Shown here piece after piece: positions 1 to 64,000 of a DNA stretch of 64,000 nt. The position numbers and the translations under genes are program-made. The DNA is from Lachnospiraceae bacterium. Its GTDB lineage: Bacteria > Bacillota > Clostridia > Lachnospirales > Lachnospiraceae. Position 1 is the first letter of the stretch, and every line of letters begins with the position of its first letter. The notes under the pieces were generated by a model, which saw only the letters and a list, made by a program, of their open reading frames with translations, searched no databases and had not been told where the DNA came from. The stretch covers positions 620,001 to 684,000 of the forward strand of contig JAKVNF010000002.1 in assembly GCA_022483465.1 (NCBI GenBank), given 5' to 3'.

Positions 1-517
1 GCGTCTCCCTTCCCTGCCGGAAGGTGACGGAGATCCACTGCTTGCCCTTGGTGACCCCGGGCTTGTTCCCGGTCTTTGCGCTGGCCCGGCCCGCCATCGA
101 GTTGATGAAGGTGCTCTTGCCGACGTTCGGGATCCCCAGAACCATCGCCCGCACCGGGCGGTTCTGGATGCCGCGCTTTCTGTCCCGCTCCATCTTCTCC
201 CGGCAGGCGGTCTGGATGGCCGCCCGGATCTTCTCCAGGGACTTCTTCTGCCTGGCGTCCACCGCGATCGGGGTTACCCCCTGGGCGGCAAACCAGGACA
301 GAAACTTCGCCGTCGCCGCGGGGTCCGCCAGGTCCGTCTTTGCCAGGATGACGATCCTTGACTTGCCCGCCGTCAGGGTGTCAATGTCGGGATTGCGGGA
401 GGAGATCGGGATTCTGGCATCGAGGATCTCGATCACGAGGTCCACGAGCTTCTTGTTCTCCTCCATCATCCGCCGGGCCTTGGTCATGTGCCCGGGATAC
501 CACTGCAGCTCCTGCAT
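1..517 (-). CDS. rbgA: Ribosome biogenesis GTPase RbgA/YlqF, partial (C-terminus outside window)
   Basis: Reading from an ATG at 517, the protein opens with MQELQWYPGHMTKARRMM, the characteristic N-terminus of the circularly permuted GTPase RbgA (YlqF). The permuted G4-like segment (ILAKTDLAD) comes before the P-loop GIPNVGKST near residue 130, followed by KTGNKPGVTKGKQW (switch region). The family helps late assembly of the 50S subunit and acts in the cytoplasm on the pre-50S particle. The stop codon lies beyond position 1, so about 172 codons are present. A hairpin terminator separates it from the 65-aa gene upstream. Neighbours (lepB, rplS, trmD) match the usual Firmicute order. Confidence 0.93.
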   Translation of the reverse strand, partial: MQELQWYPGHMTKARRMMEENKKLVDLVIEILDARIPISSRNPDIDTLTAGKSRIVILAKTDLADPAATAKFLSWFAAQGVTPIAVDARQKKSLEKIRAAIQTACREKMERDRKRGIQNRPVRAMVLGIPNVGKSTFINSMAGRASAKTGNKPGVTKGKQWISVTFRQGRET

Positions 518-538
518 GCTGTCTCCTTCTCTCCACAA

Positions 539-571
539 AAAGAAATACATCTGCATAAAAATGCAGATGTA
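539..571 (-). terminator. Hairpin terminator downstream of the 65-aa gene
   Basis: A perfect 11-bp inverted repeat (546-556 and 561-571) with a 4-nt loop is followed on the minus strand by a T-rich run (TTTCTTTTTG). It lies between the 65-aa gene and rbgA, so rbgA is probably transcribed mainly from another start or by read-through. Confidence 0.7.
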
Positions 572-593
572 CTCTTCTTGGGCTCTGCTCTCG

Positions 594-791
594 TTAGGAC
601 TTGAGTGCCGGGCCGGTGGCTGCGCCGCACACGAAGCTTCCCTTGGGCACGCCGTGGAGGCCGCTGTCGGTCCGCACCAGAACCATGTAGGGATAGCTCT
701 TCACCACCACACCGTTCTCGATGTCGTGATCGGTTGCGAGCTGTACCCGGGTCCCGGGCTCATAATTAAACTGATCTTCAATCTTCTGCAT
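594..791 (-). CDS. Small hypothetical protein (65 aa)
   Basis: ATG at 791 with a weak purine-rich stretch (AGGCAGG) upstream. The protein is soluble-looking with the core NGVVVKSYPYMVLVRTDSG, suggesting a small beta-rich (SH3/KOW-like) fold, but I do not recognise the family. It is preceded by an extended -10 promoter (TGGTATAAT) and followed by a good terminator, so it appears to be a single-gene transcript. Those flanking signals are the main reason to believe it is a gene. Function unknown. Confidence 0.6.
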   Translation of the reverse strand: MQKIEDQFNYEPGTRVQLATDHDIENGVVVKSYPYMVLVRTDSGLHGVPKGSFVCGAATGPALKS

Positions 792-820
792 GTCCTGCCT
801 GCCTTTCTCGAACCATCACA

Positions 821-851
821 GACCGGGGCATCCCCGGTCCGTTCCATTATA
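821..851 (-). promoter_or_regulatory. Extended -10 promoter plus palindrome at the transcription start, before the 65-aa gene
   Basis: The minus strand carries TATAAT at 846-851 preceded by TG-N, an extended -10, with no good -35 box. Immediately downstream (821-839) is the perfect palindrome GACCGGGG-CAT-CCCCGGTC type sequence, which would lie at about +7 to +25. It could be an operator or a 5' hairpin; lacking a T tract it is not a convincing lepB terminator. Confidence 0.45.
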
Positions 852-882
852 CCATGCTCCGGCCCTTTTGGCCGCAAACTGC

Positions 883-1500
883 CTATCGGCGCGTGGAAGA
901 GCGCACCCGGTGCAGGGTGCCGCCCCCTGAGGGGAGCGCAAGCCACACCCGCCCGAAGATGTTGCTCTCCCTGACGACCCCCAGGTAGGGGTCCCGGGAG
1001 TCGAGGCTGTCGTTGCGGTTGTCCCCCAGGAGAAAGTACTCGTCGTTTCCCAGGGTGATCTGCCGCGCCGCAATGCCCGCATCCTCCATCGCATCGTACC
1101 CGGCGGAGGTGCCGGAGGGCACCCCGTTGATGAGGAGCTCCCCGTCCATGATCTCGACGGTCTCCCCGGGGATGGCCACGACCCGCAGAAACAGCGGGTC
1201 CAGCGTGTCATCCCCGCCGGGGTAGAGGGCCACCACATCCCCCCGCTCCGGGGAGGAGAGCCGGTAGGCGAGGCGGTTGACCAGAACCTGCTGTCCCTCC
1301 AGAATCTGCGGTTCCATGGAGGCGTCCTGTGCCGTCGCCCGGTATCCCAGGGAGAAACACAGAACCGCCGCCAGAAAAACCGAAACCGTGACAAGCAGCA
1401 CCCAGCTCCCCACCGCCTGCAGCTTCTTGAAGCTGACCGGCTCCCGATCGTTGAGCCAGGACAGGTCATTGCTGCGGTTTTTTCCAAAGTGAAACCCCAT
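883..1500 (-). CDS. lepB: Signal peptidase I family protein lacking the usual catalytic lysine
   Basis: ATG at 1500 with AAAGGAG upstream; 205 aa. One N-terminal membrane segment (about residues 32-52) is followed by an extracytoplasmic S26 peptidase domain. Box B with the nucleophile Ser61 (ASMEP), box C (RGDVVALYPG) and box E (GDNRNDSLDSRD) are clear. Box D, normally xxKRVxxLPGD with the general-base lysine, reads LFLRVVAIPGE: the lysine position is leucine. The fold is therefore that of type I signal peptidase, which cleaves secretory signal peptides, but activity is doubtful or relies on another residue. It follows rplS, the usual Firmicute position, after a terminator. Alternative: a second, functional signal peptidase elsewhere does the essential work. 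Confidence 0.88.
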   Translation of the reverse strand: MGFHFGKNRSNDLSWLNDREPVSFKKLQAVGSWVLLVTVSVFLAAVLCFSLGYRATAQDASMEPQILEGQQVLVNRLAYRLSSPERGDVVALYPGGDDTLDPLFLRVVAIPGETVEIMDGELLINGVPSGTSAGYDAMEDAGIAARQITLGNDEYFLLGDNRNDSLDSRDPYLGVVRESNIFGRVWLALPSGGGTLHRVRSSTRR

Positions 1501-1519
1501 GTGCCGGCTCCTTTGTCAA

Positions 1520-1562
1520 ACAAAAACGGCCGCACCCTCCCGCCACGGGAAAGCGCCGCCGT
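1520..1562 (-). terminator. rplS terminator
   Basis: GC-rich stem (ACGGCGGCGC pairing with GTGCGGCCGT, one mismatch) followed on the minus strand by TTTTTG. It lies just after rplS and before the lepB start. Confidence 0.6.
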
Positions 1563-1583
1563 TCATAGGACAAGATCCTGTAT

Positions 1584-1922
1584 TCAGGCCTCCTTGACCT
1601 TTGCCTTCTTGCCGGAGAGTCCGCGCAGGTAGTTGAGCTTTGCTCTTCTGACCTTACCTTTTCTGACCACTTCGACCTTCTGGACGTTGGGGCTGTGCAG
1701 CGGCCAGGTCTTCTCGACGCCGATTCCGCTGGACTCCTTGCGGACCGTGAAGGTGGTCCGGTTGGAACCGCCCTGGACCTTCAGAACGGTGCCCTCGAAG
1801 ATCTGAACTCTCTCGCGGTCGCCCTCTTTGATCCGGTTGTAAACGCGGACGGTATCACCGACACCGAACGCGGGTGCTTCCGCCTTGCACTGGGAAGCCT
1901 CGATCTCACTGATAATGCTCAT
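1584..1922 (-). CDS. rplS: 50S ribosomal protein L19
   Basis: 112 aa from an ATG at 1922 with AAAGGAG 6 nt upstream. Family hallmarks: [31 protein letters not shown] in the N-terminal half and [33 protein letters not shown] at the C-terminus. L19 sits at the 30S-50S interface. It has its own promoter at the trmD end and a terminator downstream, so it can be expressed apart from the trmD operon. The leader of about 75 nt may hold an autoregulatory L19 leader, but I cannot confirm that structure by eye. An upstream in-frame start at 1976 lacks a ribosome-binding site. Confidence 0.97.
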
Positions 1923-2000
1923 GATGTTCTCCTTTACTTGTGGATGTTCTTGCCGGTGATTCTGGCAGAGGACCATCTCCTAACTCAACACAGCTTTTCT

Positions 2001-2029
2001 AATGTACCACAGCCCTTTCGCGCATGCAA
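2001..2029 (-). promoter_or_regulatory. Putative rplS promoter
   Basis: Minus strand TTGCAT (2024-2029), 17-bp spacer, TACATT (2001-2006), directly at the end of trmD and about 80 nt before the rplS ATG. Confidence 0.5.
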
Positions 2030-2033
2030 GGAA

Positions 2034-2795
2034 TTATTCCTCGCTCTCCCGCAGGATGCGCGCAAAGCGCCGCTTCTCGGCTGGGGTCATCGGCGTCTGT
2101 CTCATCTTTTCCAGATACGCCTCGTACAGGTCCGGGCGCCGCTCTCTTGTGCGGGCAAGGCTCTGGGCGAGCCGCCACTCCGAGACCTTTTTGTGGTCCC
2201 CGGACAGGAGCACCTCCGGGACGTCTCTTCCCTGCCAGCTCTCCGGCCGGGAGTACTGGGGGTACTCCAAAAGGCCGTTCTGGAAGGAGTCGGTCTCGGC
2301 GCTCTCATCATTTCCCAAAACCCCCGGCACCAGCCGGGAGACCGCGTCCACCACGATCATCGCGGGGAGCTCGCCCCCCGTCAGGACATAGTCCCCGACG
2401 GAGACCACCTCCGCGTGGATCGCCTCCAGGGCCCGCTCATCGATGCCCTCGTAGTGGCCGCAGAGAAGGATCAGATCCTCCTCCTTTGCAAAGTCCGCCG
2501 CCATCTCCTGGGTAAAGAGGGCGCCCTGGGGCGTCAGGTAGACGACCCTTGCGGGTGCGGGGAGCGACTTCTGCACCGCCTCACAGGCATCGAACACGGG
2601 CTGCGCCTGCATCAGCATGCCGGCCCCGCCGCCATAGGTGTAGTCATCCACCCGGCCGTGGCGGTTTTCCGTGTAGTCCCGGATATTGATACAGGAGAGG
2701 TGGATCAGATCCCGGTCCATGGCGCGCTTTAGGATGCTCGTATGGAGTCCGCTCTCCACCATCTCCGGAAAGAGCGTCAGCACGTGAAAATTCAT
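2034..2795 (-). CDS. trmD: tRNA (guanine-37-N1) methyltransferase
   Basis: 253 aa starting MNFHVLTLFPEM. The SPOUT knot motifs are visible: YGGGAGMLMQ near residue 60, LLCGHYEGIDERA and VGDYVLTGGELPAM around residues 110-145. It methylates G37 of tRNAs reading CNN and some GNN codons with SAM, preventing +1 frameshifts. The ATG at 2795 shares its A with the rimM stop (TGATG), implying translational coupling. Longer upstream starts overlap rimM and lack support. Confidence 0.97.
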   Translation of the reverse strand: MNFHVLTLFPEMVESGLHTSILKRAMDRDLIHLSCINIRDYTENRHGRVDDYTYGGGAGMLMQAQPVFDACEAVQKSLPAPARVVYLTPQGALFTQEMAADFAKEEDLILLCGHYEGIDERALEAIHAEVVSVGDYVLTGGELPAMIVVDAVSRLVPGVLGNDESAETDSFQNGLLEYPQYSRPESWQGRDVPEVLLSGDHKKVSEWRLAQSLARTRERRPDLYEAYLEKMRQTPMTPAEKRRFARILRESEE

Positions 2796-3313
2796 CACAG
2801 ATCCTCCAGCCCCGGCAGAAGGTGTACCTTCATGTACCCCTCCTCGGGCCTGGTCTCGAGGATGCACTCCTTCGTCGCCGGGATGAGAAGCTCGGTGCCG
2901 TCCTCCCGACGGACCACGTACACGTCGTTGGCGCCGGTGCGGATGACGTCGGAAAAGGTGCCCAGCACCCTTCCGTCCTCCTCCTCGACCCGGATTCCGA
3001 TGAGGTCCGGGATGTAGAACCGCCCCTCGGGGAGCTTCGGGGCATCCTCCCGGTCCACCAGGAGTTCTGCTCCGTGCAGGAGCCTGGCCGCATCCATGTC
3101 CTCGATGCCCTCCAGGTGGATCACCACAAACTTCCCGGCAAAGCGGCAGTTGGACGCGGTGGTCTTTGTGACCTTGCCACGGTGCCGGATGTAAACGGTC
3201 TTCAGTATCCGGAACCGCTCCGGGTCATCGCACTCGGCAAAGACCTTGACATCGCCTTTCACGCCGTGGGTGCCCGCGATGGTTCCGATCACAAACTGTT
3301 TTACCATGGTCAC
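2795..3313 (-). CDS. rimM: Ribosome maturation factor RimM
   Basis: About 172 aa. N-terminal RimM domain (FVIGTIAGTHGVKGDVKVF), then the linker and PRC-barrel domain (GRFYIPDLIGIRVEEEDGRVLG). It binds S19 in the 30S head during 30S maturation. Two starts are possible: GTG at 3313, which overlaps the khpA stop in a GTGA tetranucleotide typical of coupled genes, or ATG at 3307 two codons later; neither has a clear independent ribosome-binding site. Sits in the usual khpA-rimM-trmD order. Confidence 0.95.
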   Translation of the reverse strand: MTMVKQFVIGTIAGTHGVKGDVKVFAECDDPERFRILKTVYIRHRGKVTKTTASNCRFAGKFVVIHLEGIEDMDAARLLHGAELLVDREDAPKLPEGRFYIPDLIGIRVEEEDGRVLGTFSDVIRTGANDVYVVRREDGTELLIPATKECILETRPEEGYMKVHLLPGLEDL

Positions 3314-3573
3314 GGTTCGTCTTTCGGGGCAGCTGCCTCGTCCCGGGACTCGATGTTGACATCGACGATCTCCTCCTCGCGGGAGGCAGCCGCCTTCACC
3401 ACTGCCCGGATTGCCTTGGCGATCCGTCCCTGTCTTCCGATGACCTTGCCCATGTCAGAGGCAGCGACCTGGAGATTTACCTTGGTGACCCTGCCGTCCT
3501 TCTGTTCCGTGACGACGACTTCCTCCGGGTGCTCCACCAGGTTTTTTGCAATAACTTCAACCAATTCCTTCAT
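3310..3573 (-). CDS. khpA: KH-domain RNA-binding protein KhpA
   Basis: 87 aa from the ATG at 3573 (AAGGAG upstream). Begins MKELVEVIAKNLVEHPEEV and has the KH loop DMGKVIGRQGRIAKAIRAVV with the GxxG element (GRQG). Members of this family (YlqC) dimerise or pair with KhpB/Jag and bind RNA, with effects on cell size and division. The short C-terminal tail is acidic. Located between rpsP and rimM as in most Firmicutes. Confidence 0.95.
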   Translation of the reverse strand: MKELVEVIAKNLVEHPEEVVVTEQKDGRVTKVNLQVAASDMGKVIGRQGRIAKAIRAVVKAAASREEEIVDVNIESRDEAAAPKDEP

Positions 3574-3622
3574 CGTGTCTCCTTCGCCTGCCATGCAGGT
3601 CCAATGCAAAAGACCTCAGGAA

Positions 3623-3865
3623 TCAGTTCGCCTTTCTGGCAGCCTTGATGAGCTTGTTGACAACGGTGGTCGGCTGTGCGCCCTTTGCCATCCAGGCATC
3701 GGCCTTCTCCAGGTCGATCTTGATGGTAGCAGGATTGGTGTTGGGATCATAGGTGCCGATCTGGTCGATGGCAACGCCGTCCCTGGGCTTGGAAGCCTCC
3801 TGCACAACAATACGATAGAAAGGAACCTTTTTCTGTCCGATTCTGGTGAGTCTGATCTTAACCAT
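3623..3865 (-). CDS. rpsP: 30S ribosomal protein S16
   Basis: 80 aa, opening MVKIRLTRIGQKKVPFYRIVV and containing IGTYDPNTNPATIKID, both diagnostic for S16. Assembles early in the 30S body. ATG at 3865 is preceded by GGAGG. About 80 nt separate it from ffh upstream and 50 nt from khpA downstream. Confidence 0.98.
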   Translation of the reverse strand: MVKIRLTRIGQKKVPFYRIVVQEASKPRDGVAIDQIGTYDPNTNPATIKIDLEKADAWMAKGAQPTTVVNKLIKAARKAN

Positions 3866-3945
3866 TGTTTTCCTCCAATTTTCTTTCAGCTGTTGAAATG
3901 ATATTTATAGAGAAGGGCGGAACCCGCCCCAGATCTATCTGCTTG

Positions 3946-5355
3946 TCAGAACGGGAACCCGCCCCGTCCGCCGGCAAAGGGATTGCCGTTGCCGCGCTTG
4001 CCCATGCCCATCATCCCGAAGGGGTTGCCGTGGCGGCGCTTTCCCATCATGCCGGGCATCTTTTTGACCATCTCCTGCATCTGCTTGAACTGCTTGATGA
4101 AGCGGTTCACATCGGCGATGTCGTTGCCGGAGCCCTTGGCGATCCGGTACTTGCGCTGCGGGGTTAAGAGCTTGGGATTTGCCCGCTCGGCGGGGGTCAT
4201 GGAGAGGACGATTGCCTCCATCCGCGCCATCTTCTTCTCGTCGACGGCGCTTTCGATCTCATCCGCGGAGAGCCCTAAGTTCGGCATCATCTTCAGGACG
4301 GAGCCCATGCCGCCCATCTTGCGCATCTGCTTCATGGACTCCAGGTAGTCGTTGAAGTCGAACTTGCCCTTCTTGATCTTGGCGGACATCTCGGCGTTTG
4401 CCTTCTCGTCCTCCTCGTCCATGTTTTCCTGGACCTTGTCGATCAGGGTCAGCACATCGCCCATGCCAAGGATCCGGGAAGCCATGCGGTCCGGATAGAA
4501 CTGCTCCAGGTCGGAGAGCTTCTCGCCCATGCCGACGTAGAGGATCGGCTTACCGGTGACCGCCTTGACGGAGAGCGCCGCACCGCCTCTCGTGTCGCCG
4601 TCCATCTTGGAGAGGATGACGCCGTCCACGCCGATGCGGTCGTTGAAGGTCTGGGCCACGTTGACGGCCTCCTGGCCGGTCATGGCATCGACCACGAGGA
4701 GCGTCTGGTGGACGGTGACCGCCTTCTTGATGTCCTCGAGCTCCTGCATCATGTCCTCATCGATCTGCAGACGTCCTGCGGTATCGAGGAAGAGCACGTC
4801 GTTGTGGTACTGCTCGGCGTGGGCAAGGGCCGCCTCGGCGATCTTCACCGGTTCCTTCGAGCCCTCAAGGGTGAACACAGGGACCCCGACCTTCTCGCCG
4901 TTGACCTGCAACTGTTTGATGGCGCCGGGGCGGTAGACGTCCAGCGCCGCGAGGAGCGGCCGCTTTCCCTTCTTCAAAAGCTTCCCGGCCAGCTTCGAGG
5001 CGGTGGTCGTCTTGCCCGAGCCCTGGAGACCCACCATCATGATGACGGTGATGGCCTTGCCGGGCTGGAAGGAAAGCTCTGCGCCCTCGGGGCCCATGAG
5101 CTTGATCATCTCCTCATTGACGATCTTGATGACCTGCTGGGCGGGATTGAGGCCGTTCATGACCTCCTCGCCCACCGCCCGCTCCTGGATGGAGGCGATG
5201 AACTGCTTGACCACCTTGAAGTTGACGTCTGCCTCCAGGAGGGCGATCTTGACCTCCTTCAGGGCGGACTTGACGTCCTCCTCCGAGAGCTTCCCCTTGC
5301 CGGAGAGCTTGCGGAAGACGCGGCTTAATTTTTCGGAGAGACTCTCAAATGCCAT
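3946..5355 (-). CDS. ffh: Signal recognition particle GTPase Ffh
   Basis: 469 aa. N domain (MAFESLSEKLSRVFRKLSGK), G domain with P-loop GLQGSGKTT near residue 105, DTAGR near 190, and SKMDGDTRGG (G4 area) near 250, then the methionine-rich M domain that binds signal peptides and 4.5S RNA. The C-terminus is a Gly/Met/Phe-rich tail ending GRGGFPF. With FtsY it delivers nascent membrane proteins to the translocon. The receptor ftsY lies 1.6 kb downstream in the next operon. Start at 5355 follows AGAGGT. Confidence 0.98.
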   Translation of the reverse strand: MAFESLSEKLSRVFRKLSGKGKLSEEDVKSALKEVKIALLEADVNFKVVKQFIASIQERAVGEEVMNGLNPAQQVIKIVNEEMIKLMGPEGAELSFQPGKAITVIMMVGLQGSGKTTTASKLAGKLLKKGKRPLLAALDVYRPGAIKQLQVNGEKVGVPVFTLEGSKEPVKIAEAALAHAEQYHNDVLFLDTAGRLQIDEDMMQELEDIKKAVTVHQTLLVVDAMTGQEAVNVAQTFNDRIGVDGVILSKMDGDTRGGAALSVKAVTGKPILYVGMGEKLSDLEQFYPDRMASRILGMGDVLTLIDKVQENMDEEDEKANAEMSAKIKKGKFDFNDYLESMKQMRKMGGMGSVLKMMPNLGLSADEIESAVDEKKMARMEAIVLSMTPAERANPKLLTPQRKYRIAKGSGNDIADVNRFIKQFKQMQEMVKKMPGMMGKRRHGNPFGMMGMGKRGNGNPFAGGRGGFPF

Positions 5356-5371
5356 ACGTGCAGATACCTCT

Positions 5372-5683
5372 TTACAGGACCTTTCGGATTTCGTCCGCCC
5401 AGGCCTTTTCCCGGTCGGTGCCGCCGCGGGACATCTCGTCGCAGACGGCCCGGATCTTGTCGAAGCGCTCGATGAGGCCGAGTTTTTGCTCGTACTCCTC
5501 CAGCTGCTCCGTGGCCCGGCGGATCAGGCTCGACGCCGCCTGCCGGGAGATGCCCTCCTCACCGGAGATCTCGGTGAGGGACATGTCGTTGTAGACGAGC
5601 TCCTCGTAGACCTTTCTCTGCCGGTCCGAGAGGAGGCTCCCATAGAAATCATATAGAATTCCCTGGCGTACGATTGGTTCCAT
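5372..5683 (-). CDS. ylxM: YlxM family helix-turn-helix protein (SRP-associated)
   Basis: 103 aa from the ATG at 5683 (GGAAGG upstream). Contains LLSDRQRKVYEELVYNDMSLTEISGEEGISRQAASSLIRRA, a sigma-70 region 4-like HTH. YlxM/p13 proteins are encoded next to ffh and are reported to associate with SRP. It heads the ylxM-ffh-rpsP-khpA-rimM-trmD operon behind a near-consensus promoter. An upstream in-frame extension to 5794 overlaps that promoter and is rejected. Confidence 0.93.
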   Translation of the reverse strand: MEPIVRQGILYDFYGSLLSDRQRKVYEELVYNDMSLTEISGEEGISRQAASSLIRRATEQLEEYEQKLGLIERFDKIRAVCDEMSRGGTDREKAWADEIRKVL

Positions 5684-5711
5684 CGCGTTTCCTTCCCGTG
5701 CAGCGAAGAAC

Positions 5712-5740
5712 ATCATACTTGCCAAACTGCCGGGTGTCAA
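5712..5740 (-). promoter_or_regulatory. Near-consensus promoter of the ylxM-ffh-trmD operon
   Basis: Minus strand TTGACA (5735-5740), exactly 17 bp, TATGAT (5712-5717), about 30 nt upstream of the ylxM ATG. The -35 box lies inside the terminator stem of the preceding operon. Confidence 0.85.
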
Positions 5741-5763
5741 GAAAAAAGATTGACACCCGGCAG
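5727..5763 (-). terminator. Terminator hairpin of the plsX-to-GH25 operon
   Basis: A perfect 14-bp stem (5727-5740 with 5750-5763) and a 9-nt loop lie 28 nt after the GH25-like gene. The trailing T run is short (TTT), so termination may be partial. The distal arm supplies the -35 box of the ylxM promoter. Confidence 0.65.
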
Positions 5764-5790
5764 ATCTGATCAGATGAAATTGTGGTCGTC

Positions 5791-6909
5791 TCACCCCGAG
5801 GTGCTGACCGCAAGGTCCAGGTGCACCGCGGTGTCAATGCCCGCCACGCTCCCTTCGCTCTCGTACTGCCACAGGCGGAAGGAGTAGGGGAAGTAGAGGT
5901 CGTCCGAGAACTCCTGGATCCAGCGGTCGTACCCGTCGATGGCGGTCAGGTCGGTCTTCATGACAAAGCCCGCAAGGCTCCCGTAGATCATGGCGTCATA
6001 CCCGCCCGCGTCCACGCCGCTGCAGAAGGTGTCCAGGTTGGAGGTCCACTCGGCCCTCGTCAGGGAGTAGATCCTCGAGTCCGCCGAGACGCTCCGAATC
6101 AGGGCCGCCACCGGATAGGTGATCTTGTCCCGGTAGGGGGAGAGCAAAGTCAGCAGGTAGTCCTCCTCCTCGGAGGCCTCAGCCCCGTTCTTTGCCCCCA
6201 GGCTCCAGTAGACGCCGACCTCCACGCCGGCAGCCAGGGCGCCGTCCACGTTTTCGGCAAACTTCGAATCGACGTAGAGGTCGCCGCTGTCATTGCGGCC
6301 CCCGGCGCAGATCATCGCAAACTCGATCCCCGACTCGGCAACGGCATCCCAGTCGATGGTGCCGTTGGCGGAGGAGACGTCGATGCCCTGCCTTGTCACG
6401 ATCTGGTCATTGCTCCCCTGGTAGGTCATGGTTCCGTCGTCGGCGAAGGCAAAGTCCCCATCCCCGAAGCCGTTCTTCTCCACGCTGCTGATGACGGGGT
6501 AGAAGTAGTACCGCCCGTCGCTCACCACCACCAGGTCATCGGAGAAGAGGTCCCGGAGCATGGTGGTCACGCTGTTGCCGGACTCCAGGGAGGACTGGAT
6601 CTGGGTCTGGATGGCGTTCTGCTCCTCCCGCTCTCCGGTCATGCGCGCGGCCTCCTCCCGCTTCTCCACCTCCTCCTCGGTGTAGAGGGTCTTGTCGTCC
6701 CCCTCGAGGGCGGCGAGCTGCTTCTTCGTGTCGGCAAGCTCACTGGCAGCGCTCCGCTCCCGGAAGAACAAAAGGCCCGCCAGAACCACCCCCGCGATCG
6801 CGATGAGGCTTAGGATGATCAGGTTGACCAGGTACCAGGAGCGCCGCCGGTTCGGATTCGCACCGGCACCCCCACTGTGCTTTTCGTTGTTTGCTTTTTC
6901 ACGGTCCAT
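5791..6909 (-). CDS. Membrane-anchored GH25 (lysozyme-fold) protein with degenerate active site
   Basis: 372 aa from the ATG at 6909 with GGGGTGG about 10 nt upstream. A membrane segment at about residues 25-45 (YLVNLIILSLIAIAGVVLAG) is followed by a coiled-coil-like stretch and then a C-terminal GH25 domain: GIDVSSANGTIDWDAVAESG (first acidic strand), GVYWSLGA, and the end FRLWQYESEG...GIDTAVHLDLA. In active GH25 muramidases the strand after YPV carries the catalytic Asp-x-Glu; here it reads YPVAALIRSVS, so both acids are missing. It is probably an extracellular peptidoglycan-binding or scaffolding relative. Last gene of the operon that starts at plsX. Confidence 0.8.
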   Translation of the reverse strand: MDREKANNEKHSGGAGANPNRRRSWYLVNLIILSLIAIAGVVLAGLLFFRERSAASELADTKKQLAALEGDDKTLYTEEEVEKREEAARMTGEREEQNAIQTQIQSSLESGNSVTTMLRDLFSDDLVVVSDGRYYFYPVISSVEKNGFGDGDFAFADDGTMTYQGSNDQIVTRQGIDVSSANGTIDWDAVAESGIEFAMICAGGRNDSGDLYVDSKFAENVDGALAAGVEVGVYWSLGAKNGAEASEEEDYLLTLLSPYRDKITYPVAALIRSVSADSRIYSLTRAEWTSNLDTFCSGVDAGGYDAMIYGSLAGFVMKTDLTAIDGYDRWIQEFSDDLYFPYSFRLWQYESEGSVAGIDTAVHLDLAVSTSG

Positions 6910-6933
6910 AGGCAGAAATTCCACCCCCGCAGC

Positions 6934-8067
6934 TTAGTAGTAGTCTCCGTGCTCCCGGAAGATCGGTGTGTCGTCGATGTCGTCCCACCAGTTCTTGGGT
7001 TTTTCCTCCGAAGAGGGGGTCTCCCCGGACTCGGTGGTTTGGCTCTCTTCCTCCTTCGGTGCCTCTTTGGCAGGGGAAGTTTCCTCTTTGCTTTCTTCCG
7101 CTGTGCTCTCCTCCTCCGCCTCCTGGGGCGTTACGTCAAAGAGGGCGTCCACAAAGGCGTCCGGCTCAAAGCGCTGCAGATCGTCGATCTGCTCGCCGAT
7201 GCCGATGAACTTGACCGGGATCTTCAGCTCCGACTGCACGGCGATGGCGATGCCGCCCTTGGCGGTGCCGTCCATCTTGGTCAGGATGATGCCGGTCAGG
7301 TTGGTGACGCCGGCAAACTCCCGCGCCTGGGAGAGGGCGTTCTGCCCCGTGGTGCCGTCGAGGACCACCAGGTTCTCCCGGATGCAGTCCGGGTACTCCC
7401 GCGTGATGACCCGATCGATCTTTGCGAGCTCCTGCATCAGGTTTTTCTTGTTGTGCAGGCGCCCGGCGGTGTCCACCAGGAGAATATCCGTGTGCCGCGC
7501 CTTTGCCGCCTGTAGGGCGTCAAAGACAACGCTGGCGGGGTCCGCGCCCTCGGCGCCGGTAATCAGGTCCACCCCGGCCCGGTCCGCCCAGATCTTGAGC
7601 TGGTCCACCGCCGCCGCGCGGAAGGTGTCCGCCGCGGCGATCAGGACCTTCTTGCCCCGCTGCTGATAGATGCCGGCGAGCTTTCCGATGCTGGTGGTCT
7701 TGCCCACGCCGTTGACGCCGATGACCAGGACCACCGAGGGGTGCTCCTCAAAGTCATAGGCGTGCTCGTCCACGGTCATCTGCTCCCGGATGCCCCGGAT
7801 GAGGATGTCCCGGCACTGGGCGGGCTCCTTGATGTGCTGCTCCTTCACCTCGGTGCGGAGCTTCTCCAGGATCTCGTCCGTCGCGGAGACCCCCAGGTCT
7901 CCCATGATCAGGATCTCCTCGAGCTCCTCATAGAAGTCCTCGTCGATCTTCGAGGAGCTCGTGAAGACGTTCTCGAGCCCCGAGACGATGCTGTTTCTCG
8001 TCTTGGAAAGGCCCGACCAGAGGCGCCGGAAAAAGCCCTTCTTTTCCTTTTTCTCTTCTTCAGCCAT
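6934..8067 (-). CDS. ftsY: Signal recognition particle receptor FtsY with acidic C-terminal tail
   Basis: 377 aa. Short N-terminus (GFFRRLWSGLSKTRNSIVSG), NG domain with P-loop GVNGVGKTT near residue 120, DTAGRLHNKKNLM, and TKMDGTAKGG; ends the GTPase with GEQIDDLQRFEPDAFVDALF. About 75 extra residues follow, rich in Glu/Ser/Thr/Lys and ending in WWDDIDDTPIFREHGDYY. In many bacteria the acidic A domain is N-terminal; here the acidic extension is at the C-terminus. Partners with Ffh at the membrane. 19 nt after smc. Confidence 0.96.
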   Translation of the reverse strand: MAEEEKKEKKGFFRRLWSGLSKTRNSIVSGLENVFTSSSKIDEDFYEELEEILIMGDLGVSATDEILEKLRTEVKEQHIKEPAQCRDILIRGIREQMTVDEHAYDFEEHPSVVLVIGVNGVGKTTSIGKLAGIYQQRGKKVLIAAADTFRAAAVDQLKIWADRAGVDLITGAEGADPASVVFDALQAAKARHTDILLVDTAGRLHNKKNLMQELAKIDRVITREYPDCIRENLVVLDGTTGQNALSQAREFAGVTNLTGIILTKMDGTAKGGIAIAVQSELKIPVKFIGIGEQIDDLQRFEPDAFVDALFDVTPQEAEEESTAEESKEETSPAKEAPKEEESQTTESGETPSSEEKPKNWWDDIDDTPIFREHGDYY

Positions 8068-8086
8068 AACTTCCTATTCTTGTGGA

Positions 8087-11000
8087 TCAGCCAACCAGGT
8101 CCTTGTCGTCGATCAGACTCACCGAGACCAGGGTGGAAACCCCCTTCTCCTGCATCGTGATGCCGTAGAGCCGGTCCGCCTCGTCCATGGTGCCGCGCCG
8201 GTGGGTGACCACGATGAACTGGGTGTGCTCGGTCAGCTTGTGGATGTACTGGGCGAAGCGCACCACGTTGCTCTCGTCCAGTGCCGCCTCGATCTCGTCG
8301 AGCAGGCAGAACGGAGAGGGCTTTAAGTTCTGGATGGCAAACAGGAGGGAAATCGCCGTCAGGGCCTTCTCGCCGCCCGACATCTGCATCATGTTCTGGA
8401 GTTTCTTTCCCGGCGGCTGTGCGATGACCCGCACGCCGGCCTCCAGGATGTCCTCGTCCTCCATGAGCTCGAGCTGGCCGGAACCGCCGCCAAAGAGCTC
8501 CTTGAAGACCTTGTCGAACTCCTGCTGGATCCTCGCGAACTGCGTCTTGAACTGGCGGCGCATGTTGGTGTCCAGCTCGTCGATGATTTTGCGCAGGGAC
8601 TCGGCCGCCGCCACCAGGTCATCGTGCTGGGTGCGCATGAAGGTGCAGCGCTGCGACACGTCCGCATACTCCTCGATGGCGTTGACGTTGACGGGGCCCA
8701 GGGCCTTGATCTGGCCCTTCAGGGCGCGGATGCGCTTTTTCATCTCCTCCAGGTTAGTATAGGAGGGATCCCGCAGGGCCTTGGCATCGGTGAGCGTGAT
8801 CTCGTACTCCGCCCACATGTAGCTGACGGCTTCCTCCAGGGCAGCCTCCAGCTTTTTCTTCTGCTCCCCGAGGCGGAAGACCTCCTTGTCGAGGTCTGCC
8901 TTCTCCTGGGAGAGGCTGTCCCGTTCGGAGAGGAGGGACTTCTGCCGGGCCTCGAGCCCTGCCTTCTCCTCCTGGTCCTTGGAAAGGGACGCCTCCTTTT
9001 CCCTGGTCTGCTCGCTCCCCGCTTCCAGCGTCTGTTTCGTCTTCTCGATGCTGTCCCGGCGCTCCTCGATGCTCTCGTTTCCGAGGGCGATGCGGCTCTC
9101 CACCTCCTCCAGCTCGTGGCGAAGGTTCTCTAGTTCCGCATCGATCCGGGCGAGCTCCTGGGCGGAGAAGTCCTGCTTCTGCCGGGTCTTGGAGATCTCC
9201 AGATCCCAGCTCTGCACGGCCTTTGCCTTCTCCTCCTCGTCGGCGCGAAGGTCCGCGATCCCCTGCTGCTTCTCGAGGATTGCGGCGTTTGCCTCCTCCT
9301 CCTTTTTCTGGGAATCGGCAAGTTCCGCGGCAAGGCGGGAGGCCTCCTGCTCGAGGTCTTTCTTCGTCTTGTCGATGGAGCTGCTCTCGCTCTGGAGGCT
9401 GGCAAAGCCCTTCTCGGACTCCTTCTTTTTCTCCTCCTCCTGGGCGAGGTTCATCTTGGCGGTGTTCTGCTCCAGGAATTTCCCCTGCATGGTGACCGTG
9501 ACCGTGTCGAGCTTTGCGCGCAGGAGATTCCGCTCCTTTTTCGCCTCCTCGATCTCGGCCTGGGTCTTCTCCATCGCGGCCCTGGACGCCGCCACGTCCT
9601 TCTGCAGGCCCTCGATCTCCCGGCGCCGTCCCAAAAGGTTTGACTTGTTCTTGAAGGCGCCGCCCGAGACCGAGCCGCCCACGTTGAACATCTCGCCCTG
9701 GAGCGTCACCATGCGGACCTTGGGACCGTACTTGACGGTGATCGCATGGGCGTTGTCGTAGGTGTCAACCACCACGGTTCTGCCGAGGAGGTTGGACGCC
9801 ACATCTTTGTAGGCCGGGTCCACCCGTACCAGGGTGTCCCCAAGGCCGATGACCCCCTTCTCCCGAAGAACCTGGGGGAGGTTGAAGGACGCGCCGCCCC
9901 GGATCGCATCCAGGGGCAGAAACGTCGCCCGGCCGGCCTTAGCCTGCTTTAGGTAGCCGATCATCTTGCGGGTCGTCGCGTTGTCTCTTGTGACGATGTT
10001 CTGGATCTGCCCGCCGAGGGCGGTCTCGATGGCCGTCTCGTACTGGGGATCCGTCTTGACCAGGTCCGCCACGACGCCGATGACGCCGGGCTCCTGGTCC
10101 TTCTTCTCCATGACCGCCCGGACCGCGCCGCCAAAGCCCTCGTAGCGCTCAGTCAGGTTGATCAAAGCGTCGAGCCGGGACTTTTGCTGGTGGTAGGCAA
10201 GCTCCGTATTGCGAAAGAGCTGGTCCTTCTTTTCGATCTCCTCGCGGCAGGAAGCGATCTTCCCCTCCAGGTCCTTCTGCTGGGCCTGCAGGTCCGAGAG
10301 TTCGCCGCAGATCTGCTCAAAGGCAGCCCGCAGCTCCGTGAGGTTTTGCTCGTGCTGCGCCTCATCCGAGGAGGCCGCGACGAGGCGGGAGGTGAGCTCC
10401 GCCTTCCGGATGTCAAACTGCTCTCTTCTCGTGTCGTGGGCGGCCTGCTTTGCCTTGATCTCCGCCCGGGCGGAGAGGAGGTTCAGGATCCCGCTGCGCA
10501 GGTCCTCCACCTCGGCTTCCTTCTCCCGAAGGCGGGAGAGAGCCTGCTCCTGCAGCGCCTCAGCGGCGAGCTTCTTGTCCTGCAGATCCTGCAGGATTCG
10601 GTCCACGCTCCCCTTGCCGCTCTCAATGGAATCCCGCTCCTTCTCGTGCGCCTCAATTTCCGAGGTCAGGGCCTCTTTTCTTGCGCCGAAGTGCTCCTCG
10701 TTGGACTTTGCCGAGCGGATCTGCTCCTCGTAGAGTGCGATGCTGTTCTCCAGCTCCTTCCTGGCAATCCCCGCCTTGACCACAAAGTCCCGCTCTTCCT
10801 CGATCTTCGTGTCCAGCTCGCCAATCCTCTGCTCCAGCACGTCGTACTCGGACTTGGACTTCTCGTAGCGGACCGTGGTGTCGAAGAGGTGGGCGCTGGC
10901 GGTGTTCAGGTTCTTCTGGACGTTCTCCAGATCCTGTTCGGTCTTCTCGTTCTCGAGCAGGAAGGCGTTGACGTCCAGGGTCTTCTGCTCCTGGCGCGCC

Positions 11001-11650
11001 TTCAGGTAGATCTGGGCGGTCTTGGCCTGCTGCTCCAGGGGGCCGACCTGCTTTTCCAGCTCGGTCAGAAGGTCCGACACCCGGACCAGGTTCGACTGCT
11101 CGCTCTCGAGCTTTTTGAGGGCCTGCTCTTTGCGGCGCTTGAACTTGACGATGCCGGCGGCCTCGTCGAAGAGCTCACGCCGGTCCTCGGGCTTGTCGGA
11201 GAGGATCTTGTCGATCTGGCCCTGGCCGATGATGGAATAGCCCTCCTTGCCGACACCCGTATCATAGAAAAGCTCCTGCACATCACGGAGGCGGACCTGC
11301 GTGCCGTTCAGGAGGTATTCGGATTCGCCGCTCCGATAGAGTTTTCTTGCCACGGTGACCTCGGCGAAGTCCACCGGCAGGGCGTGGTCGGAATTGTCCA
11401 TGGTGATCGCCACGTAGGCGTAGCTCATGGGCTTGCGCAGTTCCGTGCCCGCAAAAATGACGTCCGACATGGCGCCGCCGCGCAGCTGCTTGACCCGCTG
11501 CTCGCCCAGCACCCACCGGACCGCATCGCCGATGTTGCTCTTTCCGGAGCCGTTGGGCCCCACGATGGCGGTAAAGCCCTGGTGGAACTCGAGCCTGGTC
11601 TTGTTGGCAAAGGACTTGAAGCCCTGAATCTCAATACTCTTTAAATACAT
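8087..11650 (-). CDS. smc: Chromosome segregation protein SMC
   Basis: 1187 aa. N-terminal head with MYLKSIEIQGFKSF and Walker A GPNGSGKSN (residues about 32-40); long coiled coil (170-500); hinge about 515-680 with the glycine-rich GGSVSGGAFKNKS; return coiled coil; C-terminal head with signature MSGGEKALTAISLL and Walker B CLLDEIEAALD. Full length for the family. Forms the condensin-like ATPase with ScpA and ScpB that folds and segregates the chromosome. Between rnc (5-nt gap) and ftsY, the conserved order. Confidence 0.98.
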   Translation of the reverse strand: MYLKSIEIQGFKSFANKTRLEFHQGFTAIVGPNGSGKSNIGDAVRWVLGEQRVKQLRGGAMSDVIFAGTELRKPMSYAYVAITMDNSDHALPVDFAEVTVARKLYRSGESEYLLNGTQVRLRDVQELFYDTGVGKEGYSIIGQGQIDKILSDKPEDRRELFDEAAGIVKFKRRKEQALKKLESEQSNLVRVSDLLTELEKQVGPLEQQAKTAQIYLKARQEQKTLDVNAFLLENEKTEQDLENVQKNLNTASAHLFDTTVRYEKSKSEYDVLEQRIGELDTKIEEERDFVVKAGIARKELENSIALYEEQIRSAKSNEEHFGARKEALTSEIEAHEKERDSIESGKGSVDRILQDLQDKKLAAEALQEQALSRLREKEAEVEDLRSGILNLLSARAEIKAKQAAHDTRREQFDIRKAELTSRLVAASSDEAQHEQNLTELRAAFEQICGELSDLQAQQKDLEGKIASCREEIEKKDQLFRNTELAYHQQKSRLDALINLTERYEGFGGAVRAVMEKKDQEPGVIGVVADLVKTDPQYETAIETALGGQIQNIVTRDNATTRKMIGYLKQAKAGRATFLPLDAIRGGASFNLPQVLREKGVIGLGDTLVRVDPAYKDVASNLLGRTVVVDTYDNAHAITVKYGPKVRMVTLQGEMFNVGGSVSGGAFKNKSNLLGRRREIEGLQKDVAASRAAMEKTQAEIEEAKKERNLLRAKLDTVTVTMQGKFLEQNTAKMNLAQEEEKKKESEKGFASLQSESSSIDKTKKDLEQEASRLAAELADSQKKEEEANAAILEKQQGIADLRADEEEKAKAVQSWDLEISKTRQKQDFSAQELARIDAELENLRHELEEVESRIALGNESIEERRDSIEKTKQTLEAGSEQTREKEASLSKDQEEKAGLEARQKSLLSERDSLSQEKADLDKEVFRLGEQKKKLEAALEEAVSYMWAEYEITLTDAKALRDPSYTNLEEMKKRIRALKGQIKALGPVNVNAIEEYADVSQRCTFMRTQHDDLVAAAESLRKIIDELDTNMRRQFKTQFARIQQEFDKVFKELFGGGSGQLELMEDEDILEAGVRVIAQPPGKKLQNMMQMSGGEKALTAISLLFAIQNLKPSPFCLLDEIEAALDESNVVRFAQYIHKLTEHTQFIVVTHRRGTMDEADRLYGITMQEKGVSTLVSVSLIDDKDLVG

Positions 11651-11655
11651 CCGGC

Positions 11656-12342
11656 TTACTTTCTCTCCTCAAGCAGCACCTCATAGGCGGCCTGCTGTTC
11701 CGCCGCCTTCTTGGACTTCCCGCTCCCGCGCTGCACTTCCGTCCCATCGATCAGCACCGCTGCGGTGTAGGTGCGCTGGTGGCAGGGGCCGCTCTCCTCC
11801 AGGATCCGGTACTCCAGGGTCTGGCCCTTCTTCTGGGTCCGCTCCTGCAGGATCGACTTGGCGTCGTAGAACAGGAGCTTCCCCTCCAGATCCGACAGGA
11901 TGAAGCGCATGATGAATTTCCGGGGTGCCTTGATGTCCCCGCTGTCCAGGTACATGGCGCCGATCACGGCCTCACAGACGTCGGAGATGATGGAGTCCTT
12001 CTCCCTGCCGCCGCCTGCCTCCTCGCCCTTTCCGAGGCGGATGTACTTCTCCAGCTCAAAATCCCTTGCGCAGTACGCAAGGGCGGGCTCGCACACCAGG
12101 GAGGCGCGGATCTTGGTCAGATCCCCCTCGTGCTTCTTGGGATATCTTTGGTACAGAAAAGCACTGGAAATCATCTCGAGGACCGCGTCCCCGAGAAATT
12201 CCAGCCGCTCATAGTCTTCGTATTTGCGGATCTTCTGCTCGTTCGCATAGCTCGTGTGGGTCAGGGCACACTCCAGAAGGTATCGGTTCTGAAAGTGGTA
12301 GCCGATCCGCTCCTCCAGATCCGTTCCCGGCGCGTTGATCAT
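11656..12342 (-). CDS. rnc: Ribonuclease III
   Basis: 228 aa. Catalytic signature ERLEFLGDAVLEMI near residue 45 and the second acidic site DVCEAVIGAMYLD; C-terminal dsRNA-binding domain from about residue 155 (SILQERTQKKGQTLEYRILEES... and GKSKKAAEQQAAYEVLL). Processes rRNA precursors and structured mRNAs. The ATG at 12342 overlaps the acpP stop by 4 nt (ATGA), implying coupling. Confidence 0.97.
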   Translation of the reverse strand: MINAPGTDLEERIGYHFQNRYLLECALTHTSYANEQKIRKYEDYERLEFLGDAVLEMISSAFLYQRYPKKHEGDLTKIRASLVCEPALAYCARDFELEKYIRLGKGEEAGGGREKDSIISDVCEAVIGAMYLDSGDIKAPRKFIMRFILSDLEGKLLFYDAKSILQERTQKKGQTLEYRILEESGPCHQRTYTAAVLIDGTEVQRGSGKSKKAAEQQAAYEVLLEERK

Positions 12343-12584
12343 GCATTCTCCCCGACGGCCTGCCGAACCACCTGCAGGGCCTCTCCGGCGGTCTTGATGT
12401 CCTTGACCTTCTCCAGGTCCACCTCAACGCCGAACTCCTCCTCGAGTCCCAGGAGAATCTGATACATGTCGAGGGAATCTGCTCCCAGGTCCTCCTCGAA
12501 GGTGGTCTGCTCCGTGATCTCATTGGGATCCACGTTTAAGACATCCGCCACAATCTTCTTGATGCGATCAAACTCGCTGTCCAT
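12339..12584 (-). CDS. acpP: Acyl carrier protein
   Basis: 81 aa from the ATG at 12584, with AAGGAGG 8 nt upstream (a GTG one codon earlier is less likely). The 4'-phosphopantetheine site is the Ser of DLGADSLDMYQILLGLEEEF (Ser37). Carries acyl intermediates in fatty acid synthesis and feeds PlsX. Between plsX and rnc as in most Clostridia. Confidence 0.96.
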   Translation of the reverse strand: MDSEFDRIKKIVADVLNVDPNEITEQTTFEEDLGADSLDMYQILLGLEEEFGVEVDLEKVKDIKTAGEALQVVRQAVGENA

Positions 12585-12617
12585 CACACAATCCTCCTTA
12601 TATCCTGAGCCGGCGCC

Positions 12618-13658
12618 TCACTGGGCGTCCTGCTTGGTTTTCGTCCGATCCACCAGGTGCATTCTCGCCTTGAATGCCCCGTTGATGTCCTCATGCTTCC
12701 ACTGGATGCACTGCTCCAGGGCGTGCTGCACCTCGATGGCCTTGGCGTTGCCGTGGGCCTTGACCACAAGACCGGTCAGGCCAAGCAGCGGCGCGCCGCC
12801 GTAGGTCTTGATGTTGAACTTCTGCATGGTGCTCTTGAGGGAATTTTTGATGAGGAGTCCGCCGATCTTGGAGACCGTCGTCCTCATGATGGCACCCTTC
12901 ACCTCTCCGAGGAGCATCTTGGCAGTGCCCTCGTACATCTTCAGGATCGCGTTCCCGGTGAAGGCGTCGCAGACGACCACATCCGCCGCACCAAAGGGGA
13001 TGTCCCTGGACTCGATGTTGCCGATGAAGTTGATGTCGGGAAGGGCTTTGAGGAGCGGATAGGTCTCCTTGGCAAGGGCGTTGCCCTTGTCCTCCTCGGC
13101 CCCGATGTTGTACAGGGCGACCCGCGGGTTCTTCACCCCGATGATCCGCTCCATGTAGATGGAGCCCATCTGGGCGAACTGCACCAGCATCGAGGGCTTG
13201 GGGTCCACGTTGGCGCCGCAGTCGAGCAGCAGGCAGGGCCCCTTCTGGGTGGGCATCACCGGGGCAAAGGGCGGGCGCTCAATGCCCTTGATCCGTCCCA
13301 CGATGATCTGGCCGCCCACCAGGGTCGCACCGGAGCTCCCCGCGGTGAAGAAGGCATCGCAGGTCCCGTCGTGCACGAGCTTCATGCCCTTGACGATCGA
13401 GGAGTCCCGCTTCTTCGTGATGGCGGCCACAGGGGGCTCTGCCATCTCGATGACCTCGGTGGCGTTCAGCACATGGCAGCGGTCCTCCGGGACGCCCTCA
13501 TACTTTGCGAGCTCCGCCCGGATGACCTCCTCCTTCCCCACCAGGGTCAGGTCCAGGTCCGCATTGGCCTTCAGGGCATCCACCGCGCCCCGGAGAATCT
13601 CCCCGGGGGCGTTGTCCCCGCCCATGGCATCGACTGCTACTCTCACCAGTTCCGACAT
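12618..13658 (-). CDS. plsX: Phosphate acyltransferase PlsX
   Basis: 346 aa, with N-terminal RVAVDAMGGDNAPGEILRG and the internal GNIESRDIPFGAADVVVCDAFTGNAILK, both diagnostic. Converts acyl-ACP to acyl-phosphate for PlsY, the first step of phospholipid synthesis. ATG at 13658 with AGAGGTG upstream. It is normally next to rpmF; here two IS1634-type elements separate them, but the plsX promoter is intact. Confidence 0.97.
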   Translation of the reverse strand: MSELVRVAVDAMGGDNAPGEILRGAVDALKANADLDLTLVGKEEVIRAELAKYEGVPEDRCHVLNATEVIEMAEPPVAAITKKRDSSIVKGMKLVHDGTCDAFFTAGSSGATLVGGQIIVGRIKGIERPPFAPVMPTQKGPCLLLDCGANVDPKPSMLVQFAQMGSIYMERIIGVKNPRVALYNIGAEEDKGNALAKETYPLLKALPDINFIGNIESRDIPFGAADVVVCDAFTGNAILKMYEGTAKMLLGEVKGAIMRTTVSKIGGLLIKNSLKSTMQKFNIKTYGGAPLLGLTGLVVKAHGNAKAIEVQHALEQCIQWKHEDINGAFKARMHLVDRTKTKQDAQ

Positions 13659-13702
13659 CCCTGCACCTCTTTCTGGACCCTCTTTCCCATTCTCAAGGTA
13701 TT

Positions 13703-13731
13703 ACTATACTAGACGGCATCTGCATTTGCAA
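13703..13731 (-). promoter_or_regulatory. plsX promoter (functional copy, inside the target duplication)
   Basis: Minus strand TTGCAA (13726-13731), 17 bp, TATAGT (13703-13708); 45 nt upstream of plsX. The -10 box forms the very edge of the IS target duplication. Identical copies are at 16074-16102 and 18379-18407. Confidence 0.75.
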
Positions 13732-13840
13732 GGTTCGCAAAAGCCCGCGAAATCCCGCAAAATCAACAAAAAACTCGGGTCTTAAACAGTTGGGCACATT
13801 TTTGGGAGGCTTCGGCCTCTCTTTTTTGTTGTGGTTGAGC
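13703..13840. repeat. 138-bp target-site duplication of IS1634-like copy A, left copy
   Basis: Identical to 16074-16211. It consists of the 73/74-bp host sequence carrying the plsX promoter followed by the first 65 bp of IS copy B, including that element's left terminal repeat and terminator hairpin. The composition shows that copy A inserted into copy B's left end after copy B had landed. One base at the border (C) is ambiguous. Confidence 0.88.
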
Positions 13841-13868
13841 CGGGTTTTAAACAGTTGGGTTCATTTTT

Positions 13869-13892
13869 GAGAGGCTTTGACCTCTCTTTTTT
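13869..13892 (+). terminator. Inward-facing terminator in the left end of IS copy A
   Basis: GAGAGG-CTTTGA-CCTCTC followed by TTTTTT, between the left terminal repeat and the transposase promoter. It would stop transcription entering from outside. In copies B and C the stem is GGGAGGC-TTCG-GCCTCTC; copy A changes one G-U pair to A-U. Confidence 0.65.
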
Positions 13893-13949
13893 GTTGTAGT
13901 TGAGCCATTCTTCACTGTCAAATCTAGTTATTTTATGTGTTGTATGTGT

Positions 13950-13978
13950 TGCATGTTCAAGAGTCATGTGATATACTT
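13950..13978 (+). promoter_or_regulatory. Transposase promoter, copy A, 5 nt from the ATG
   Basis: TTGCAT, 17 bp, TATACT (13973-13978). Only TGAATC-type sequence of 5 nt lies before the ATG at 13984, and no Shine-Dalgarno is present, so transcription should start at or very near the start codon. Confidence 0.65.
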
Positions 13979-13983
13979 GAATC

Positions 13984-15954
13984 ATGAAACTTTATTTTGA
14001 CAAAAGGCTGAGTGATCCAACTTACTATGTCCAAAAAGGCTACAGAAATGGCCATAAAGTGACATGTAAAAATGTGAAGATTATAGGAAAGCATTCTGAG
14101 TTACTAAAAATCACAGATGATCCATTATCCTATGCTAAAGAGCAAGTTCGCCTTATGAATGAGGAGGAGAAGGCCGGTCTGCAAAGCATAGATCTTCATC
14201 TTGATTTCAATGAATTGATTCAGAATAACTCAGATAGGTCTGTCGCGCCTCTATTCACAAGGAATATTGGATATCTTTATCTTCAGCACATATATCGTCA
14301 ACTAAAAATTGGTGATTTCTTCAAATGTTCGTGTGAAGGCAAGAAAATCACATTTGATATAGACAGAGTTAATAGATTTCTTGTGTATGACCGCATATTA
14401 AGGCCGGGCTCCAAACTTCATTCCTGCCAAAGTAAGGAGTGGTATTATGAGAACCCGGATTTCGAGTATCAGCACATTATGCGAACACTCGATATCCTCG
14501 AGGACAATTATACCGAGTATATAAGCTGGCTATACAAATACAGTAACGATATTGTTAAGAGAGATACCTCCCGATGCTACTACGATTGTACGAATTATTA
14601 CTGTGAAGTTGAAACAAGTGACGATAATTACATTGATGAAGTGACCGGAGAAGAAATAAAAGGCCTCCGTGAATACGGAAAGTCGAAAGAAAATCGGCCT
14701 AACCCAATTGTAGAAATGGGATTGTTTATGGATAGTCAAGGCATTCCTATGTCTATGTGCATTCATCCCGGAAATACAAATGAGCAAGTTACCGCTATTC
14801 CATTAGAAAAAGAACTGATCAAAATGCTTAAAGAGGCTGATCATGATAATGACGGATCTTTCATATATGTTGCGGATGGAGGCCTTGGTTCTTCGTGGAT
14901 TAGACAGTTCAACTCAATGGGCGGAAGGTGCTTTATAGTCACGCAGTCAATCAAGAAAATGTCTGAAGTTATGCAAAATTCTGTGTTCAATGACTTTGAT
15001 TATTGGATTCCAGTCAGTGAAAAAGAGCACAGTAAAGATAAGGATGGAAGGACTATTATCAAAAGCGAGCCAATATCTATAGATTTTCTAAAGAAATTTA
15101 ATAAAAATGACGCAAAATATCTTAAATATTACAATGCTATGGCATATAAGGTTATTGATGCTGACAGTGTTATTGACCTTGGAATATCAGAGGCAAAGAT
15201 ATGTAAGAACGGAAAAACCAAAACCGCAAAAGTTAGGGCCACTCTTAAGCAGAAGATCATAATCAGATTCTCGCGGAAATACATGGAGTACCAAAGGTCC
15301 GTCCGAAACCGCCAGATAGAGCGTGCCAAGAGCCTTATCAGGAAGTGTGATCCAGATGAACTGAAGAAAAGTCAGAATGACGCAAAGCGATTCATAAAGA
15401 AAACAACAGCTGCAAAAGATGGTGGAGAAGTGCAGGTGTCATACTCTCTCGATACAGATCGCATCGCAGAAGAAGAAAAATATGATGGATTTTATGCGAT
15501 TGCAACAAATCTGCAGATAGATATGGTGAGTATTCCCGATGATCCATTAAAACTAAAGCCGGATCTCACAGACGTGCTTGATATTGTGTCTATAAGCGAA
15601 ACACGCAATAAAATTGAGGAATGCTTCAGAATCATGAAAACAAATTTTGAGGCACGCCCGATTTATCACAGAAAACACGAACACATAATTTCACACTTCA
15701 TGATATGTTACACTGCTCTTCTCATTTATAGGCTTCTTGAGATCCAGGTTAATCAAAGCCGCTATCATTGCACGACACAAGATATTGTAGAGACATTAAA
15801 TCATATGATAGTCGGAAACGTAGAAGATCAGTATTATCTTTCATTATACGGAGGATGTACCACTTTGGCAGCGCTGGAGGAAGTGTTCAATTGTGGGCTG
15901 AATCATAAACGTTATTATCCGAAAACACTAAATAAACTGGCAAGAAGTTTTTAA
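13984..15954 (+). CDS. IS1634-family (IS4 superfamily) transposase, copy A
   Basis: 656 aa DDE transposase. Catalytic candidates: D201 (CYYDCTNYYCE), D298 (YVADGGLGS) and E545 within R541-x3-E-x6-K551 (RNKIEECFRIMK), the YREK-type signature of the IS4 superfamily. Residues 310-500 form the insertion domain before the E. About nine tenths identical by eye to the copies at 16290 and 58403. It appears intact. The start is fixed by homology of all three copies (MKLYFDKRL) although no ribosome-binding site precedes it. Confidence 0.93.
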   Translation: MKLYFDKRLSDPTYYVQKGYRNGHKVTCKNVKIIGKHSELLKITDDPLSYAKEQVRLMNEEEKAGLQSIDLHLDFNELIQNNSDRSVAPLFTRNIGYLYLQHIYRQLKIGDFFKCSCEGKKITFDIDRVNRFLVYDRILRPGSKLHSCQSKEWYYENPDFEYQHIMRTLDILEDNYTEYISWLYKYSNDIVKRDTSRCYYDCTNYYCEVETSDDNYIDEVTGEEIKGLREYGKSKENRPNPIVEMGLFMDSQGIPMSMCIHPGNTNEQVTAIPLEKELIKMLKEADHDNDGSFIYVADGGLGSSWIRQFNSMGGRCFIVTQSIKKMSEVMQNSVFNDFDYWIPVSEKEHSKDKDGRTIIKSEPISIDFLKKFNKNDAKYLKYYNAMAYKVIDADSVIDLGISEAKICKNGKTKTAKVRATLKQKIIIRFSRKYMEYQRSVRNRQIERAKSLIRKCDPDELKKSQNDAKRFIKKTTAAKDGGEVQVSYSLDTDRIAEEEKYDGFYAIATNLQIDMVSIPDDPLKLKPDLTDVLDIVSISETRNKIEECFRIMKTNFEARPIYHRKHEHIISHFMICYTALLIYRLLEIQVNQSRYHCTTQDIVETLNHMIVGNVEDQYYLSLYGGCTTLAALEEVFNCGLNHKRYYPKTLNKLARSF

Positions 15955-16007
15955 ATTGCGGAAATTCAAGGTCCCCCCACATACAACATTTTGATAAATT
16001 GATTAAA

Positions 16008-16047
16008 GGGCAGAAAACGTTGATTTTCCAACGTTTTCTGCCCTTTT
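16008..16047 (+). terminator. Terminator after transposase A
   Basis: Perfect 15-bp stem GGGCAGAAAACGTTG / CAACGTTTTCTGCCC with a 6-nt loop, followed by TTTT. Present in all three copies. Confidence 0.8.
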
Positions 16048-16073
16048 GGCATTCTTGAAGTGTTTAAAACCGG

Positions 16074-16102
16074 ACTATACTAGACGGCATCTGCATTTGC
16101 AA
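16074..16102 (-). promoter_or_regulatory. Duplicate plsX promoter firing antisense into IS copy A
   Basis: Same TTGCAA-17-TATAGT as at 13703. Here its -10 box abuts the right end of IS copy A, so transcription would run leftward, antisense to the transposase. Confidence 0.6.
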
Positions 16103-16211
16103 GGTTCGCAAAAGCCCGCGAAATCCCGCAAAATCAACAAAAAACTCGGGTCTTAAACAGTTGGGCACATTTTTGGGAGGCTTCGGCCTCTCTTTTTTGT
16201 TGTGGTTGAGC
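16074..16211. repeat. 138-bp target-site duplication of IS copy A, right copy
   Basis: Identical to 13703-13840. Bases 16074-16147 are also the left copy of the 74-bp duplication made by IS copy B; the rest is the left end of copy B itself. Confidence 0.88.
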
Positions 16212-16254
16212 CATTCTTGGCTGTCAAATTTCTGTGATTATTATGTTGTATGTG

Positions 16255-16283
16255 TTGTATGTCTAGGGTGCATGTGTTATACT
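16255..16283 (+). promoter_or_regulatory. Transposase promoter, copy B, 6 nt from the ATG
   Basis: TTGTAT (16255-16260), 17 bp, TATACT (16278-16283), then six bases and ATG at 16290. No Shine-Dalgarno sequence. Predicts a leaderless transcript. Confidence 0.7.
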
Positions 16284-16289
16284 TCGTTT

Positions 16290-18260
16290 ATGAAACTATA
16301 CTTTGACAAGAGACTGAAAGATCCTACCTACTATATTCAAAAAGGTTACCGGAATGGTTCCAAAGTAACCTGTAAAAATGTAAAGATTATTGGAAAGCAT
16401 TCAGAATTACTAAAAATCACAGATGATCCATTATCCTATGCAAAAGAGCAAGTCCGTCTAATGAACGAAAAGGAGAAGAGCGGTCTGCAAAGCATAGACC
16501 TTCATCTTGATTTAAATGAATTGATTCAAAACAACACAGAAAAATCGATTGCACCTTTATACACAAGAAATGTCGGCTATTTTTATCTTCAGCATATATA
16601 TCGCCAGCTAAGCATCAATGAATTCTTCAAAAATGCTTGCAACGGCAATAAGATCACATTTGATATCGACCGTGTTAACAGATTCCTTGTTTATGACCGT
16701 ATATTGAGGCCTGGATCCAAGCTCTATACATGGCAAAATAAGGACTGGTATTACGAGGAGCCAGATTTCGAGTATCAGCATATTATGCGGACCATGGATA
16801 TCCTTGAGGACAATTACGCCGAATACATCAGTTGGCTTTTTAAGTACAGTAACAACATCGTTAAGAGAGATACATCTCGTTGCTATTACGACTGTACAAA
16901 TTATTACTGTGAGACTGAGACAAATGATGATAATTATGTTGATGAAGTAACCGGAGAGGAAATAAAAGGACTGCGCGAGTACGGAAAGTCGAAAGAAAAC
17001 CGTCCCAACCCGATTGTAGAAATGGGATTATTTATGGATAATCAAGGCATACCAATGTCAATGTGCATTCATCCAGGAAATACAAATGAACAGGTTACCG
17101 CTATTCCTTTGGAAAAAGAACTGATCAAAATGTTCAGAGATGCTGATCATGATAATAACGGTTCTTTCATATATGTTGCAGATGGTGGACTTGGGTCGAC
17201 ATGGATTAGACAGTTCAATTCCATGGGCGGAAGGTGCTTTATTGTCACTCAGTCAATTAAGAAAATGTCAGAAGTTATGCAGAATTCTGTATTCAATGAT
17301 TGCGATTATTGGATTCCAACATCCGATAACGATGGTAAGAAGGATAAAGATGGAAGGACAATTGTTCAAAGTGATCCCATATCAATAGAATTTCTAAAAA
17401 CATTTGATAAGAATGATAAAGATAATCTTAGATATTATAATTCGATGGCGTATAAAGTAATTGACGCTGATAACCTTATTGATCTTGGACTCACAGAAAC
17501 AAAGATATGCAAGAACGGAAAAACAAAGAGTGTAAAAGTTAAGGGCACTCTTAAGCAGAAAATAATAATCAGATTCTCACGAAAATATATGGAATACCAA
17601 AGGTATATCCGGAATCGTCAGGTGGAACGTGCCAAGAATCTCATCAGAAAATGTGATCCGGATGAACTGAAGAAAAGCCAGAATGACGCAAAGCGATTCA
17701 TAAAGAAAACAACTACCGCAAAAGATGGTGGGGAAGTGCAGGTGTCATACTCTATTGATACAGACCGCATCGCGGAGGAAGAAAAGTATGATGGGTTTTA
17801 TGCTCTCGCCACAAATTTGCAAATAGATATGATAAGTGCACCGGATAATCCGCTAAAATCGAAGCCTGATCTTACAGATGTACTTGAAATAGTCTCTATC
17901 AGCGAAACACGCAACAAAATTGAAGAATGCTTTAGGATCATGAAAACAAATTTTGAAGCTCGACCGATTTATCATAGAAAGCACGAGCACATAATTTCAC
18001 ATTTTATGATATGTTACACCGCGCTTCTCATCTATAGGCTTCTTGAGATCAAAGTTAATCAAAGCCGCTATCATTGCACGACGCAGGATATTATAGAGAC
18101 ATTAAACCATATGATCGTCGGAAATGTAGAGGATCAATATTACATTTCATTATACGGAGGCTGTACCACGCTGACAGCGTTGGAGGAAACGTTCAATGGT
18201 GGGCTAAATCACAAGCGATATTATCCGAAAACATTAAATAAACTGTCGAAAAGTTTTTAA
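16290..18260 (+). CDS. IS1634-family transposase, copy B
   Basis: 656 aa, with the same catalytic residues as copy A (D201 in YYDCTNYYCE, D298 in YVADGGLGS, E545 in RNKIEECFRIMK). An open frame extends upstream to 16161 but would run through the terminator hairpin and promoter; alignment of the three copies sets the start at MKLYFDKRLKDPTYY. Very close to copy C. Confidence 0.93.
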   Translation: MKLYFDKRLKDPTYYIQKGYRNGSKVTCKNVKIIGKHSELLKITDDPLSYAKEQVRLMNEKEKSGLQSIDLHLDLNELIQNNTEKSIAPLYTRNVGYFYLQHIYRQLSINEFFKNACNGNKITFDIDRVNRFLVYDRILRPGSKLYTWQNKDWYYEEPDFEYQHIMRTMDILEDNYAEYISWLFKYSNNIVKRDTSRCYYDCTNYYCETETNDDNYVDEVTGEEIKGLREYGKSKENRPNPIVEMGLFMDNQGIPMSMCIHPGNTNEQVTAIPLEKELIKMFRDADHDNNGSFIYVADGGLGSTWIRQFNSMGGRCFIVTQSIKKMSEVMQNSVFNDCDYWIPTSDNDGKKDKDGRTIVQSDPISIEFLKTFDKNDKDNLRYYNSMAYKVIDADNLIDLGLTETKICKNGKTKSVKVKGTLKQKIIIRFSRKYMEYQRYIRNRQVERAKNLIRKCDPDELKKSQNDAKRFIKKTTTAKDGGEVQVSYSIDTDRIAEEEKYDGFYALATNLQIDMISAPDNPLKSKPDLTDVLEIVSISETRNKIEECFRIMKTNFEARPIYHRKHEHIISHFMICYTALLIYRLLEIKVNQSRYHCTTQDIIETLNHMIVGNVEDQYYISLYGGCTTLTALEETFNGGLNHKRYYPKTLNKLSKSF

Positions 18261-18311
18261 ATTGTGAAAATTCAAAAGCCCTCCACATACAACATTTTGA
18301 AGGACAGATAA

Positions 18312-18353
18312 GGAGGCAGAAAGCGTTGATTTTCCAACGTTTTCTGCCTCCTT
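18312..18353 (+). terminator. Terminator-like hairpin after transposase B
   Basis: Stem GGAGGCAGAAAGCGTTG / CAACGTTTTCTGCCTCC (one G-U pair), 6-nt loop; the T tract is reduced to TT compared with copy A. Confidence 0.65.
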
Positions 18354-18378
18354 GGCATTTTAAAGTGTTTAAAACCGG

Positions 18379-18452
18379 ACTATACTAGACGGCATCTGCA
18401 TTTGCAAGGTTCGCAAAAGCCCGCGAAATCCCGCAAAATCAACAAAAAACTC
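18379..18452. repeat. 74-bp target-site duplication of IS copy B, right copy (native rpmF side)
   Basis: Matches 16074-16147 and 13703-13776. Three copies of the same 74 bp, each carrying the plsX promoter (here 18379-18407), mark the two successive insertions. Only this copy is continuous with the rest of the rpmF terminator. Confidence 0.9.
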
Positions 18453-18481
18453 CCACGCACGCGACGGGGCATGCATGGGAG
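18444..18481 (-). terminator. rpmF terminator
   Basis: Minus strand CTCCCATGCA / TGCGTGGGAG stem (18450-18459 with 18472-18481), then TTTTTT. The IS duplication ends at 18452, so the other two copies keep only the T tract and lack the stem. Confidence 0.8.
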
Positions 18482-18506
18482 CGAAGGTCATATTTGCGGA
18501 GAGATT

Positions 18507-18689
18507 TCAGGCCTCGACCTTGATGATCTCCTTCTTGTTATAAGAACCGCAGTTCTTGCAGACCCTGTGAGGCATCATCAATGCACCACACTTGCTGCAC
18601 TTAACGAGTGTCGGAGCGCTCATTTTCCAATTAGCTCTTCTCTTATCTCTATGACTTCTGGAATTTTTATTCTTAGGGCAAATAGACAT
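18507..18689 (-). CDS. rpmF: 50S ribosomal protein L32
   Basis: 60 aa. MSICPKNKNSRSHRDKRRANWK followed by a four-cysteine zinc ribbon (KCSKCG and VCKNCG), the C+ form of L32. AAGGAGG lies 8 nt before the ATG. In relatives it follows a DUF177 (YceD) gene and precedes plsX; here no DUF177 gene is found between ackA and rpmF, and transposons sit on both sides. Own promoter and terminator are intact. Confidence 0.97.
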   Translation of the reverse strand: MSICPKNKNSRSHRDKRRANWKMSAPTLVKCSKCGALMMPHRVCKNCGSYNKKEIIKVEA

Positions 18690-18770
18690 CAGTTACACCT
18701 CCTTACTCTGTATGGTACATCATGTTCGCTGACGTCAAGGGTCGTATCTTTCAGCTCACAGACAACGATC

Positions 18771-18799
18771 ATTATAGGTCGGACCCCTGCCTTCGTCAA
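18771..18799 (-). promoter_or_regulatory. rpmF promoter
   Basis: Minus strand TTGACG (18794-18799), 17 bp, TATAAT (18771-18776). Leader of about 75 nt. The IS30-like element inserted about 26 bp upstream of the -35 box and left it intact. Confidence 0.85.
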
Positions 18800-18811
18800 G
18801 CACTTTTCTGC

Positions 18812-18825
18812 CCACAATTTTCTGA
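18812..18825. repeat. 14-bp target-site duplication, left copy
   Basis: CCACAATTTTCTGA, repeated at 23926-23939 on the other side of the IS30-like insertion. Rejoining the flanks recreates an inverted repeat AGCACTTTTC ... GAAAAGTGCT whose loop is the target. Confidence 0.82.
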
Positions 18826-19057
18826 CCTGAAGTGTAATTCAAAACTCCACTGAAGTGGATATTAATCTTTCACTTGGTTCTACATTGATATAAGTCTTAC
18901 ACTATCTCCACTAAAAGCTGCCCTACTTTTCCCTGACTGTACTATACTGTTTCCCGTTGCGAATTAAAAAAAGAGACAGAAGGCCAACATCCCTGCAAGA
19001 AAGTACCTTCCGTCTCACCACTATAGGCAGGCGAGTATTGCTACCCGTCTGCCTGTA
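18826..19057 (+). other. Left-end region of the IS30-like element: palindrome and two leader hairpins
   Basis: Contains the terminal CCTGAAGTG, the palindrome TCCACT-GA-AGTGGA, a hairpin GAGACAGAAGG (18973-18983) with CCTTCCGTCTC (19006-19016), and a second one GGCAGGCGAGTA (19026-19037) with TACCCGTCTGCC (ending 19053), only 4 nt before the first ORF. The second hairpin would hide the start region of the mRNA. Repeated at 21006-21237. Confidence 0.6.
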
Positions 19058-19480
19058 ATGATAGCCATGAAGAGTACATCAGACAAGAGTCAATTGAACT
19101 TTATCCAGAGAGCTACGGAAGAAGCACAAGAGCGTTACGATGCCGAGGTCAGTCAGTTCCAGCGCAGCTACAATGAGAAGCACCCCTTGCAGCACATCTG
19201 GCGTCACATCATCGCCAAACGAAGGATCACCGTCCTGTACGAGTCAGAGGATGTCTCCGTTGTGATCCAGGTGGTCCGTTTTGTCTACGCGCACACTTCC
19301 CAAACCTTCACCTTCTACGGGACGCTCCTTCTGCGCCGCACGCATTACGCCTTCCACCTCCTCAGGAAGTGGATCGGCAGCCGGCCTGCCAACCTCTCCC
19401 GGGACGTGGAAAAGCGCTGGGCCTCCTTCGTCAGCGTCCCCGAAAAGGTCCGTGTTTCAGCCGATTTCCTGGGAGCATAG
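19058..19480 (+). CDS. IS30-like element accessory ORF1 (140 aa), copy 1
   Basis: Unrecognised protein of 140 aa (or 137 from the second Met), basic, no membrane segment. Central part has HIWRHIIAKRRITVLYESEDVSVVIQVVRFVYAHT. No clear ribosome-binding site; the start lies just behind a strong hairpin. It precedes the transposase by about 75 nt and is carried unchanged in both copies, so it is part of the element. Could be a regulator or a DNA-binding partner of the transposase; that is a guess from position only. Confidence 0.6.
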   Translation: MIAMKSTSDKSQLNFIQRATEEAQERYDAEVSQFQRSYNEKHPLQHIWRHIIAKRRITVLYESEDVSVVIQVVRFVYAHTSQTFTFYGTLLLRRTHYAFHLLRKWIGSRPANLSRDVEKRWASFVSVPEKVRVSADFLGA

Positions 19481-19556
19481 ATGAACGCTACCTCCTCCCC
19501 CTCCGGACGATTCATACTGGCCCCATAAGGGCAAAAATGCCCAAGGAGGCGTGATC

Positions 19557-20867
19557 ATGGCAGGTTTGAACAAGAATAAGGCACTCTCACTGGACGAGCG
19601 GAGGTTCATTGAGCAGGGGATCGGCAGCGGATCCTCCAAGGCAGCGATTGCTTCCGCTCTGGGCAGGGACAAGTCTACCATCGGCAAAGAGATCAAGCTG
19701 CACAGAACCCTGAAGTACAAGTGCCGGCTGAGGCGAGAGTGTGGGGCCTATAAGAGCTGCAGCTGGGGGCGTGAATGCCCGGATGACTGTCCGGACTTTG
19801 TCCAGTTCACCTGCGGCAGGAGGGATCGCTCCCCGGGTGCCTGCAATGGCTGTGAGAATTACGCAAGGTGCCGTTTTTCAAAGTACTACTACTCCGCTGC
19901 AAAGGCAGATATGGAATACCGGGAGCTCCTTGTTAATTCCAGGACCGGGGCCAACCTCACGGAGGAGGAAGCAAAACGGATGGCTGCCATCATTAAACCT
20001 GCACTTCAGAAAGGTCACTCTCCCTATCGGATTCTGCAGGATCATCCGGAGCTGAACATCTCAGAGAAGACCCTCTACAACTACATCGACGAAAAGGTCT
20101 TCAGTGTCGTCGGCATTGCCAACATCGACCTTCGCCGCAAGGTCTCCAGAAAGATTCCCAGGAAGCTTGCGCACAACTACCGGAAGCGGCAGGAACGATC
20201 ATATCTGCGTGGCCGCAGTTATGCGGACTACAAAGCGTACATAGAGAACTTCCCAAACGCTTCCGTTGTTGAAATGGACACCGTCTACAACGACGTGTCA
20301 CACGGGCCTTTCATGCAGACCTTCAAGTTTCTCAACTATTACCTGATGGTCGCTGTTTATCACGATACCAAGACCGCCCAGGACATGCTGGACGGTGTCA
20401 GCCTGCTGAATCAGGTCCTTGGTGATGCTCTCTTCAAAGAGCTCTTTGAAGTACTGCTGACAGACCGCGGCGATGAATTCACCCTCGCCAGGGCAATGGA
20501 AACCGGCGCAGACGGCAGTCAGCGGTGTCACGTTTTTTACTGCGATCCCATGCAGTCAGGACAAAAAGGTTCGCTGGAAGTCAATCACGAAGAGCTTCGC
20601 TACATCTGCCCGCACAGGGACAACTTAAGAGACCTCGGCCTTGTGAACCAGACCGCATTGAACTTTGCGATCTCCAATATCGCAAGCTCCGCTCATCCGG
20701 CGATAGGCGGGAAGTCTCCCATCGAGTACACCCGATTCATGAAACCGGAGCTATGGGAAAAGCTTCAGACTTTCGGAATCCAGGAGATTCCCAGAGATGA
20801 CATCGATCTCACGAAGCACTGCCTGGAAAGGTTTAAAAAGAATCCAGGAGAAGGGAGTCAGGCATGA
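19557..20867 (+). CDS. IS30-family transposase, copy 1
   Basis: 436 aa from the ATG at 19557, 7 nt after AAGGAGG. N-terminal HTH (LSLDERRFIEQGIGSGSSKAAIASALGRDKSTIGKEIK), a cysteine-rich insert at residues 62-105 with about eight Cys (probable zinc site), a second HTH, then the rve-type DDE core: D241 (VVEMDTVYN), D303 (LLTDRGDEF) and E341 (QKGSLEVNHEELRY, the IS30 signature region). Looks active. Identical to the copy at 21737. Confidence 0.9.
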   Translation: MAGLNKNKALSLDERRFIEQGIGSGSSKAAIASALGRDKSTIGKEIKLHRTLKYKCRLRRECGAYKSCSWGRECPDDCPDFVQFTCGRRDRSPGACNGCENYARCRFSKYYYSAAKADMEYRELLVNSRTGANLTEEEAKRMAAIIKPALQKGHSPYRILQDHPELNISEKTLYNYIDEKVFSVVGIANIDLRRKVSRKIPRKLAHNYRKRQERSYLRGRSYADYKAYIENFPNASVVEMDTVYNDVSHGPFMQTFKFLNYYLMVAVYHDTKTAQDMLDGVSLLNQVLGDALFKELFEVLLTDRGDEFTLARAMETGADGSQRCHVFYCDPMQSGQKGSLEVNHEELRYICPHRDNLRDLGLVNQTALNFAISNIASSAHPAIGGKSPIEYTRFMKPELWEKLQTFGIQEIPRDDIDLTKHCLERFKKNPGEGSQA

Positions 20868-21010
20868 ACGAAAAAGCCTTTTTTAATCTTGACAGCTCCG
20901 AACTGGAAGCAGATCTAGAGGACCGAATCCGGTTTCTGAACACGATTCTCAATCGGCATGGCGTCTGGTTCAATCTCCTGCACGACAAGGAAGGATATCG
21001 AAAGCCCTGA
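20864..21010 (+). pseudogene. Truncated accessory ORF3 of the IS30-like element (copy 1)
   Basis: Begins with the same MNEKAFFNLDSSELEAD as the intact gene at 23044 and overlaps the transposase stop (ATGA). After residue 46 it runs into the left end of copy 2, which supplies a proline codon and the stop TGA; 48 codons remain of 127. Confidence 0.8.
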
Positions 21011-21237
21011 AGTGTAATTCAAAACTCCACTGAAGTGGATATTAATCTTTCACTTGGTTCTACATTGATATAAGTCTTACACTATCTCCACTAAAAGCTG
21101 CCCTACTTTTCCCTGACTGTACTATACTGTTTCCCGTTGCGAATTAAAAAAAGAGACAGAAGGCCAACATCCCTGCAAGAAAGTACCTTCCGTCTCACCA
21201 CTATAGGCAGGCGAGTATTGCTACCCGTCTGCCTGTA

Positions 21238-21660
21238 ATGATAGCCATGAAGAGTACATCAGACAAGAGTCAATTGAACTTTATCCAGAGAGCTACGGAA
21301 GAAGCACAAGAGCGTTACGATGCCGAGGTCAGTCAGTTCCAGCGCAGCTACAATGAGAAGCACCCCTTGCAGCACATCTGGCGTCACATCATCGCCAAAC
21401 GAAGGATCACCGTCCTGTACGAGTCAGAGGATGTCTCCGTTGTGATCCAGGTGGTCCGTTTTGTCTACGCGCACACTTCCCAAACCTTCACCTTCTACGG
21501 GACGCTCCTTCTGCGCCGCACGCATTACGCCTTCCACCTCCTCAGGAAGTGGATCGGCAGCCGGCCTGCCAACCTCTCCCGGGACGTGGAAAAGCGCTGG
21601 GCCTCCTTCGTCAGCGTCCCCGAAAAGGTCCGTGTTTCAGCCGATTTCCTGGGAGCATAG
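21238..21660 (+). CDS. IS30-like element accessory ORF1 (140 aa), copy 2
   Basis: Identical to the ORF at 19058 and in the same setting: a hairpin 5 nt upstream, no obvious Shine-Dalgarno, transposase about 75 nt downstream. Family not recognised. Confidence 0.6.
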   Translation: MIAMKSTSDKSQLNFIQRATEEAQERYDAEVSQFQRSYNEKHPLQHIWRHIIAKRRITVLYESEDVSVVIQVVRFVYAHTSQTFTFYGTLLLRRTHYAFHLLRKWIGSRPANLSRDVEKRWASFVSVPEKVRVSADFLGA

Positions 21661-21736
21661 ATGAACGCTACCTCCTCCCCCTCCGGACGATTCATACTGG
21701 CCCCATAAGGGCAAAAATGCCCAAGGAGGCGTGATC

Positions 21737-23047
21737 ATGGCAGGTTTGAACAAGAATAAGGCACTCTCACTGGACGAGCGGAGGTTCATTGAGCAGGGGA
21801 TCGGCAGCGGATCCTCCAAGGCAGCGATTGCTTCCGCTCTGGGCAGGGACAAGTCTACCATCGGCAAAGAGATCAAGCTGCACAGAACCCTGAAGTACAA
21901 GTGCCGGCTGAGGCGAGAGTGTGGGGCCTATAAGAGCTGCAGCTGGGGGCGTGAATGCCCGGATGACTGTCCGGACTTTGTCCAGTTCACCTGCGGCAGG
22001 AGGGATCGCTCCCCGGGTGCCTGCAATGGCTGTGAGAATTACGCAAGGTGCCGTTTTTCAAAGTACTACTACTCCGCTGCAAAGGCAGATATGGAATACC
22101 GGGAGCTCCTTGTTAATTCCAGGACCGGGGCCAACCTCACGGAGGAGGAAGCAAAACGGATGGCTGCCATCATTAAACCTGCACTTCAGAAAGGTCACTC
22201 TCCCTATCGGATTCTGCAGGATCATCCGGAGCTGAACATCTCAGAGAAGACCCTCTACAACTACATCGACGAAAAGGTCTTCAGTGTCGTCGGCATTGCC
22301 AACATCGACCTTCGCCGCAAGGTCTCCAGAAAGATTCCCAGGAAGCTTGCGCACAACTACCGGAAGCGGCAGGAACGATCATATCTGCGTGGCCGCAGTT
22401 ATGCGGACTACAAAGCGTACATAGAGAACTTCCCAAACGCTTCCGTTGTTGAAATGGACACCGTCTACAACGACGTGTCACACGGGCCTTTCATGCAGAC
22501 CTTCAAGTTTCTCAACTATTACCTGATGGTCGCTGTTTATCACGATACCAAGACCGCCCAGGACATGCTGGACGGTGTCAGCCTGCTGAATCAGGTCCTT
22601 GGTGATGCTCTCTTCAAAGAGCTCTTTGAAGTACTGCTGACAGACCGCGGCGATGAATTCACCCTCGCCAGGGCAATGGAAACCGGCGCAGACGGCAGTC
22701 AGCGGTGTCACGTTTTTTACTGCGATCCCATGCAGTCAGGACAAAAAGGTTCGCTGGAAGTCAATCACGAAGAGCTTCGCTACATCTGCCCGCACAGGGA
22801 CAACTTAAGAGACCTCGGCCTTGTGAACCAGACCGCATTGAACTTTGCGATCTCCAATATCGCAAGCTCCGCTCATCCGGCGATAGGCGGGAAGTCTCCC
22901 ATCGAGTACACCCGATTCATGAAACCGGAGCTATGGGAAAAGCTTCAGACTTTCGGAATCCAGGAGATTCCCAGAGATGACATCGATCTCACGAAGCACT
23001 GCCTGGAAAGGTTTAAAAAGAATCCAGGAGAAGGGAGTCAGGCATGA
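21737..23047 (+). CDS. IS30-family transposase, copy 2
   Basis: Identical to the protein at 19557 (D241, D303, E341 catalytic candidates; Cys-rich insert). In this copy the whole downstream part of the element is present, so it is the likely source of mobility. The stop overlaps the ATG of ORF3 by 4 nt, pointing to coupled translation. Confidence 0.9.
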   Translation: MAGLNKNKALSLDERRFIEQGIGSGSSKAAIASALGRDKSTIGKEIKLHRTLKYKCRLRRECGAYKSCSWGRECPDDCPDFVQFTCGRRDRSPGACNGCENYARCRFSKYYYSAAKADMEYRELLVNSRTGANLTEEEAKRMAAIIKPALQKGHSPYRILQDHPELNISEKTLYNYIDEKVFSVVGIANIDLRRKVSRKIPRKLAHNYRKRQERSYLRGRSYADYKAYIENFPNASVVEMDTVYNDVSHGPFMQTFKFLNYYLMVAVYHDTKTAQDMLDGVSLLNQVLGDALFKELFEVLLTDRGDEFTLARAMETGADGSQRCHVFYCDPMQSGQKGSLEVNHEELRYICPHRDNLRDLGLVNQTALNFAISNIASSAHPAIGGKSPIEYTRFMKPELWEKLQTFGIQEIPRDDIDLTKHCLERFKKNPGEGSQA

Positions 23048-23427
23048 ACGAAAAAGCCTTTTTTAATCTTGACAGCTCCGAACTGGAAGCAGATCTAGAG
23101 GACCGAATCCGGTTTCTGAACACGATTCTCAATCGGCATGGCGTCTGGTTCAATCTCCTGCACGACAAGGAAGGATATCGAAAGCTCCTGGTCATGGTGA
23201 ATCCCGGAACGCTGAAGCGGCATGCAGGCAAGCGCAGGCAGGATATCTACCTGCCGGATACCTCCTCCAGGATCGGAAAACGCATCTGTACCGTCGATGA
23301 TGTCCGGAAGATGGAGAGCACCGGTATGACCACTTCCGTCATCACGGATCTGATCCGGATCAGCCGATCCACCTATTTCAGAAGGAAGAAAGCAGCCGCT
23401 GACAAGCAGGGGTGGGAAGCCTTCTGA
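23044..23427 (+). CDS. IS30-like element accessory ORF3 (127 aa), HTH-like C-terminus
   Basis: 127 aa, ATG overlapping the transposase stop. The N-terminal half is acidic (DLEDRIRFLNTILNRHGVWFNLLHDKEGYRKLLVMVNPG); the C-terminal half has VDDVRKMESTGMTTSVITDLIRISRSTYFRRKKAA, which reads like a helix-turn-helix of the resolvase/invertase type. Family not recognised. The 4-nt overlap suggests a fixed stoichiometry with the transposase, perhaps as target or end-binding subunit (inference). Truncated in copy 1. Confidence 0.7.
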   Translation: MNEKAFFNLDSSELEADLEDRIRFLNTILNRHGVWFNLLHDKEGYRKLLVMVNPGTLKRHAGKRRQDIYLPDTSSRIGKRICTVDDVRKMESTGMTTSVITDLIRISRSTYFRRKKAAADKQGWEAF

Positions 23428-23439
23428 GATCAACGATTA

Positions 23440-23464
23440 CCGTGTGTAGAGTATACACACACGG
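23440..23464. promoter_or_regulatory. Palindrome upstream of the RHH-like ORF
   Basis: CCGTGTGT (23440-23447) and ACACACGG (23457-23464) are perfect inverted repeats 9 bp apart, 13 bp after ORF3 and 27 bp before the small ORF at 23491. Plausible operator for that protein, or a weak stem-loop; no T run follows. Confidence 0.5.
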
Positions 23465-23490
23465 AGAAAGGAGGTCAGACGAGATGCTCC

Positions 23491-23637
23491 ATGAAGAAAC
23501 GGGTTAACATCTACATCTCCGAGGATACATCCAAACGCCTGAAGGCTTACGCGGAGGAAAAACACTCCAGCGTGAGCCAGATCATTACCGACTGGATCTG
23601 GCATGCAAGAGTCGGAAAACGGAAACCACAGAATTAA
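23491..23637 (+). CDS. Small ribbon-helix-helix-like protein (48 aa) in the IS30-like element
   Basis: ATG at 23491. MKKRVNIYISEDTSKRLKAY, then AEEKHSSVSQIITDWIWHAR: a short beta strand followed by two helices, as in CopG/Arc-type DNA-binding proteins. AAAGGAGG lies 17 nt upstream, longer than ideal spacing. Absent from the truncated copy. Probably a repressor of the element or an accessory DNA-binding protein acting at the palindrome just upstream (inference). Confidence 0.6.
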   Translation: MKKRVNIYISEDTSKRLKAYAEEKHSSVSQIITDWIWHARVGKRKPQN

Positions 23638-23925
23638 AACGGCACCGCAAAGCTGAGAAATCTGAACTACAGAAAACGCCTGCAGGGCCTTCACTACAAA
23701 GAAAAAATCCAGAGGCAGAAATCAATCTTCAGGAAACATCCTGTTCGTTGAATTCACCTCTGGTTTTTATACTCCGAAGTGAATATCTTCCATGAATTCA
23801 GGGCCTTTGTAAGACTCTGGTCCACGAAATCAGCCTCAATCCACCCCTTTACTGCCCTCATCGCAGGTGTAATTTCCACTGTCGCCGGAGAGTGCTTAAA
23901 AGTGGAAATCAACTTTTCACTTCAG
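23638..23925 (+). other. Right-end region of the IS30-like element
   Basis: No convincing gene. The last 60 bp hold repeats of GTGTAATTTCCACT and AGTGGAAATCAACTTTTCACTTCAG, which resemble the left end both in inverted and, because of internal palindromes, in direct orientation. Confidence 0.5.
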
Positions 23926-23939
23926 CCACAATTTTCTGA
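23926..23939. repeat. 14-bp target-site duplication, right copy
   Basis: CCACAATTTTCTGA as at 18812-18825. Followed by AAAGTGCT, the distal arm of the interrupted inverted repeat downstream of ackA. Confidence 0.82.
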
Positions 23940-23959
23940 AAAGTGCTCACGATTTCTTC

Positions 23960-25174
23960 TCACTTTGCCAGATCTTTGACCAGGGCGTAGGTCTCCTGGG
24001 CGATGGCAAGCTCCTCGTTGGTGGGGTAGACAATGACCTTGACCTTCGAGTCGGGGGTGGAGATCTCCTGGACCTTGCCTCTTGTTGCGGCGTTCACTGC
24101 ATCGTCGATGGTGATGCCGAGGTACCCGAGGTAATCGTAGATGAGCTTGCGGGAATCGCAGTCGTTCTCGCCGACACCTGCGGTGAAGGCGATGACGTCT
24201 ACGCCGTTCATGGCTGCCGCATAGGCGCCGATGTACTTGGCCACCCGGTAAGCCCAGGCATCCAGGGCAAGGGTTGCATCCTGGTTGCCCTCTTTTCTCG
24301 CCTTCCAGAGATCACGGAAGTCGGAGGAGAGGCCGTTGGAGAGACCCAGCACGCCGGAGTCCTTGTTCAGCATCTGCACCACTTCATAGGCGGACTTGTT
24401 CTCCTTGTCCGCGATGTAGGAGACAACGGCCGGATCGAGGTCGCCGGATCTGGTGCCCATCACCAGGCCTTCCAGCGGGGTGAGGCCCATGGAGGTGTCG
24501 ATGCACTTGCCGTACTTCACGGCAGACACGGACGCGCCGTTTCCGAGGTGGCAGACGATGGTCTTGAGCTCCTCGGGCTTCTTTCCGTAATACTCGGCGA
24601 CCTTCTGGGACACGTACTTGTGGCTCGTGCCGTGGAAGCCATAGCGGCGGATCTTGTACTGCTCATAGTACTTCTTGGGCAGGGCGTACCGATATGCCTT
24701 GGGGGGCATGGTCTGATGGAAGGCCGTGTCGAACACCGCCACCATGGGGGTGTTGGGCATCAGGGCCTGGCAGGCCAGAATGCCGGTCAGGTTGGCGGGG
24801 TTGTGGAGCGGTGCCAGGTCGGAGACCTCCCGGATCGCCTGCAGCACGCTGTCATCGATGATGACGGACTTGGTGAAGCGCTCGCCGCCGTGGACGATGC
24901 GGTGTCCCACCGCGCCGATCTCGTTGAGGTTGCGGATGACGCCGCCCTTCACATCGGTCAGGGCATCCAGCACCAGGCTGATGGCCTTCTTGTGGTCCTC
25001 GATCTGGGTGTTGGTCTTCTCCTTTCCCAGGTGGTCGCGGACGTTCTCATAGGTGATGGCGCCGTCAATGCCGATTCGCTCGCAAAGTCCCTTTGCCAGG
25101 ACGCTCCCGTTGTCGGAATCGATGACCTGGAACTTCAAAGAAGAGCTGCCGCAGTTGATAACCAGGATATTCAT
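23960..25174 (-). CDS. ackA: Acetate kinase
   Basis: 404 aa. Starts MNILVINCGSSSLKFQVID (phosphate/ATP site) and carries the second signature around VGHRIVHGGERFTKSV; HGTSHKYVS and GNGASVSA are also present. Makes ATP and acetate from acetyl phosphate. Downstream of pta by about 140 nt. Its 3' end lies 20 bp from the IS30-like insertion, but the coding sequence is complete. Confidence 0.98.
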   Translation of the reverse strand: MNILVINCGSSSLKFQVIDSDNGSVLAKGLCERIGIDGAITYENVRDHLGKEKTNTQIEDHKKAISLVLDALTDVKGGVIRNLNEIGAVGHRIVHGGERFTKSVIIDDSVLQAIREVSDLAPLHNPANLTGILACQALMPNTPMVAVFDTAFHQTMPPKAYRYALPKKYYEQYKIRRYGFHGTSHKYVSQKVAEYYGKKPEELKTIVCHLGNGASVSAVKYGKCIDTSMGLTPLEGLVMGTRSGDLDPAVVSYIADKENKSAYEVVQMLNKDSGVLGLSNGLSSDFRDLWKARKEGNQDATLALDAWAYRVAKYIGAYAAAMNGVDVIAFTAGVGENDCDSRKLIYDYLGYLGITIDDAVNAATRGKVQEISTPDSKVKVIVYPTNEELAIAQETYALVKDLAK

Positions 25175-25312
25175 GTATCTTTCTCTCCTATTCTCATTGC
25201 ACCGGATGGCCCGCAGGACTCCCGGTGATGGTTCTTCTGAATTTTAGCACACGAAAAGCGGCCAGGAGCCGAGGGCTTCTCACCGCTCTCCACTCCTGTC
25301 CACTCTGAAGGT
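25175..25312 (-). other. pta-ackA intergenic hairpins
   Basis: The minus strand holds an imperfect AGCGG ... CCGCTTTT hairpin after pta and a CACCGG ... CCGGTG hairpin 40 nt before the ackA ribosome-binding site (AGGAGAG). They may attenuate or stabilise the ackA part of the transcript. Confidence 0.35.
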
Positions 25313-26320
25313 TTATTCGTTGCTGTCCTGTGCCTGAACCGCCGTGAGGGCGACGACACCGACGATGTCCTGCCAGCTGCAGCCTCTCGAGAGGTCGTTG
25401 ACGGGCTTTGCAATGCCCTGCAGCATCGGGCCGTAGGCATCGGCCTTGGCCAGTCTCTGGACCAGCTTGTAGGCGTTGTTTCCGCCATCGAGGTTCGGGA
25501 AGATCAGGACGTTTGCCTTGCCGGCAACCGGGCTTCCCGGTGCCTTGGATGCTGCCACGGAAGGAACGATGGCGGCATCGGCCTGGAGCTCTCCGTCGCA
25601 GACCAGATCCGGATACTCGGCGTGGGCGATCTCCACAGCCTTGACCACCTTGTCGACCAGCGGGTGCTTTGCGGAGCCCTTGGTGGAGTGGGAAAGGAAG
25701 GCGACGTAGGCGTCATCTCCCACCAGCTCCTTGAAGCTCTTGGCAGAAGCATCGGCGATGGCTGCCAGCTCCTCGGAGGTGGGATCCTGATTCAGGCCCG
25801 CATCCGCGAAGATGAAGGTGCCGTGGTCGCCGTACTCGCAGTTGGGCACGTCCAGGATGAAGAAGCCGGAGACCATCTTGCAGCCGGGCTTGGTACGCAG
25901 GATCTGCAGGGCCGGGCGCAGAGTGTTGGCGGTGGAGTGGCAGGCGCCGGAGACCAGTCCGTCTGCCTCACCCTCCTTGAGCATCATGACACCGAAGGTG
26001 GTCTTGTCGCTGTGCAGCGTCTCTCTTGCCTTCTCCGGGGTCATGCCCTTCTTCTTGCGGAGCTCATAGAACAGGTTTGCGTACTCCTCAAACTTGTCGC
26101 AGTTCTCGGGATCCACGATCTTGGCACCCTGAACATGAACACCGTACTTGGCGGCATCCTCGTTGATCTTCTCCGGATTGCCCAGGAGAATGACGTTTGC
26201 AATCTTCTCACTCAGAATGGCCGCTGCCGCCCGGATGGTTCTCTCATCCTCAGACTCCGGCAGGATGATGGTCTTCAGATCTTTTTTTGCTTTTTCCTTA
26301 ATTCCGTCAATAAATGACAT
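25313..26320 (-). CDS. pta: Phosphate acetyltransferase
   Basis: 335 aa, the short Pta form: MSFIDGIKEKAKKDLKTIILPESEDERTIRAAA, VSGACHSTANTLRPALQI and VAGKANVLIFPNLDGGNNAYKLVQRLA are family hallmarks. Converts acetyl-CoA to acetyl phosphate, feeding AckA. Strong GGAGGGA upstream of the ATG at 26320. Leader carries a CRE-like site, so CcpA control is likely. Confidence 0.98.
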   Translation of the reverse strand: MSFIDGIKEKAKKDLKTIILPESEDERTIRAAAAILSEKIANVILLGNPEKINEDAAKYGVHVQGAKIVDPENCDKFEEYANLFYELRKKKGMTPEKARETLHSDKTTFGVMMLKEGEADGLVSGACHSTANTLRPALQILRTKPGCKMVSGFFILDVPNCEYGDHGTFIFADAGLNQDPTSEELAAIADASAKSFKELVGDDAYVAFLSHSTKGSAKHPLVDKVVKAVEIAHAEYPDLVCDGELQADAAIVPSVAASKAPGSPVAGKANVLIFPNLDGGNNAYKLVQRLAKADAYGPMLQGIAKPVNDLSRGCSWQDIVGVVALTAVQAQDSNE

Positions 26321-26382
26321 TTCTGCAGTTCCCTCCTATTTATTCACTGCTCGTGACTGCACCGTCGCTCTGAGGGGAGTAT

Positions 26383-26396
26383 TGTAAGCGTTTACA
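26383..26396 (-). promoter_or_regulatory. CRE-like catabolite site in the pta leader
   Basis: Minus strand TGTAAACGCTTACA, a full match to the WGNAARCGNWWNCA-type CRE recognised by CcpA. It lies about +14 to +27 relative to the predicted start, a position that usually represses. Confidence 0.7.
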
Positions 26397-26397
26397 C

Positions 26398-26418
26398 ATT
26401 CACACGACACTTGTGAAT
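26398..26418. promoter_or_regulatory. Inverted repeat overlapping the pta -10 region
   Basis: ATTCAC-N9-GTGAAT, spanning the -10 box and start point. Half-site order is opposite to the Rex consensus, so the binding protein is unknown. Confidence 0.4.
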
Positions 26419-26444
26419 ATACCGCAACTTTTTGACGACATCAA
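26416..26444 (-). promoter_or_regulatory. pta promoter
   Basis: Minus strand TTGATG (26439-26444), 17 bp, TATATT (26416-26421). A further inverted repeat TTCGTTA-N6-TAACGAA (26454-26473) lies 10 bp upstream of the -35 box. Confidence 0.7.
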
Positions 26445-26497
26445 TAGGAAATGTTCGTTAGTTTTTTAACGAAAATAGGCCTTTTCCTGGCTTTTGC

Positions 26498-26526
26498 TTG
26501 CGCATTGTCTGCGGCACTGATACCAT
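26498..26526 (+). promoter_or_regulatory. Putative tmcAL promoter
   Basis: TTGCGC (26498-26503), 17 bp, TACCAT (26521-26526), 91 nt before the ATG. Moderate match only. Confidence 0.4.
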
Positions 26527-26563
26527 GTTTGCGGCCTGCAGTTTGGCTGAATTCATTCTGAAT

Positions 26564-26577
26564 TGTAAGTCCTTACA
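26564..26577 (+). promoter_or_regulatory. CRE-like palindrome in front of tmcAL
   Basis: TGTAAG-TC-CTTACA, a 14-bp palindrome with the outer bases of a CRE but TC instead of the central CG. About 40 nt upstream of the ATG. Confidence 0.35.
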
Positions 26578-26616
26578 TGAATTTTACACTGATTTTTGGC
26601 GTTTGAGGAGGACAGG

Positions 26617-27753
26617 ATGCGGATCGGGGCAGTGATCTGTGAGTGCAATCCCTTTCATTCCGGGCATCGTGCCCTCATGGAGGCGGCGCGCAGGGAGTGC
26701 GACCTTTTGATCGCCGTGATGAGCGGCGACTTCTGTCAGCGGGGCATCCCCGCGGTCTTTTCCAAGGAGGATCGTACCCGGGATGTGCTCTCCTGCGCCG
26801 ATGCGGTCATTGAGCTTCCGGTTTTTGCGGCAACGGCCAGCAGCGACCGCTTTGCAAGGGGTGCGGTGCGCCTTGTCGATGCGCTGGGGTGTGTGACCGA
26901 CCTCTACTTTGGCTCGGAGTCCGGGGACCTTGCGGCGCTGCAGAAAGAGGCAGAAGCCTCCCGCCAGGCGGATCCGCGCATGCAGCAGGTCCTCCGGCAG
27001 AAGGTGGCGGAAGGGCTCTCCTATCCCGCAGCCCAGGCGGCTGCTATGGAGGAGATCCTCGGAATTGCCACCTGCCGCAATGCCCCGAATGACCTCCTGG
27101 CGGTCTCCTATCTGTGTGCTCTCTCGGACATTCACAGCAGGGTCACGCCCCATGCCATCCCCAGGATCTCGACCGACAGCGCCTCCTCCCTTAGGGAGAA
27201 GCTTCAGCAGGATCCTGCCGCCAATCAGAGCCACCCGCAGCGCGTCCCCGTGTTTCTCGACGACTTCTCCCAGGTCCTTTTGGGCGCGCTCCTAGCCAAC
27301 AGGGACTACACCGACTTCTCGGATGTCACCCCGGACCTCTCCGACCGGTTTTGCAACAACTTGGGATACTACCGCACCATCACCGGCTTTCTTGCGCGCT
27401 GCAAGACCAAGGAGGTCACCTGGACCAGGCTCTCCCGCTGCCTTCTGCACATCCTGCTGGGGATTCGGAAGGATGCCGTCACAGCGTATTTCACGGCCGG
27501 CCCCCAGTATGCCAGGGTTCTCGGATACCGGAAAGAAAGCGCCCGCCTGATCTCCCTCCTTGCGGACTCCGCCAGGATCCCGGTGATTCTGCGGGTGGCG
27601 GACGGAGAGCGCGCACTCCCCGAAGAAGCGCTTTGTTCCTATCACCTGGACCTCTCCGCCTCCCTCCTCTACGACCACATCGAGGCAGCAAAGCGAAAAG
27701 ACACCGACACCGAGATCAACGCCTACAAAAAGAAAGTGCTGGTCCTGCCGTAA
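26617..27753 (+). CDS. tmcAL: tRNA(Met) cytidine acetate ligase
   Basis: 378 aa from the ATG at 26617, 5 nt after GAGGAGG. N-terminal nucleotidyltransferase-like motif MRIGAVICECNPFHSGHRALMEAAR with the HxGH-type HSGH, followed by VMSGDFCQRGIPAVFSKEDRT and ADAVIELPVFAATASSDRFARGAV. TmcAL (formerly YlbM, DUF795) makes N4-acetylcytidine at the wobble base of elongator tRNA-Met using ATP and free acetate. Divergent from pta-ackA, the cell's acetate-producing pathway. An earlier in-frame TTG overlaps the ribosome-binding site and is rejected. Confidence 0.93.
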   Translation: MRIGAVICECNPFHSGHRALMEAARRECDLLIAVMSGDFCQRGIPAVFSKEDRTRDVLSCADAVIELPVFAATASSDRFARGAVRLVDALGCVTDLYFGSESGDLAALQKEAEASRQADPRMQQVLRQKVAEGLSYPAAQAAAMEEILGIATCRNAPNDLLAVSYLCALSDIHSRVTPHAIPRISTDSASSLREKLQQDPAANQSHPQRVPVFLDDFSQVLLGALLANRDYTDFSDVTPDLSDRFCNNLGYYRTITGFLARCKTKEVTWTRLSRCLLHILLGIRKDAVTAYFTAGPQYARVLGYRKESARLISLLADSARIPVILRVADGERALPEEALCSYHLDLSASLLYDHIEAAKRKDTDTEINAYKKKVLVLP

Positions 27754-27830
27754 AGGTAGAGCCAGCACCGGGACAGTGGGCAGGGAAAGCGTCTTGGCTC
27801 TGCTCCTTTTGTTCTGTTCAGACTGCATAG

Positions 27831-27862
27831 AAGAAGCGGCACCTGCGGGTGCCGCTTCTTTG
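27831..27862. terminator. Bidirectional terminator between tmcAL and the SseB-like gene
   Basis: Perfect 13-bp stem AAGAAGCGGCACC / GGTGCCGCTTCTT with a TGCG loop; A run on one side and T run on the other, so it can serve both convergent genes. Confidence 0.85.
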
Positions 27863-27884
27863 TGTCTGGATATGCGCCTGATGG

Positions 27885-29189
27885 TTATGCCTCGGGCTTT
27901 GGCTCCTCGTCTGTAGTAGGAGCCGCCGGTGCCTCCTGCTGTCCAGCCGGAGCCTTCGGAGCAGGGGCAGGTGCGCCGTTCTTGACAACCTTGATGTTCA
28001 TGGACCTGGCGATGAGCTCCATCGCACGAGCCCTCGGGAGCACAATGCTCTCGCCTCTGGGGTTGATCACGAAGCCGTCGGTCTCACGCAAAAACTGCAC
28101 CGCGTTGCGGTACTGGAACTTCACCGGGCGGAACTGGTTCTTGCCGTTGAAGTTCTTTGCGTACTCGAACAGGTCCGTGAAGATCGGGATCACGTTCTGC
28201 TCGATCTCCGAGTCCTTGGTCTTGGCCTTGAGCTTGAGCAGCGGGAACTTGACCTTGGGCTTCTGGCCCTCGGGAGTCTGCTCGCTCCCCTCCACATAGA
28301 CGGGGATCACAAAGGTCTGGGTGGGGATCAGGGTGTTGATCCGATCCATCTTGCGGCGGATCCGCTCATCCCGCTTCTCATACCGGACCGGCCACTTGGC
28401 CTCGCCCACAAAGTCGATCATGGCAAAGGCGAGCTCCGGTGCCGCCGGCGGAATCTTGGCGGGATCCGGTGCCCAACTGGCAGGCGGTGCCGAGATCTCG
28501 GAGCGCTTGATCGCGGCCTTGTACCAGCCGTTGTCGATGATGATGTTCTCCATGCCCAGGTAGTAGAGGTAGTCGAAGAGCAGGACCGGCTTGGGTCCCT
28601 CCTCCGGCACCGGGGCACCCTCTCCGGGGCGCTCCACCACCGCGGTCTTGCGGAACTGGGTCTCATAGACCTTGGCCGCGATCTCCGCGTGCTCCTTCTC
28701 CAGGTAGATCAGGGCAAAGCCCCCATCGATCAGGGGATACCCGGTCAGCCGATCGTAGAGGATGTAGAACTTCTCCGCCTCGTGGATGCGCCGCAGCAGG
28801 TCGTTGTAGATCACCCGGTGGTTGGCCTCGTAGTTCTCCAGAGCCGCCTTCCGGTTGAAGATCTCATGGGTGTCCAGCAGGAAGATCAGCTCCTGGAGGG
28901 TAAAGGACTCCACGTCTGCCGGTGTGAGCACCGGCTGATAGATCAGGTTTCCGATCTCCTCCTTGCGCTCCGGCGAGATCGGGTCCTCGATCTTGGGTGC
29001 CTGGACCCCGGGGGTGTTGATCTTCAGCAGATTCATCCGCATGACTCCCGGCCAGCTCATGCCCTCGTGGGCATGCTTCTGCTGGGCTGCGAGCTCCTCC
29101 ACCTCGCGCTGTTTCTGCTCCTCGGCCTCCTTCGCCGCCCGCTCCTCGGCGGCCTTCTTCCGGCTGCCGAATTTGTCAAATAATCCCAT
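27885..29189 (-). CDS. SseB N-terminal-domain protein (434 aa)
   Basis: Residues 10-40 are a charged helix (KKAAEERAAKEAEEQKQREVEELAAQQ); the middle part is a helical region specific to this protein; the C-terminal part (about 285-400) holds TFVIPVYVEG, FPLLKLK..., NVIPIFTDLFEYAK and GFVINPRGESIVLP, matching the SseB family beta-sheet domain. The tail is Ala/Pro-rich. Function of clostridial SseB proteins is not established. Probably cotranscribed with the upstream Dabb gene (38-nt gap). A second, shorter SseB-domain protein is at 43641. Confidence 0.75.
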   Translation of the reverse strand: MGLFDKFGSRKKAAEERAAKEAEEQKQREVEELAAQQKHAHEGMSWPGVMRMNLLKINTPGVQAPKIEDPISPERKEEIGNLIYQPVLTPADVESFTLQELIFLLDTHEIFNRKAALENYEANHRVIYNDLLRRIHEAEKFYILYDRLTGYPLIDGGFALIYLEKEHAEIAAKVYETQFRKTAVVERPGEGAPVPEEGPKPVLLFDYLYYLGMENIIIDNGWYKAAIKRSEISAPPASWAPDPAKIPPAAPELAFAMIDFVGEAKWPVRYEKRDERIRRKMDRINTLIPTQTFVIPVYVEGSEQTPEGQKPKVKFPLLKLKAKTKDSEIEQNVIPIFTDLFEYAKNFNGKNQFRPVKFQYRNAVQFLRETDGFVINPRGESIVLPRARAMELIARSMNIKVVKNGAPAPAPKAPAGQQEAPAAPTTDEEPKPEA

Positions 29190-29227
29190 ATCGCAATCCT
29201 CGTGAATTTCCGAAATTTGTAGACCGG

Positions 29228-29530
29228 TTATGCCTCAAAATCGATGCAGGTTCTGGTCTTGATGTTGGGGCGGACGACGCCGTTCGCCACCGCCAGATGA
29301 TCCGGATGCACCGAATACCCCTTCAGGGATGCCGCATCCGTAAAGCTGCAATCCAGCATCAGATCCGCATTGGAAGAGGGCAGACGCGTGGTCTGCACAT
29401 GGATGGAAATCAGGCCCGGGATCTTTCCCGCAAGTCCCTCGAGTCCCGCCTTGATCTTTCCGCGGATCTCTTCCTTCTGCTCCTCTGAGTATTCATCCTT
29501 GAGCTGCCACAAGATGATATGTCTGACCAT
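29228..29530 (-). CDS. Dabb (stress-responsive A/B barrel) family protein
   Basis: 100 aa, MVRHIILWQLKDEYSEEQKEEIRGKIKAGLEGL, with IPGLISIHV, SNADLMLDCSFTDAASLKGYSVHPDH: the pattern of the dimeric alpha/beta-barrel Dabb domain, including the conserved His after the first strand. Roles differ among members (small-molecule catalysis, stress). Complete length. Faces the response regulator gene divergently. Confidence 0.88.
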   Translation of the reverse strand: MVRHIILWQLKDEYSEEQKEEIRGKIKAGLEGLAGKIPGLISIHVQTTRLPSSNADLMLDCSFTDAASLKGYSVHPDHLAVANGVVRPNIKTRTCIDFEA

Positions 29531-29744
29531 ATTCGTTCTCTATCCTCCGGTCTGCAAAGGTCTGTAAACACTTTCTGCACTGTGAAGTATCATAACACAA
29601 ACAGGGAGAGCAAAAAAGCACCAATCGCAAGTGCCGCACAGCGGGGGAAACACAGTTGCTTCACCATCCTTTGACTCTGCCATGATAAGATGGAACCAGA
29701 ACCGCCCCGGGCCGGATTGCCCGCCCGGGGCCATGGAGGGATCA

Positions 29745-30416
29745 ATGAAACTACTTCTTGCTGATGATGAGGTGGAACTGACCAACGCGCTGACCGCGAT
29801 CCTGACCCGCAGCGGATACACGGTGGATGCGGTGAACAACGGCAAGGATGCCCTGGCCTATGCCCGCTCGGGCAGCTATGACGGGATCATCCTGGATATC
29901 ATGATGCCGGGACTCGACGGGATGGAGGTGCTCCAGCGCCTGCGCAAGGACAAGAACTCCGTGCCGGTGCTCTTTCTCACCGCCAAGGGGGAGATCGGGG
30001 ACCGGATCCGGGGCCTCGACCTCGGGGCGGATGACTACCTGCCCAAGCCCTTTGACATGGGGAAGCTCCTGGCGAGGATCCGGGCGATGACAAGGCGCCG
30101 GGAGGACTTCACCCAGCCGGTGCTGGCCTGCGGGAACGTGTCCCTGAACCGGGCCACCTGCGAGCTGGAGACCGCAGGACAGGAACCCGTGCGCCTGACC
30201 GCAAAGGAGTTCCAGATGATGGAGCTTCTTTTGGAGTCCCCCGGCCGGGTGATCTCCGCAGACGGCTTTTTGAACAGCATCTGGCCCGACGGGGAGGCGG
30301 ACGTGAACACGATCCGCGTCTACATCTCGAACCTTCGAAAGCGTCTCAAGGGGCTTGGCGCCGACATCGAGGTCCGCTCCACCAGGGGCCTTGGCTACTT
30401 TATCGAAAAGGTCTGA
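29745..30416 (+). CDS. OmpR-family response regulator
   Basis: 223 aa from the ATG at 29745 (GGAGGG 5 nt upstream). Receiver domain with acidic pair DDE (residues 7-9), phospho-acceptor Asp51 (IILDIMMPGLDG), Thr in VLFLTAKG and Lys in YLPKPFD; winged-helix output domain from about 125 with RLTAKEFQMMELLLESPGRVIS and NTIRVYISNLRKRL. Partner of the kinase that starts 2 nt after its stop. Target genes unknown. Confidence 0.96.
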   Translation: MKLLLADDEVELTNALTAILTRSGYTVDAVNNGKDALAYARSGSYDGIILDIMMPGLDGMEVLQRLRKDKNSVPVLFLTAKGEIGDRIRGLDLGADDYLPKPFDMGKLLARIRAMTRRREDFTQPVLACGNVSLNRATCELETAGQEPVRLTAKEFQMMELLLESPGRVISADGFLNSIWPDGEADVNTIRVYISNLRKRLKGLGADIEVRSTRGLGYFIEKV

Positions 30417-30417
30417 T

Positions 30418-31806
30418 ATGGGAAAACCAAAGTCGAACTCCAAAGCCGGAAAGCGGCGTCTTGGCCTGCTCTTTCGGCGCATGTCCCCCTCGATGGAGCA
30501 GCGCCTGCGCAACAAGTTTGTCCTGACTGCGCTCCTGTCCCTGTTCATCATCGTGGTCCTGATCATCGCCTTTTTGAACATCCTGAACTTCGTCCAGATC
30601 CGGAGCCGGGCAGACCGGCTGATCGAGGTCCTGTACGAGAACGACGGGTCCTTCCCGCCCCCGGAGGAGAACGACACCCGGCCTCAGGTTCCCAGGGAGC
30701 CGCAGATCACCTCCTGGCTCCTGCTCCTGAAAAACGACTTCTCCATCAACCGGGACCGGGAGATGCCCTTTGAGACCCGCTACTTCTATGCGGATTTCGA
30801 TGCGGACGGAACCCTGACCCAGCTCAACACCGACCATGTCGCCGCGATCACCGAGGAGACCGCAACGGAGTACGCAGCCAGGGCGCGGGATTCCAGCAGG
30901 AGCAAGGCGTTTCTTGGCGGCTACCGCTACCGAATCTACACCAAAGAGGACGGCGGGATGCAGGTCATCTTCGTGGACTGCAACTCAGATCTTGCCGGGG
31001 CGGGGATCCTCTTGAAGACCTCCCTCTTCATCGGCCTTGCCGCCCTGGTCCTGATGTATGTGCTGGTGCGAATTCTGGCGGGCATCGCCACCGCTCCGGT
31101 GGTGGAGTCCCTGGAAAAGCAGAAGCGCTTCATCTCCGATGCGGGCCATGAGCTCAAGACCCCCCTCACCATCATCTCCGCCAACGTGGACGTCCTGGAG
31201 ATGACCGGCATGAAAAACGAGTGGACGGGAAGCATCCGGAATCAGGTCCGGCGCATGACCGCCCTCATCACAAACATGCTGACCCTGACCAGAATGGAGG
31301 AAGAAGCCTCCCGGGAGCTCTACGCCGTCTGCAGCCTCTCCGAGATCGCGGAGGAGGCGGCGCGCAACTACGAGGCCGTCGCCGCAGCCAGCCACAAGAC
31401 CCTGGAGACCAGGATTTCGCCCGGCATCCACGTCTTCGGGGAGCTCCGCTCCCTGGAGCAGCTGATGGGGCTTCTCCTGGACAATGCCATGAAGTACTCG
31501 GCGCCGGAGAGCCAGGTTCTCTTTACCCTCTCCCAGGACAAGAAGATCCGCCTCACCGTGGAAAACACCTGTACGCAGGAGACGCTCCCCCAGGGAAACC
31601 TGGACCGGCTCTTTGACCGTTTCTACCGGGGCGATGCCTCCCGCACCAGCACCGGCTCCTTCGGGATCGGGCTCTCCGCCGCCCGGGCGATCTGCCAGGG
31701 TCACGGCGGCACGATCACCGCAGAGCGGGTCAGGGAGAACGCCATACGCTTCACGGTGCTTCTGCCCCCGGTCAAGACAAAGAAGGCGCCGCCCGCCCTC
31801 GGCTGA
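30418..31806 (+). CDS. Sensor histidine kinase
   Basis: 462 aa. Membrane segment at about residues 34-58, extracytoplasmic domain of about 140 aa, second membrane segment at about 205-228, then HisKA with His244 (KRFISDAGHELKTPLTIISANVD) and HATPase_c with N box (LLLDNAMKYSA), G1/F boxes (RLFDRFYRGDASRTSTGSFGIGLSAARAI). Two-gene operon with the response regulator, closed by a strong terminator. The sensed signal is not evident. Confidence 0.95.
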   Translation: MGKPKSNSKAGKRRLGLLFRRMSPSMEQRLRNKFVLTALLSLFIIVVLIIAFLNILNFVQIRSRADRLIEVLYENDGSFPPPEENDTRPQVPREPQITSWLLLLKNDFSINRDREMPFETRYFYADFDADGTLTQLNTDHVAAITEETATEYAARARDSSRSKAFLGGYRYRIYTKEDGGMQVIFVDCNSDLAGAGILLKTSLFIGLAALVLMYVLVRILAGIATAPVVESLEKQKRFISDAGHELKTPLTIISANVDVLEMTGMKNEWTGSIRNQVRRMTALITNMLTLTRMEEEASRELYAVCSLSEIAEEAARNYEAVAAASHKTLETRISPGIHVFGELRSLEQLMGLLLDNAMKYSAPESQVLFTLSQDKKIRLTVENTCTQETLPQGNLDRLFDRFYRGDASRTSTGSFGIGLSAARAICQGHGGTITAERVRENAIRFTVLLPPVKTKKAPPALG

Positions 31807-31810
31807 GCAG

Positions 31811-31866
31811 AAAGAGCGGTCCCACCCGCCCGGAACAATCCGGAAAGGCGGGACCGCTCTTTTTTG
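31811..31866. terminator. Terminator after the histidine kinase
   Basis: AAAGAGCGGTCCC pairs with GGGACCGCTCTTTTTT, with an inner stem CCCGCC/GGCGGG-like; works in both directions. Confidence 0.85.
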
Positions 31867-31894
31867 GACCTGCCGCATCAGAATGCGGACCGGG

Positions 31895-32550
31895 TCAGTA
31901 TGTGTACATCATCGTGTAACTGTCATACACCATCTCATCATAGGAGACCGTGCATTTTTCAGCCTGCCGTCCTGCTGATAGGTAAACTTGAGGGTATACT
32001 GCCCGATGGAACCTCCTGCTGGCCCGGTGCCCCGACGGACAGGGTCGACTTGGTCAGCTGATTCTTGCTGTTGTACTCCAGCAGGGTCTCTTCGACGCAA
32101 TCGCTGCCGGGCCAGGAATCCACGATCGAGGAGATTCTGCCCTTTTCGTCGTAGGTGTAAGTTGTGGTCTTTGGGCCATCCACCGTGCCGTCCGCCATGG
32201 TGGTGACGGCGACCACCTGGATGAGGTTTCCTGCGGCATCTCGTGTCGGCTGGTACTGGGTGAGGCTGTTTGACTCCGGGAAGTCGGGATAACTTCCTGC
32301 CTCTGAATCAGTGGACCCATACTGGCTGGTCTGACCCGCGACAAAGGCGCAGCTCACCGCATTGGCAAGCGCTTCCGTAAAACCAAGCGAATTTCCCTTG
32401 TCGGTTTCGATGATCGCCCGGTTGACCTTTGCCGTATAGGCAGGATCATTCACCACCCTTTGGCCTGGACCGGGCACCCGCCTGCTGCCAAACCAAGAAA
32501 CGCTGCTGTCACCGTCCATGCCGCTGTCATCTTACACTTTTTCCAAGCAT
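31895..32550 (-). pseudogene. Frameshifted lipoprotein gene
   Basis: Read on the minus strand, coding potential moves through several frames: an N-terminal lipoprotein signal (KKCKMTAAWTVTAAFLGLAAGGC, lipobox AGGC) behind GGAGGGA and ATG 32550; then, one frame over, NDPAYTAKVNRAIIETDKG to the YD-type repeat TTTYTYDEKGRISSIVDSW; then GSIGQYTLKFTYQQDGRLKN in another frame near 31980-32020; then VSYDEMVYDSYTMMYTY and a stop at 31895. At least three shifts are needed. Originally a secreted lipoprotein of about 215 aa of unknown role. Sequencing error is possible but several independent shifts favour decay. Confidence 0.7.
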
Positions 32551-32690
32551 GTTCGTCTCCCTCCATACCTGTTTTGGACCTCGAGGCAGCATTACTGCCC
32601 GCAGCCATGCAAAAACCTCCCCGGTGATGCCGCCGAAGGCGCATCACGCAGAGAGGCTCTGACGTCCGTTTTCCTTTCCGGACGATTTCT

Positions 32691-33977
32691 TTAATTTTTC
32701 TTCTCGATGTCGCGGATCTCCTCCTGGAGCTTCTTGATCTCCGCGTTGTTCTCTGCGATGTAGCCGCTGAGCTTTGCCACCTGGCCGATGTTGGAGCTCT
32801 CCTCCACCCGGTCATGGAGCTTGCGGTTCAGCTCCTGCAGATCGGCAATCCGATCCTTTCTGCGCCCCACAATATCCTGGCGCTTGGAGAGCCACTCGTT
32901 GTGCCGGGCATCGTACTGGGCGTGCTTCTCATTCCAGAACACATCCTTGGCCGCGCAGAACTCGTTCCACAGGGCATCATCCTGCTCTCTGCCGGCAAAG
33001 CCCGCCTGCTTCCACTCGGTAACGAGAGCCTTCATGCGCTCCGTGTTCTCCGCAGAGGTGTCGTGCAGCGCAGAGATGGACTTTGCCTCCTCGATCAGGG
33101 CGCGCTTCTTCTCCGCCGCCGCGTTCCACTGGGCCTCCTGGCCCTTGATGAACTTCTTGCGGCCGGTGTAGTAGCTGCTCCGCAGCGCATTGAACTGCTC
33201 CCAGAGGGCATCGTCGTCCTCCTTCCCGGCGGAGCCCGCCATCTTCCAGCGGTCCATCAGGACGGAGAGCTTCTCTCCGGTCTGCTTCCAGTTGCGCACG
33301 TTTGCCATCAGCTCGGTCGCCTCGGCGATGATCTGGGTCTTTGCCGCCTTGGCGCTCTCGCGCTTCTCGCCCATCTCCTTGAAGTGGGCGTCCTGTGCAT
33401 CGTAGAAGGACTGCCGTGCCGCGCGGAAGGTGTCCCACAGGGCATCGTTGCAGTCATCTCCGGCAGAGCCCAGGGTCTTCCACTGGGTCATCAGGTCCTT
33501 CATGGCAGCGCTGGTCTTCTTCCACTCCGTGGAGGGAGCAAGCTCCTTCGCCCGCGCGATCAGGGCTTCCTTCTCCTTGCGGTTGCGCTCATAGCCCTCC
33601 ACCCGGGACAGGAGCCTGCCGGCGGATTCCTCCACCTGGGCAAGGAGCTCCTTCTCCTTGGGGGTCTCATAGTCGGTCAGTTCATCCCAATCTGCCCGGA
33701 GTTTTTCATATTCAGACCTGCCGGAGGCGTCCCGGCAGCTCTTGGCGAGTTCATGGATCTGCTTTTCCAGGCCGATCTTCTTCTCGACGGCCGCAGTCAG
33801 TTCGTCGAGGGATGTGATCACCTCGTACTGTCCATCCAGCTCCAGAGCAAGGACGGAAGAAGGTGCTTCGGCCCCCTGATCCTCCACCCGGACCACGCGG
33901 CAGCCGTACAGATGCGGCTCCACCACGGTGATCACCTTATTCTCGTTGTTCCACTCCGGCATTGTCACAAAGCTCAT
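32691..33977 (-). CDS. DUF349 repeat protein
   Basis: 428 aa from the ATG at 33977 (GGAGAC upstream). At least four helical DUF349 repeats, recognisable as W-(x)n-G(S/F)AG(x)2-D(D/N)ALW-F motifs: LGSAGDDCNDALWDTFRAA, AGSAGKEDDDALWEQFNAL, AGFAGREQDDALWNEFCAAKDVFW. A short beta-rich N-terminal domain precedes them and a coiled coil ends the protein. Highly charged, soluble. Molecular role of DUF349 proteins is poorly known. Single gene. Confidence 0.85.
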   Translation of the reverse strand: MSFVTMPEWNNENKVITVVEPHLYGCRVVRVEDQGAEAPSSVLALELDGQYEVITSLDELTAAVEKKIGLEKQIHELAKSCRDASGRSEYEKLRADWDELTDYETPKEKELLAQVEESAGRLLSRVEGYERNRKEKEALIARAKELAPSTEWKKTSAAMKDLMTQWKTLGSAGDDCNDALWDTFRAARQSFYDAQDAHFKEMGEKRESAKAAKTQIIAEATELMANVRNWKQTGEKLSVLMDRWKMAGSAGKEDDDALWEQFNALRSSYYTGRKKFIKGQEAQWNAAAEKKRALIEEAKSISALHDTSAENTERMKALVTEWKQAGFAGREQDDALWNEFCAAKDVFWNEKHAQYDARHNEWLSKRQDIVGRRKDRIADLQELNRKLHDRVEESSNIGQVAKLSGYIAENNAEIKKLQEEIRDIEKKN

Positions 33978-34128
33978 GTCTCCCAGTCTCCTCATACAGC
34001 AAAGAATACGCGGTTCGCTCTCTTACGAACCTGAAAGATATTTTATCATCGAATTTCCAAAGTGCATACTGCGGATGACGTTTTTTCCGGGAATTTTCCC
34101 GTCTATTGCCACCTTTTTTCCCGGTTTG

Positions 34129-34716
34129 TCACCCGGAAAAGTACGCAGACATCTTTTCGTTGAGTTTCGAATAGATCCGCTCCCGGAACCAGGGCTCCGT
34201 GGAGGCGCGGACCGCACCCTCCTTCGAGAACCAGGCGACGCCGCTGTTCTCGTCCGCCTTTTTGCGGACCGGTGCCGCCGGGTCCGCTTCCAGAAGGTAG
34301 GTGACATTTAAGTGCAGGTGGGAGGGGACGTAGACGCCCCGCTTCTCGTGGCCGTCCACCGTCAGGATCTCCAGGGAGAAGATCTTCTCCGACACCGGGG
34401 TCACGGTCAGAAGTCCCGACTCCTCCCGCACCTCCCGCATGGCGACAGACAGAAGGTCCCGCTCCCCGTCCGCATGCCCGCCGAGCCATGACCAACTGCG
34501 GTAGATGTTGTGCCAGGCCATCAGGATCTTCTGCCCCGCAGGATCCGTCACCCAGGCGGATGCCGTCCAGTGGGCAAAGCCGTTGTCCCGCGTGTAGAGA
34601 TCCAGCCCGGTGTCCATCCAGGCGAGAAGTTTTTCCCGGTCTTTTTCCTCCTGTTCGTTGAACGGGACAAAGTCTAAAAGCTGCGTCCTTAGATCGCAGC
34701 GGCTATGCTCATCCAT
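34129..34716 (-). CDS. Nudix hydrolase
   Basis: 195 aa starting MDEHSRCDLRTQLLDFVP. The Nudix box is GGHADGERDLLSVAMREVREESG (residues about 88-110), with REVREE supplying the metal-binding glutamates. Hydrolyses a nucleoside diphosphate derivative; substrate cannot be told. Start overlaps the end of the TrmH-type gene by 8 nt, so the two are coupled. Last gene of a four-gene operon. Confidence 0.92.
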   Translation of the reverse strand: MDEHSRCDLRTQLLDFVPFNEQEEKDREKLLAWMDTGLDLYTRDNGFAHWTASAWVTDPAGQKILMAWHNIYRSWSWLGGHADGERDLLSVAMREVREESGLLTVTPVSEKIFSLEILTVDGHEKRGVYVPSHLHLNVTYLLEADPAAPVRKKADENSGVAWFSKEGAVRASTEPWFRERIYSKLNEKMSAYFSG

Positions 34717-35581
34717 GGATGTGCTCTCCTTCCTCTTCTTTGCCGTCCCGGTGTCCCAGCTCCCAGAACGCGACCGAGGCCGCGGCGGCGACGTTGAGTG
34801 AATCCACGCCGTGGGCCATCGGGATGCAGACGGTGGCGTCCGCTCCCTCGATGGTGACATCCCGCAGGCCGTCTCCCTCGGTGCCGAGGATCACGGCGAG
34901 CTTTGGCTTTGCCCGCAGAACTGGGTCATCCACCGCCATCGAGTGATCCCGAAGGGCCATGGCCACCGTGGTAAAGGAGAGCTCATGCAGGGTCCGAAGC
35001 GTCTCCTCTGGCCAGGACCCCTCCGGCAGATAGGTCCAGGGCACCTGAAACACGGTGCCCATGGAGACCCTTGCCGCCCGCCGGTAGAGGGGATCGCTGC
35101 AGCCGGGGGACAGGAGCACCGCGTCCATGGAGAGGGCCGCGGCCGAGCGGAAGATTGCACCCACGTTGGTGGGGTTTTCCACCTCCTCCAGGATGCAGAT
35201 CCGCTCTGCGCCGGTCTCCTCCAGAAGTTCCCGGGGACTCTTCTCCTTTCTTCGCCGCATCGCGCACAGGACGCCCCGGTTCAGGGCAAAGCCCGTGATG
35301 GCGATGAGGAGCTCCCGATCTCCCACATAGACCGGAATGTCGGACTTTCTCTTTTCCAGAGCCTCCAGGACCAGCCGCCCCTCCAGGTTTTGCTGTTTTT
35401 CCTCCATCAGGACGCTGATGGGCTCATATCCGGCCGAGAGGGCCCGCAGGATCACCTTGGGGCTCTCTGCGATAAAAATCCCGGGCTCCGGCTCATTGCA
35501 GTGCATCAGGGCACTCTCCCGGTGTTCGTTGTACAGGGCCGTCTCTGGCAGGGAGAGGTCCCGAATCTTAACAGTCTGCAT
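34709..35581 (-). CDS. TrmH/SpoU-family RNA 2'-O-methyltransferase
   Basis: 290 aa from the ATG at 35581, whose A is shared with the upstream stop. SPOUT motifs: ENPTNVGAIFRSAAAL (motif 1), VILGTEGDGL (motif 2) and IPMAHGVDSLNVAAAASVA (motif 3). An N-terminal substrate-recognition domain occupies the first 110 residues. Probably methylates a ribose in tRNA or rRNA. A GTG one codon earlier is an alternative start. Confidence 0.93.
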   Translation of the reverse strand: MQTVKIRDLSLPETALYNEHRESALMHCNEPEPGIFIAESPKVILRALSAGYEPISVLMEEKQQNLEGRLVLEALEKRKSDIPVYVGDRELLIAITGFALNRGVLCAMRRRKEKSPRELLEETGAERICILEEVENPTNVGAIFRSAAALSMDAVLLSPGCSDPLYRRAARVSMGTVFQVPWTYLPEGSWPEETLRTLHELSFTTVAMALRDHSMAVDDPVLRAKPKLAVILGTEGDGLRDVTIEGADATVCIPMAHGVDSLNVAAAASVAFWELGHRDGKEEEGEHIHG

Positions 35582-36117
35582 CACGCGATCCCCAGTGCCG
35601 CCCGGATTCCGTCGAGGTCCTGTGCCTGCCGGATCCTGCTGCGGTTTTCTCTTGTCACAAAGCCCTGCTCCTGCATCCTGTCAAACATCGCAAAGAGCGG
35701 GTCGTAGTAGTGGTTCAGGTTGTAGAAGACATAGGGCTTTTGTATCCGCCCCAGGGCATTGAGGGAGATGACCTCCGAGATCTCCTCCAGCGTCCCCGTG
35801 CCGCCGGGGAAGGCGATGAAGGCATCCGAGAGGGCGATCATCGTCTGCTTGCGCTCCGCCATGTCCTTCGTTGCGATGAGTTTCGTCAGCCCCTCGTGCT
35901 GCACGCAGCTGTCGATGAAAAACTGCGGCTCCACACCGGTGACCGCGCCCCCTGCCCGCAGGACGCTCTCCGCAAGGATGCCCATAAGGCCCACCCGGCT
36001 CCCGCCGTAGACCAGCTCATTTCCGGTCCTGGCAATCATGGTGCCAAGCTGCTCCGCGGCCTTGGCATACAAGGGATCCTCTCCCATGCTCGCCCCCAGA
36101 TAGACGCAGATCTTCAT
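35581..36117 (-). CDS. LOG-family protein (nucleotide 5'-monophosphate phosphoribohydrolase type)
   Basis: 178 aa. Rossmann-like N-terminus MKICVYLGASMGEDP and the diagnostic FPGGTGTLEEISEVI (PGGxGTxxE), plus YGGSRVGLMG. Plant LOG enzymes release cytokinins from their riboside monophosphates; bacterial members act on AMP-like nucleotides. Same operon as the methyltransferase and Nudix hydrolase. Confidence 0.92.
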   Translation of the reverse strand: MKICVYLGASMGEDPLYAKAAEQLGTMIARTGNELVYGGSRVGLMGILAESVLRAGGAVTGVEPQFFIDSCVQHEGLTKLIATKDMAERKQTMIALSDAFIAFPGGTGTLEEISEVISLNALGRIQKPYVFYNLNHYYDPLFAMFDRMQEQGFVTRENRSRIRQAQDLDGIRAALGIA

Positions 36118-36138
36118 ACACTCCTCCTATTTTCCTGT

Positions 36139-37374
36139 TCACGCATCGAAAAAGTCATCGGAATCCGTATCCTCCCGCCGGCTCCTCTTCGCTCTGGGAT
36201 CCGGTTCCTCTTCCCAGTCGTCTGATTCGTCCGGCATCTGGGAAAAGACGATCTCATCCGGCTCCTCCTCCAGGTCGACAAAATTCCGGGAGCGGCGGGC
36301 CGGGGCGCCCTGTCTTCTCTGCCGCCTCGCCTGCGCCTCCGGCGCCTGCCGGGAAGGGCCGTCCCGAAGGGGCGCTCTGCCAGACCGCTGGCGGACATCC
36401 TCCGGTGCGGGATTTTCGCCGTGATATTCCTGCTCTTCCGGGCGGGCGGCGTGCCTGCCGGCATTTCTGGAAGGGGCAGGGCTCTGGTGGAAGGGGTCGT
36501 GCTCCTCCCACTCGTCCTCCATCTTCCGCTCCCGCGCCCTGGTCCTCTTTGCCTGCAGGCGGGCATCCCGCTCCGCATCCCTGGGCGCTTCCTCGCCCTT
36601 CGGGACCGGCACCAAGAGCTTGACAAAGCCAAAGCGCACCAGAATAAAGAGGGCCACGATCAGGTACAGATGGGCGATGAGAAGGCTCACCACCACACCG
36701 TTGATGCGGAGCAGATATCCGGTGCCGAAGCCGTACCATGCCATGAAGGCGGTCAGAAGCAGGGCCAGTACCAGCATCCCCAGATCGCGGGCGGCATGGG
36801 AGATGGCGTCGAGGAACTCCTTCAGGGAGGCCCCAAAGAAGACAAAGCGTCCGATCATCATGCCGATGAAGTAGACAATGATGCTGTCGTAGTTGTCGTC
36901 CACGTAGATAAACTTAATGTAGAGAAAGATCACAAACATGTACAGCATGGAGACAAGGCGCAGGCTCGCCTTCTCCTCCGGGCGGATCCGCTTCAGCGGC
37001 AGAAACACCCGGTCCAGGAAGGAGTTCAGCACGCAGGAGAGGATGATGAGCCCCAGCAGAATGAAATCGCTGTAGCTGGTCCAGAAGCTCCGCGCCGCCG
37101 GGTCCACCACAAACCAGTCCAGCATCACATAGGCGCTGATAAAGGCCAGCATGGAGGTGTCCGAGAAGAGGATCTCGGCAAAGCGCTCCACCGTCCACTG
37201 GGTTCTCTCCCGCAGGGCCGCCTGGGTGTGCTCTTTTCCCGCCATTCTCCCCCTGCAGTACAGGGCGATGAGCGAGAGCACCGCCACCAACGCCGCAAAA
37301 GACACCAGGAAGAAAATCCCGGCATCCCGCGGCACCATGTAGTGTGACATCAGTTCTGAAAACGAAATGGTCAA
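36139..37374 (-). CDS. Polytopic membrane protein with charged C-terminal tail
   Basis: 411 aa. About seven membrane segments between residues 18 and 255, then a hydrophilic tail of about 150 residues very rich in Arg, Glu, Asp and Pro (RQRSGRAPLRDGPSRQAPEAQ, RRSRNFVDLEEEPDE). The best start is a TTG at 37374 because AAAGGAG stands 7 nt upstream; an internal ATG 12 codons in lacks a ribosome-binding site. Family not recognised. First gene of the operon with LOG, TrmH and Nudix genes. Confidence 0.7.
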   Translation of the reverse strand: MTISFSELMSHYMVPRDAGIFFLVSFAALVAVLSLIALYCRGRMAGKEHTQAALRERTQWTVERFAEILFSDTSMLAFISAYVMLDWFVVDPAARSFWTSYSDFILLGLIILSCVLNSFLDRVFLPLKRIRPEEKASLRLVSMLYMFVIFLYIKFIYVDDNYDSIIVYFIGMMIGRFVFFGASLKEFLDAISHAARDLGMLVLALLLTAFMAWYGFGTGYLLRINGVVVSLLIAHLYLIVALFILVRFGFVKLLVPVPKGEEAPRDAERDARLQAKRTRARERKMEDEWEEHDPFHQSPAPSRNAGRHAARPEEQEYHGENPAPEDVRQRSGRAPLRDGPSRQAPEAQARRQRRQGAPARRSRNFVDLEEEPDEIVFSQMPDESDDWEEEPDPRAKRSRREDTDSDDFFDA

Positions 37375-38149
37375 GTCAATTCTCCTTTAGCGGCTGCCCC
37401 CCAAATCGTGGCGACGCTGCCCTCTTGCCCTGCCTTTGCAGGGCCGGATTCCAGCCGCCTGCTTATTGTAGGCAAGCAAAGTCAGCAGGTCAACTGGTGA
37501 GCTCACCCCCCAGCGTAGGCACCAGTCTGTCGGAAAAATTTCACCGTGCATCCGGTACCTCTGCTCTTTCCTTCCGGCTTTTGCACCTCCTGGTCAAAGC
37601 TCCCTGACAGGGAGAAGAAAGGGAAATACATGAAGTCCATTTTCCCTGATTCCTCCGAAAAACCGAGCTGCCAGATGCCGCAATTACTCTCTCCTTGTGC
37701 AAGTCACTTTGGCTATGATTGGGGTAAAGATACGCAGCATGATTCTTTGTCTGACGTGAAGACCACGCTATTCTGTTTTCAAAAGTTGCGTGAAGCTGGA
37801 TATTATGGTGCAACCGGAAGCACTTAAAATATACCGCTTCTCGTATGCAAACACGATCGGCAGACGGATCTGGTGCGCAAGTTCTTCCTGATGTACATTG
37901 CCGATGAGCTTCAGCAAATCATGCAGCACGATTTGTACAATCACGAAGTTCGAAATCGCTGGTGTGTGGACTTTCATTGCCAACGCCGGGAATGATTTCA
38001 TCGCGATGATTTCAGAACAACAAAAAACGAGTCGTAGTGTTTGACTACGGCTCGCTGCGTGGCCACATTGAAGTCTCATCACAATACAAGGAAAATGCCA
38101 AGAAATGTTGAAATATCAACATTTCTTGGCACTAATGAAAAATGGAGAA
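37375..38149. other. Gene-poor region with decayed coding sequence
   Basis: No intact gene. Lower GC than its surroundings. Between about 37800 and 38095 short open stretches appear in changing plus-strand frames (for example MYIADELQQIMQHDLYNHEV and KKRVVVFDYGSLRGHIEV), as expected of a broken gene or transposon remnant that I cannot identify. It ends at a long hairpin next to the tRNA gene. Confidence 0.45.
38096..38131. repeat. 16-bp perfect hairpin next to tRNA-Ala
   Basis: TGCCAAGAAATGTTGA-AATA-TCAACATTTCTTGGCA. No T run on either side. Could be the end of a remnant mobile element or a processing/termination hairpin for the tRNA transcript, which lies 18 bp away. Confidence 0.6.
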
Positions 38150-38222
38150 TGGAGATGACGGGGATCGAACCCGCGACCTCAAGATTGCGAACCTTGCGCT
38201 CTCCCAGCTGAGCTACATCCCC
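38150..38222 (-). tRNA. tRNA-Ala (CGC)
   Basis: 73 nt. Acceptor GGGGATG/CATCTCC, D arm GCTC-AGCTGGGA-GAGC, anticodon arm CAAGG-TTCGCAA-TCTTG giving anticodon CGC (reads GCG), variable AGGTC, T arm GCGGG-TTCGATC-CCCGT, discriminator A. The CCA end is not encoded. Confidence 0.92.
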
Positions 38223-38327
38223 TAACCTTGATTAGTATATCACAGGATTCCGATTCGTCCAGAACTTTTTTCCGTCCCTGCGCGAATCGGTGTGTGTCAA
38301 GGTTTCTGCCGCAGTGCCCTCTTCCTG

Positions 38328-38588
38328 CTATTCCTCCGTGCTCCCCTCGGTACCCGCCGCGCCACTGGGGAGCACTGTGGAGATCAGGGAAGAGGCCTCA
38401 TCGGTCCCGCTGTCGGAGGATCCCGCACGCTGGCCCGCGCGGCTTGCAAAAACCACCGCCAGCACCAGGACGACCGCCGCCAAGAGGACGATCACCCGGA
38501 TTCTCTTTTTGCGCTTTTTCTCCTGCAGCAGGCGCTGTCTGCGCCCCGCCTTCTCCCGCTTGTAGGCATCTACCTTTTCCTGACTCAT
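38328..38588 (-). CDS. Small single-pass membrane protein (86 aa)
   Basis: ATG at 38588 with GGAGGGTG upstream. Basic cytoplasmic N-terminus (KREKAGRRQRLLQEKKRKKRIR), one membrane helix at about residues 30-48 (VIVLLAAVVLVLAVVFA), then a Ser/Gly/Thr-rich outer tail. No known family. Follows the ABC permease gene by 60 nt. Confidence 0.65.
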   Translation of the reverse strand: MSQEKVDAYKREKAGRRQRLLQEKKRKKRIRVIVLLAAVVLVLAVVFASRAGQRAGSSDSGTDEASSLISTVLPSGAAGTEGSTEE

Positions 38589-38649
38589 CTGGCACCCTCC
38601 GATCTGTTTTTGATTCTGTTGGATACCAAAAGTGTACACAGGATCTGTG

Positions 38650-40731
38650 TCAGGATTGTGTCCCAGCGAGGTCCTCCTTCACAAAATCCGGCACGCGGTC
38701 CCGCAGAAAGTACAGGGAGCAGGTCCCAGCGCCATTCTTCAGGTACAAGTCCGCGGAATAGGAGAAGTCGTAGTCGGCATAGTCCTTCCAGCTCCCGAGG
38801 AGCGTCATCGGCACCCCGGCCGCCGTGATCTGCTGAACCTGGTCCGGATCATCATAGGTCGTGCTCTGGTAGGCATCATCGCCGCTGTAGGACACAGCTG
38901 CCGCCCGGACGTCCTCTCCGGTGATCGGCTCCAGGTACAGATCGTTCTGCTTCAAAAAGGCGATGGTATTGGTGTATTCCGCATAGACCGGGAACGACTC
39001 ATCGAGATCGCCGTCCTCTCCGGTCGCCCCCACGGTGAGGATCGGATGCGTCCCGGATGCCAGGGAATAGGTGTATTTTACAAGGTCCTTCCGATAGTTC
39101 TCGGCAAAGCCCTCCGCAAGGCTCCGATTTCCGTAGCGCTCCTCTGCGCCGTTGGAGGAGACCAGGCGGGCGTCGGCGGGCACCTGTGCCTCCCAGTTGT
39201 CCGGGAACAGGACCTTCCGGTAGGCCTTGGTTCCCACCACGGCGTCCATGACCGCGGGGTCCTCCCCCTTCGGGATCAGGACGCTCCTAGTGATGGTCCT
39301 TCCGCTCCAGAGCCGGTAGCGGATCACCGCCTCGTACCCGTCCCCGATGCCGGAGGCATCCTCGCGCTTGGCTGCCATCGCATCCCTTGCCATCTGGTCA
39401 AAGGCCTCGGTGTCCTCCAGCGACATGGTCTCCAGCACCAGCTCTTCCGAATCGAGCTGCCTTGCGTCATAGGTCGTCACCGACGGGTAGTTCTCGCTGT
39501 AGACATAGAGGGCACAGCTCTTCACGCTCTGCCTTGCAGGCACCAGCCGGTCATATCCTGTGAGGTCATAGCGAAAGACCGCAAACACCAGCACCGCCAG
39601 CACCCCCGCCAGGGCGATCTGCCAGGTGCCCTGGAAGAACTTCCGAAAGTCCGAGGCAAAGATCACCTCGGCGATTCCCGCGGCGAGCACGGCCCCGGCG
39701 AGGATCGCAAAGATCATCACCACATCCGAGAGGCTGCTGACGGAGCCGAAGGCGCTGTACACCAGCTGCCCGGCATAGAGTCCCGCGGCCGCTCCGGCGC
39801 CCACCCGGACCAGGAACCTGGCCGGCGCGTACAAAACCGCCGTGCCGGCGCCCTCGGCTCTGCGGACGCGGTAGAGAAGAACGGCAAGAACCAGCGCCCC
39901 CGCCATCACCCCGAGGAGGACGAGGTCCGGCACTTTGAGCGCAGACACAAGCTCCCGCAGAAGGTCTTCTGTCATCCCGCCGTTTTCGGCAGTGTTCACC
40001 GGGTACAGCCGGTTGACAAAATCGCTGTTGTAGAGGGGCGAGAGCAGCATGTTTGGACGCGCCCCGTAGTAATACGTCCGGAAAAACAGGGACGCATATC
40101 TGTCCGCGATGCGGAAAAAGATCCAGTCCGCCGAGAGCAGGACCGCCGCCATCAGGATCGCGGTGATCAGCTGCCCGGTCAGCATGACCGCAAGAAGCCC
40201 AAGCGCATAGGAGGAGACAAACAGGAGGGAGAGCTGCAGGAAGGAGAAGCCCACCTCCCGAAGGAGCATCCCGTTCATCGCGCCCATCGCCCGGGCCACC
40301 AGGGCCGACAGGAGAAAGCTCACGAGGAGCGGGATCTCAAACAGCGCAAACCCGTTCCAAAAAATGGCCCAGAACCGCCGCATCCTGCTCACAGGCTGGC
40401 TCTCATAGAAGTCCAGCTTCTCCCGGGAGAACAGGTAGGAAAAGCCCTGGATCGCAATGACCGCGCCAAAAACCACGGCAAAAACCGGCAGGGACTGCCG
40501 AAGGCCCAGGCGCCTGCTCACAAGATAGAGGCACTGCCTGACCAGCTGCTCGTGGGAGAGCTTTTCCACCGCCGCGCTCTGCGTGGTTCCCGCAAGGAGC
40601 GTTGCCAGCGCCCCCGGATACCAGAGGAGGCAGAAAAGCCAGGTGACTGCCACCAGCCACAGACGCCTTCTCGTGATCTGCTTTTGCAGCGCCCGGCTGC
40701 TAATCAAGGCTGTCCGTTCTGACATCGCCAT
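38650..40731 (-). CDS. ABC transporter permease (ABC-2-like, 693 aa)
   Basis: An integral membrane protein with about 11-12 hydrophobic segments: one near residue 30, a cluster from about 80 to 260, another from about 290 to 400; then a large extracytoplasmic domain of about 290 residues at the C-terminus. Encoded 3' of the ATPase and overlapping it by about 30 nt. The module layout (GntR regulator, ATPase, large permease) resembles ytr-type systems responding to cell-wall antibiotics. Substrate unknown. Confidence 0.82.
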   Translation of the reverse strand: MAMSERTALISSRALQKQITRRRLWLVAVTWLFCLLWYPGALATLLAGTTQSAAVEKLSHEQLVRQCLYLVSRRLGLRQSLPVFAVVFGAVIAIQGFSYLFSREKLDFYESQPVSRMRRFWAIFWNGFALFEIPLLVSFLLSALVARAMGAMNGMLLREVGFSFLQLSLLFVSSYALGLLAVMLTGQLITAILMAAVLLSADWIFFRIADRYASLFFRTYYYGARPNMLLSPLYNSDFVNRLYPVNTAENGGMTEDLLRELVSALKVPDLVLLGVMAGALVLAVLLYRVRRAEGAGTAVLYAPARFLVRVGAGAAAGLYAGQLVYSAFGSVSSLSDVVMIFAILAGAVLAAGIAEVIFASDFRKFFQGTWQIALAGVLAVLVFAVFRYDLTGYDRLVPARQSVKSCALYVYSENYPSVTTYDARQLDSEELVLETMSLEDTEAFDQMARDAMAAKREDASGIGDGYEAVIRYRLWSGRTITRSVLIPKGEDPAVMDAVVGTKAYRKVLFPDNWEAQVPADARLVSSNGAEERYGNRSLAEGFAENYRKDLVKYTYSLASGTHPILTVGATGEDGDLDESFPVYAEYTNTIAFLKQNDLYLEPITGEDVRAAAVSYSGDDAYQSTTYDDPDQVQQITAAGVPMTLLGSWKDYADYDFSYSADLYLKNGAGTCSLYFLRDRVPDFVKEDLAGTQS

Positions 40732-41611
40732 CGCTCTTCATCCCTTCTGTCTTGCTGATAAAGACCTCCTCCAGCGTCAGCGGGAGGATCTCAAAATACA
40801 CCGTACCGACTGCTCGGAAGGCCGCCTCCGTCTGCTCCCGGTTTGCCTCCACGAGGATGGTCTCGAGCTTCCCGCGCTTTTTGTCCGATTTCACCGATAC
40901 CTTCGAAAGAAGCGCCGCCCGATCCGCCTCCGAGGCAAAGACCACCTGCACCTTCTGCATCCCCTCCCGAAGACCCGCCAGGTCCTCGGAGAGCAGGATT
41001 CCGCCCGCGTGGAGCAGGCCGATCCGGTCGCACAGATCCTCGATGTCCCGCAGGTCGTGGGAGGTGAGGATCGGGGTGAGACCCCGCTCCGCCATGTCGC
41101 CCGCAAACAGGGTCCGCACCTGCTGCCGCATCAGAGGATCGAGGCCGTCAAAGGTCTCGTCCAGGAGGAGGTACTTCGTCCCGCTGGAAATGCCCAGCAG
41201 GATCGCGGTCTGCCGCTTCATGCCCTTGGAGAACTCCTGGATGCGCCGGGTCCGGTCAATGCCGAACTCCCGCAGCAGCTTTTCATACCGCGCCCTGTCA
41301 AACTTCGGGTACAAAGCGGCAAAGTAGGCGCCCATCTCCTGCGGCGTCGCGTTGGGGAAGAAGTAGAAATCCGAGGGCACAAAGAAGAGGTCCGCCTTGC
41401 GCGCCGGGTTGTCCCAAATCTTCTCCTGGTCCACCAGAATCTCCCCGCCGTCCGGCCGCAGAACGCCGGCAAGAAGGCGCAGGAAGGTCGACTTGCCGGC
41501 GCCGTTGGTGCCCACCAGGCCGAAGATCTCGCCGTCCGCCATGGTCAGGGTGACGTCGTTCACCGCCCGGATGTGCCCGAAGGATTTTTCCAGATGCATG
41601 GTCTCAATCAT
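40700..41611 (-). CDS. ABC transporter ATP-binding protein
   Basis: 303 aa from the ATG at 41611. Walker A GTNGAGKST near residue 40, signature FSKGMKRQTAILL (in place of LSGGQ), Walker B YLLLDETFDGLD and the H-loop SHDLRDIEDL. The C-terminal 80 residues form an accessory domain common in export or self-protection ABC-2 ATPases. Overlaps the GntR gene by 8 nt and the permease gene by about 30 nt. Confidence 0.93.
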   Translation of the reverse strand: MIETMHLEKSFGHIRAVNDVTLTMADGEIFGLVGTNGAGKSTFLRLLAGVLRPDGGEILVDQEKIWDNPARKADLFFVPSDFYFFPNATPQEMGAYFAALYPKFDRARYEKLLREFGIDRTRRIQEFSKGMKRQTAILLGISSGTKYLLLDETFDGLDPLMRQQVRTLFAGDMAERGLTPILTSHDLRDIEDLCDRIGLLHAGGILLSEDLAGLREGMQKVQVVFASEADRAALLSKVSVKSDKKRGKLETILVEANREQTEAAFRAVGTVYFEILPLTLEEVFISKTEGMKSDGDVRTDSLD

Positions 41612-41963
41612 GACATTCCCCCGCTTTCTCCTCCACCCGGCTCCAGTCGATGCCCAAATCCGCCGCCTCCTTCTGCAGGGCATGGAGGGACTCGGCAAGC
41701 TCTTTCGTCTTCTGCTCCAGGAGCTGACTTCCGCCGCTGACAAAGTTTCCCCGGCCCCGCACCGTGTAGATGAACCCCTGCCGCTCCAGCTCCGCATAGG
41801 CCTTCTGCACCGTGTTGGGATTGGTGGCAAGCTCCATGGCGAGGGAGCGCACGGAGGGCATCTGTTCGTCCGGCAGAAGGGCCCCCTTCAGGATCAATGT
41901 TTTGTAGCGCTCCGTGATCTGTTCATAGATCGGCCGCGCGTCCCGGTAATCGATCACACTCAT
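41604..41963 (-). CDS. GntR-family regulator, YtrA subfamily
   Basis: 119 aa. Winged helix with RPIYEQITERYKTLILKGAL, LPSVRSLAMELATNPNTVQKAYAELERQGFIYTVRGRGNFV-type sequence (residues 10-75), then a short helical C-terminal part as in YtrA proteins. Probably represses its own operon by binding the inverted repeat just upstream. First gene of the three-gene operon. Confidence 0.94.
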   Translation of the reverse strand: MSVIDYRDARPIYEQITERYKTLILKGALLPDEQMPSVRSLAMELATNPNTVQKAYAELERQGFIYTVRGRGNFVSGGSQLLEQKTKELAESLHALQKEAADLGIDWSRVEEKAGECHD

Positions 41964-41981
41964 AACATGCCTTGAACTGCA

Positions 41982-42006
41982 ACTGTATTATCTGTCCTAG
42001 TACACT
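41982..42006. promoter_or_regulatory. YtrA-type operator
   Basis: Plus strand ACTGTA-N13-TACACT (minus strand AGTGTA-N13-TACAGT). The Bacillus subtilis YtrA site is AGTGTA-N13-TACACT, so 11 of 12 specified bases match. It covers a minus-strand GATAAT -10 candidate, 20 nt before the regulator's ATG. Confidence 0.75.
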
Positions 42007-42068
42007 CTAGCATCTAGCCGATGCGCTGTAAAGAGTGATTCTCACCAGGACTTCCTTTGGCCCGGGGA

Positions 42069-42110
42069 CAGAAAAACGCAGCAGGGGAAATGTTCCTCTG
42101 CTGCGCTTTG
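42069..42110 (-). terminator. Terminator of the HD-domain gene
   Basis: Minus strand CGCAGCAGAGG / CCCCTGCTGCG stem followed by TTTTTC, 30 nt after the HD gene. Confidence 0.75.
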
Positions 42111-42137
42111 CCATTCTATGAGATTGTCTTTTTCGAT

Positions 42138-42674
42138 TCAGGCGGTTGCGCCTGCGTTCTGCCGCGTGGTGGAGCTGCCCGTCACGGGCTTTCTCCAGCG
42201 ATCCCAGCCGTTGGGCTTAACCAGATCCTTCACGGAGCTGTACTTGTCCGCCAAGGTCACGATGAAACCCTCGATGTGGCTCGGATGCCCGGTGGGTCCG
42301 ATGGGCCACATGTGGCACGCGATGGAGTTGAGCACCACGTCATCCGCATCGGGAATGAGCTTTTTCGCGAGTGCCTCAGAGTCCAGCGGGTGCCGGTTGC
42401 AGCACTCCCGGTTGTTTGCATACTTTGCGTACCGACCTACGATGCCAAGATCATGGCAGAGGCTGGCGAGGACCAGATCGTGCATGTTGACGCGGACCCC
42501 CAGGTGCTCCAGAAACCGTCCCAGATAGACGGACGACTGGGCAACGTTCAAGGTGTGCGCCGCGACGCTGGTTCTCATGTGGTGCTTTTGGAAATATCCT
42601 GCCTGGAAGACGGAGGCATCGATCACGCCGGAACCGACTTCATAGATGTAGCGGTCTACTTCTTCTTTGGACAT
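42138..42674 (-). CDS. HD-domain phosphohydrolase
   Basis: 178 aa from the ATG at 42674 (AGAGGTG upstream). HD-type metal ligands: HTLNVAQSS, the HD pair in LASLCHDLGIVGRYAKY, and a late Asp in IVTLADKYSS. HHMRTSVAAHTLNV is typical of this superfamily. Likely acts on a nucleotide or phosphate ester; exact substrate unknown. Single gene with promoter and terminator. Confidence 0.88.
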   Translation of the reverse strand: MSKEEVDRYIYEVGSGVIDASVFQAGYFQKHHMRTSVAAHTLNVAQSSVYLGRFLEHLGVRVNMHDLVLASLCHDLGIVGRYAKYANNRECCNRHPLDSEALAKKLIPDADDVVLNSIACHMWPIGPTGHPSHIEGFIVTLADKYSSVKDLVKPNGWDRWRKPVTGSSTTRQNAGATA

Positions 42675-42767
42675 TGTCACCTCTTGCAGGGAAACCCCCG
42701 GTCAATCATAAACCTTTCGGTTTGCCAACGATGTACCTTGGATTTGATCCACTTCTCACCGTTCCCT

Positions 42768-42796
42768 ATGATACCGGATTTGGACAGTTTCGGCAA
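42768..42796 (-). promoter_or_regulatory. Putative promoter of the HD-domain gene
   Basis: Minus strand TTGCCG (42791-42796), 17 bp, TATCAT (42768-42773), about 95 nt upstream of the ATG. The rest of 42800-42919 holds only a loose inverted repeat around TTTTGTTCAAACAGACAAAA. Confidence 0.55.
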
Positions 42797-42919
42797 GATG
42801 TCCCAAACATGCATTTGTCCGAAATTTGTTCCTCGATCGGCGCCCGTTTTGTTCAAACAGACAAAACCGCTCTATTCGAATCTATTCTGCGACACTTTTG
42901 CGTAATTGTTAAAATTTTA

Positions 42920-43651
42920 TCACGATTCTCCGCCCGCTGCGGCGGCAAGGAGCGCCGCCTTCTCCGCATCGGTCAGGGGCCGGTACGCGCCGGGCGCGAG
43001 TGCGGGATCGAGCCTGAGCGGTCCCATCTGCAGGCGCTCCAGCGCCAGCACCTCGCCCCCGCAGGCGGCGATCATCTTCTTGATCTGGTGGAACTTCCCC
43101 TCCCGGATCGTGACGAGCGCCTCGGTGGTCCCGGCCACAGGGTCGGTCTTTTGAATGTCCAGCACCGCGGGGAGGGTGACAAGGTCCTCGCCGATCCGGA
43201 TCCCGGCGGCGAAGGCGTCCACGTCCTTTTTCGTCAGGATCCCCCGCACCAGCACCCGATAGACCTTGTCCACGTGGCTCTTGGGGGCGAGGAGCTTATG
43301 GGCGAGCGCCCCGTCGTTGGTGATAAGAAGCAGCCCCGTGGTGTCCCGGTCGAGCCGCCCCACGGGGAAGAGGTCCTTGCGCCTTGTCTCTCCCATAAGA
43401 TCCAGCACGGTCTTCTGCTTTTTATCCATGGTCGCCGTGAGGATCCCGGCGGGCTTGTGCAGCATCCAGTACTCCAGGTCGTGGTAGGCGACCGGGTTCC
43501 CGTCATAGGTGACGCGCTCGGTCCCGGAGAGGGTCATCCCCGGATCCTTTGCGGCCCTGCCGTCCACCAGGACTCTCCCGTCCCGGATGGCCTTCTTGAG
43601 CTCCTTCCGAGTCCCCAGGTTCATGTCCGAGAGGAAACGGTCAAGTCGCAT
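42920..43651 (-). CDS. 16S rRNA pseudouridine synthase, RsuA/RluB family
   Basis: 243 aa. N-terminal S4 domain (MRLDRFLSDMNLGTRKELKKAIRDGRVLVDG) and catalytic domain with GRLDRDTTGLLLITNDG (catalytic Asp104 approx.), KVYRVLVRG and EGKFHQIKKMIAACG. Probably makes pseudouridine 516 of 16S rRNA as RsuA does; RluB-like or RluF-like activity is possible. Start overlaps the SseB-like gene by 11 nt. Confidence 0.92.
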   Translation of the reverse strand: MRLDRFLSDMNLGTRKELKKAIRDGRVLVDGRAAKDPGMTLSGTERVTYDGNPVAYHDLEYWMLHKPAGILTATMDKKQKTVLDLMGETRRKDLFPVGRLDRDTTGLLLITNDGALAHKLLAPKSHVDKVYRVLVRGILTKKDVDAFAAGIRIGEDLVTLPAVLDIQKTDPVAGTTEALVTIREGKFHQIKKMIAACGGEVLALERLQMGPLRLDPALAPGAYRPLTDAEKAALLAAAAGGES

Positions 43652-44129
43652 CGTTCTCTCCCTCCATTGCGCCGAGCATGACCGCGATCATGTCCCGGGT
43701 CAGGACAAAGGCGTGCTCGCCCCAGGGATTGATCAGAATCCCGGCAAGCTCCTCTCTGGTCAAAAGCTCCGTGAAGATGGGCTTCATGAAGTCCGAGATC
43801 ATGTCGGTGTCCGCCCCCTTGTGGAGCTCCTCGTGGGAGGTAAAGCCCGCAAGGAAGGTCCTGCCATCCCCGGTCCGCAGGGTCTGGCAGACGTAGGAGG
43901 CATCCCGATCCAGGGGCACCGGGTCCGCCGCGGTGCCGGGGATCCCGATGCCCTCGTTATCCCGCATGTCCACCGCAAGGAGGAGGTGGCCGTCCTCGGA
44001 CATCGCCTTCATGAAGGCGGCCAGCACCGCCGCCAGGGTCTCCTGGTTTTTGTTGTCATCAAAGGCCGCAATCGCCGCCTCAATCTCCCGGTTCTTCTCC
44101 AGATAGGGATCTTCGTAGTGTCCGCTCAT
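43641..44129 (-). CDS. SseB-domain protein (162 aa)
   Basis: ATG at 44129 right after GGAGGAG. Residues 60-160 match the SseB N-terminal domain: HLLLAVDM, TFLAGFTSHEELHKGADTDMISDFMKPIFTELL, LAGILINPWGEHAFVLTRD. Second SseB-type protein in the window. Coupled with the downstream pseudouridine synthase. Role unknown. Confidence 0.82.
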   Translation of the reverse strand: MSGHYEDPYLEKNREIEAAIAAFDDNKNQETLAAVLAAFMKAMSEDGHLLLAVDMRDNEGIGIPGTAADPVPLDRDASYVCQTLRTGDGRTFLAGFTSHEELHKGADTDMISDFMKPIFTELLTREELAGILINPWGEHAFVLTRDMIAVMLGAMEGENDAT

Positions 44130-44168
44130 CTTCTCCTCCAAATGTTGATATTCGTTTTCATCCGCTTC

Positions 44169-44627
44169 TCACGGAATCCAGCAGCAGAACAGCACCGCAG
44201 CAAAGGCGCCGACCGCCATCCCAGCCACCACCTCCGGCACCGTGTGGCCGAGCTTTTCCGGCATGGTGCCGGAATAGAGGGCGGGCTTTCCCGCCTCCTG
44301 TAGCCTCTTGTTCAGCTGGTTCAGAGCCTTTCCGTTCTCCCCCGCCGCATGCCGCACGTGGGTCGCATCAAAGATGACCACCACAGCAAAAAAGACCGCC
44401 ACCGCAAAGACGGAAGAGCTGACCCCCTCCCGGATGCCGCAGGCAAGGGCCAGTGCCGTCACCGTCGCGGAATGGCCGCTGGGCATGCCGCCGCCTTCGG
44501 AGAGCCGTGCCATCGTGAACTCCCCCTTTGCGATCTCGATGGAGAGCTTGATCACCTGGGCAAAGAGCCAGCCGCCCGCCGCGGAGATCAAGACCCGGTT
44601 GTTCCATAATGAAAGAAGAAATTTCAT
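44169..44627 (-). CDS. Divergent PAP2 family (DUF212/YuiD) membrane protein
   Basis: 152 aa. Hydrophobic, with GGWLFAQVIKLSIEIAKGEF, GGGMPSGHSATVTALALACG and the C-terminal EKLGHTVPEVVAGMAVGA: the PSGH and GHT elements correspond to the acid-phosphatase motifs of PAP2-like enzymes. About four membrane helices. Likely a membrane phosphatase on a lipid phosphate (inference from family). Confidence 0.9.
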   Translation of the reverse strand: MKFLLSLWNNRVLISAAGGWLFAQVIKLSIEIAKGEFTMARLSEGGGMPSGHSATVTALALACGIREGVSSSVFAVAVFFAVVVIFDATHVRHAAGENGKALNQLNKRLQEAGKPALYSGTMPEKLGHTVPEVVAGMAVGAFAAVLFCCWIP

Positions 44628-44645
44628 TCTGTCTCCTTTCTCCCC

Positions 44646-45668
44646 TCAGCGCGAGGCGTGCTCCCGGTTGCTCTGCATTTCCAGAGGCGTAAAGCCCCGA
44701 AGGGCCGGGCAGCGGGTGTCCCCCGCGGCCTCCCGGACAAGGGGGAGAAGCGTCTTCTCCCTTCCCGCAAGGGCCGGTGTGTGCCGGATCAGGGCCTCCA
44801 GGGCGTGCTCCGGCGGATCCTCGAGCCGCAGCACCTCGCAGAGGTGCTGCAGGGCCTCCTCCCGGGCGCTCTGCTCCGGGAAGGCGCCGCTCTCTGCAAG
44901 GGCCTCCCCGAGCTTTTTCCAGGAGGCGCGCTGTGACGGATAGCCGTGGGCCGTCCAGTCCAGAATCTCCGCCTCCTCCGGGATGCAGTAGGGCTCCTTG
45001 GAAAAGCCAAGCGCCTCAAAGAACTTCTGTCCGATCAGAGTGTCGTAGATCAAGCGCCCCTCCCGGATCCGGACATAGCGCTGCGCCTCGGGAATCCGGT
45101 AGTAGACCTCCCAGAACGCGTCCTGGTCCGCGTCCGGAAAGCGCCGCTTGTACATCAGGTACAGGGTCTTCTTCGGGCAGGCGCCGTAGAGCTCAAACAC
45201 CATGTCGATGCAGATGCCAAGCCAGCTGCACTGCCTGCGGGCGAGCGCAAAATCAGGGTCCTCCGCGCAGTAGAGAAGAAAGCTCCGCACCGCATCCGGC
45301 AGCACCTCGATTTTGCCGCCCTCGTAGACCGCGGTCAGGCCGAGGTCGTTGAACAGCTCCAGGTGTTTTTCCTCCTCCGGGGACAGCTCCGCCCCGTCAA
45401 TGAGCTTTTCAAAGGCCTGCATCTCCTCGTCCGTTGCGGTCAAAAGGAGCGACTGCATGCCCGCCTTGGACAGGACCTGGGCCGCCACCAGCTCCGGCAG
45501 ATCCGCGTCCGGGATTCCCTCCGGGGAGAGCCCCGCATTTTTTGCCACATATTCCACATCCTCCCGGGGCCAGTTCCGCAGAAGGTCCGGGACCGATGCC
45601 TTTCGATAGGTTCTCTTCCGGAGCCTTGCAAAGGCCGCCTCGTTGTGTTCTCTGGATGTTTGACTCAT
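44646..45668 (-). CDS. Hypothetical protein (340 aa)
   Basis: ATG at 45668 behind AAGGAGG. Helical, acidic, no membrane segment; N-terminal part VPDLLRNWPREDVEYVAKNAGL looks like a SAP/Rho-N-type helical motif, followed by repeated leucine-rich helices. C-terminus ends CPALRGFTPLEMQSNREHASR. I do not recognise the family. First gene of a four-gene operon with the DUF212, SseB and pseudouridine synthase genes. Confidence 0.75.
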   Translation of the reverse strand: MSQTSREHNEAAFARLRKRTYRKASVPDLLRNWPREDVEYVAKNAGLSPEGIPDADLPELVAAQVLSKAGMQSLLLTATDEEMQAFEKLIDGAELSPEEEKHLELFNDLGLTAVYEGGKIEVLPDAVRSFLLYCAEDPDFALARRQCSWLGICIDMVFELYGACPKKTLYLMYKRRFPDADQDAFWEVYYRIPEAQRYVRIREGRLIYDTLIGQKFFEALGFSKEPYCIPEEAEILDWTAHGYPSQRASWKKLGEALAESGAFPEQSAREEALQHLCEVLRLEDPPEHALEALIRHTPALAGREKTLLPLVREAAGDTRCPALRGFTPLEMQSNREHASR

Positions 45669-45825
45669 ACCTTCCTCCTTGTGTCTGTTTCCCCATCTTA
45701 GCACAGAATGCCGGGCGCTTTGGCAAGTTTACCAATTCTTCATATCTCCCCGGTGGACAATCCCGCCTGCCCGGCCGGATAATAGATCTGATCAGAACGC
45801 AATACCGGTTCAAAAGGAGGAACAC

Positions 45826-46383
45826 ATGACAAAAGAATTTGCATCCAAGGATGCCGTCATCACCCCGGAGGGGGTATTCATCATCGGGAGCTACGACGAG
45901 AACGGCGTGCCCAACGCCATGAACGCCGCCTGGGGACAGCAGAGCGACTACGGCCAGATCACCCTGTTCCTGGGCCACCACAAGACCACCGAGAACATCG
46001 AGAAGACCCACGCCTTCACCGTCGCCTTTGCCACCGAGGACACCATGGTCATCTCCGACTACTTCGGCTGTGAGACCGGAAGCCGGGTGAACAAGATCGA
46101 GAAGGCGGGCGTGCACGTCCACAAGGCACCCCATGTGAATGCCCCGGTCATCGAGTCCTATCCCGTGACCCTCGAGTGCAGCCTCGTCAGCTGGGACGAG
46201 GAGAGCGGCTTTCTCACCGGAAAGATCGAGAGCATGCTGGCCGATGAGAGCGTTCTGACCGATGGGAAGGTGGACCTGGACAAGCTCCACCCGATCATCT
46301 TCGACAGCGCCACCGGGAGCTACCGGAGCGTTGGCCCGGTGGTCGGCAAGGCCTTCCATGTGGGCATGGCACTGAAGAAGTGA
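45826..46383 (+). CDS. Flavin reductase-like (FMN-binding split barrel) protein
   Basis: 185 aa; AAAGGAGG 6 nt before the ATG at 45826. ITPEGVFIIGSYDENGVPNAMNAAWG and ITLFLGHHKTTENIEKTHAFTVAFATED correspond to the FMN-binding split-barrel fold of flavin reductases; IIFDSATGSYRSVGPVVGKAFHVG closes the domain. Common in anaerobes, where it may act as an NAD(P)H-flavin or ferric reductase. Single gene; a weak TGGACA-18-GATAAT precedes it. Confidence 0.9.
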   Translation: MTKEFASKDAVITPEGVFIIGSYDENGVPNAMNAAWGQQSDYGQITLFLGHHKTTENIEKTHAFTVAFATEDTMVISDYFGCETGSRVNKIEKAGVHVHKAPHVNAPVIESYPVTLECSLVSWDEESGFLTGKIESMLADESVLTDGKVDLDKLHPIIFDSATGSYRSVGPVVGKAFHVGMALKK

Positions 46384-46419
46384 ACACTTCTGTATTAGAT
46401 GGCAAATCGCCTCCACCCG

Positions 46420-46581
46420 TAAAACGGGTGGTTCGGGATGCGGGCTATAAGCCCGCTTTACTAGCCAGCGCCTAAAGACGCTGGCTTTCGCTTTAAAGGC
46501 CCTTGGGAGCTTTCGCTCCCTCGGGCTCCGCTCAAGCCTCTTTTGCTTTTATCACCTGGCCGCCCCTAAAGGGGCGGTTTT
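46420..46581. repeat. Hairpin cluster at the IS200 right end
   Basis: Successive stem-loops: CACCCGTAAAACGGGTG, GCGGGCTATAAGCCCGC, CCAGCGCCTAAAGACGCTGG, GGGAGCTTTCGCTCCC and CCGCCCCTAAAGGGGCGG followed by TTTTTTA. The last is a good terminator for a plus-strand transcript. Confidence 0.7.
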
Positions 46582-47064
46582 TTACGTCCTTTCTTGTGGA
46601 TCCTTTCCAGGCTTCGCCCCGAAAGGATCCTCGTACTCCTTCACACTCATCTTATCCTGCAGGATGTCTGCTCTCTCCTGATCCCGGATATACTTCTTTA
46701 CCGTCGCATCGTTTAATCCCACCGTGCTGACATAATACCCCTCAGACCAAAAGTGCCGGTTCCCAAACTTGTATTTCAGATTTGCGTGCCGGTCAAACAT
46801 CATGAGCGAACTTTTCCCCTTCAAGTAACCCATAAACGAGGCTACGCTGATCTTTGGCGGAATGCTTACCAGCATATGCACATGATCTGGCATGAGATGC
46901 CCCTCTATGATTTCCACTCCTTTGTATGCGCATAGATCATGCAGTATCTCCGCAAGGTCCTTCCTGTATTGATTGTAAATTATTTTTCGCCTATACTTCG
47001 GAGTGAAGACGATATGGTATTTGCACAACCATTTTGTGTGTGCTGCACTATTAGCCTTCGGCAT
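46582..47064 (-). CDS. tnpA: IS200-type TnpA transposase (Y1 HUH)
   Basis: 160 aa. HUH motif in EGHLMPDHVHMLVSIPP (His-Val-His) and the catalytic Tyr in the C-terminal helix region SEGYYVSTVGLNDATVKKYI. Acts on single-stranded DNA as a dimer. Upstream, AAGGAAAGGTGATTT just before the ATG is the second arm of a 15-bp inverted repeat with AAATCACCTTTCCTT 45 nt earlier, so the ribosome-binding site is buried in a stem, as known for IS200. The C-terminus is slightly longer than usual. Confidence 0.93.
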   Translation of the reverse strand: MPKANSAAHTKWLCKYHIVFTPKYRRKIIYNQYRKDLAEILHDLCAYKGVEIIEGHLMPDHVHMLVSIPPKISVASFMGYLKGKSSLMMFDRHANLKYKFGNRHFWSEGYYVSTVGLNDATVKKYIRDQERADILQDKMSVKEYEDPFGAKPGKDPQERT

Positions 47065-47066
47065 CT

Positions 47067-47131
47067 AAATCACCTTTCCTTTCATCAATGGTGGCTTGAG
47101 CACCTCTATTGTAAGGAAAGGTGATTTATTT
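47067..47131 (-). promoter_or_regulatory. Translation-blocking leader hairpin of tnpA
   Basis: Perfect 15-bp inverted repeat AAATCACCTTTCCTT / AAGGAAAGGTGATTT enclosing about 32 nt; the inner arm contains the Shine-Dalgarno-like AAGGAAAGGTG immediately upstream of the tnpA ATG. Confidence 0.75.
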
Positions 47132-47175
47132 GTATAACCTCTTACTCTCACCCGCACAGCGGGTGGTTTACTGCT

Positions 47176-47240
47176 TCGCAAGGATTCGCTTACTTCGTAA
47201 GCGAATCACAAGCTCAGCCGACTAAAGTCGAATACAACAC
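47176..47240. repeat. Hairpins at the IS200 left end
   Basis: GATTCGCTTAC-TTC-GTAAGCGAATC (perfect 11-bp stem) and CGACTAAAGTCG. May belong to the element or to its insertion site. Confidence 0.55.
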
Positions 47241-47243
47241 AAA

Positions 47244-47279
47244 GAAAGCGCTCCGGGTTGTCCCGGAGCGCTTTCTGTT
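47244..47279 (-). terminator. Terminator of the Ser/Thr/Ala-rich lipoprotein gene
   Basis: Perfect 14-bp stem GAAAGCGCTCCGGG / CCCGGAGCGCTTTC followed on the minus strand by TTTGTG. Confidence 0.8.
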
Positions 47280-47306
47280 GACTTGGATTCGGTTTTGTCC
47301 GAACGA

Positions 47307-47837
47307 TTACTGAGGGATGGAGAAGTTGATCGGGGTTGCGCCGGTCATAGCATCTGCAGCGAGCAGAGTGATCGGAGCCTCCTCGAGGCCGAGGGTGGTG
47401 AAGGAAGCGGTGTAGCCGCTCTCGGTGGTGAAGGTCAGGGTCAGGGTGGTGTCAGCGGTGGCATCCGGATAATCCTTGTCCACGGTGACGGACTCGCCGT
47501 CTGCAAGGCCAGCATCGCCGGCATAGTTCTCTGCATCCTCGGTGGCATCGTTACGGGTCACAGTCAGCTCAGTGACCTTCTCGCCGGTCTCGTTGTAGAT
47601 CGTGTAAGAACCGGTGGTGGCGATTGCCTCCTCCGTGGTTGCCTCTGCAGCAGCCTCAGTGGTAGCGGCAGCGGCTTCGGTAGAAGCGTCAGCTGCAGCG
47701 GCCTCCGTAGCAGCAGTGGTTGCAGCCTCGGTGGCAGCAGTGGTGCTGGATGCAGTGGAGCTGCTGGAGCTTCCACAGGCTGCAACCTGAAGTGCCATCA
47801 CAAGGGCAGTGCCGATTACAAGTGCTTTCTTTTTCAT
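47307..47837 (-). CDS. Lipoprotein with Ala/Thr/Glu-rich linker
   Basis: 176 aa from the ATG at 47837 (AAAGGAGG 7 nt upstream). Lipoprotein signal MKKKALVIGTALVMALQVAAC with lipobox VAAC (Cys21). Residues 22-75 are a low-complexity Ser, Ala, Thr, Glu linker (repeats of TEAA/TTAATEA), and the C-terminal 100 residues form a small beta-rich domain (YTIYNETGEKVTELTVTR ... PITLLAADAMTGATPINF). Surface-anchored; needs Lgt, encoded in this window. No known family. Confidence 0.82.
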   Translation of the reverse strand: MKKKALVIGTALVMALQVAACGSSSSSTASSTTAATEAATTAATEAAAADASTEAAAATTEAAAEATTEEAIATTGSYTIYNETGEKVTELTVTRNDATEDAENYAGDAGLADGESVTVDKDYPDATADTTLTLTFTTESGYTASFTTLGLEEAPITLLAADAMTGATPINFSIPQ

Positions 47838-47894
47838 GAATGTTTCCTCCTTTTCCAAGTCCCGCGCTAGGCTGGGACGTCAGAAACAAATTAA

Positions 47895-47905
47895 ATCATA
47901 GCAGG
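47895..47905 (-). promoter_or_regulatory. Putative extended -10 promoter of the lipoprotein gene
   Basis: Minus strand TGC-TATGAT (-10 at 47895-47900), no clear -35. A GTCCC ... GGGAC hairpin lies in the leader. Confidence 0.4.
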
Positions 47906-48022
47906 CCCGATTACGGAACATCATATTTGTTGAAAGTGTCTACCTTTTATCTGCGCTTTATAAAATTTTCCCTATTCCAGCCCCGACGGTTTGTGCAGTC
48001 TGCGCAAAAGCTGACGGATGCG

Positions 48023-48232
48023 TTACAGGGTTCCGATTCGGTCGACGATCTCAGCGGCGATCCCACACCGGTCCGGCATCTTGTTTCCGTCCTGCAGGTC
48101 CCCCTCGAGCTCGATGTCAAAGCAGCGGTCCCCGAGCTCCAGCAGCTCGTCGTCCGTCATGGCATCGACGTCCTGCCTGGTGAGGCGAAACTCCTTCTCC
48201 AAAAAGTCGTACTGGCGGTCGGTAAAGGTCAT
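48023..48232 (-). CDS. Small hypothetical protein (69 aa)
   Basis: ATG at 48232 behind GGAGGGAG. Acidic helical protein MTFTDRQYDFLEKEFRLTRQDVDAMTDDELLELGDRCFDIE. Family not recognised; similar small acidic proteins of clostridia often carry this DDEL-type helix. Lies 30 nt after the ftsZ terminator and 190 nt before the lipoprotein gene. Confidence 0.65.
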   Translation of the reverse strand: MTFTDRQYDFLEKEFRLTRQDVDAMTDDELLELGDRCFDIELEGDLQDGNKMPDRCGIAAEIVDRIGTL

Positions 48233-48261
48233 CCTGTTCTCCCTCCGTTTTTTCGGTCAAC

Positions 48262-48289
48262 AAAAGCCGCAGCGGCTGCTGCGGCTTTT
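48262..48289 (-). terminator. ftsZ terminator
   Basis: AAAAGCCGCAG / CTGCGGCTTTT stem with a CGGCTG loop, 25 nt after the ftsZ stop; A and T tails allow both directions. Confidence 0.8.
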
Positions 48290-48312
48290 GGGGTTTACGT
48301 GTAGTTCTGTCC

Positions 48313-49722
48313 TCAGTCGAGGGTATCCTCGTCGTCCTTGCTGGCCGGTGCATTGTTTCCGTTTCCATTCCTGGTCAGGAAGGAAGGGATCACAATGTTC
48401 TGGGGGTCACCGGTGTGGATGCTTCCGGGATTGAAGTTGTAGCTCGGGCGGGTCGCCTGCTGCGGCTGCTGGGTCTGCTGCGGTGTGGCCTGCTGAGGCT
48501 GCTGGGTGTACTGGGGCTGCTGCTGATACTGCGGCTGCTGAGGCTGCGTGTACTGCGGCTGCTGCGTGTACTGGGGCTGCTGATACTGCGGCTGGGTGTA
48601 CTGCGGCTGCTGTGTATACTGCGGCTGGCTGTACTGAGGCTGCGTGTACTGCGGCTGCTGATAGGTCGGAGCCGTGCGGAACGGCGGCTGGGCATAGGAT
48701 GCCGTGTTGGCCGTCTGCTGATTCCAGGCGCTTCTCGCAAAGCCACCTGCCTTCTCGTTCTTCGGGGGCTCCTTGGTGCCGATGCCGGTGGCAATGACGG
48801 TGACCGTGCAGGCGTCCGCATCGCTCTCATCGTACTTGGCGCCGAAGATGACGTTGACGTCGGAGCCGGTCTGATCCTGGATGTAGGATGCCGCATCGTT
48901 GGCATCGAACAGGGAGATATCACCGGAGATGTTCAGGATGACATCGGTTGCGCCCTGGATGCTGGTCTCAAGAAGAGGAGACTCAACAGCCATCTTGACG
49001 GCATCCGTTGCCTTGTCATCGCCCTTGCCGGTACCGATACCCACATGAGCAATGCCCTTGTTGCGCATGACGGTCTGGACATCTGCGAAGTCGAGGTTGA
49101 TGATGGCCGGCAGGTTGATCAGATCGGTGATTCCCTGCACTGCCTGCTGCAGCACCTCATCTGCCTTCTTGAGGGCATCCGGGAGGTTGGTGTGGCGGTC
49201 CATGATCTCCAGCAGCTTGTCGTTGGGGATGACGATCAGGGTGTCAACGTTGGGCTTTAACTCCTCAATGCCGGAAGCGGCGCGGGTTGCACGCTGCTTA
49301 GCCTCAAAGCTGAAGGGCTTGGTCACGACGCCGACGGTCAGAATGCCCTGATCCTTTGCAATCTTGGCAATGACGGGAGCTGCGCCGGTGCCGGTGCCGC
49401 CGCCCATACCGCAGGTCACGAACACCATGTCCGCGCCCTTGAGTGCCTGGGAGAGCTCCTCGGTGGACTCCTCCGCGGCCTTCTTGCCGACCTCGGGGTT
49501 GGCGCCTGCGCCCAGACCTCTTGTCAGCTTGGCACCAATCTGGATCAGCTTCGGGGCCTTGCAGCGGTGCAGGGCCTGCACATCGGTGTTCACTCCGATA
49601 AAGTCAACGCCGCTGATCTCCTGCTCCACCATTCGGTTGACTGCGTTATTTCCGCCGCCGCCGACTCCCACGACGATAATCTTGCATGCTGTTTCATTTT
49701 CGTCTGTTTTAATCTCCAGCAC
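48313..49722 (-). CDS. ftsZ: Cell division protein FtsZ with long Gln/Pro/Tyr repeat linker
   Basis: 469 aa. GTPase core with [13 protein letters not shown], the tubulin signature [14 protein letters not shown]-like ([17 protein letters not shown]) and NLDFADV (T7 loop). From about residue 345 to 435 the linker is made of [16 protein letters not shown] and similar units; then the conserved C-terminal peptide [12 protein letters not shown] and an acidic end DDEDTLD. The start is GTG at 49722 with AAGGAGG 8 nt upstream. Forms the cytokinetic ring. Own promoter about 110 nt upstream. Confidence 0.97.
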
Positions 49723-49777
49723 TTTGGTGCCTCCTTAAACCTGATAATTGAACGCGATACGCCGCTCGTAGAGCTCC

Positions 49778-49801
49778 TGCGCATCGGAAGTAGTATGCGC
49801 A
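49778..49801 (-). promoter_or_regulatory. Hairpin in the ftsZ leader
   Basis: TGCGCAT and ATGCGCA inverted repeat with a 10-nt loop, in the 5' UTR between promoter and start codon. Confidence 0.4.
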
Positions 49802-49832
49802 GAATCCCTGTCATATCTTTACATACTGGGTA

Positions 49833-49861
49833 ATCATACTATTGAATTCGGGTTTTCGCAA
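49833..49861 (-). promoter_or_regulatory. ftsZ promoter
   Basis: Minus strand TTGCGA (49856-49861), 17 bp, TATGAT (49833-49838), in the 190-bp gap between ftsQ and ftsZ. Gives ftsZ a transcript independent of the dcw operon. Confidence 0.7.
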
Positions 49862-49912
49862 GGCTTTTGCCGATTCCGGTCAACCAATTTTTCACAAGAA
49901 AGGTTATGTCCG

Positions 49913-51046
49913 CTAAGGAGTGACTGCCTCAGTCCCCTGCTGCGCGCTGGCGGCAGTGGACGCGGCATCGCCCGCGGGGACGCTCTCCCAGGTGGCGCCG
50001 GTGGATGCACTCGACGCGCTCGACGCGTCACTGGAGGCCTCCTCCGCTGCCTCGGCGGACTCGGTGCTGCCCGGGATGTCCTCCACGAGACTCCCGGAGG
50101 GTGTGGAATCGCCGTCCGTGATCGAGATGCCGCTGGGTGCGGTTTCCGCCCCCTCCTCGGTGGAGGCTGCCGCAGCCTGGGCGGCCGCATCTGCTCCCTC
50201 GGGGACCACCACCGGAACCTTTTCCTCCGTGCCGGTGTCGGTGCCCGCCGCATCGCTTGTTGCCCCCGTATCGTCCTTCGACGCCACGAAGGTCACAAAG
50301 TCGGTGTTGGGGGTGTACTGGGACATCTCCAGGGTCCCGGAGCGGCCGGAAAGCTCCGGCAGGATCCTGGAGATCGTGGAGAGCTTTTCATCCATATATT
50401 CATCTGCGCCCAGGACCGCCCGGACGTTTCCGAAGAATACGGTCATGTTTCCGGCGTGATCAAAGTAGATCTTGTCCGCCTGGATCTGGTACTTTGTCAG
50501 AAGCTGGGTGCAGTTCAGAATCCTCTGGAAGATCGAGTCGTCCTCCACGGGGAGCTTCTGATACAGCAGCACGTGGGAAAAGGTAAGACCCACCACCTCC
50601 GGCACATCCGAGAGCCGCTCGGAGGAGCTCTCGATCACGGTGCCGTCCCGGGAGAAGTACATATACTGTCCGAGGTAGTCAACATAGCCCGCGATGGCCT
50701 TCTCGTAGACCGTGATCTTGATCGTGTCGTGGTTGACGATGTCCACCGACATCGTCTCCACGAAGGGGATCTGGGGCATCTCCCGGTTCCGGTACCGGAT
50801 GGACAGGGCCAGGGAGTTGTCCCCGAGAAATCCCTGGCAGACGTACCCGACGATCTCCTCGTCGGTGTACCGGGTGCTGCCCTCCACGGTCACGTTCCGG
50901 ACTTTGTAGTACTCATACAGAAACAGGAGCACCGCGGCGATGGCCAGGATGACGGTCAGGACCGTGATGCGGATTCTGCGCTTTCTCGCCGCGAGGACCG
51001 CCTCGATGTAGTCGCTCGCGCTCTCGTAGTCCTCCCGGTAAATCAT
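49913..51046 (-). CDS. ftsQ: Cell division protein FtsQ/DivIB with low-complexity tail
   Basis: 377 aa from the ATG at 51046, overlapping the ftsW stop by 4 nt (ATGA). Cytoplasmic N-terminus, membrane helix at about residues 26-46 (ITVLTVILAIAAVLLFLYEY), POTRA domain beginning VRNVTVEGSTRYTDEEIVGYV, then the beta domain to about residue 255. The last 120 residues are Ala/Ser/Thr/Glu-rich (EGADAAAQAAAASTEEG and similar) and probably disordered outside the cell. Stabilises the divisome with FtsL. Confidence 0.9.
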   Translation of the reverse strand: MIYREDYESASDYIEAVLAARKRRIRITVLTVILAIAAVLLFLYEYYKVRNVTVEGSTRYTDEEIVGYVCQGFLGDNSLALSIRYRNREMPQIPFVETMSVDIVNHDTIKITVYEKAIAGYVDYLGQYMYFSRDGTVIESSSERLSDVPEVVGLTFSHVLLYQKLPVEDDSIFQRILNCTQLLTKYQIQADKIYFDHAGNMTVFFGNVRAVLGADEYMDEKLSTISRILPELSGRSGTLEMSQYTPNTDFVTFVASKDDTGATSDAAGTDTGTEEKVPVVVPEGADAAAQAAAASTEEGAETAPSGISITDGDSTPSGSLVEDIPGSTESAEAAEEASSDASSASSASTGATWESVPAGDAASTAASAQQGTEAVTP

Positions 51047-52302
51047 CTCAGTTCCCTGAGCCGGATGTTCCGGGCCACATTCATCGTGATGCCGATCTCC
51101 GCCAGCAGGATGATCACCGAGGAACCGCCGTAACTGATAAAGGGCAGGGACACGCCGGTGTTGGGGATCGTGTTGGTGACGACCGCGATGTTCAGAATCA
51201 CCTGCACCGCGATCTGGACCATGACGCCCACGGTCAGAAGGCTCCCGAACAGGTCCTCGGAGTTGTTCGCGATTAGCATCAGCCGCCAGCACAGGATCAC
51301 AAACAGTATGATGATGGAGACCGCGCCGAAGACCCCCAGCTCCTCACAGATGATCGAGAAGATCATATCGTTCTGGGCCTCAGGGATGTAGCCGAGCTTC
51401 TGCATCGAGTTGCCCAGGCCCTTGCCGAACATCCCCCCGGAGCCGATGCCGTAGAGGCCCTGCAGAACCTGGAAGCCCTTGCCGTCCGCGTACTTCTCGG
51501 GATCCAGCCAGACAAGCAGGCGCTGGGAGCGGAAGCCCAGGTCCGAGCTCGAGTGGGTGACGTAGTAGAGCCAACCGAAGCCGCCTGCCCCGACAAAGCC
51601 CGCCAGAAGGAAGTAGCGCCAGAAGTCCCGGATCACCACAAACAGCACGCAGGCGCCGATGGCGGCCACGATGATGGCGGAGGACATGTTGTCGGTGATG
51701 AAGTAGATCATGGCTGCCTGGACGACAGCAGGGATCATCACCAGGAACAGGGTTCTCCACTTCTTGAGCTTTTTCTTCGGGATTTCCGTCAGGATTCTGG
51801 CGGTGACCACGATGACCGCCAGCTTGGAGATCTCCGCAGGCTGCACGGAGATCGGGCCGAAGTAGAGCCAGCGCTTGGCGCCGTTGACCTCCCGGCCGAA
51901 GGGGATGATGAGCAGAATCAGCATGATGGAAAAGCCGTACAGAAGGAACGAGCTCTTCTTCCAGAACTGGTAGGGGAGAAAGTTGCAGATCACCATCGCC
52001 ACCAGGCCAAGAAGCGTGAACAGGAGCTGCCGCTTCAGATAGTAGGCGCCGTCCCCGTACTCGATGCCCGCCTCATAGGAGCTCGTGGAGTAGAGCATGA
52101 TGAGGCCGATGGCCAGCAGAAACAGCACCACCAGGATCAGGCTGTAGTCAGAATAGCGTGCCAGGGCCTTCGGCTTTTTGTGCCTCGTCTCCTGCTGCAC
52201 CGGAATCTGCCGGACCGGTGCACGGCGGGACGCGCTGCGCCCTGCCGGCGGATTCTTTTTTCGCTTTGCGGGAGGTCCCGCATACCCTGACCTTGCTGCC
52301 AT
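51043..52302 (-). CDS. ftsW: FtsW/RodA/SpoVE family peptidoglycan glycosyltransferase
   Basis: 419 aa. About ten membrane helices; SEDS motifs: FGREVNGAKRWLYFGPISVQPAEISKLAVI, MFGKGLGNSMQKLGYIPEAQNDMIFSIICEELG and NTIPNTGVSLPFISYGGSSVIILL. The catalytic Asp is expected in QNDM. Basic N-terminal extension of about 45 residues. Works with the class B PBP encoded 1.1 kb upstream. In this dcw position it is FtsW or SpoVE. Confidence 0.93.
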   Translation of the reverse strand: MAARSGYAGPPAKRKKNPPAGRSASRRAPVRQIPVQQETRHKKPKALARYSDYSLILVVLFLLAIGLIMLYSTSSYEAGIEYGDGAYYLKRQLLFTLLGLVAMVICNFLPYQFWKKSSFLLYGFSIMLILLIIPFGREVNGAKRWLYFGPISVQPAEISKLAVIVVTARILTEIPKKKLKKWRTLFLVMIPAVVQAAMIYFITDNMSSAIIVAAIGACVLFVVIRDFWRYFLLAGFVGAGGFGWLYYVTHSSSDLGFRSQRLLVWLDPEKYADGKGFQVLQGLYGIGSGGMFGKGLGNSMQKLGYIPEAQNDMIFSIICEELGVFGAVSIIILFVILCWRLMLIANNSEDLFGSLLTVGVMVQIAVQVILNIAVVTNTIPNTGVSLPFISYGGSSVIILLAEIGITMNVARNIRLRELR

Positions 52303-52328
52303 GCGTCAGTCCTTTCCGAAAAACGAGC

Positions 52329-53306
52329 TCACCAGAGGCCCAGAAGTGCCACAGAAGAGAGCAGGACCGTGATAATCGTAAACAGCGCCACGACCTGGAC
52401 CTCGCTCCAGCCGCCCAGCTCAAAGTGGTGGTGGATCGGCGCCATGCGGAAGAACCGCTTGCCGTGGGTCGCCTTGAAGTAGGTCACCTGGATGATGACG
52501 GAGACCACCTCCAGCAGATAGATGAAGCCGACGATCGGGATAAAGAGCGCCAGGTGCATCGAGTAGGCAATGCCCACCACAAAGCCGCCCAGGGCCAGGG
52601 ATCCGGTGTCTCCCATGAAGACCTTTGCGGGATGGGCGTTGTAGAGAAGAAAGCCCAAAAGCGCCCCGATCATGGCAGCGCCGGCTGCGGCGCTTCCGCT
52701 CTCCTGCAGCACCGCGGCGATCGTAAAGAACAGTGCCACCGCAATCGTGACGCAGGAGGAGAGCCCGTCCACGCCGTCGGTGAAGTTGGTGCCGTTGACC
52801 GTGGCCACCGCGATGAACACGAGGGCCGGGAAGGACAGGATCCCCAGGTTCAGGACCAGTCCCTTTGCAAAGGGGACATTCATGTCCAGGGAGATCTCGT
52901 TGTGCATCGTCAGGATCAGGCCGAAGATCACCTCGATGATGATCTGGAAGATCATCTTCTGCTTCACCGTCAGGCCCTCGGAGCGCTTTTTCTTCACCTT
53001 GATGAAGTCATCGGTAAAGCCCACCAGGCCAAAGCCCAGGGTCAGAAACAGGATCGGGATGCACTCCGGATCCCTGGCGGCAAACACAAGGCATGCCACC
53101 GCAAAGCCCGCCAGGATCATGAGGCCGCCCATGTTCGGGGTGCCGGTCTTGGCGAGATGGGACTTGGGGCCGTCGTCCCGCTCCGTCTGCTCCGCCTTCA
53201 TGCGGATGAGGGCGGGGATCAGAAAGTGCCCCGAGATGCTGCTCACCAGAAAGGCGAGCAGCATGGGCACCACCACATTCACAAAGTCAATCGATTTCAG
53301 AGTCAT
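52329..53306 (-). CDS. mraY: Phospho-N-acetylmuramoyl-pentapeptide transferase
   Basis: 325 aa, about ten helices. Motifs GTPNMGGLMILAG, GFTDDFIKVKKKRSEGLTVKQKM, NGTNFTDGVDGLSS (catalytic DD-type motif) and MAPIHHHFELGGWSE are all typical. Makes lipid I from UDP-MurNAc-pentapeptide and undecaprenyl phosphate. Followed by ftsW; neither murD nor murG is adjacent. Confidence 0.97.
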   Translation of the reverse strand: MTLKSIDFVNVVVPMLLAFLVSSISGHFLIPALIRMKAEQTERDDGPKSHLAKTGTPNMGGLMILAGFAVACLVFAARDPECIPILFLTLGFGLVGFTDDFIKVKKKRSEGLTVKQKMIFQIIIEVIFGLILTMHNEISLDMNVPFAKGLVLNLGILSFPALVFIAVATVNGTNFTDGVDGLSSCVTIAVALFFTIAAVLQESGSAAAGAAMIGALLGFLLYNAHPAKVFMGDTGSLALGGFVVGIAYSMHLALFIPIVGFIYLLEVVSVIIQVTYFKATHGKRFFRMAPIHHHFELGGWSEVQVVALFTIITVLLSSVALLGLW

Positions 53307-53381
53307 GCTATATCCTCCTGTCTCGTTCTACGCATCCGCCTATCTTACGACAGGAGGTCCCCCTTTGTACAGTCAATCCCG

Positions 53382-56123
53382 TCACTGTGCCGCTGAAGTG
53401 GAGTCGGTCACCACGACACCGGTGTCCGATGTCGAGGTTCCGGTGCCCGTGGAAGAGGCTGTCGAGCTGGCCGCCGTATCCGCCGTGGCATCCTGCGTCT
53501 GCTGCGTCCCGGTGTCCGCCGTGGCATCCGCCGCGGAGGTTCCTGAGGAAGCCGCCGCCGCGGCATCCGACGAGCCGGAAGAAGCCGTGGTGCTCGCCGC
53601 ATCGGTGCTGTCCGAGGAGCCGCTGCTGGCCGCCGTGCTGCCCTGCATGAGACTGCTTCCCACGCTGTATCCGGTCTCCGGGTCAATGTAGCCGCCGGTC
53701 TCCGGATCGATGTAGTACCCGGTGGTCTCGTCGTACTCATAGGAGAGCCAGGGCTTGTCCTGCGTGTCGCCGCTGGAGGCGGTATCGGAGGACTCGCTGC
53801 CCGAGCTTCCCGCATTCGGGTCGGTGGTGGAATCCGCAACGCCGTCGTTGTCCGTATCCCACATATCGGCTTTGCCGTCCCCGTCGGTGTCCACCGCATC
53901 CGTCACGCCGTCGCCATTGGTATCCAGGGCGGTGTCCGCCGCGCCGTCTCCGTTCGCATCCACGGCGTCGTTGACGCCGTCGCCGTCGGAGTCAAAGTTG
54001 TTCTTGATCGCGATCGGCGTGTTGGAGGAGCCGTAGGCGTAGGTGTTCTGCAGGTTCAGCGCCTCTAGCTCTGCCTCCTCCTCGGAGGTGAGCGGCACCG
54101 TCATGCTGATGTTCAGGTAGGGAAGAACCTCGGTCAGGATCTCCCGCACCAGCAGGCAGGCATCGGAGGTCTGATCCTCCGGAGCATCGTTCATGCGGTC
54201 GATGACCACATAGATCGCAATCTTCGGATCCTCGTAGGGCGCATAGGCCTCGAAGGAGACGATGTACTCGTTGTTGCCACGGGGAAGGGTCTCTGCGGTG
54301 CCGGTCTTGCCGCCGATGCGGTAGCCGGCGGGTCTTGCCTTCTTGCCGGTGCCGTTGGCGCCCTCCACGACCTGGAGGGTTGCCTCCCGGATCTTCTCGG
54401 AGGTGGTCTCGGAGACGGTCTGCTTCACAAGCCGGGGCTCAATGTTCTGGACCGTGGCGCCGGAGGCGCTGGCGATCCGGGACACCAGGTGGGGCTGCCA
54501 GTAGTAGCCGCCGTTGATCAGACTCGAGAAGGCGGAGATCATCTGGATCATCGTCACATCGAAGTTCTGACCGAAACTGTTGGTCGCAAGGTCGGAGACG
54601 GACATGTCATCGGCGGAGATCACCATGGAGTCGGTTCTCGCCTCGCCGGCCAGGTCGATGTTGGTCCGCAGGCCAAAGCCGAAGATTCTCTGGAACTTGG
54701 TGAAGTCCTCCACGCCGATCTGCTCTGCCATCTGCATCAGGGCCACGTTGCAGGAGCGCTCGATGGCCTCGTTGTCGGTCAGAATTCCGTCGCCGCTGCG
54801 GTTGTGGCAGTAGATGTCCCAGCCGCCCACGTTGAGGGAACCGCCACAGTAGTAGGTCTCATCTCCTGTCATCTTTCCGGACTCCAGGCCCGCTGCATAG
54901 GTGAAGGGCTTTGCCGTGGATCCCGGCTCATAGGGCGTCGAGATGCAGAAGTTGGTCCAGAGCGCGTTCAGGTACCGGGACTGCTCCTCGAAGGTGTCGA
55001 GGGCGTCCACATCCGCCTGGGTCATGTACTCGTCGGTGGGATTGTCCTTGTCGTCGAGCTTTGGCATCCCCACGATCCTTGAGAGATCATAGGGATTGGA
55101 CAGGTCATAATTCGGATACGAGGCCATGGCCAGGATGTCGCCGTTTGTCACGTCCTCGATGATGACGCCGACATTGTTGGCACCATACCCCTGCCGGACC
55201 TTGTTCTGCTTCTCCTCGTTGTACTGCAGGAGGTACTTCTCGCAGATCGACTGGATGTTGGCATCCAGGGTCAGGACCAGGTTGTTGCCGTCGGTGGCCT
55301 CAATCGTGGTGCGCTGCAGGGTTGACTGGCCGGAGAGGTATCCGTACTCTCTGCCGGGGGTGCCGTTTAAGGTGTCGTTGTAGTACTCCTCCAGGCCAAA
55401 GGAACCCTGGTTCTGATCATTGGCAAAGCCGATGACATCACAGGCCAGGCTCCCGTTGGGATAAGAGCGGATGTAGGCCGGCTCAAACCAGATGCCCTGG
55501 ATGTTCTGGTACTCCTCGTTGTCCTTCTTGGCCTCGGCCAGCTGGTCCTCGAGCTGCTTGACCGTGTTCTCGTCGAGATTGGACTTGGCATTCTCCTCGT
55601 CTAGGGAGGCCTGGATGTTCTTGACCTTGTCGGAGGCGTCGGTGATTGCCTGTTGGTAGGCGGTGTACTGGGAGTAGGAAAGGTTCTTTAAGGCGACATA
55701 GTAGCGGGAGTCCGGGTTGTCTGTGATGTAGGTGCGGATCTTCTCCTTGTCGATGCCAAGGCTCTCGCAGGCGTTCAGGGTGGGCTCCACGTAGATGCTC
55801 TCCCCCGTCGTCTCGTCGATGGTACCGCTGTTCATCTGATAGGCGTCGATGATCACGTTGTAGACGAGCTCCGAGGTTGCCAGCACGGTTCCCTTGGCGT
55901 CTGTGATGGTGCCCCGCTTATAGGGGAGTTCCCGGGAGTCATAGGACTGCTGGGAGAGCACGGTCTTCTCGTACTCCGCCCCGTTGTCCCGGCTGATGTG
56001 ATATAGCCGATAGATGAGAAAGCCAAAAGCCAGCAGTACGACGATAAACAGTACTACCAGCTTTTTTTGCATGCCGGGGGTCAGCCCCCGGCTCTGTGTT
56101 CTTCTTTTCCTTCTGTCCGCCAT
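53382..56123 (-). CDS. Class B penicillin-binding protein (FtsI/SpoVD type) with calcium-repeat-like tail
   Basis: 913 aa. Membrane helix at about 20-40, PBP dimerisation region 60-360, transpeptidase domain with STAK (about residue 400, EPGSTAKPFTYAAG), SCN (about 458, ERSCNVALMQMA) and KTG (about 604, GGKTGTAETLP). After residue 700 come about 60 residues of D-x-D-G-D-G-type repeats (SDGDGVNDAVDANGDGAAD and following), then a Tyr/Gly stretch and a Ser/Ala/Thr-rich end of about 110 residues. No PASTA domain. Septal or spore cortex transpeptidase. Confidence 0.93.
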   Translation of the reverse strand: MADRRKRRTQSRGLTPGMQKKLVVLFIVVLLAFGFLIYRLYHISRDNGAEYEKTVLSQQSYDSRELPYKRGTITDAKGTVLATSELVYNVIIDAYQMNSGTIDETTGESIYVEPTLNACESLGIDKEKIRTYITDNPDSRYYVALKNLSYSQYTAYQQAITDASDKVKNIQASLDEENAKSNLDENTVKQLEDQLAEAKKDNEEYQNIQGIWFEPAYIRSYPNGSLACDVIGFANDQNQGSFGLEEYYNDTLNGTPGREYGYLSGQSTLQRTTIEATDGNNLVLTLDANIQSICEKYLLQYNEEKQNKVRQGYGANNVGVIIEDVTNGDILAMASYPNYDLSNPYDLSRIVGMPKLDDKDNPTDEYMTQADVDALDTFEEQSRYLNALWTNFCISTPYEPGSTAKPFTYAAGLESGKMTGDETYYCGGSLNVGGWDIYCHNRSGDGILTDNEAIERSCNVALMQMAEQIGVEDFTKFQRIFGFGLRTNIDLAGEARTDSMVISADDMSVSDLATNSFGQNFDVTMIQMISAFSSLINGGYYWQPHLVSRIASASGATVQNIEPRLVKQTVSETTSEKIREATLQVVEGANGTGKKARPAGYRIGGKTGTAETLPRGNNEYIVSFEAYAPYEDPKIAIYVVIDRMNDAPEDQTSDACLLVREILTEVLPYLNISMTVPLTSEEEAELEALNLQNTYAYGSSNTPIAIKNNFDSDGDGVNDAVDANGDGAADTALDTNGDGVTDAVDTDGDGKADMWDTDNDGVADSTTDPNAGSSGSESSDTASSGDTQDKPWLSYEYDETTGYYIDPETGGYIDPETGYSVGSSLMQGSTAASSGSSDSTDAASTTASSGSSDAAAAASSGTSAADATADTGTQQTQDATADTAASSTASSTGTGTSTSDTGVVVTDSTSAAQ

Positions 56124-56139
56124 GAAATGCCCGTCTTCC

Positions 56140-56673
56140 TTACTTGCCCACCTCTGTCACCTGGTGTACGTAATCACTGCTGTCATTGGCAAACGGCACA
56201 ATCTGGTCATCCGTGGCATAGCTCATGCCCAGCTCCGTGATGGCCTTGTACTTGATCTCGTCCAGGTTGACGCTGGCCTCGATCTGATTCAGGGTCTCGT
56301 CATTGCTGGCCTTTAAGGTCTGCAGCTGGGTCTCCATCGTGGAGATCTCGCTGAGGGTGGAACTCACCCTGCTCTGCAGGGAGATGTACTGCACAAGAAA
56401 GACACCCATGATGACCACCATGGTCACCATAAAGGTGATGAGGGCGGGATTTAAACGGCTTGCGCGCTCGCGGTTTCTCGCGATGGCCTCCCGACTGCGG
56501 CGCAGTTCCTCCCCGGAGGGACGGGTGCGCACCGGTGCCGGCTCCCGGCGTCTCCTTGCGGGGACCTGGGGATAGAGCTCCGGGGCCTCACTTCCGTAGG
56601 TATAGGCTGCCGCAGCACTCCTGCCATATCCGTATCCTCTTCCGTATGCTCTTGACTGTCTGCGCTGTGCCAT
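56140..56673 (-). CDS. ftsL: FtsL-like divisome protein
   Basis: 177 aa from the ATG at 56673 (AGAGGAAG upstream). Basic Arg/Tyr-rich cytoplasmic N-terminus of about 75 residues, one membrane helix (about 77-97, ALITFMVTMVVIMGVFLVQYI), then a coiled coil (SLQSRVSSTLSEISTMETQLQTLKASNDETLNQIE). Position between rsmH and the PBP gene identifies it as FtsL although sequence conservation of this family is low. Confidence 0.8.
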   Translation of the reverse strand: MAQRRQSRAYGRGYGYGRSAAAAYTYGSEAPELYPQVPARRRREPAPVRTRPSGEELRRSREAIARNRERASRLNPALITFMVTMVVIMGVFLVQYISLQSRVSSTLSEISTMETQLQTLKASNDETLNQIEASVNLDEIKYKAITELGMSYATDDQIVPFANDSSDYVHQVTEVGK

Positions 56674-56692
56674 GGTTTCTTCCTCTTGCCGC

Positions 56693-57640
56693 TTACGGCG
56701 TACCGCCGATTTTCTCAAACACCCGAAGTTTTGCGCTGGCCGCCCGACTGTTGGATCCGAGCTCCTCCTCCGAGGCGGTGATGGGTTTTTTCGTGATGAC
56801 GGTTCCCTTTGACTTCTTCCCGCACACGCACACCGGGAACTCCGGTGGGCAGGTGCAGGGATTTTCATTTCTCCGAAAGGCGTTCTTGACGATCCGGTCC
56901 TCCAGCGAATGGAAGGTGATGATGCAGAGGCGCCCGCCCGGGGCGAGCAGATCGATCAGACCGTCGATGGAATCCTGGAGCACGTCCAGCTCCCGGTTGC
57001 AGGCGATCCGGATCGCCTGGAAGGTCCGCTTGCAGGGGTTTCCGTACTTCTCCTGCATCTTCATCGGAATGGAGGCGCGGATGATCTTCACCAGCTCTCC
57101 AGTGGTCTCCAGGGGGTGCTCCTCCCGCTCTTTGGCGATGTTGGCGGCAATCCGCTGGGCGTAGCGCTCCTCGCCGTAGTCCCGCAGGATTCTGGTAAGG
57201 TCCTCCTCGGACCAGGTGTTGACGATGGTCTTTGCCGAGACCGGATTCTCCTGATCCATCCGCATGTCTAGAGGCTCATCCTCGTTGTAGGAGAAGCCCC
57301 GCGCGGGGTTGTCGATCTGGTAGGAGGAGACGCCGATGTCGAGGAGAATGCCGTCCGCCTGGGAAATGCCGAGGCGCTGTGCGATCTCCGGGATGTGTTC
57401 GTAGTTGTCGTGGACAATGGTGACCCGGTCCGCGTAGGGGGCAAGGTGTTTTTTGGCGGCCTCGATGGCCTCCTCATCCTGATCAATGCCGATGAGTCTT
57501 CCGCCCTCCTCCAGCCGCTTTGCGATCTCGAAGGAGTGGCCCGCGCCGCCCAGCGTCCCGTCGAAATAGATGCCGGAGGGCCGGATGTGCAGTTCTTCCA
57601 CGGTCTGCGTAAGCAGAACCGGGATGTGATGAAATTCCAT
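56693..57640 (-). CDS. rsmH: 16S rRNA (cytosine-1402-N4) methyltransferase
   Basis: 315 aa. [36 protein letters not shown] (SAM motif I region), [23 protein letters not shown] and [13 protein letters not shown] are specific to RsmH (MraW). A Cys cluster ([19 protein letters not shown]) near residue 270 is typical of the Firmicute form. 12 nt after mraZ. Confidence 0.97.
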
Positions 57641-57652
57641 GGCACCTCCCTG

Positions 57653-58102
57653 CTAGATCACGAAGTGTTCGTCCAAAAGGTTGGCCGCGATGGCGCTGAT
57701 CTCCTCGCGGGAATCCTCGTTCATGTAGTCGCCGTAGGCCTCCTCGCTCCAGATCTCCGCCTTCGTGCCGCAGCCGATCCAGACCACGTCCTTGTCGATG
57801 CCCACCTTCTCCCTGGCCTTCTGGGGAAGCAGAATTCGTCCCTGCCGGTCCACCTCCACATCGAAGGTGCCGGAGGTGAAGTAGCGCACCAGCTTTCTCG
57901 TATCCGGGCGATTTTGGGGCAGGGCGCTGAGTTTTTCGTAGAAGGACTCCCACCCCTCATCGGAGTAGACGGTGAGGCAGTTATCCAGGGAGACGCCGAT
58001 GCGGAAGGTGCTCCCCAGAAGATCCCGGAAGCGTGCGGGCACAATAAGGCGCCCTTTGGCATCAAGCGAGTGATGATATTCTCCCGTAAACCCTCTGTTC
58101 AC
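57653..58102 (-). CDS. mraZ: Transcriptional regulator MraZ
   Basis: 149 aa from a GTG at 58102 (GAGAGG 12 nt upstream). Two SpoVT/AbrB-type halves: FTGEYHHSLDAKGRLIVPARFRDLLG and TFDVEVDRQGRILLPQKAREKVGI, each with the DxxGR element. Binds TGGGN repeats in front of its own operon. No ATG is available near the family's usual N-terminus, so GTG is chosen. An IS1634 copy lies 150 bp upstream but leaves promoter and boxes intact. Confidence 0.94.
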   Translation of the reverse strand: MNRGFTGEYHHSLDAKGRLIVPARFRDLLGSTFRIGVSLDNCLTVYSDEGWESFYEKLSALPQNRPDTRKLVRYFTSGTFDVEVDRQGRILLPQKAREKVGIDKDVVWIGCGTKAEIWSEEAYGDYMNEDSREEISAIAANLLDEHFVI

Positions 58103-58134
58103 CTGTGTGCGCCTCTCGTCCGTTCCGGGAAATT

Positions 58135-58180
58135 TCCCACTCTCTCCCACTTTTTGGGCAGAATTGGGATTTCCTCCCAC
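58135..58180 (-). promoter_or_regulatory. MraZ-box repeats upstream of mraZ
   Basis: Minus strand GTGGGA at 58175-58180, 58145-58150 and 58135-58140: intervals of 30 and 10 bp, all in helical phase. MraZ is known to bind direct TGGGN repeats with 5-nt gaps. Confidence 0.7.
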
Positions 58181-58259
58181 CTTGTGGCATAAATCATAGC
58201 GTATGATTTGTTTGAAATCAATACCCCCGAAAAGGGCGAAATTGCCTGTCTTTTCAAGT
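58163..58259. repeat. 97-bp target-site duplication of IS1634-like copy C, left copy
   Basis: From ATTGGGATTTCC to TTTTCAAGT; repeated exactly at 60492-60588. Contains the mraZ promoter and one GTGGGA box. Confidence 0.9.
58193..58221 (-). promoter_or_regulatory. mraZ (dcw operon) promoter, functional copy
   Basis: Minus strand TTGATT (58216-58221), 17 bp, TATGAT (58193-58198). It lies wholly inside the 97-bp duplication; the second copy is at 60522-60550. Confidence 0.75.
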
Positions 58260-58367
58260 CGGGTCTTAAACAGTTGGGCACATTTTTGGGAGGCTTCGGC
58301 CTCTCTTTTTTGTTGTGGTTGAGCCATTCTTGGCTGTCAAATTTCTGCGATTATTATGTTGTATGTG

Positions 58368-58396
58368 TTGTATGTCTAGGGCGCATGTGTTATACT
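58368..58396 (+). promoter_or_regulatory. Transposase promoter, copy C, 6 nt from the ATG
   Basis: TTGTAT (58368-58373), 17 bp, TATACT (58391-58396), six bases, ATG at 58403; as in copy B. Confidence 0.7.
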
Positions 58397-58402
58397 TCGT
58401 TT

Positions 58403-60373
58403 ATGAAACTATACTTTGACAAGAGACTGAAAGATCCTACCTACTATATTCAAAAAGGTTACCGGAATGGTTCTAAAGTAACCTGTAAAAATGTAAAGAT
58501 TATTGGAAAGCATTCAGAATTACTAAAAATCACAGATGATCCATTATCCTATGCAAAAGAGCAAGTCCGTCTAATGAATGAAAAGGAGAAGAGCGGTCTG
58601 CAAAGCATAGACCTTCATCTTGATTTCAATGAATTGATTCAAAACAACGCAGAAAAATCGATTGCACCTTTATACACGAGAAATGTCGGCTATTTTTATC
58701 TTCAGCATATATATCGCCAGCTAAGCATCAATGAATTCTTCAAAAATGCTTGCAGCGGCAATAAGATCACATTTGATATCGACCGTGTTAACAGATTCCT
58801 TGTTTATGACCGTATATTAAGGCCTGGATCCAAGCTCCATACATGGCAAAATAAGGACTGGTATTACGAGGAGCCAGATTTCGAGTATCAGCATATTATG
58901 CGGACCATGGATATCCTTGAGGACAATTACGCCGAATACATCAGTTGGCTTTTTAAGTACAGTAACAACATCGTTAAGAGAGATACATCTCGTTGCTATT
59001 ACGACTGTACAAATTATTACTGCGAGACTGAAACAAATGATGATAATTATGTTGATGAAGTGACCGGAGAGGAAATAAAAGGACTGCGCGAGTACGGAAA
59101 GTCGAAAGAAAACCGTCCCAACCCGATTGTAGAAATGGGATTATTTATGGATAATCAAGGCATACCAATGTCAATGTGCATTCATCCAGGAAATACAAAT
59201 GAACAGGTTACCGCTATTCCTTTGGAAAAAGAACTGATCAAAATGTTCAGAGATGCTGATCATGATAATAACGGTTCTTTCATATATGTTGCAGATGGTG
59301 GACTTGGGTCGACATGGATTAGACAGTTCAATTCCATGGGCGGAAGGTGCTTTATTGTCACTCAGTCAATTAAGAAAATGTCAGAAGTTATGCAGAATTC
59401 TGTATTCAATGATTGCGATTATTGGATTCCAACATCCGATAACGATGGTAAGAAGGATAAAGATGGAAGGACAATTGTTCAAAGTGATCCCATATCAATA
59501 GAATTTCTAAAAACATTTGATAAGAATGATAAAGATAATCTTAGATATTATAATTCGATGGCGTATAAAGTAATTGACGCTGATAATCTTATTGATCTTG
59601 GGCTCACAGAAACAAAGATATGCAAGAACAGAAAAGCAAGGAGTGTAAAAGTTAAAGGTACTCTTAAGCAGAAAATAATAATCAGATTCTCACGAAAATA
59701 TATGGAATACCAAAGGTATATCCGGAATCGTCAGGTAGAACGTGCCAAGAATCTCATCAGAAAATGTGATCCGGATGAACTGAAGAAAAGCCAGAATGAC
59801 GCAAAGCGATTCATAAAGAAAACAACTACCGCAAAAGATGGTGGGGAAGTGCAGGTGTCATACTCTATTGATACAGACCGCATCGCGGAGGAAGAAAAGT
59901 ATGATGGGTTTTATGCTCTCGCCACAAATTTGCAAATAGATATGATAAGTGCACCGGATAATCCGCTAAAATCGAAGCCTGATCTTACAGATGTACTTGA
60001 AATAGTCTCTATCAGCGAAACACGCAACAAAATTGAAGAATGCTTTAGGATCATGAAAACAAATTTTGAAGCTCGACCGATTTATCATAGAAAGCACGAG
60101 CATATAATTTCACATTTTATGATATGTTACACCGCGCTTCTCATCTATAGGCTTCTTGAGATCAAAGTTAATCAAAGCCGCTATCATTGCACGACGCAGG
60201 ATATTATAGAGACATTAAACCATATGATCGTCGGAAATGTAGAGGATCAATATTACATTTCATTATACGGAGGCTGTACCACGCTGACAGCGTTGGAGGA
60301 AACGTTCAATGGTGGGCTAAATCACAAGCGATATTATCCGAAAACATTAAATAAACTGTCGAGAAGTTTTTAA
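58403..60373 (+). CDS. IS1634-family transposase, copy C
   Basis: 656 aa, differing from copy B at only a few residues (for example KNRKARSVKV instead of KNGKTKSVKV). Catalytic candidates D201, D298 and E545 retained. The open frame upstream to 58208 crosses the IS end and is not real coding sequence. Confidence 0.93.
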   Translation: MKLYFDKRLKDPTYYIQKGYRNGSKVTCKNVKIIGKHSELLKITDDPLSYAKEQVRLMNEKEKSGLQSIDLHLDFNELIQNNAEKSIAPLYTRNVGYFYLQHIYRQLSINEFFKNACSGNKITFDIDRVNRFLVYDRILRPGSKLHTWQNKDWYYEEPDFEYQHIMRTMDILEDNYAEYISWLFKYSNNIVKRDTSRCYYDCTNYYCETETNDDNYVDEVTGEEIKGLREYGKSKENRPNPIVEMGLFMDNQGIPMSMCIHPGNTNEQVTAIPLEKELIKMFRDADHDNNGSFIYVADGGLGSTWIRQFNSMGGRCFIVTQSIKKMSEVMQNSVFNDCDYWIPTSDNDGKKDKDGRTIVQSDPISIEFLKTFDKNDKDNLRYYNSMAYKVIDADNLIDLGLTETKICKNRKARSVKVKGTLKQKIIIRFSRKYMEYQRYIRNRQVERAKNLIRKCDPDELKKSQNDAKRFIKKTTTAKDGGEVQVSYSIDTDRIAEEEKYDGFYALATNLQIDMISAPDNPLKSKPDLTDVLEIVSISETRNKIEECFRIMKTNFEARPIYHRKHEHIISHFMICYTALLIYRLLEIKVNQSRYHCTTQDIIETLNHMIVGNVEDQYYISLYGGCTTLTALEETFNGGLNHKRYYPKTLNKLSRSF

Positions 60374-60491
60374 ATTGTGAAAATTCAAAAGCCCTCCACA
60401 TACAACATTTTGAAGGACAGATAAGGAGGCAGAAAGCGTTGATTTTCCAACGTTTTCTGCCTCCTTGGCATTTTAAAGTGTTTAAAACCGG

Positions 60492-60588
60492 ATTGGGATT
60501 TCCTCCCACCTTGTGGCATAAATCATAGCGTATGATTTGTTTGAAATCAATACCCCCGAAAAGGGCGAAATTGCCTGTCTTTTCAAGT
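60492..60588. repeat. 97-bp target-site duplication of copy C, right copy, with a second mraZ promoter
   Basis: Identical to 58163-58259. Holds TTGATT-17-TATGAT on the minus strand (60522-60550), which now reads into the right end of the IS, antisense to its transposase. Confidence 0.9.
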
Positions 60589-60665
60589 TTTTTGACGATC
60601 CATCCCATATCTTGTTGCCTTGAAATTTTGTGCCCCAAGATGTCCGTTTTCGCTTTTATGAGCAC

Positions 60666-60708
60666 AAAAAAAGAGCCTCTACAGAGGACTGCTGCCCTCT
60701 GTAGAAGC
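60666..60708 (-). terminator. lgt terminator
   Basis: Minus strand GCTTCTACAGAGG / CCTCTGTAGAGGC stem (one wobble) followed by CTC-TTTTTTT. Lies 45 nt after lgt. Confidence 0.82.
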
Positions 60709-60752
60709 CCGAAGGTGGGAGGATTTCCCACCCTGACGGAACATGCCATCCA

Positions 60753-61967
60753 TTATTCTGATTTGTTCTCCGGCTGCTCCTTCTCGTTTGATGCGCCGGT
60801 GGGATCCTCTCCCACTGCTGTGGGAGCATCCTCTTCATTCTGCGGTCTGCTCTCTTCTTTTCCGCTCTCTTTCGGTGCCGTAGTGGGGGTATCTCCCACC
60901 GGGGATGATGTCTTCTCCTTTGCCGGGGCAGATGCCGCATCCGCTTTCTGCACGCTCTTTTGGTATTCCTCCAGGGTGTCAAAGGCGTTGGGATCCTCCG
61001 GATCCGGTTCCCTTTCCTTCCTGCTGCCCTTCCCGGCGGCATCGCTGCCGCTGCCCGGGATCTGCAGAGTCCAGAGCGGGATGCGGGCAATGCCCGCCTG
61101 CTCCAGCTTCTTCACCCGGCTCCTGCCGTAGATGTCCAGCACAATGGAGACTGCCAGCATCACGATCGCCAGCACCATGGACACCGGGATTGTGGTCCCC
61201 GTGATGTAGAGCTGGTCGGTGCGGATGTACTCGATCCAGGCGCGGCCCAGGCCGTACCCGCCGAAGTACAGGAGCATCATCTCCCCGTCGAACTTCTTCC
61301 GCTTGCGGTACCAGAACATGATACACAGGATCATCAGGTTCCAGAGGCTCTCGTACAGAAACGTGGGGTGAACCTGGATGTAGTTGGTGCCCGCCTGGAT
61401 GTGGGAGGCAAGGTCCGCCGTGATGTCCCGCTCCCGCACCATCGCAATCGGAAGGCGCATCGCAAAGAGGTTGTCGGTGTAGCCGCCGAAGACCTCCCGG
61501 TTGAAGAAGTTGGCCCATCTGCCGATGATCTGGCCCAGAATCAGGCCGTAGGCGGCAGTGTCCAGCACCACCCGCGGTCGAATCTTCTTCACGTGGCAGT
61601 ACACCACTGCCGTGATGACGCCGGCGATGACGCCGCCGTAGATGGCGAGGCCGCCGCCCCGAAGGTTGAAGATCTGGATCGGATCATTCCGGTAGGCATC
61701 CCAGAAAAAGATCACGTAGTAGACCCGGGCGCCGATGATGGAAAAGATGATCAGCCAGATCGAGATGTCCCAGTAGGTATCCGGGTTTTGGTTTGTCTTC
61801 TTTGCGATGTGCGCCGCCAGCGCGATGCCGCAGAGCATGCCGATCGCAATCACGATTCCATACAGTGCGATGGAGAAGTTCCCGATGGTGATCGTCTTCG
61901 GCACGTTCCGAAGGTAGATCCCCAGGTGCGGGAACGCGATATCCATCGTGTCCATCATATCCTGCAT
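60753..61967 (-). CDS. lgt: Prolipoprotein diacylglyceryl transferase with C-terminal extension
   Basis: 404 aa. Seven-helix Lgt core with the signature GLILGQIIGRWANFFNREVFG near residue 145, RGGGLAIYGGVIAG, VHPTFLYESLWNL and GYGLGRAWIEYIRTDQL. It attaches diacylglycerol to the lipobox cysteine of prolipoproteins. Residues about 285-404 form an extra hydrophilic tail rich in Glu, Lys, Pro, Ser and Thr. Cotranscribed with ychF (25-nt gap). Confidence 0.96.
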   Translation of the reverse strand: MQDMMDTMDIAFPHLGIYLRNVPKTITIGNFSIALYGIVIAIGMLCGIALAAHIAKKTNQNPDTYWDISIWLIIFSIIGARVYYVIFFWDAYRNDPIQIFNLRGGGLAIYGGVIAGVITAVVYCHVKKIRPRVVLDTAAYGLILGQIIGRWANFFNREVFGGYTDNLFAMRLPIAMVRERDITADLASHIQAGTNYIQVHPTFLYESLWNLMILCIMFWYRKRKKFDGEMMLLYFGGYGLGRAWIEYIRTDQLYITGTTIPVSMVLAIVMLAVSIVLDIYGRSRVKKLEQAGIARIPLWTLQIPGSGSDAAGKGSRKEREPDPEDPNAFDTLEEYQKSVQKADAASAPAKEKTSSPVGDTPTTAPKESGKEESRPQNEEDAPTAVGEDPTGASNEKEQPENKSE

Positions 61968-61992
61968 GCGCTCTCCCTATATGCTTCTTCTC

Positions 61993-63090
61993 TCATACGT
62001 TGAAGCGGAACAGGATCACATCGCCGTCCTGTACCACGTAGTCCTTGCCCTCCATGCGGACCAGGCCCTTCTCCCGCGCGTTGGCAAGGGAGCCCTCCTC
62101 CAGGAGGGTCTTCCAGTTGACCACCTCGGCCTTGATGAAGCCGCGCTCGAAGTCGGTGTGAATCTTGCCGGCAGCCTGCGGTGCCTTGGTGCCGATCTTG
62201 ATCGTCCAGGCTCTGGTCTCATCGGGGCCTGCTGTCAGGAACGACATGAGGCCGAGCGTCCGGTAGGATGCCTTGATCAGCTTGTCCAGGCCGGACTCGG
62301 TGATTCCCAGATCCTGAAGGAAGACCTGCTTCTCGTCGTCCTCGAGCTCGGAGATCTCCGCCTCCATCTTGGCGCAGAGGACAAAGACCTCGGAGCCGTT
62401 CTCCTTGGCGTACTCCCGGACCTTCTGCACGCCGGGGTTGGAAGCGCCGTCATCCGGGATGTCATCCTCCGACACGTTGCAGGCATAGATCACCGGCTTC
62501 CAGGTCAGGAGGCTGTACTCCTTCATCCAGCGGATCTCGTCCTCATCGGTGACTTCCAGGGAGGAAGCGGGCTTGTTCGCCTCCAGCGTCTCCTTGATGC
62601 GCTTTAAGAAGTCCAGCTCCCTCGCGGCATCCTTGTCCATGCGGGCGGTCTTGGCCACCTTGGAGATGCGGCGCTCCAGCACCTCCAGATCCGCAAAGAT
62701 CAGCTCCAGGTTGATCGTGTCGATATCCCGCATCGGATCCACCGAGCCGTCCACGTGGGTGACATTGGGATCCTCAAAGCAGCGCACCACGTGCACGATG
62801 GCATCGCACTCGCGGATGTTTGCGAGGAACTGGTTGCCCAGGCCCTCGCCCTTGGAGGCGCCCTTCACCAGACCTGCGATATCAACAAACTCGATGACCG
62901 CAGGGGTGACCTTCTTGGACTGGTACATGGCACCGAGCTTCTTGATCCGCTCATCCGGCACTGCAACCACACCGACGTTGGGGTCGATGGTGCAGAACGG
63001 ATAGTTTGCCACATCCGCACCGGCCTTGGTGAGGGAATTAAACAGGGTGCTCTTTCCGACATTCGGGAGTCCGACGATTCCTAATTTCAT
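61993..63090 (-). CDS. ychF: Redox-regulated ATPase YchF (Obg family)
   Basis: 365 aa starting MKLGIVGLPNVGKSTLFNSLTKAG at 63090 (AAGAAGAG upstream). P-loop GLPNVGKST, FVDIAGLVKGASKGEGLGNQFL, and the C-terminal TGS domain ending GKDYVVQDGDVILFRFNV. The G4-like motif is the ATP-preferring NVSED form (YACNVSEDD). Binds ribosomes and is linked to oxidative-stress responses. Confidence 0.97.
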   Translation of the reverse strand: MKLGIVGLPNVGKSTLFNSLTKAGADVANYPFCTIDPNVGVVAVPDERIKKLGAMYQSKKVTPAVIEFVDIAGLVKGASKGEGLGNQFLANIRECDAIVHVVRCFEDPNVTHVDGSVDPMRDIDTINLELIFADLEVLERRISKVAKTARMDKDAARELDFLKRIKETLEANKPASSLEVTDEDEIRWMKEYSLLTWKPVIYACNVSEDDIPDDGASNPGVQKVREYAKENGSEVFVLCAKMEAEISELEDDEKQVFLQDLGITESGLDKLIKASYRTLGLMSFLTAGPDETRAWTIKIGTKAPQAAGKIHTDFERGFIKAEVVNWKTLLEEGSLANAREKGLVRMEGKDYVVQDGDVILFRFNV

Positions 63091-63192
63091 CTCTTCTTGC
63101 CTCTTTCCAGACGGGTTGTGCCAGGGCACGCCGTCCAACATTAATCAGGATTGTCCGCTGCGCCGGGATCATCCGCGCAGGTGACGAAACGC

Positions 63193-63221
63193 ATTATACC
63201 GCCAAACGGGGAGCAGCTCAA
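63193..63221 (-). promoter_or_regulatory. ychF-lgt promoter
   Basis: Minus strand TTGAGC (63216-63221), 17 bp, TATAAT (63193-63198), about 100 nt before the ATG. The stretch 63222-63374 shows no gene. Confidence 0.75.
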
Positions 63222-63374
63222 TTGCTTCCGGGCATCAAGGGAACAGGCCTGTTTTGTAAAACGATACCGGCACAGAAAATTCGCCAATCATTTATCAGGC
63301 TCTGCGAAGACAAATATCATATCGTGTAATTACATTTTATAATTTAGACTAAGTTTGACCAGCCCCGAATCTAA

Positions 63375-63473
63375 GGATGGGCTGTTGCAGGAGAAACCAA
63401 TGACGAGAGCAACCTCATGAGTCTCTGCCGAAGCTGTCATGAAAAAATTCACGAAAAGCGAGGCGACAGATAA
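63375..63473 (+). pseudogene. C-terminal remnant of an HNH endonuclease
   Basis: Open stretch of 32 codons after a stop: GETNDESNLMSLCRSCHEKI followed by HEKRGDR and stop. NLMSLCRSCHEKIH is the zinc/metal half of an HNH domain. No start codon or upstream domain remains. A terminator overlaps its stop. Confidence 0.7.
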
Positions 63474-63509
63474 AGGCAGTTCCCTTCTCTCAAAAGGAAC
63501 TGCCTTTAC
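63472..63509 (+). terminator. Terminator after the HNH remnant
   Basis: AAAGGCAGTTCC / GGAACTGCCTTT stem, 12-nt loop; overlaps the HNH remnant's stop codon. Confidence 0.7.
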
Positions 63510-63517
63510 TTCAATGA

Positions 63518-63730
63518 TCAATATGCATTTTTTAGTGCCTTAAGCTGGTCTCTTTTCGCGTAAATTACGTTCATGACATAGACTCTTCCTGATGTTTCAT
63601 CCGGCCTGTAGTAGATATAAAAATTGGCGTTAGTAAGAAAACGGGTTGATAAGCTCCAAAGCATTTTAGCAGAAGTATAAAATATGCCGTTTTGTACATT
63701 CTGCTGTACAACGGCCTTCTCTAACTTGAA
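63518..63730 (-). pseudogene. RelE/ParE-family toxin, N-terminally truncated
   Basis: 70 codons in one frame to a TGA at 63518: FKLEKAVVQQNVQNGIFYTS, ... LTNANFYIYYRPDETSGRVY and VMNVIYAKRDQLKALKNAY. The strand pattern YIYYRPD...VYVMNVIYAKRD is that of the RelE/ParE C-terminus. The first 20-30 residues are missing where the next element begins. No antitoxin gene is visible in the window. Confidence 0.65.
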
Positions 63731-63734
63731 CTAC

Positions 63735-63760
63735 AATAGTCTTGCCAGGAGGGCAAGACT
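63735..63760 (+). promoter_or_regulatory. Leader hairpin holding the ribosome-binding site of the IS1595-like transposase
   Basis: AGTCTTGCC-AGGAG-GGCAAGACT directly before the ATG: a 9-bp perfect stem with the Shine-Dalgarno sequence in its loop. Confidence 0.6.
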
Positions 63761-64000
63761 ATGAGCTGCATTGAGCGCATACTGACCGAAGCCAGAGATC
63801 TTTCCAGGGACGACCTGATTCTTCTTGTTAACAAGCTCATGGAGGGCTTCTCCCATGAGAGTGCAACCTCTTCTCCGAAGAAGATGATTGCTCCCCGTTT
63901 GGATTGTCCGATCTGCCATTCCAATGCTCATGTTGTTAGGAATGGACACAAACATGGAAAACAGGCATACATCTGCAGGCAATGTGGAACGTCATTTGTT
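63761..64000 (+). CDS. IS1595-like transposase, N-terminal part (runs off the window)
   Basis: 80 codons from the ATG at 63761 without a stop. MSCIERILTEARDLSRDDLI is a helical N-terminus, followed by a zinc ribbon CPICHSNAHVVRNGHKHGKQ and AYICRQCGTSFV, the arrangement in IS1595/IS1-type transposases. The DDE domain would lie beyond 64000. The IS appears to have inserted into the toxin gene. Confidence 0.75.
   Translation, partial: MSCIERILTEARDLSRDDLILLVNKLMEGFSHESATSSPKKMIAPRLDCPICHSNAHVVRNGHKHGKQAYICRQCGTSFV

Follow-up and report, generated by a model that had tools for sequence, protein, structure and literature searches.

How an insertion sequence can settle between an important gene and its old upstream neighbour, leaving the gene with an intact promoter, is the question raised by the region upstream of plsX in the window analysed here, a stretch of 64,000 nucleotides from a Lachnospiraceae genome. 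The window holds three IS1634-family copies, one (E3) upstream of mraZ and two (E1 and E2) in tandem between plsX and rpmF. An earlier note had observed that the target duplications at both sites carry the promoter of the adjoining gene, and it left two explanations side by side: either insertions of any other kind are lost, or promoter DNA is a preferred target of the transposase. The three elements are as follows.

13841..16073, plus strand: E1, IS1634-family element; transposase at 13984-15954 (NF033559, E 3e-91); ends CGGGTTTTAAACAG and GTGTTTAAAACCGG
16147..18378, plus strand: E2, IS1634-family element; transposase at 16290-18260; 99% identity with the mraZ copy (E3)
58260..60491, plus strand: E3, IS1634-family element at mraZ; transposase at 58403-60373 (NF033559, E 2.8e-95)

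E1 and E2 are distinct elements whose DNA is 83% identical across 2.2 kb. The two transposases scanned score 306.9 and 320.2 bits against the IS1634 transposase model NF033559 (cut-off 100 bits). The match of the window transposases to Pfam DDE_Tnp_1 is barely over its cut-off, and a transposase-profile search of solved structures returned a single match, too weak to be of use (E 0.057). The left ends in the window read CGGGT[CT]TT and so conform to the IS1634-family terminal pattern C-----YT (PMC2266710, in the portion available). The table in that source gives a family length of 1500-2000 bp and an AT-rich target duplication of 5-6 bp (PMC2266710). The window copies, at 2232-2233 bp, fall outside the former, which as a size range is not decisive; their relatives are mostly 1956-2112 bp long. 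Their duplications also depart from the table (35-807 bp, n=74), as do those of the founding members IS1634 and IS1549 in the same available text (PMC2266710).

The plsX site contains the following features.

12618..13658, minus strand: plsX, the gene with the duplicated promoter (Pfam FA_synthesis, E 9.6e-102)
13703..13708, minus strand: plsX -10 box TATAGT (13703-13708 reads ACTATA), at the very edge of the duplication
13726..13731, minus strand: plsX -35 box TTGCAA, with a 17-nt spacer at 13709-13725; conserved in G034
13703..13775, no strand: plsX-proximal copy of the 73-bp target duplication (exact match; single copy at the G034 empty site)
13776..13840, plus strand: first 65 bp of E2, copied within the 138-bp target duplication of E1 (exact repeat)
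16074..16146, no strand: second copy of the 73-bp block (exact match)
18379..18451, no strand: third copy of the 73-bp block, adjoining the 3' side of rpmF (exact match)
18510..18692, minus strand: rpmF, former upstream neighbour of plsX (Pfam Ribosomal_L32p, E 7.5e-23)

The span 13703-13731 is exactly the plsX promoter, from -10 edge to -35 edge. The duplication was described as starting at the -10 box and including the -35 box, and it does so, with TTGCAA-17-TATAGT inside 13703-13775. That description is to be amended in one respect, in that two IS copies are present, with blocks of 73 and 138 bp. E2 is flanked by the 73-bp block and E1 by the 138-bp block (13703-13840 = 16074-16211), in which the 73 bp are followed by E2's initial 65 bp. 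Because the E1 duplication includes these 65 bp, E2 arrived first and E1 second; to judge from this nesting, E1 entered the plsX-proximal copy of the duplication made by E2. The right ends of both elements are joined at the same base, 13703, so two insertions picked one base. In a genome of the same genus (G034) the plsX-rpmF interval lacks an IS and the block is present once. There ACTATACTAGAC and CATTTGCAAG match the window exactly and the bases between them differ. TTGCAA and TATAGT are thus kept around a diverged mid-spacer, which provides outside support for the plsX promoter.

The mraZ site has a simpler layout.

57653..58102, minus strand: mraZ (Pfam MraZ, E 8.4e-33)
58163..58259, no strand: mraZ-proximal copy of the 97-bp target duplication (exact match to 60492-60588)
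58193..58198, minus strand: proposed mraZ promoter -10 box TATGAT, 30 bp inside the block (from sequence)
58216..58221, minus strand: proposed mraZ promoter -35 box TTGATT, spacer 17 (from sequence)
60492..60588, no strand: distal copy of the 97-bp target duplication (exact match)

Both boxes of TTGATT-17-TATGAT lie inside 58163-58259, in agreement with the earlier reading. The -10 box is within the block and not at its edge, from which 30 bases separate it.

The joints were compared in a sample made up of 66 loci from genome contigs and further copies from other genomes. Right junctions were set by exact duplications or by matches to known right ends with at most 4 mismatches. Exact duplications numbered 71, one of which was dropped from the list; this 25-bp "duplication", at L119, proved to be an internal hairpin. 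Distinct junctions, defined by the unique first 22 bases of the right flank, number 153. Main clades are those in which the right flank begins ATTATA-like, with 137 junctions in 81 genomes. The 16 junctions left out (8 from the L184 clade, 3 from L294, 2 each from L291 and L297, and 1 from L077) were excluded after it was seen that the rule fails at this register. The 74 measured main-clade duplications come from 38 genomes; the 73-bp duplication of E2 is outside these 74, its right flank being identical with that of E1.

In the main clades a sigma-A-type -10 hexamer directly abuts the right end of the element. Positions 1-6 of the right flank read ATTATA (A121 T103 T97 A78 T111 A112 of 137), which is TATAAT on the opposite strand, and it is the hexamer's downstream side that meets the element. 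The weakest position of this motif coincides with the weakest position of sigma-A -10 boxes. At least five of the six bases match the -10 box in 87/137 main-clade junctions, compared with 1.1% when positions are drawn at random from these loci; the remaining 50/137 fall below that level, and the count with the set-aside clades included is 87/153. When one junction is taken per genome, 60% reach the same level, about as in the full set. TGTCAA, the reverse complement of TTGACA, is matched at 4/6 or better in 41/137 junctions at offset 23, i.e., with a 17-bp spacer; at the neighbouring offsets the counts are 11 and 9, and any other of the 34 offsets gives at most 20. An extended -10 CA occurs in 35/137 main-clade junctions. 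The left junction (110 flanks) has no peak for a -10 or a -35 box and shows a mild purine preference on the outward-read strand.

These docked sites, where promoters are predicted from sequence, differ from other ATTATA-like DNA. A -35 box (at least 4/6) lies at 16-18 bp in 48 of the 87 docked junctions versus 3,364/22,839 (14.7%) of ATTATA-like controls (p 3e-18). In the 73 insertions with enough context, the left-hand gene faces away from the junction in 53, over which the median distance from junction to gene start is 54 bp. The facing gene starts within 250 bp in 52/73 (71%), against 9.9% for random positions and 15.2% for ATTATA control sites. Edges inside a called open frame amount to 14/73 versus 81.5% of random positions, and five of these 14 are doubtful, the caller being unreliable there (L116, L117, L118 and L120 in the window's own genome, and the close relative L018). 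A lack of promoter enrichment among other duplications had been named as evidence against the idea. The comparison was run, and the right edge of the duplications is enriched for both the -10 and the -35 box. The suggestion that the transposase favours promoter DNA is supported, with near single-base precision over 81 genomes.

Main-clade duplications (n=74) range from 35 to 807 bp, with a median of 116 and quartiles of 82 and 162. They run upstream from the docked right edge, so the promoter is held by geometry; since -35 to -10 spans 29 bp, every docked duplication holds the core promoter. The 74 include none below 35 bp, although 16 would be predicted in that range by an exponential distribution with the same mean. 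Helical periodicity of duplication length (9.5-12 bp) was absent, the best p being about 0.15. Transcription starts outside the duplicated blocks had also been listed as an argument against the idea. This criterion was badly framed: an edge at the end of the -10 box forces the start a few bases outside, yet promoter, start and leader all stay with the gene-proximal copy.

For the 93 copies flanked on each side by 1 kb or more of sequence, an own duplication was found in 69 and none in 24. Seven or eight of the 24 are accounted for by composites, reciprocal exchange or an N gap, and the rest are not. The composites are L262 (two copies), L263 and L267 (two copies), with outer duplications of 100, 86 and 48 bp; L025 pairs with L035 (98 bp), and L265 adjoins an N gap. 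L262 and L263 (G705) have the form IS-289/290 bp-IS with a single outer duplication, as if the pair had moved as a unit, and L267 (G628) is a larger composite, the one with the 48-bp duplication. For L064, an empty site is available in the relative G414, which holds the 127-bp block once. The empty sites in G034 (plsX) and G414 (L064) indicate that the ancestors were single-copy.

Promoter-targeted transposition by the IS1634-type transposase is the best explanation of these patterns and very probably the correct one. The right end would be joined between positions -7 and -6 of a sigma-A promoter, just past the -10 hexamer, with the promoter directed away from the element. The left end would be joined at a variable upstream point, 35-807 bp away in the measured cases, and repair of the long stagger would duplicate everything between the joints, i.e., the core promoter plus upstream DNA. 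The gene-side copy would be the native promoter, with its own start and leader still attached, and the second copy would point into the right end, where a terminator-like hairpin lies 20-76 nt inside. From normal DDE chemistry, the joined strand would be the template strand. The host gene would be expected to stay expressed after insertion, and copying the whole promoter probably lets the element settle beside important genes without silencing them.

If insertion were random, with long duplications, and the survivors were simply those leaving the promoter intact, the containment of the core promoter would have a ready reason, as a duplication wholly containing it would spare the gene, and main-clade duplications would never fall below 35 bp because short ones had been lost. 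That floor is equally expected if a bound polymerase blocks the second joint, and it does not discriminate between the two. The position of the edge does. With selection only, it would fall anywhere downstream of the promoter; in most cases it coincides with a single base of the -10 box, the far edge shows no motif, and two elements sit at the same plsX base. Survival of lucky insertions, one of the two options in the earlier note, cannot fix a junction to a single base of that box, so the element targets promoters, and selection as the sole cause is extremely improbable. Very unlikely, too, is a plain preference for ATTATA-like AT-rich DNA with no tie to promoters. The hexamer is indeed the strongest part of the motif, and IS1634-family targets are described as AT-rich 5-6 bp tracts in the available part of the family review (PMC2266710). 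However, the gene direction found at 71% of insertions compares with 15% of ATTATA sites, and a correctly spaced -35 and gene direction remain strongly enriched when the controls are limited to intergenic ATTATA sites with a gene start ahead of them at no more than 250 bp (-35 box in 30/48 versus 20.9% of 1,729, p 1e-9).

Promoters could be recognised in more than one way. The transposase itself might read -35/-10 DNA without RNA polymerase, a possibility that falls somewhat short of probable. TTGACA is fixed in the terminal repeats (positions 8-13 in 63/80 distinct right ends of the docking clades), which makes a TTGACA-reading transposase domain plausible, but the TTGACA of the target lies at another distance from the joint (23 versus 7) and in the opposite polarity relative to it, and docking is also seen in clades whose termini carry other words, e.g., the L030 clade with 15/19 at 4/6 or better. 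Recognition of promoter-bound RNA polymerase, with its melted -10 region, and not of bare sequence has about an even chance. It is favoured because the full -35/17/-10 grammar is present, the extended -10 CA occurs, the cut lies in the melted region and no duplication is under 35 bp. In its most specific form, this view couples IS1634-type transposition to the open complex of RNA polymerase: the right end would attack the template strand at -7/-6, where it is melted, and duplex DNA upstream of the holoenzyme would be the only substrate for the left end. This coupling is put forward tentatively, as a reasonable but not yet probable mechanism; it would explain why one edge is fixed and the other varies, why the duplications are long and why none is below 35 bp. 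If it is true, this would be a bacterial transposon with bound polymerase as its landing platform, and with an insulating hairpin that evolved facing the promoter that the element copies.

The hairpins in the window are located as follows.

16005..16047, no strand: hairpin 26-68 nt inside the E1 right end (terminator-like, inward; from the fold)
18310..18353, no strand: hairpin just inside the E2 right end (same sequence in other copies)
60423..60466, no strand: hairpin just inside the E3 right end

For the region 15-80 nt inward from the right end, and with a threshold of z < -2 versus shuffles, the fold was stronger than shuffles in 78/80 distinct docking-clade elements (median z -5.3), with a median hairpin extent of 20-76 nt. 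Among the controls, 4/80 internal windows and 23/62 left ends were below the threshold. In the non-docking clades L077, L291, L294 and L297, 0/7 elements have such a right-end fold; the sole L184-clade element tested gave z -2.7. The distal duplicated promoter copy points into the right end of the element. The hairpin would be expected to stop this promoter and may thereby shield the transposase gene from it. It may also be a plain terminator that simply ends the transposase gene, a reading that stands because T-richness is equal in both directions. TTGACA is also present within 82/115 left ends of the docking clades. As a -35 box of a transposase promoter the terminal TTGACA was rejected, there being no -10 peak at 17 bp (82 left and 101 right ends).

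The window's own 4.3-Mb assembly has 8 copies at 7 distinct sites, with duplications of 41, 96, 807, 50, 138 (and 73) and 97 bp; at L114 a target duplication was searched for and none was detected. In all seven (7/7) the left open frame, read by eye, is directed away from the joint, and no more than about 250 bp separate the joint from its start. Automated gene calling is poor in this GC-rich genome, and the five sites beyond plsX and mraZ were re-read by eye; these re-readings are excluded from the 53/73 gene-orientation count. From their first residues the genes there look secD-, degV-, LacI- and lipoprotein-like. A convincing -10 box at the edge is present at only 3/7 sites (plsX, L116 and L117), mraZ not included. 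The L116 edge is ATCTTA with TGTCAA 18 bp on; the L117 edge is ATTATA, yet its promoter seems reversed, with TTTACA-18-TATAAT towards the gene inside the 807-bp duplication. With 3/7 sites fitting, the window's own element obeys the rule less tightly than its relatives. The 807-bp duplication of L117 (C3:654048-656279) includes a complete small gene, by eye like a NiaR-type regulator, so this insertion duplicated a gene. L118 (C1:526064-528611) has a 308-bp insert near its right end, with the 8-bp repeat TTCGCAAT at the insert borders.

Docking is not universal in the family. In a transposase tree of 112 sequences, made by a quick method and with long-branch warnings, the seven non-docking sequences L290, L291, L294 and L297-L300 form one clade with support 100. 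Docking at 4/6 or better is seen at 74/112 tips, 23 are not docked and 15 are shifted by one base; docking is spread over the rest of the tree, with scattered exceptions. The subclades L290, L291, L297 and L298 may use another landing signal. The clades around L277-L287 and L184 look one base shifted. In the L184 clade (L169, L184-L187, L272, L273) the right flanks read T and then ATTAT, with the hexamer shifted one base, and a -35 at 17 bp was found in 0/8. The left junctions of L290, L291, L297 and L298 end in T-rich runs (CTTTT, TTTTT, GTTTTT, TTTCT). L272 (G731) and L300 (G802), both outside the main set, have duplications of 1532 and 1129 bp; a second copy of the same element as L272 lies within the retrieved stretch.

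IS1634 of Mycoplasma mycoides and IS1549 of Mycobacterium smegmatis share with the window elements the transposase family NF033559 and also make long variable duplications, 8-514 bp, described in 1998-1999 (PMC2266710). The 2008 family review, in its available text, notes that a mechanistic model for them was still lacking and, in contrast to what is seen here, does not mention promoter docking for these prototypes (PMC2266710). ISGka5 and other members with 5-6 bp AT-rich duplications have the same family name (PMC2266710, PMC8024623, both as partly available); their duplications (6 bp in ISGka5, PMC8024623) differ from the 35-807 bp found here. The M. mycoides IS1634 copies are covered in PMC3053259 and PMC1798306, the accessible parts of which contain no promoter targeting. 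No report of promoter or -10 targeting by insertion sequences, the IS1634 family included, was found in the open-access literature, as far as its accessible text extends. The long IS1634 duplications were known already, and promoter docking is apparently unreported.

Among other mobile elements, Ty3 and Ty1 of yeast and Tf1 of fission yeast have their integration guided to promoters or start sites by the transcription machinery, and Ty3 integrates within a few bases of Pol III starts. An insertion position fixed relative to promoter elements, a trait of transposons guided in this way, is also found here. The yeast elements differ in being eukaryotic LTR retrotransposons with an integrase and short duplications, and no homology is claimed. 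Tn7 (attTn7) recognises a feature of a conserved gene and in this way lands safely next to it; it differs in having one site per genome, dedicated target-selection proteins and a short duplication. To our knowledge, target choice through the transcription machinery has so far been known in yeast retroelements, and bacterial transposition would join this logic should polymerase be the guide. For the long duplications, promoter docking accounts for one of the two edges and makes the other testable. It is also a concrete route by which an IS could land beside essential genes in compact genomes. As a by-product, probable sigma-A promoters of uncultured bacteria can be located to a single base from where these elements have joined their right ends.

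A further element lies after rpmF, at 18826-23185 or so, in two head-to-tail copies with a spacing of 2180 bp that are 100% identical over the 300 bp compared. It has one long frame with an HTH_38 domain of the kind found in IS30-type transposases.
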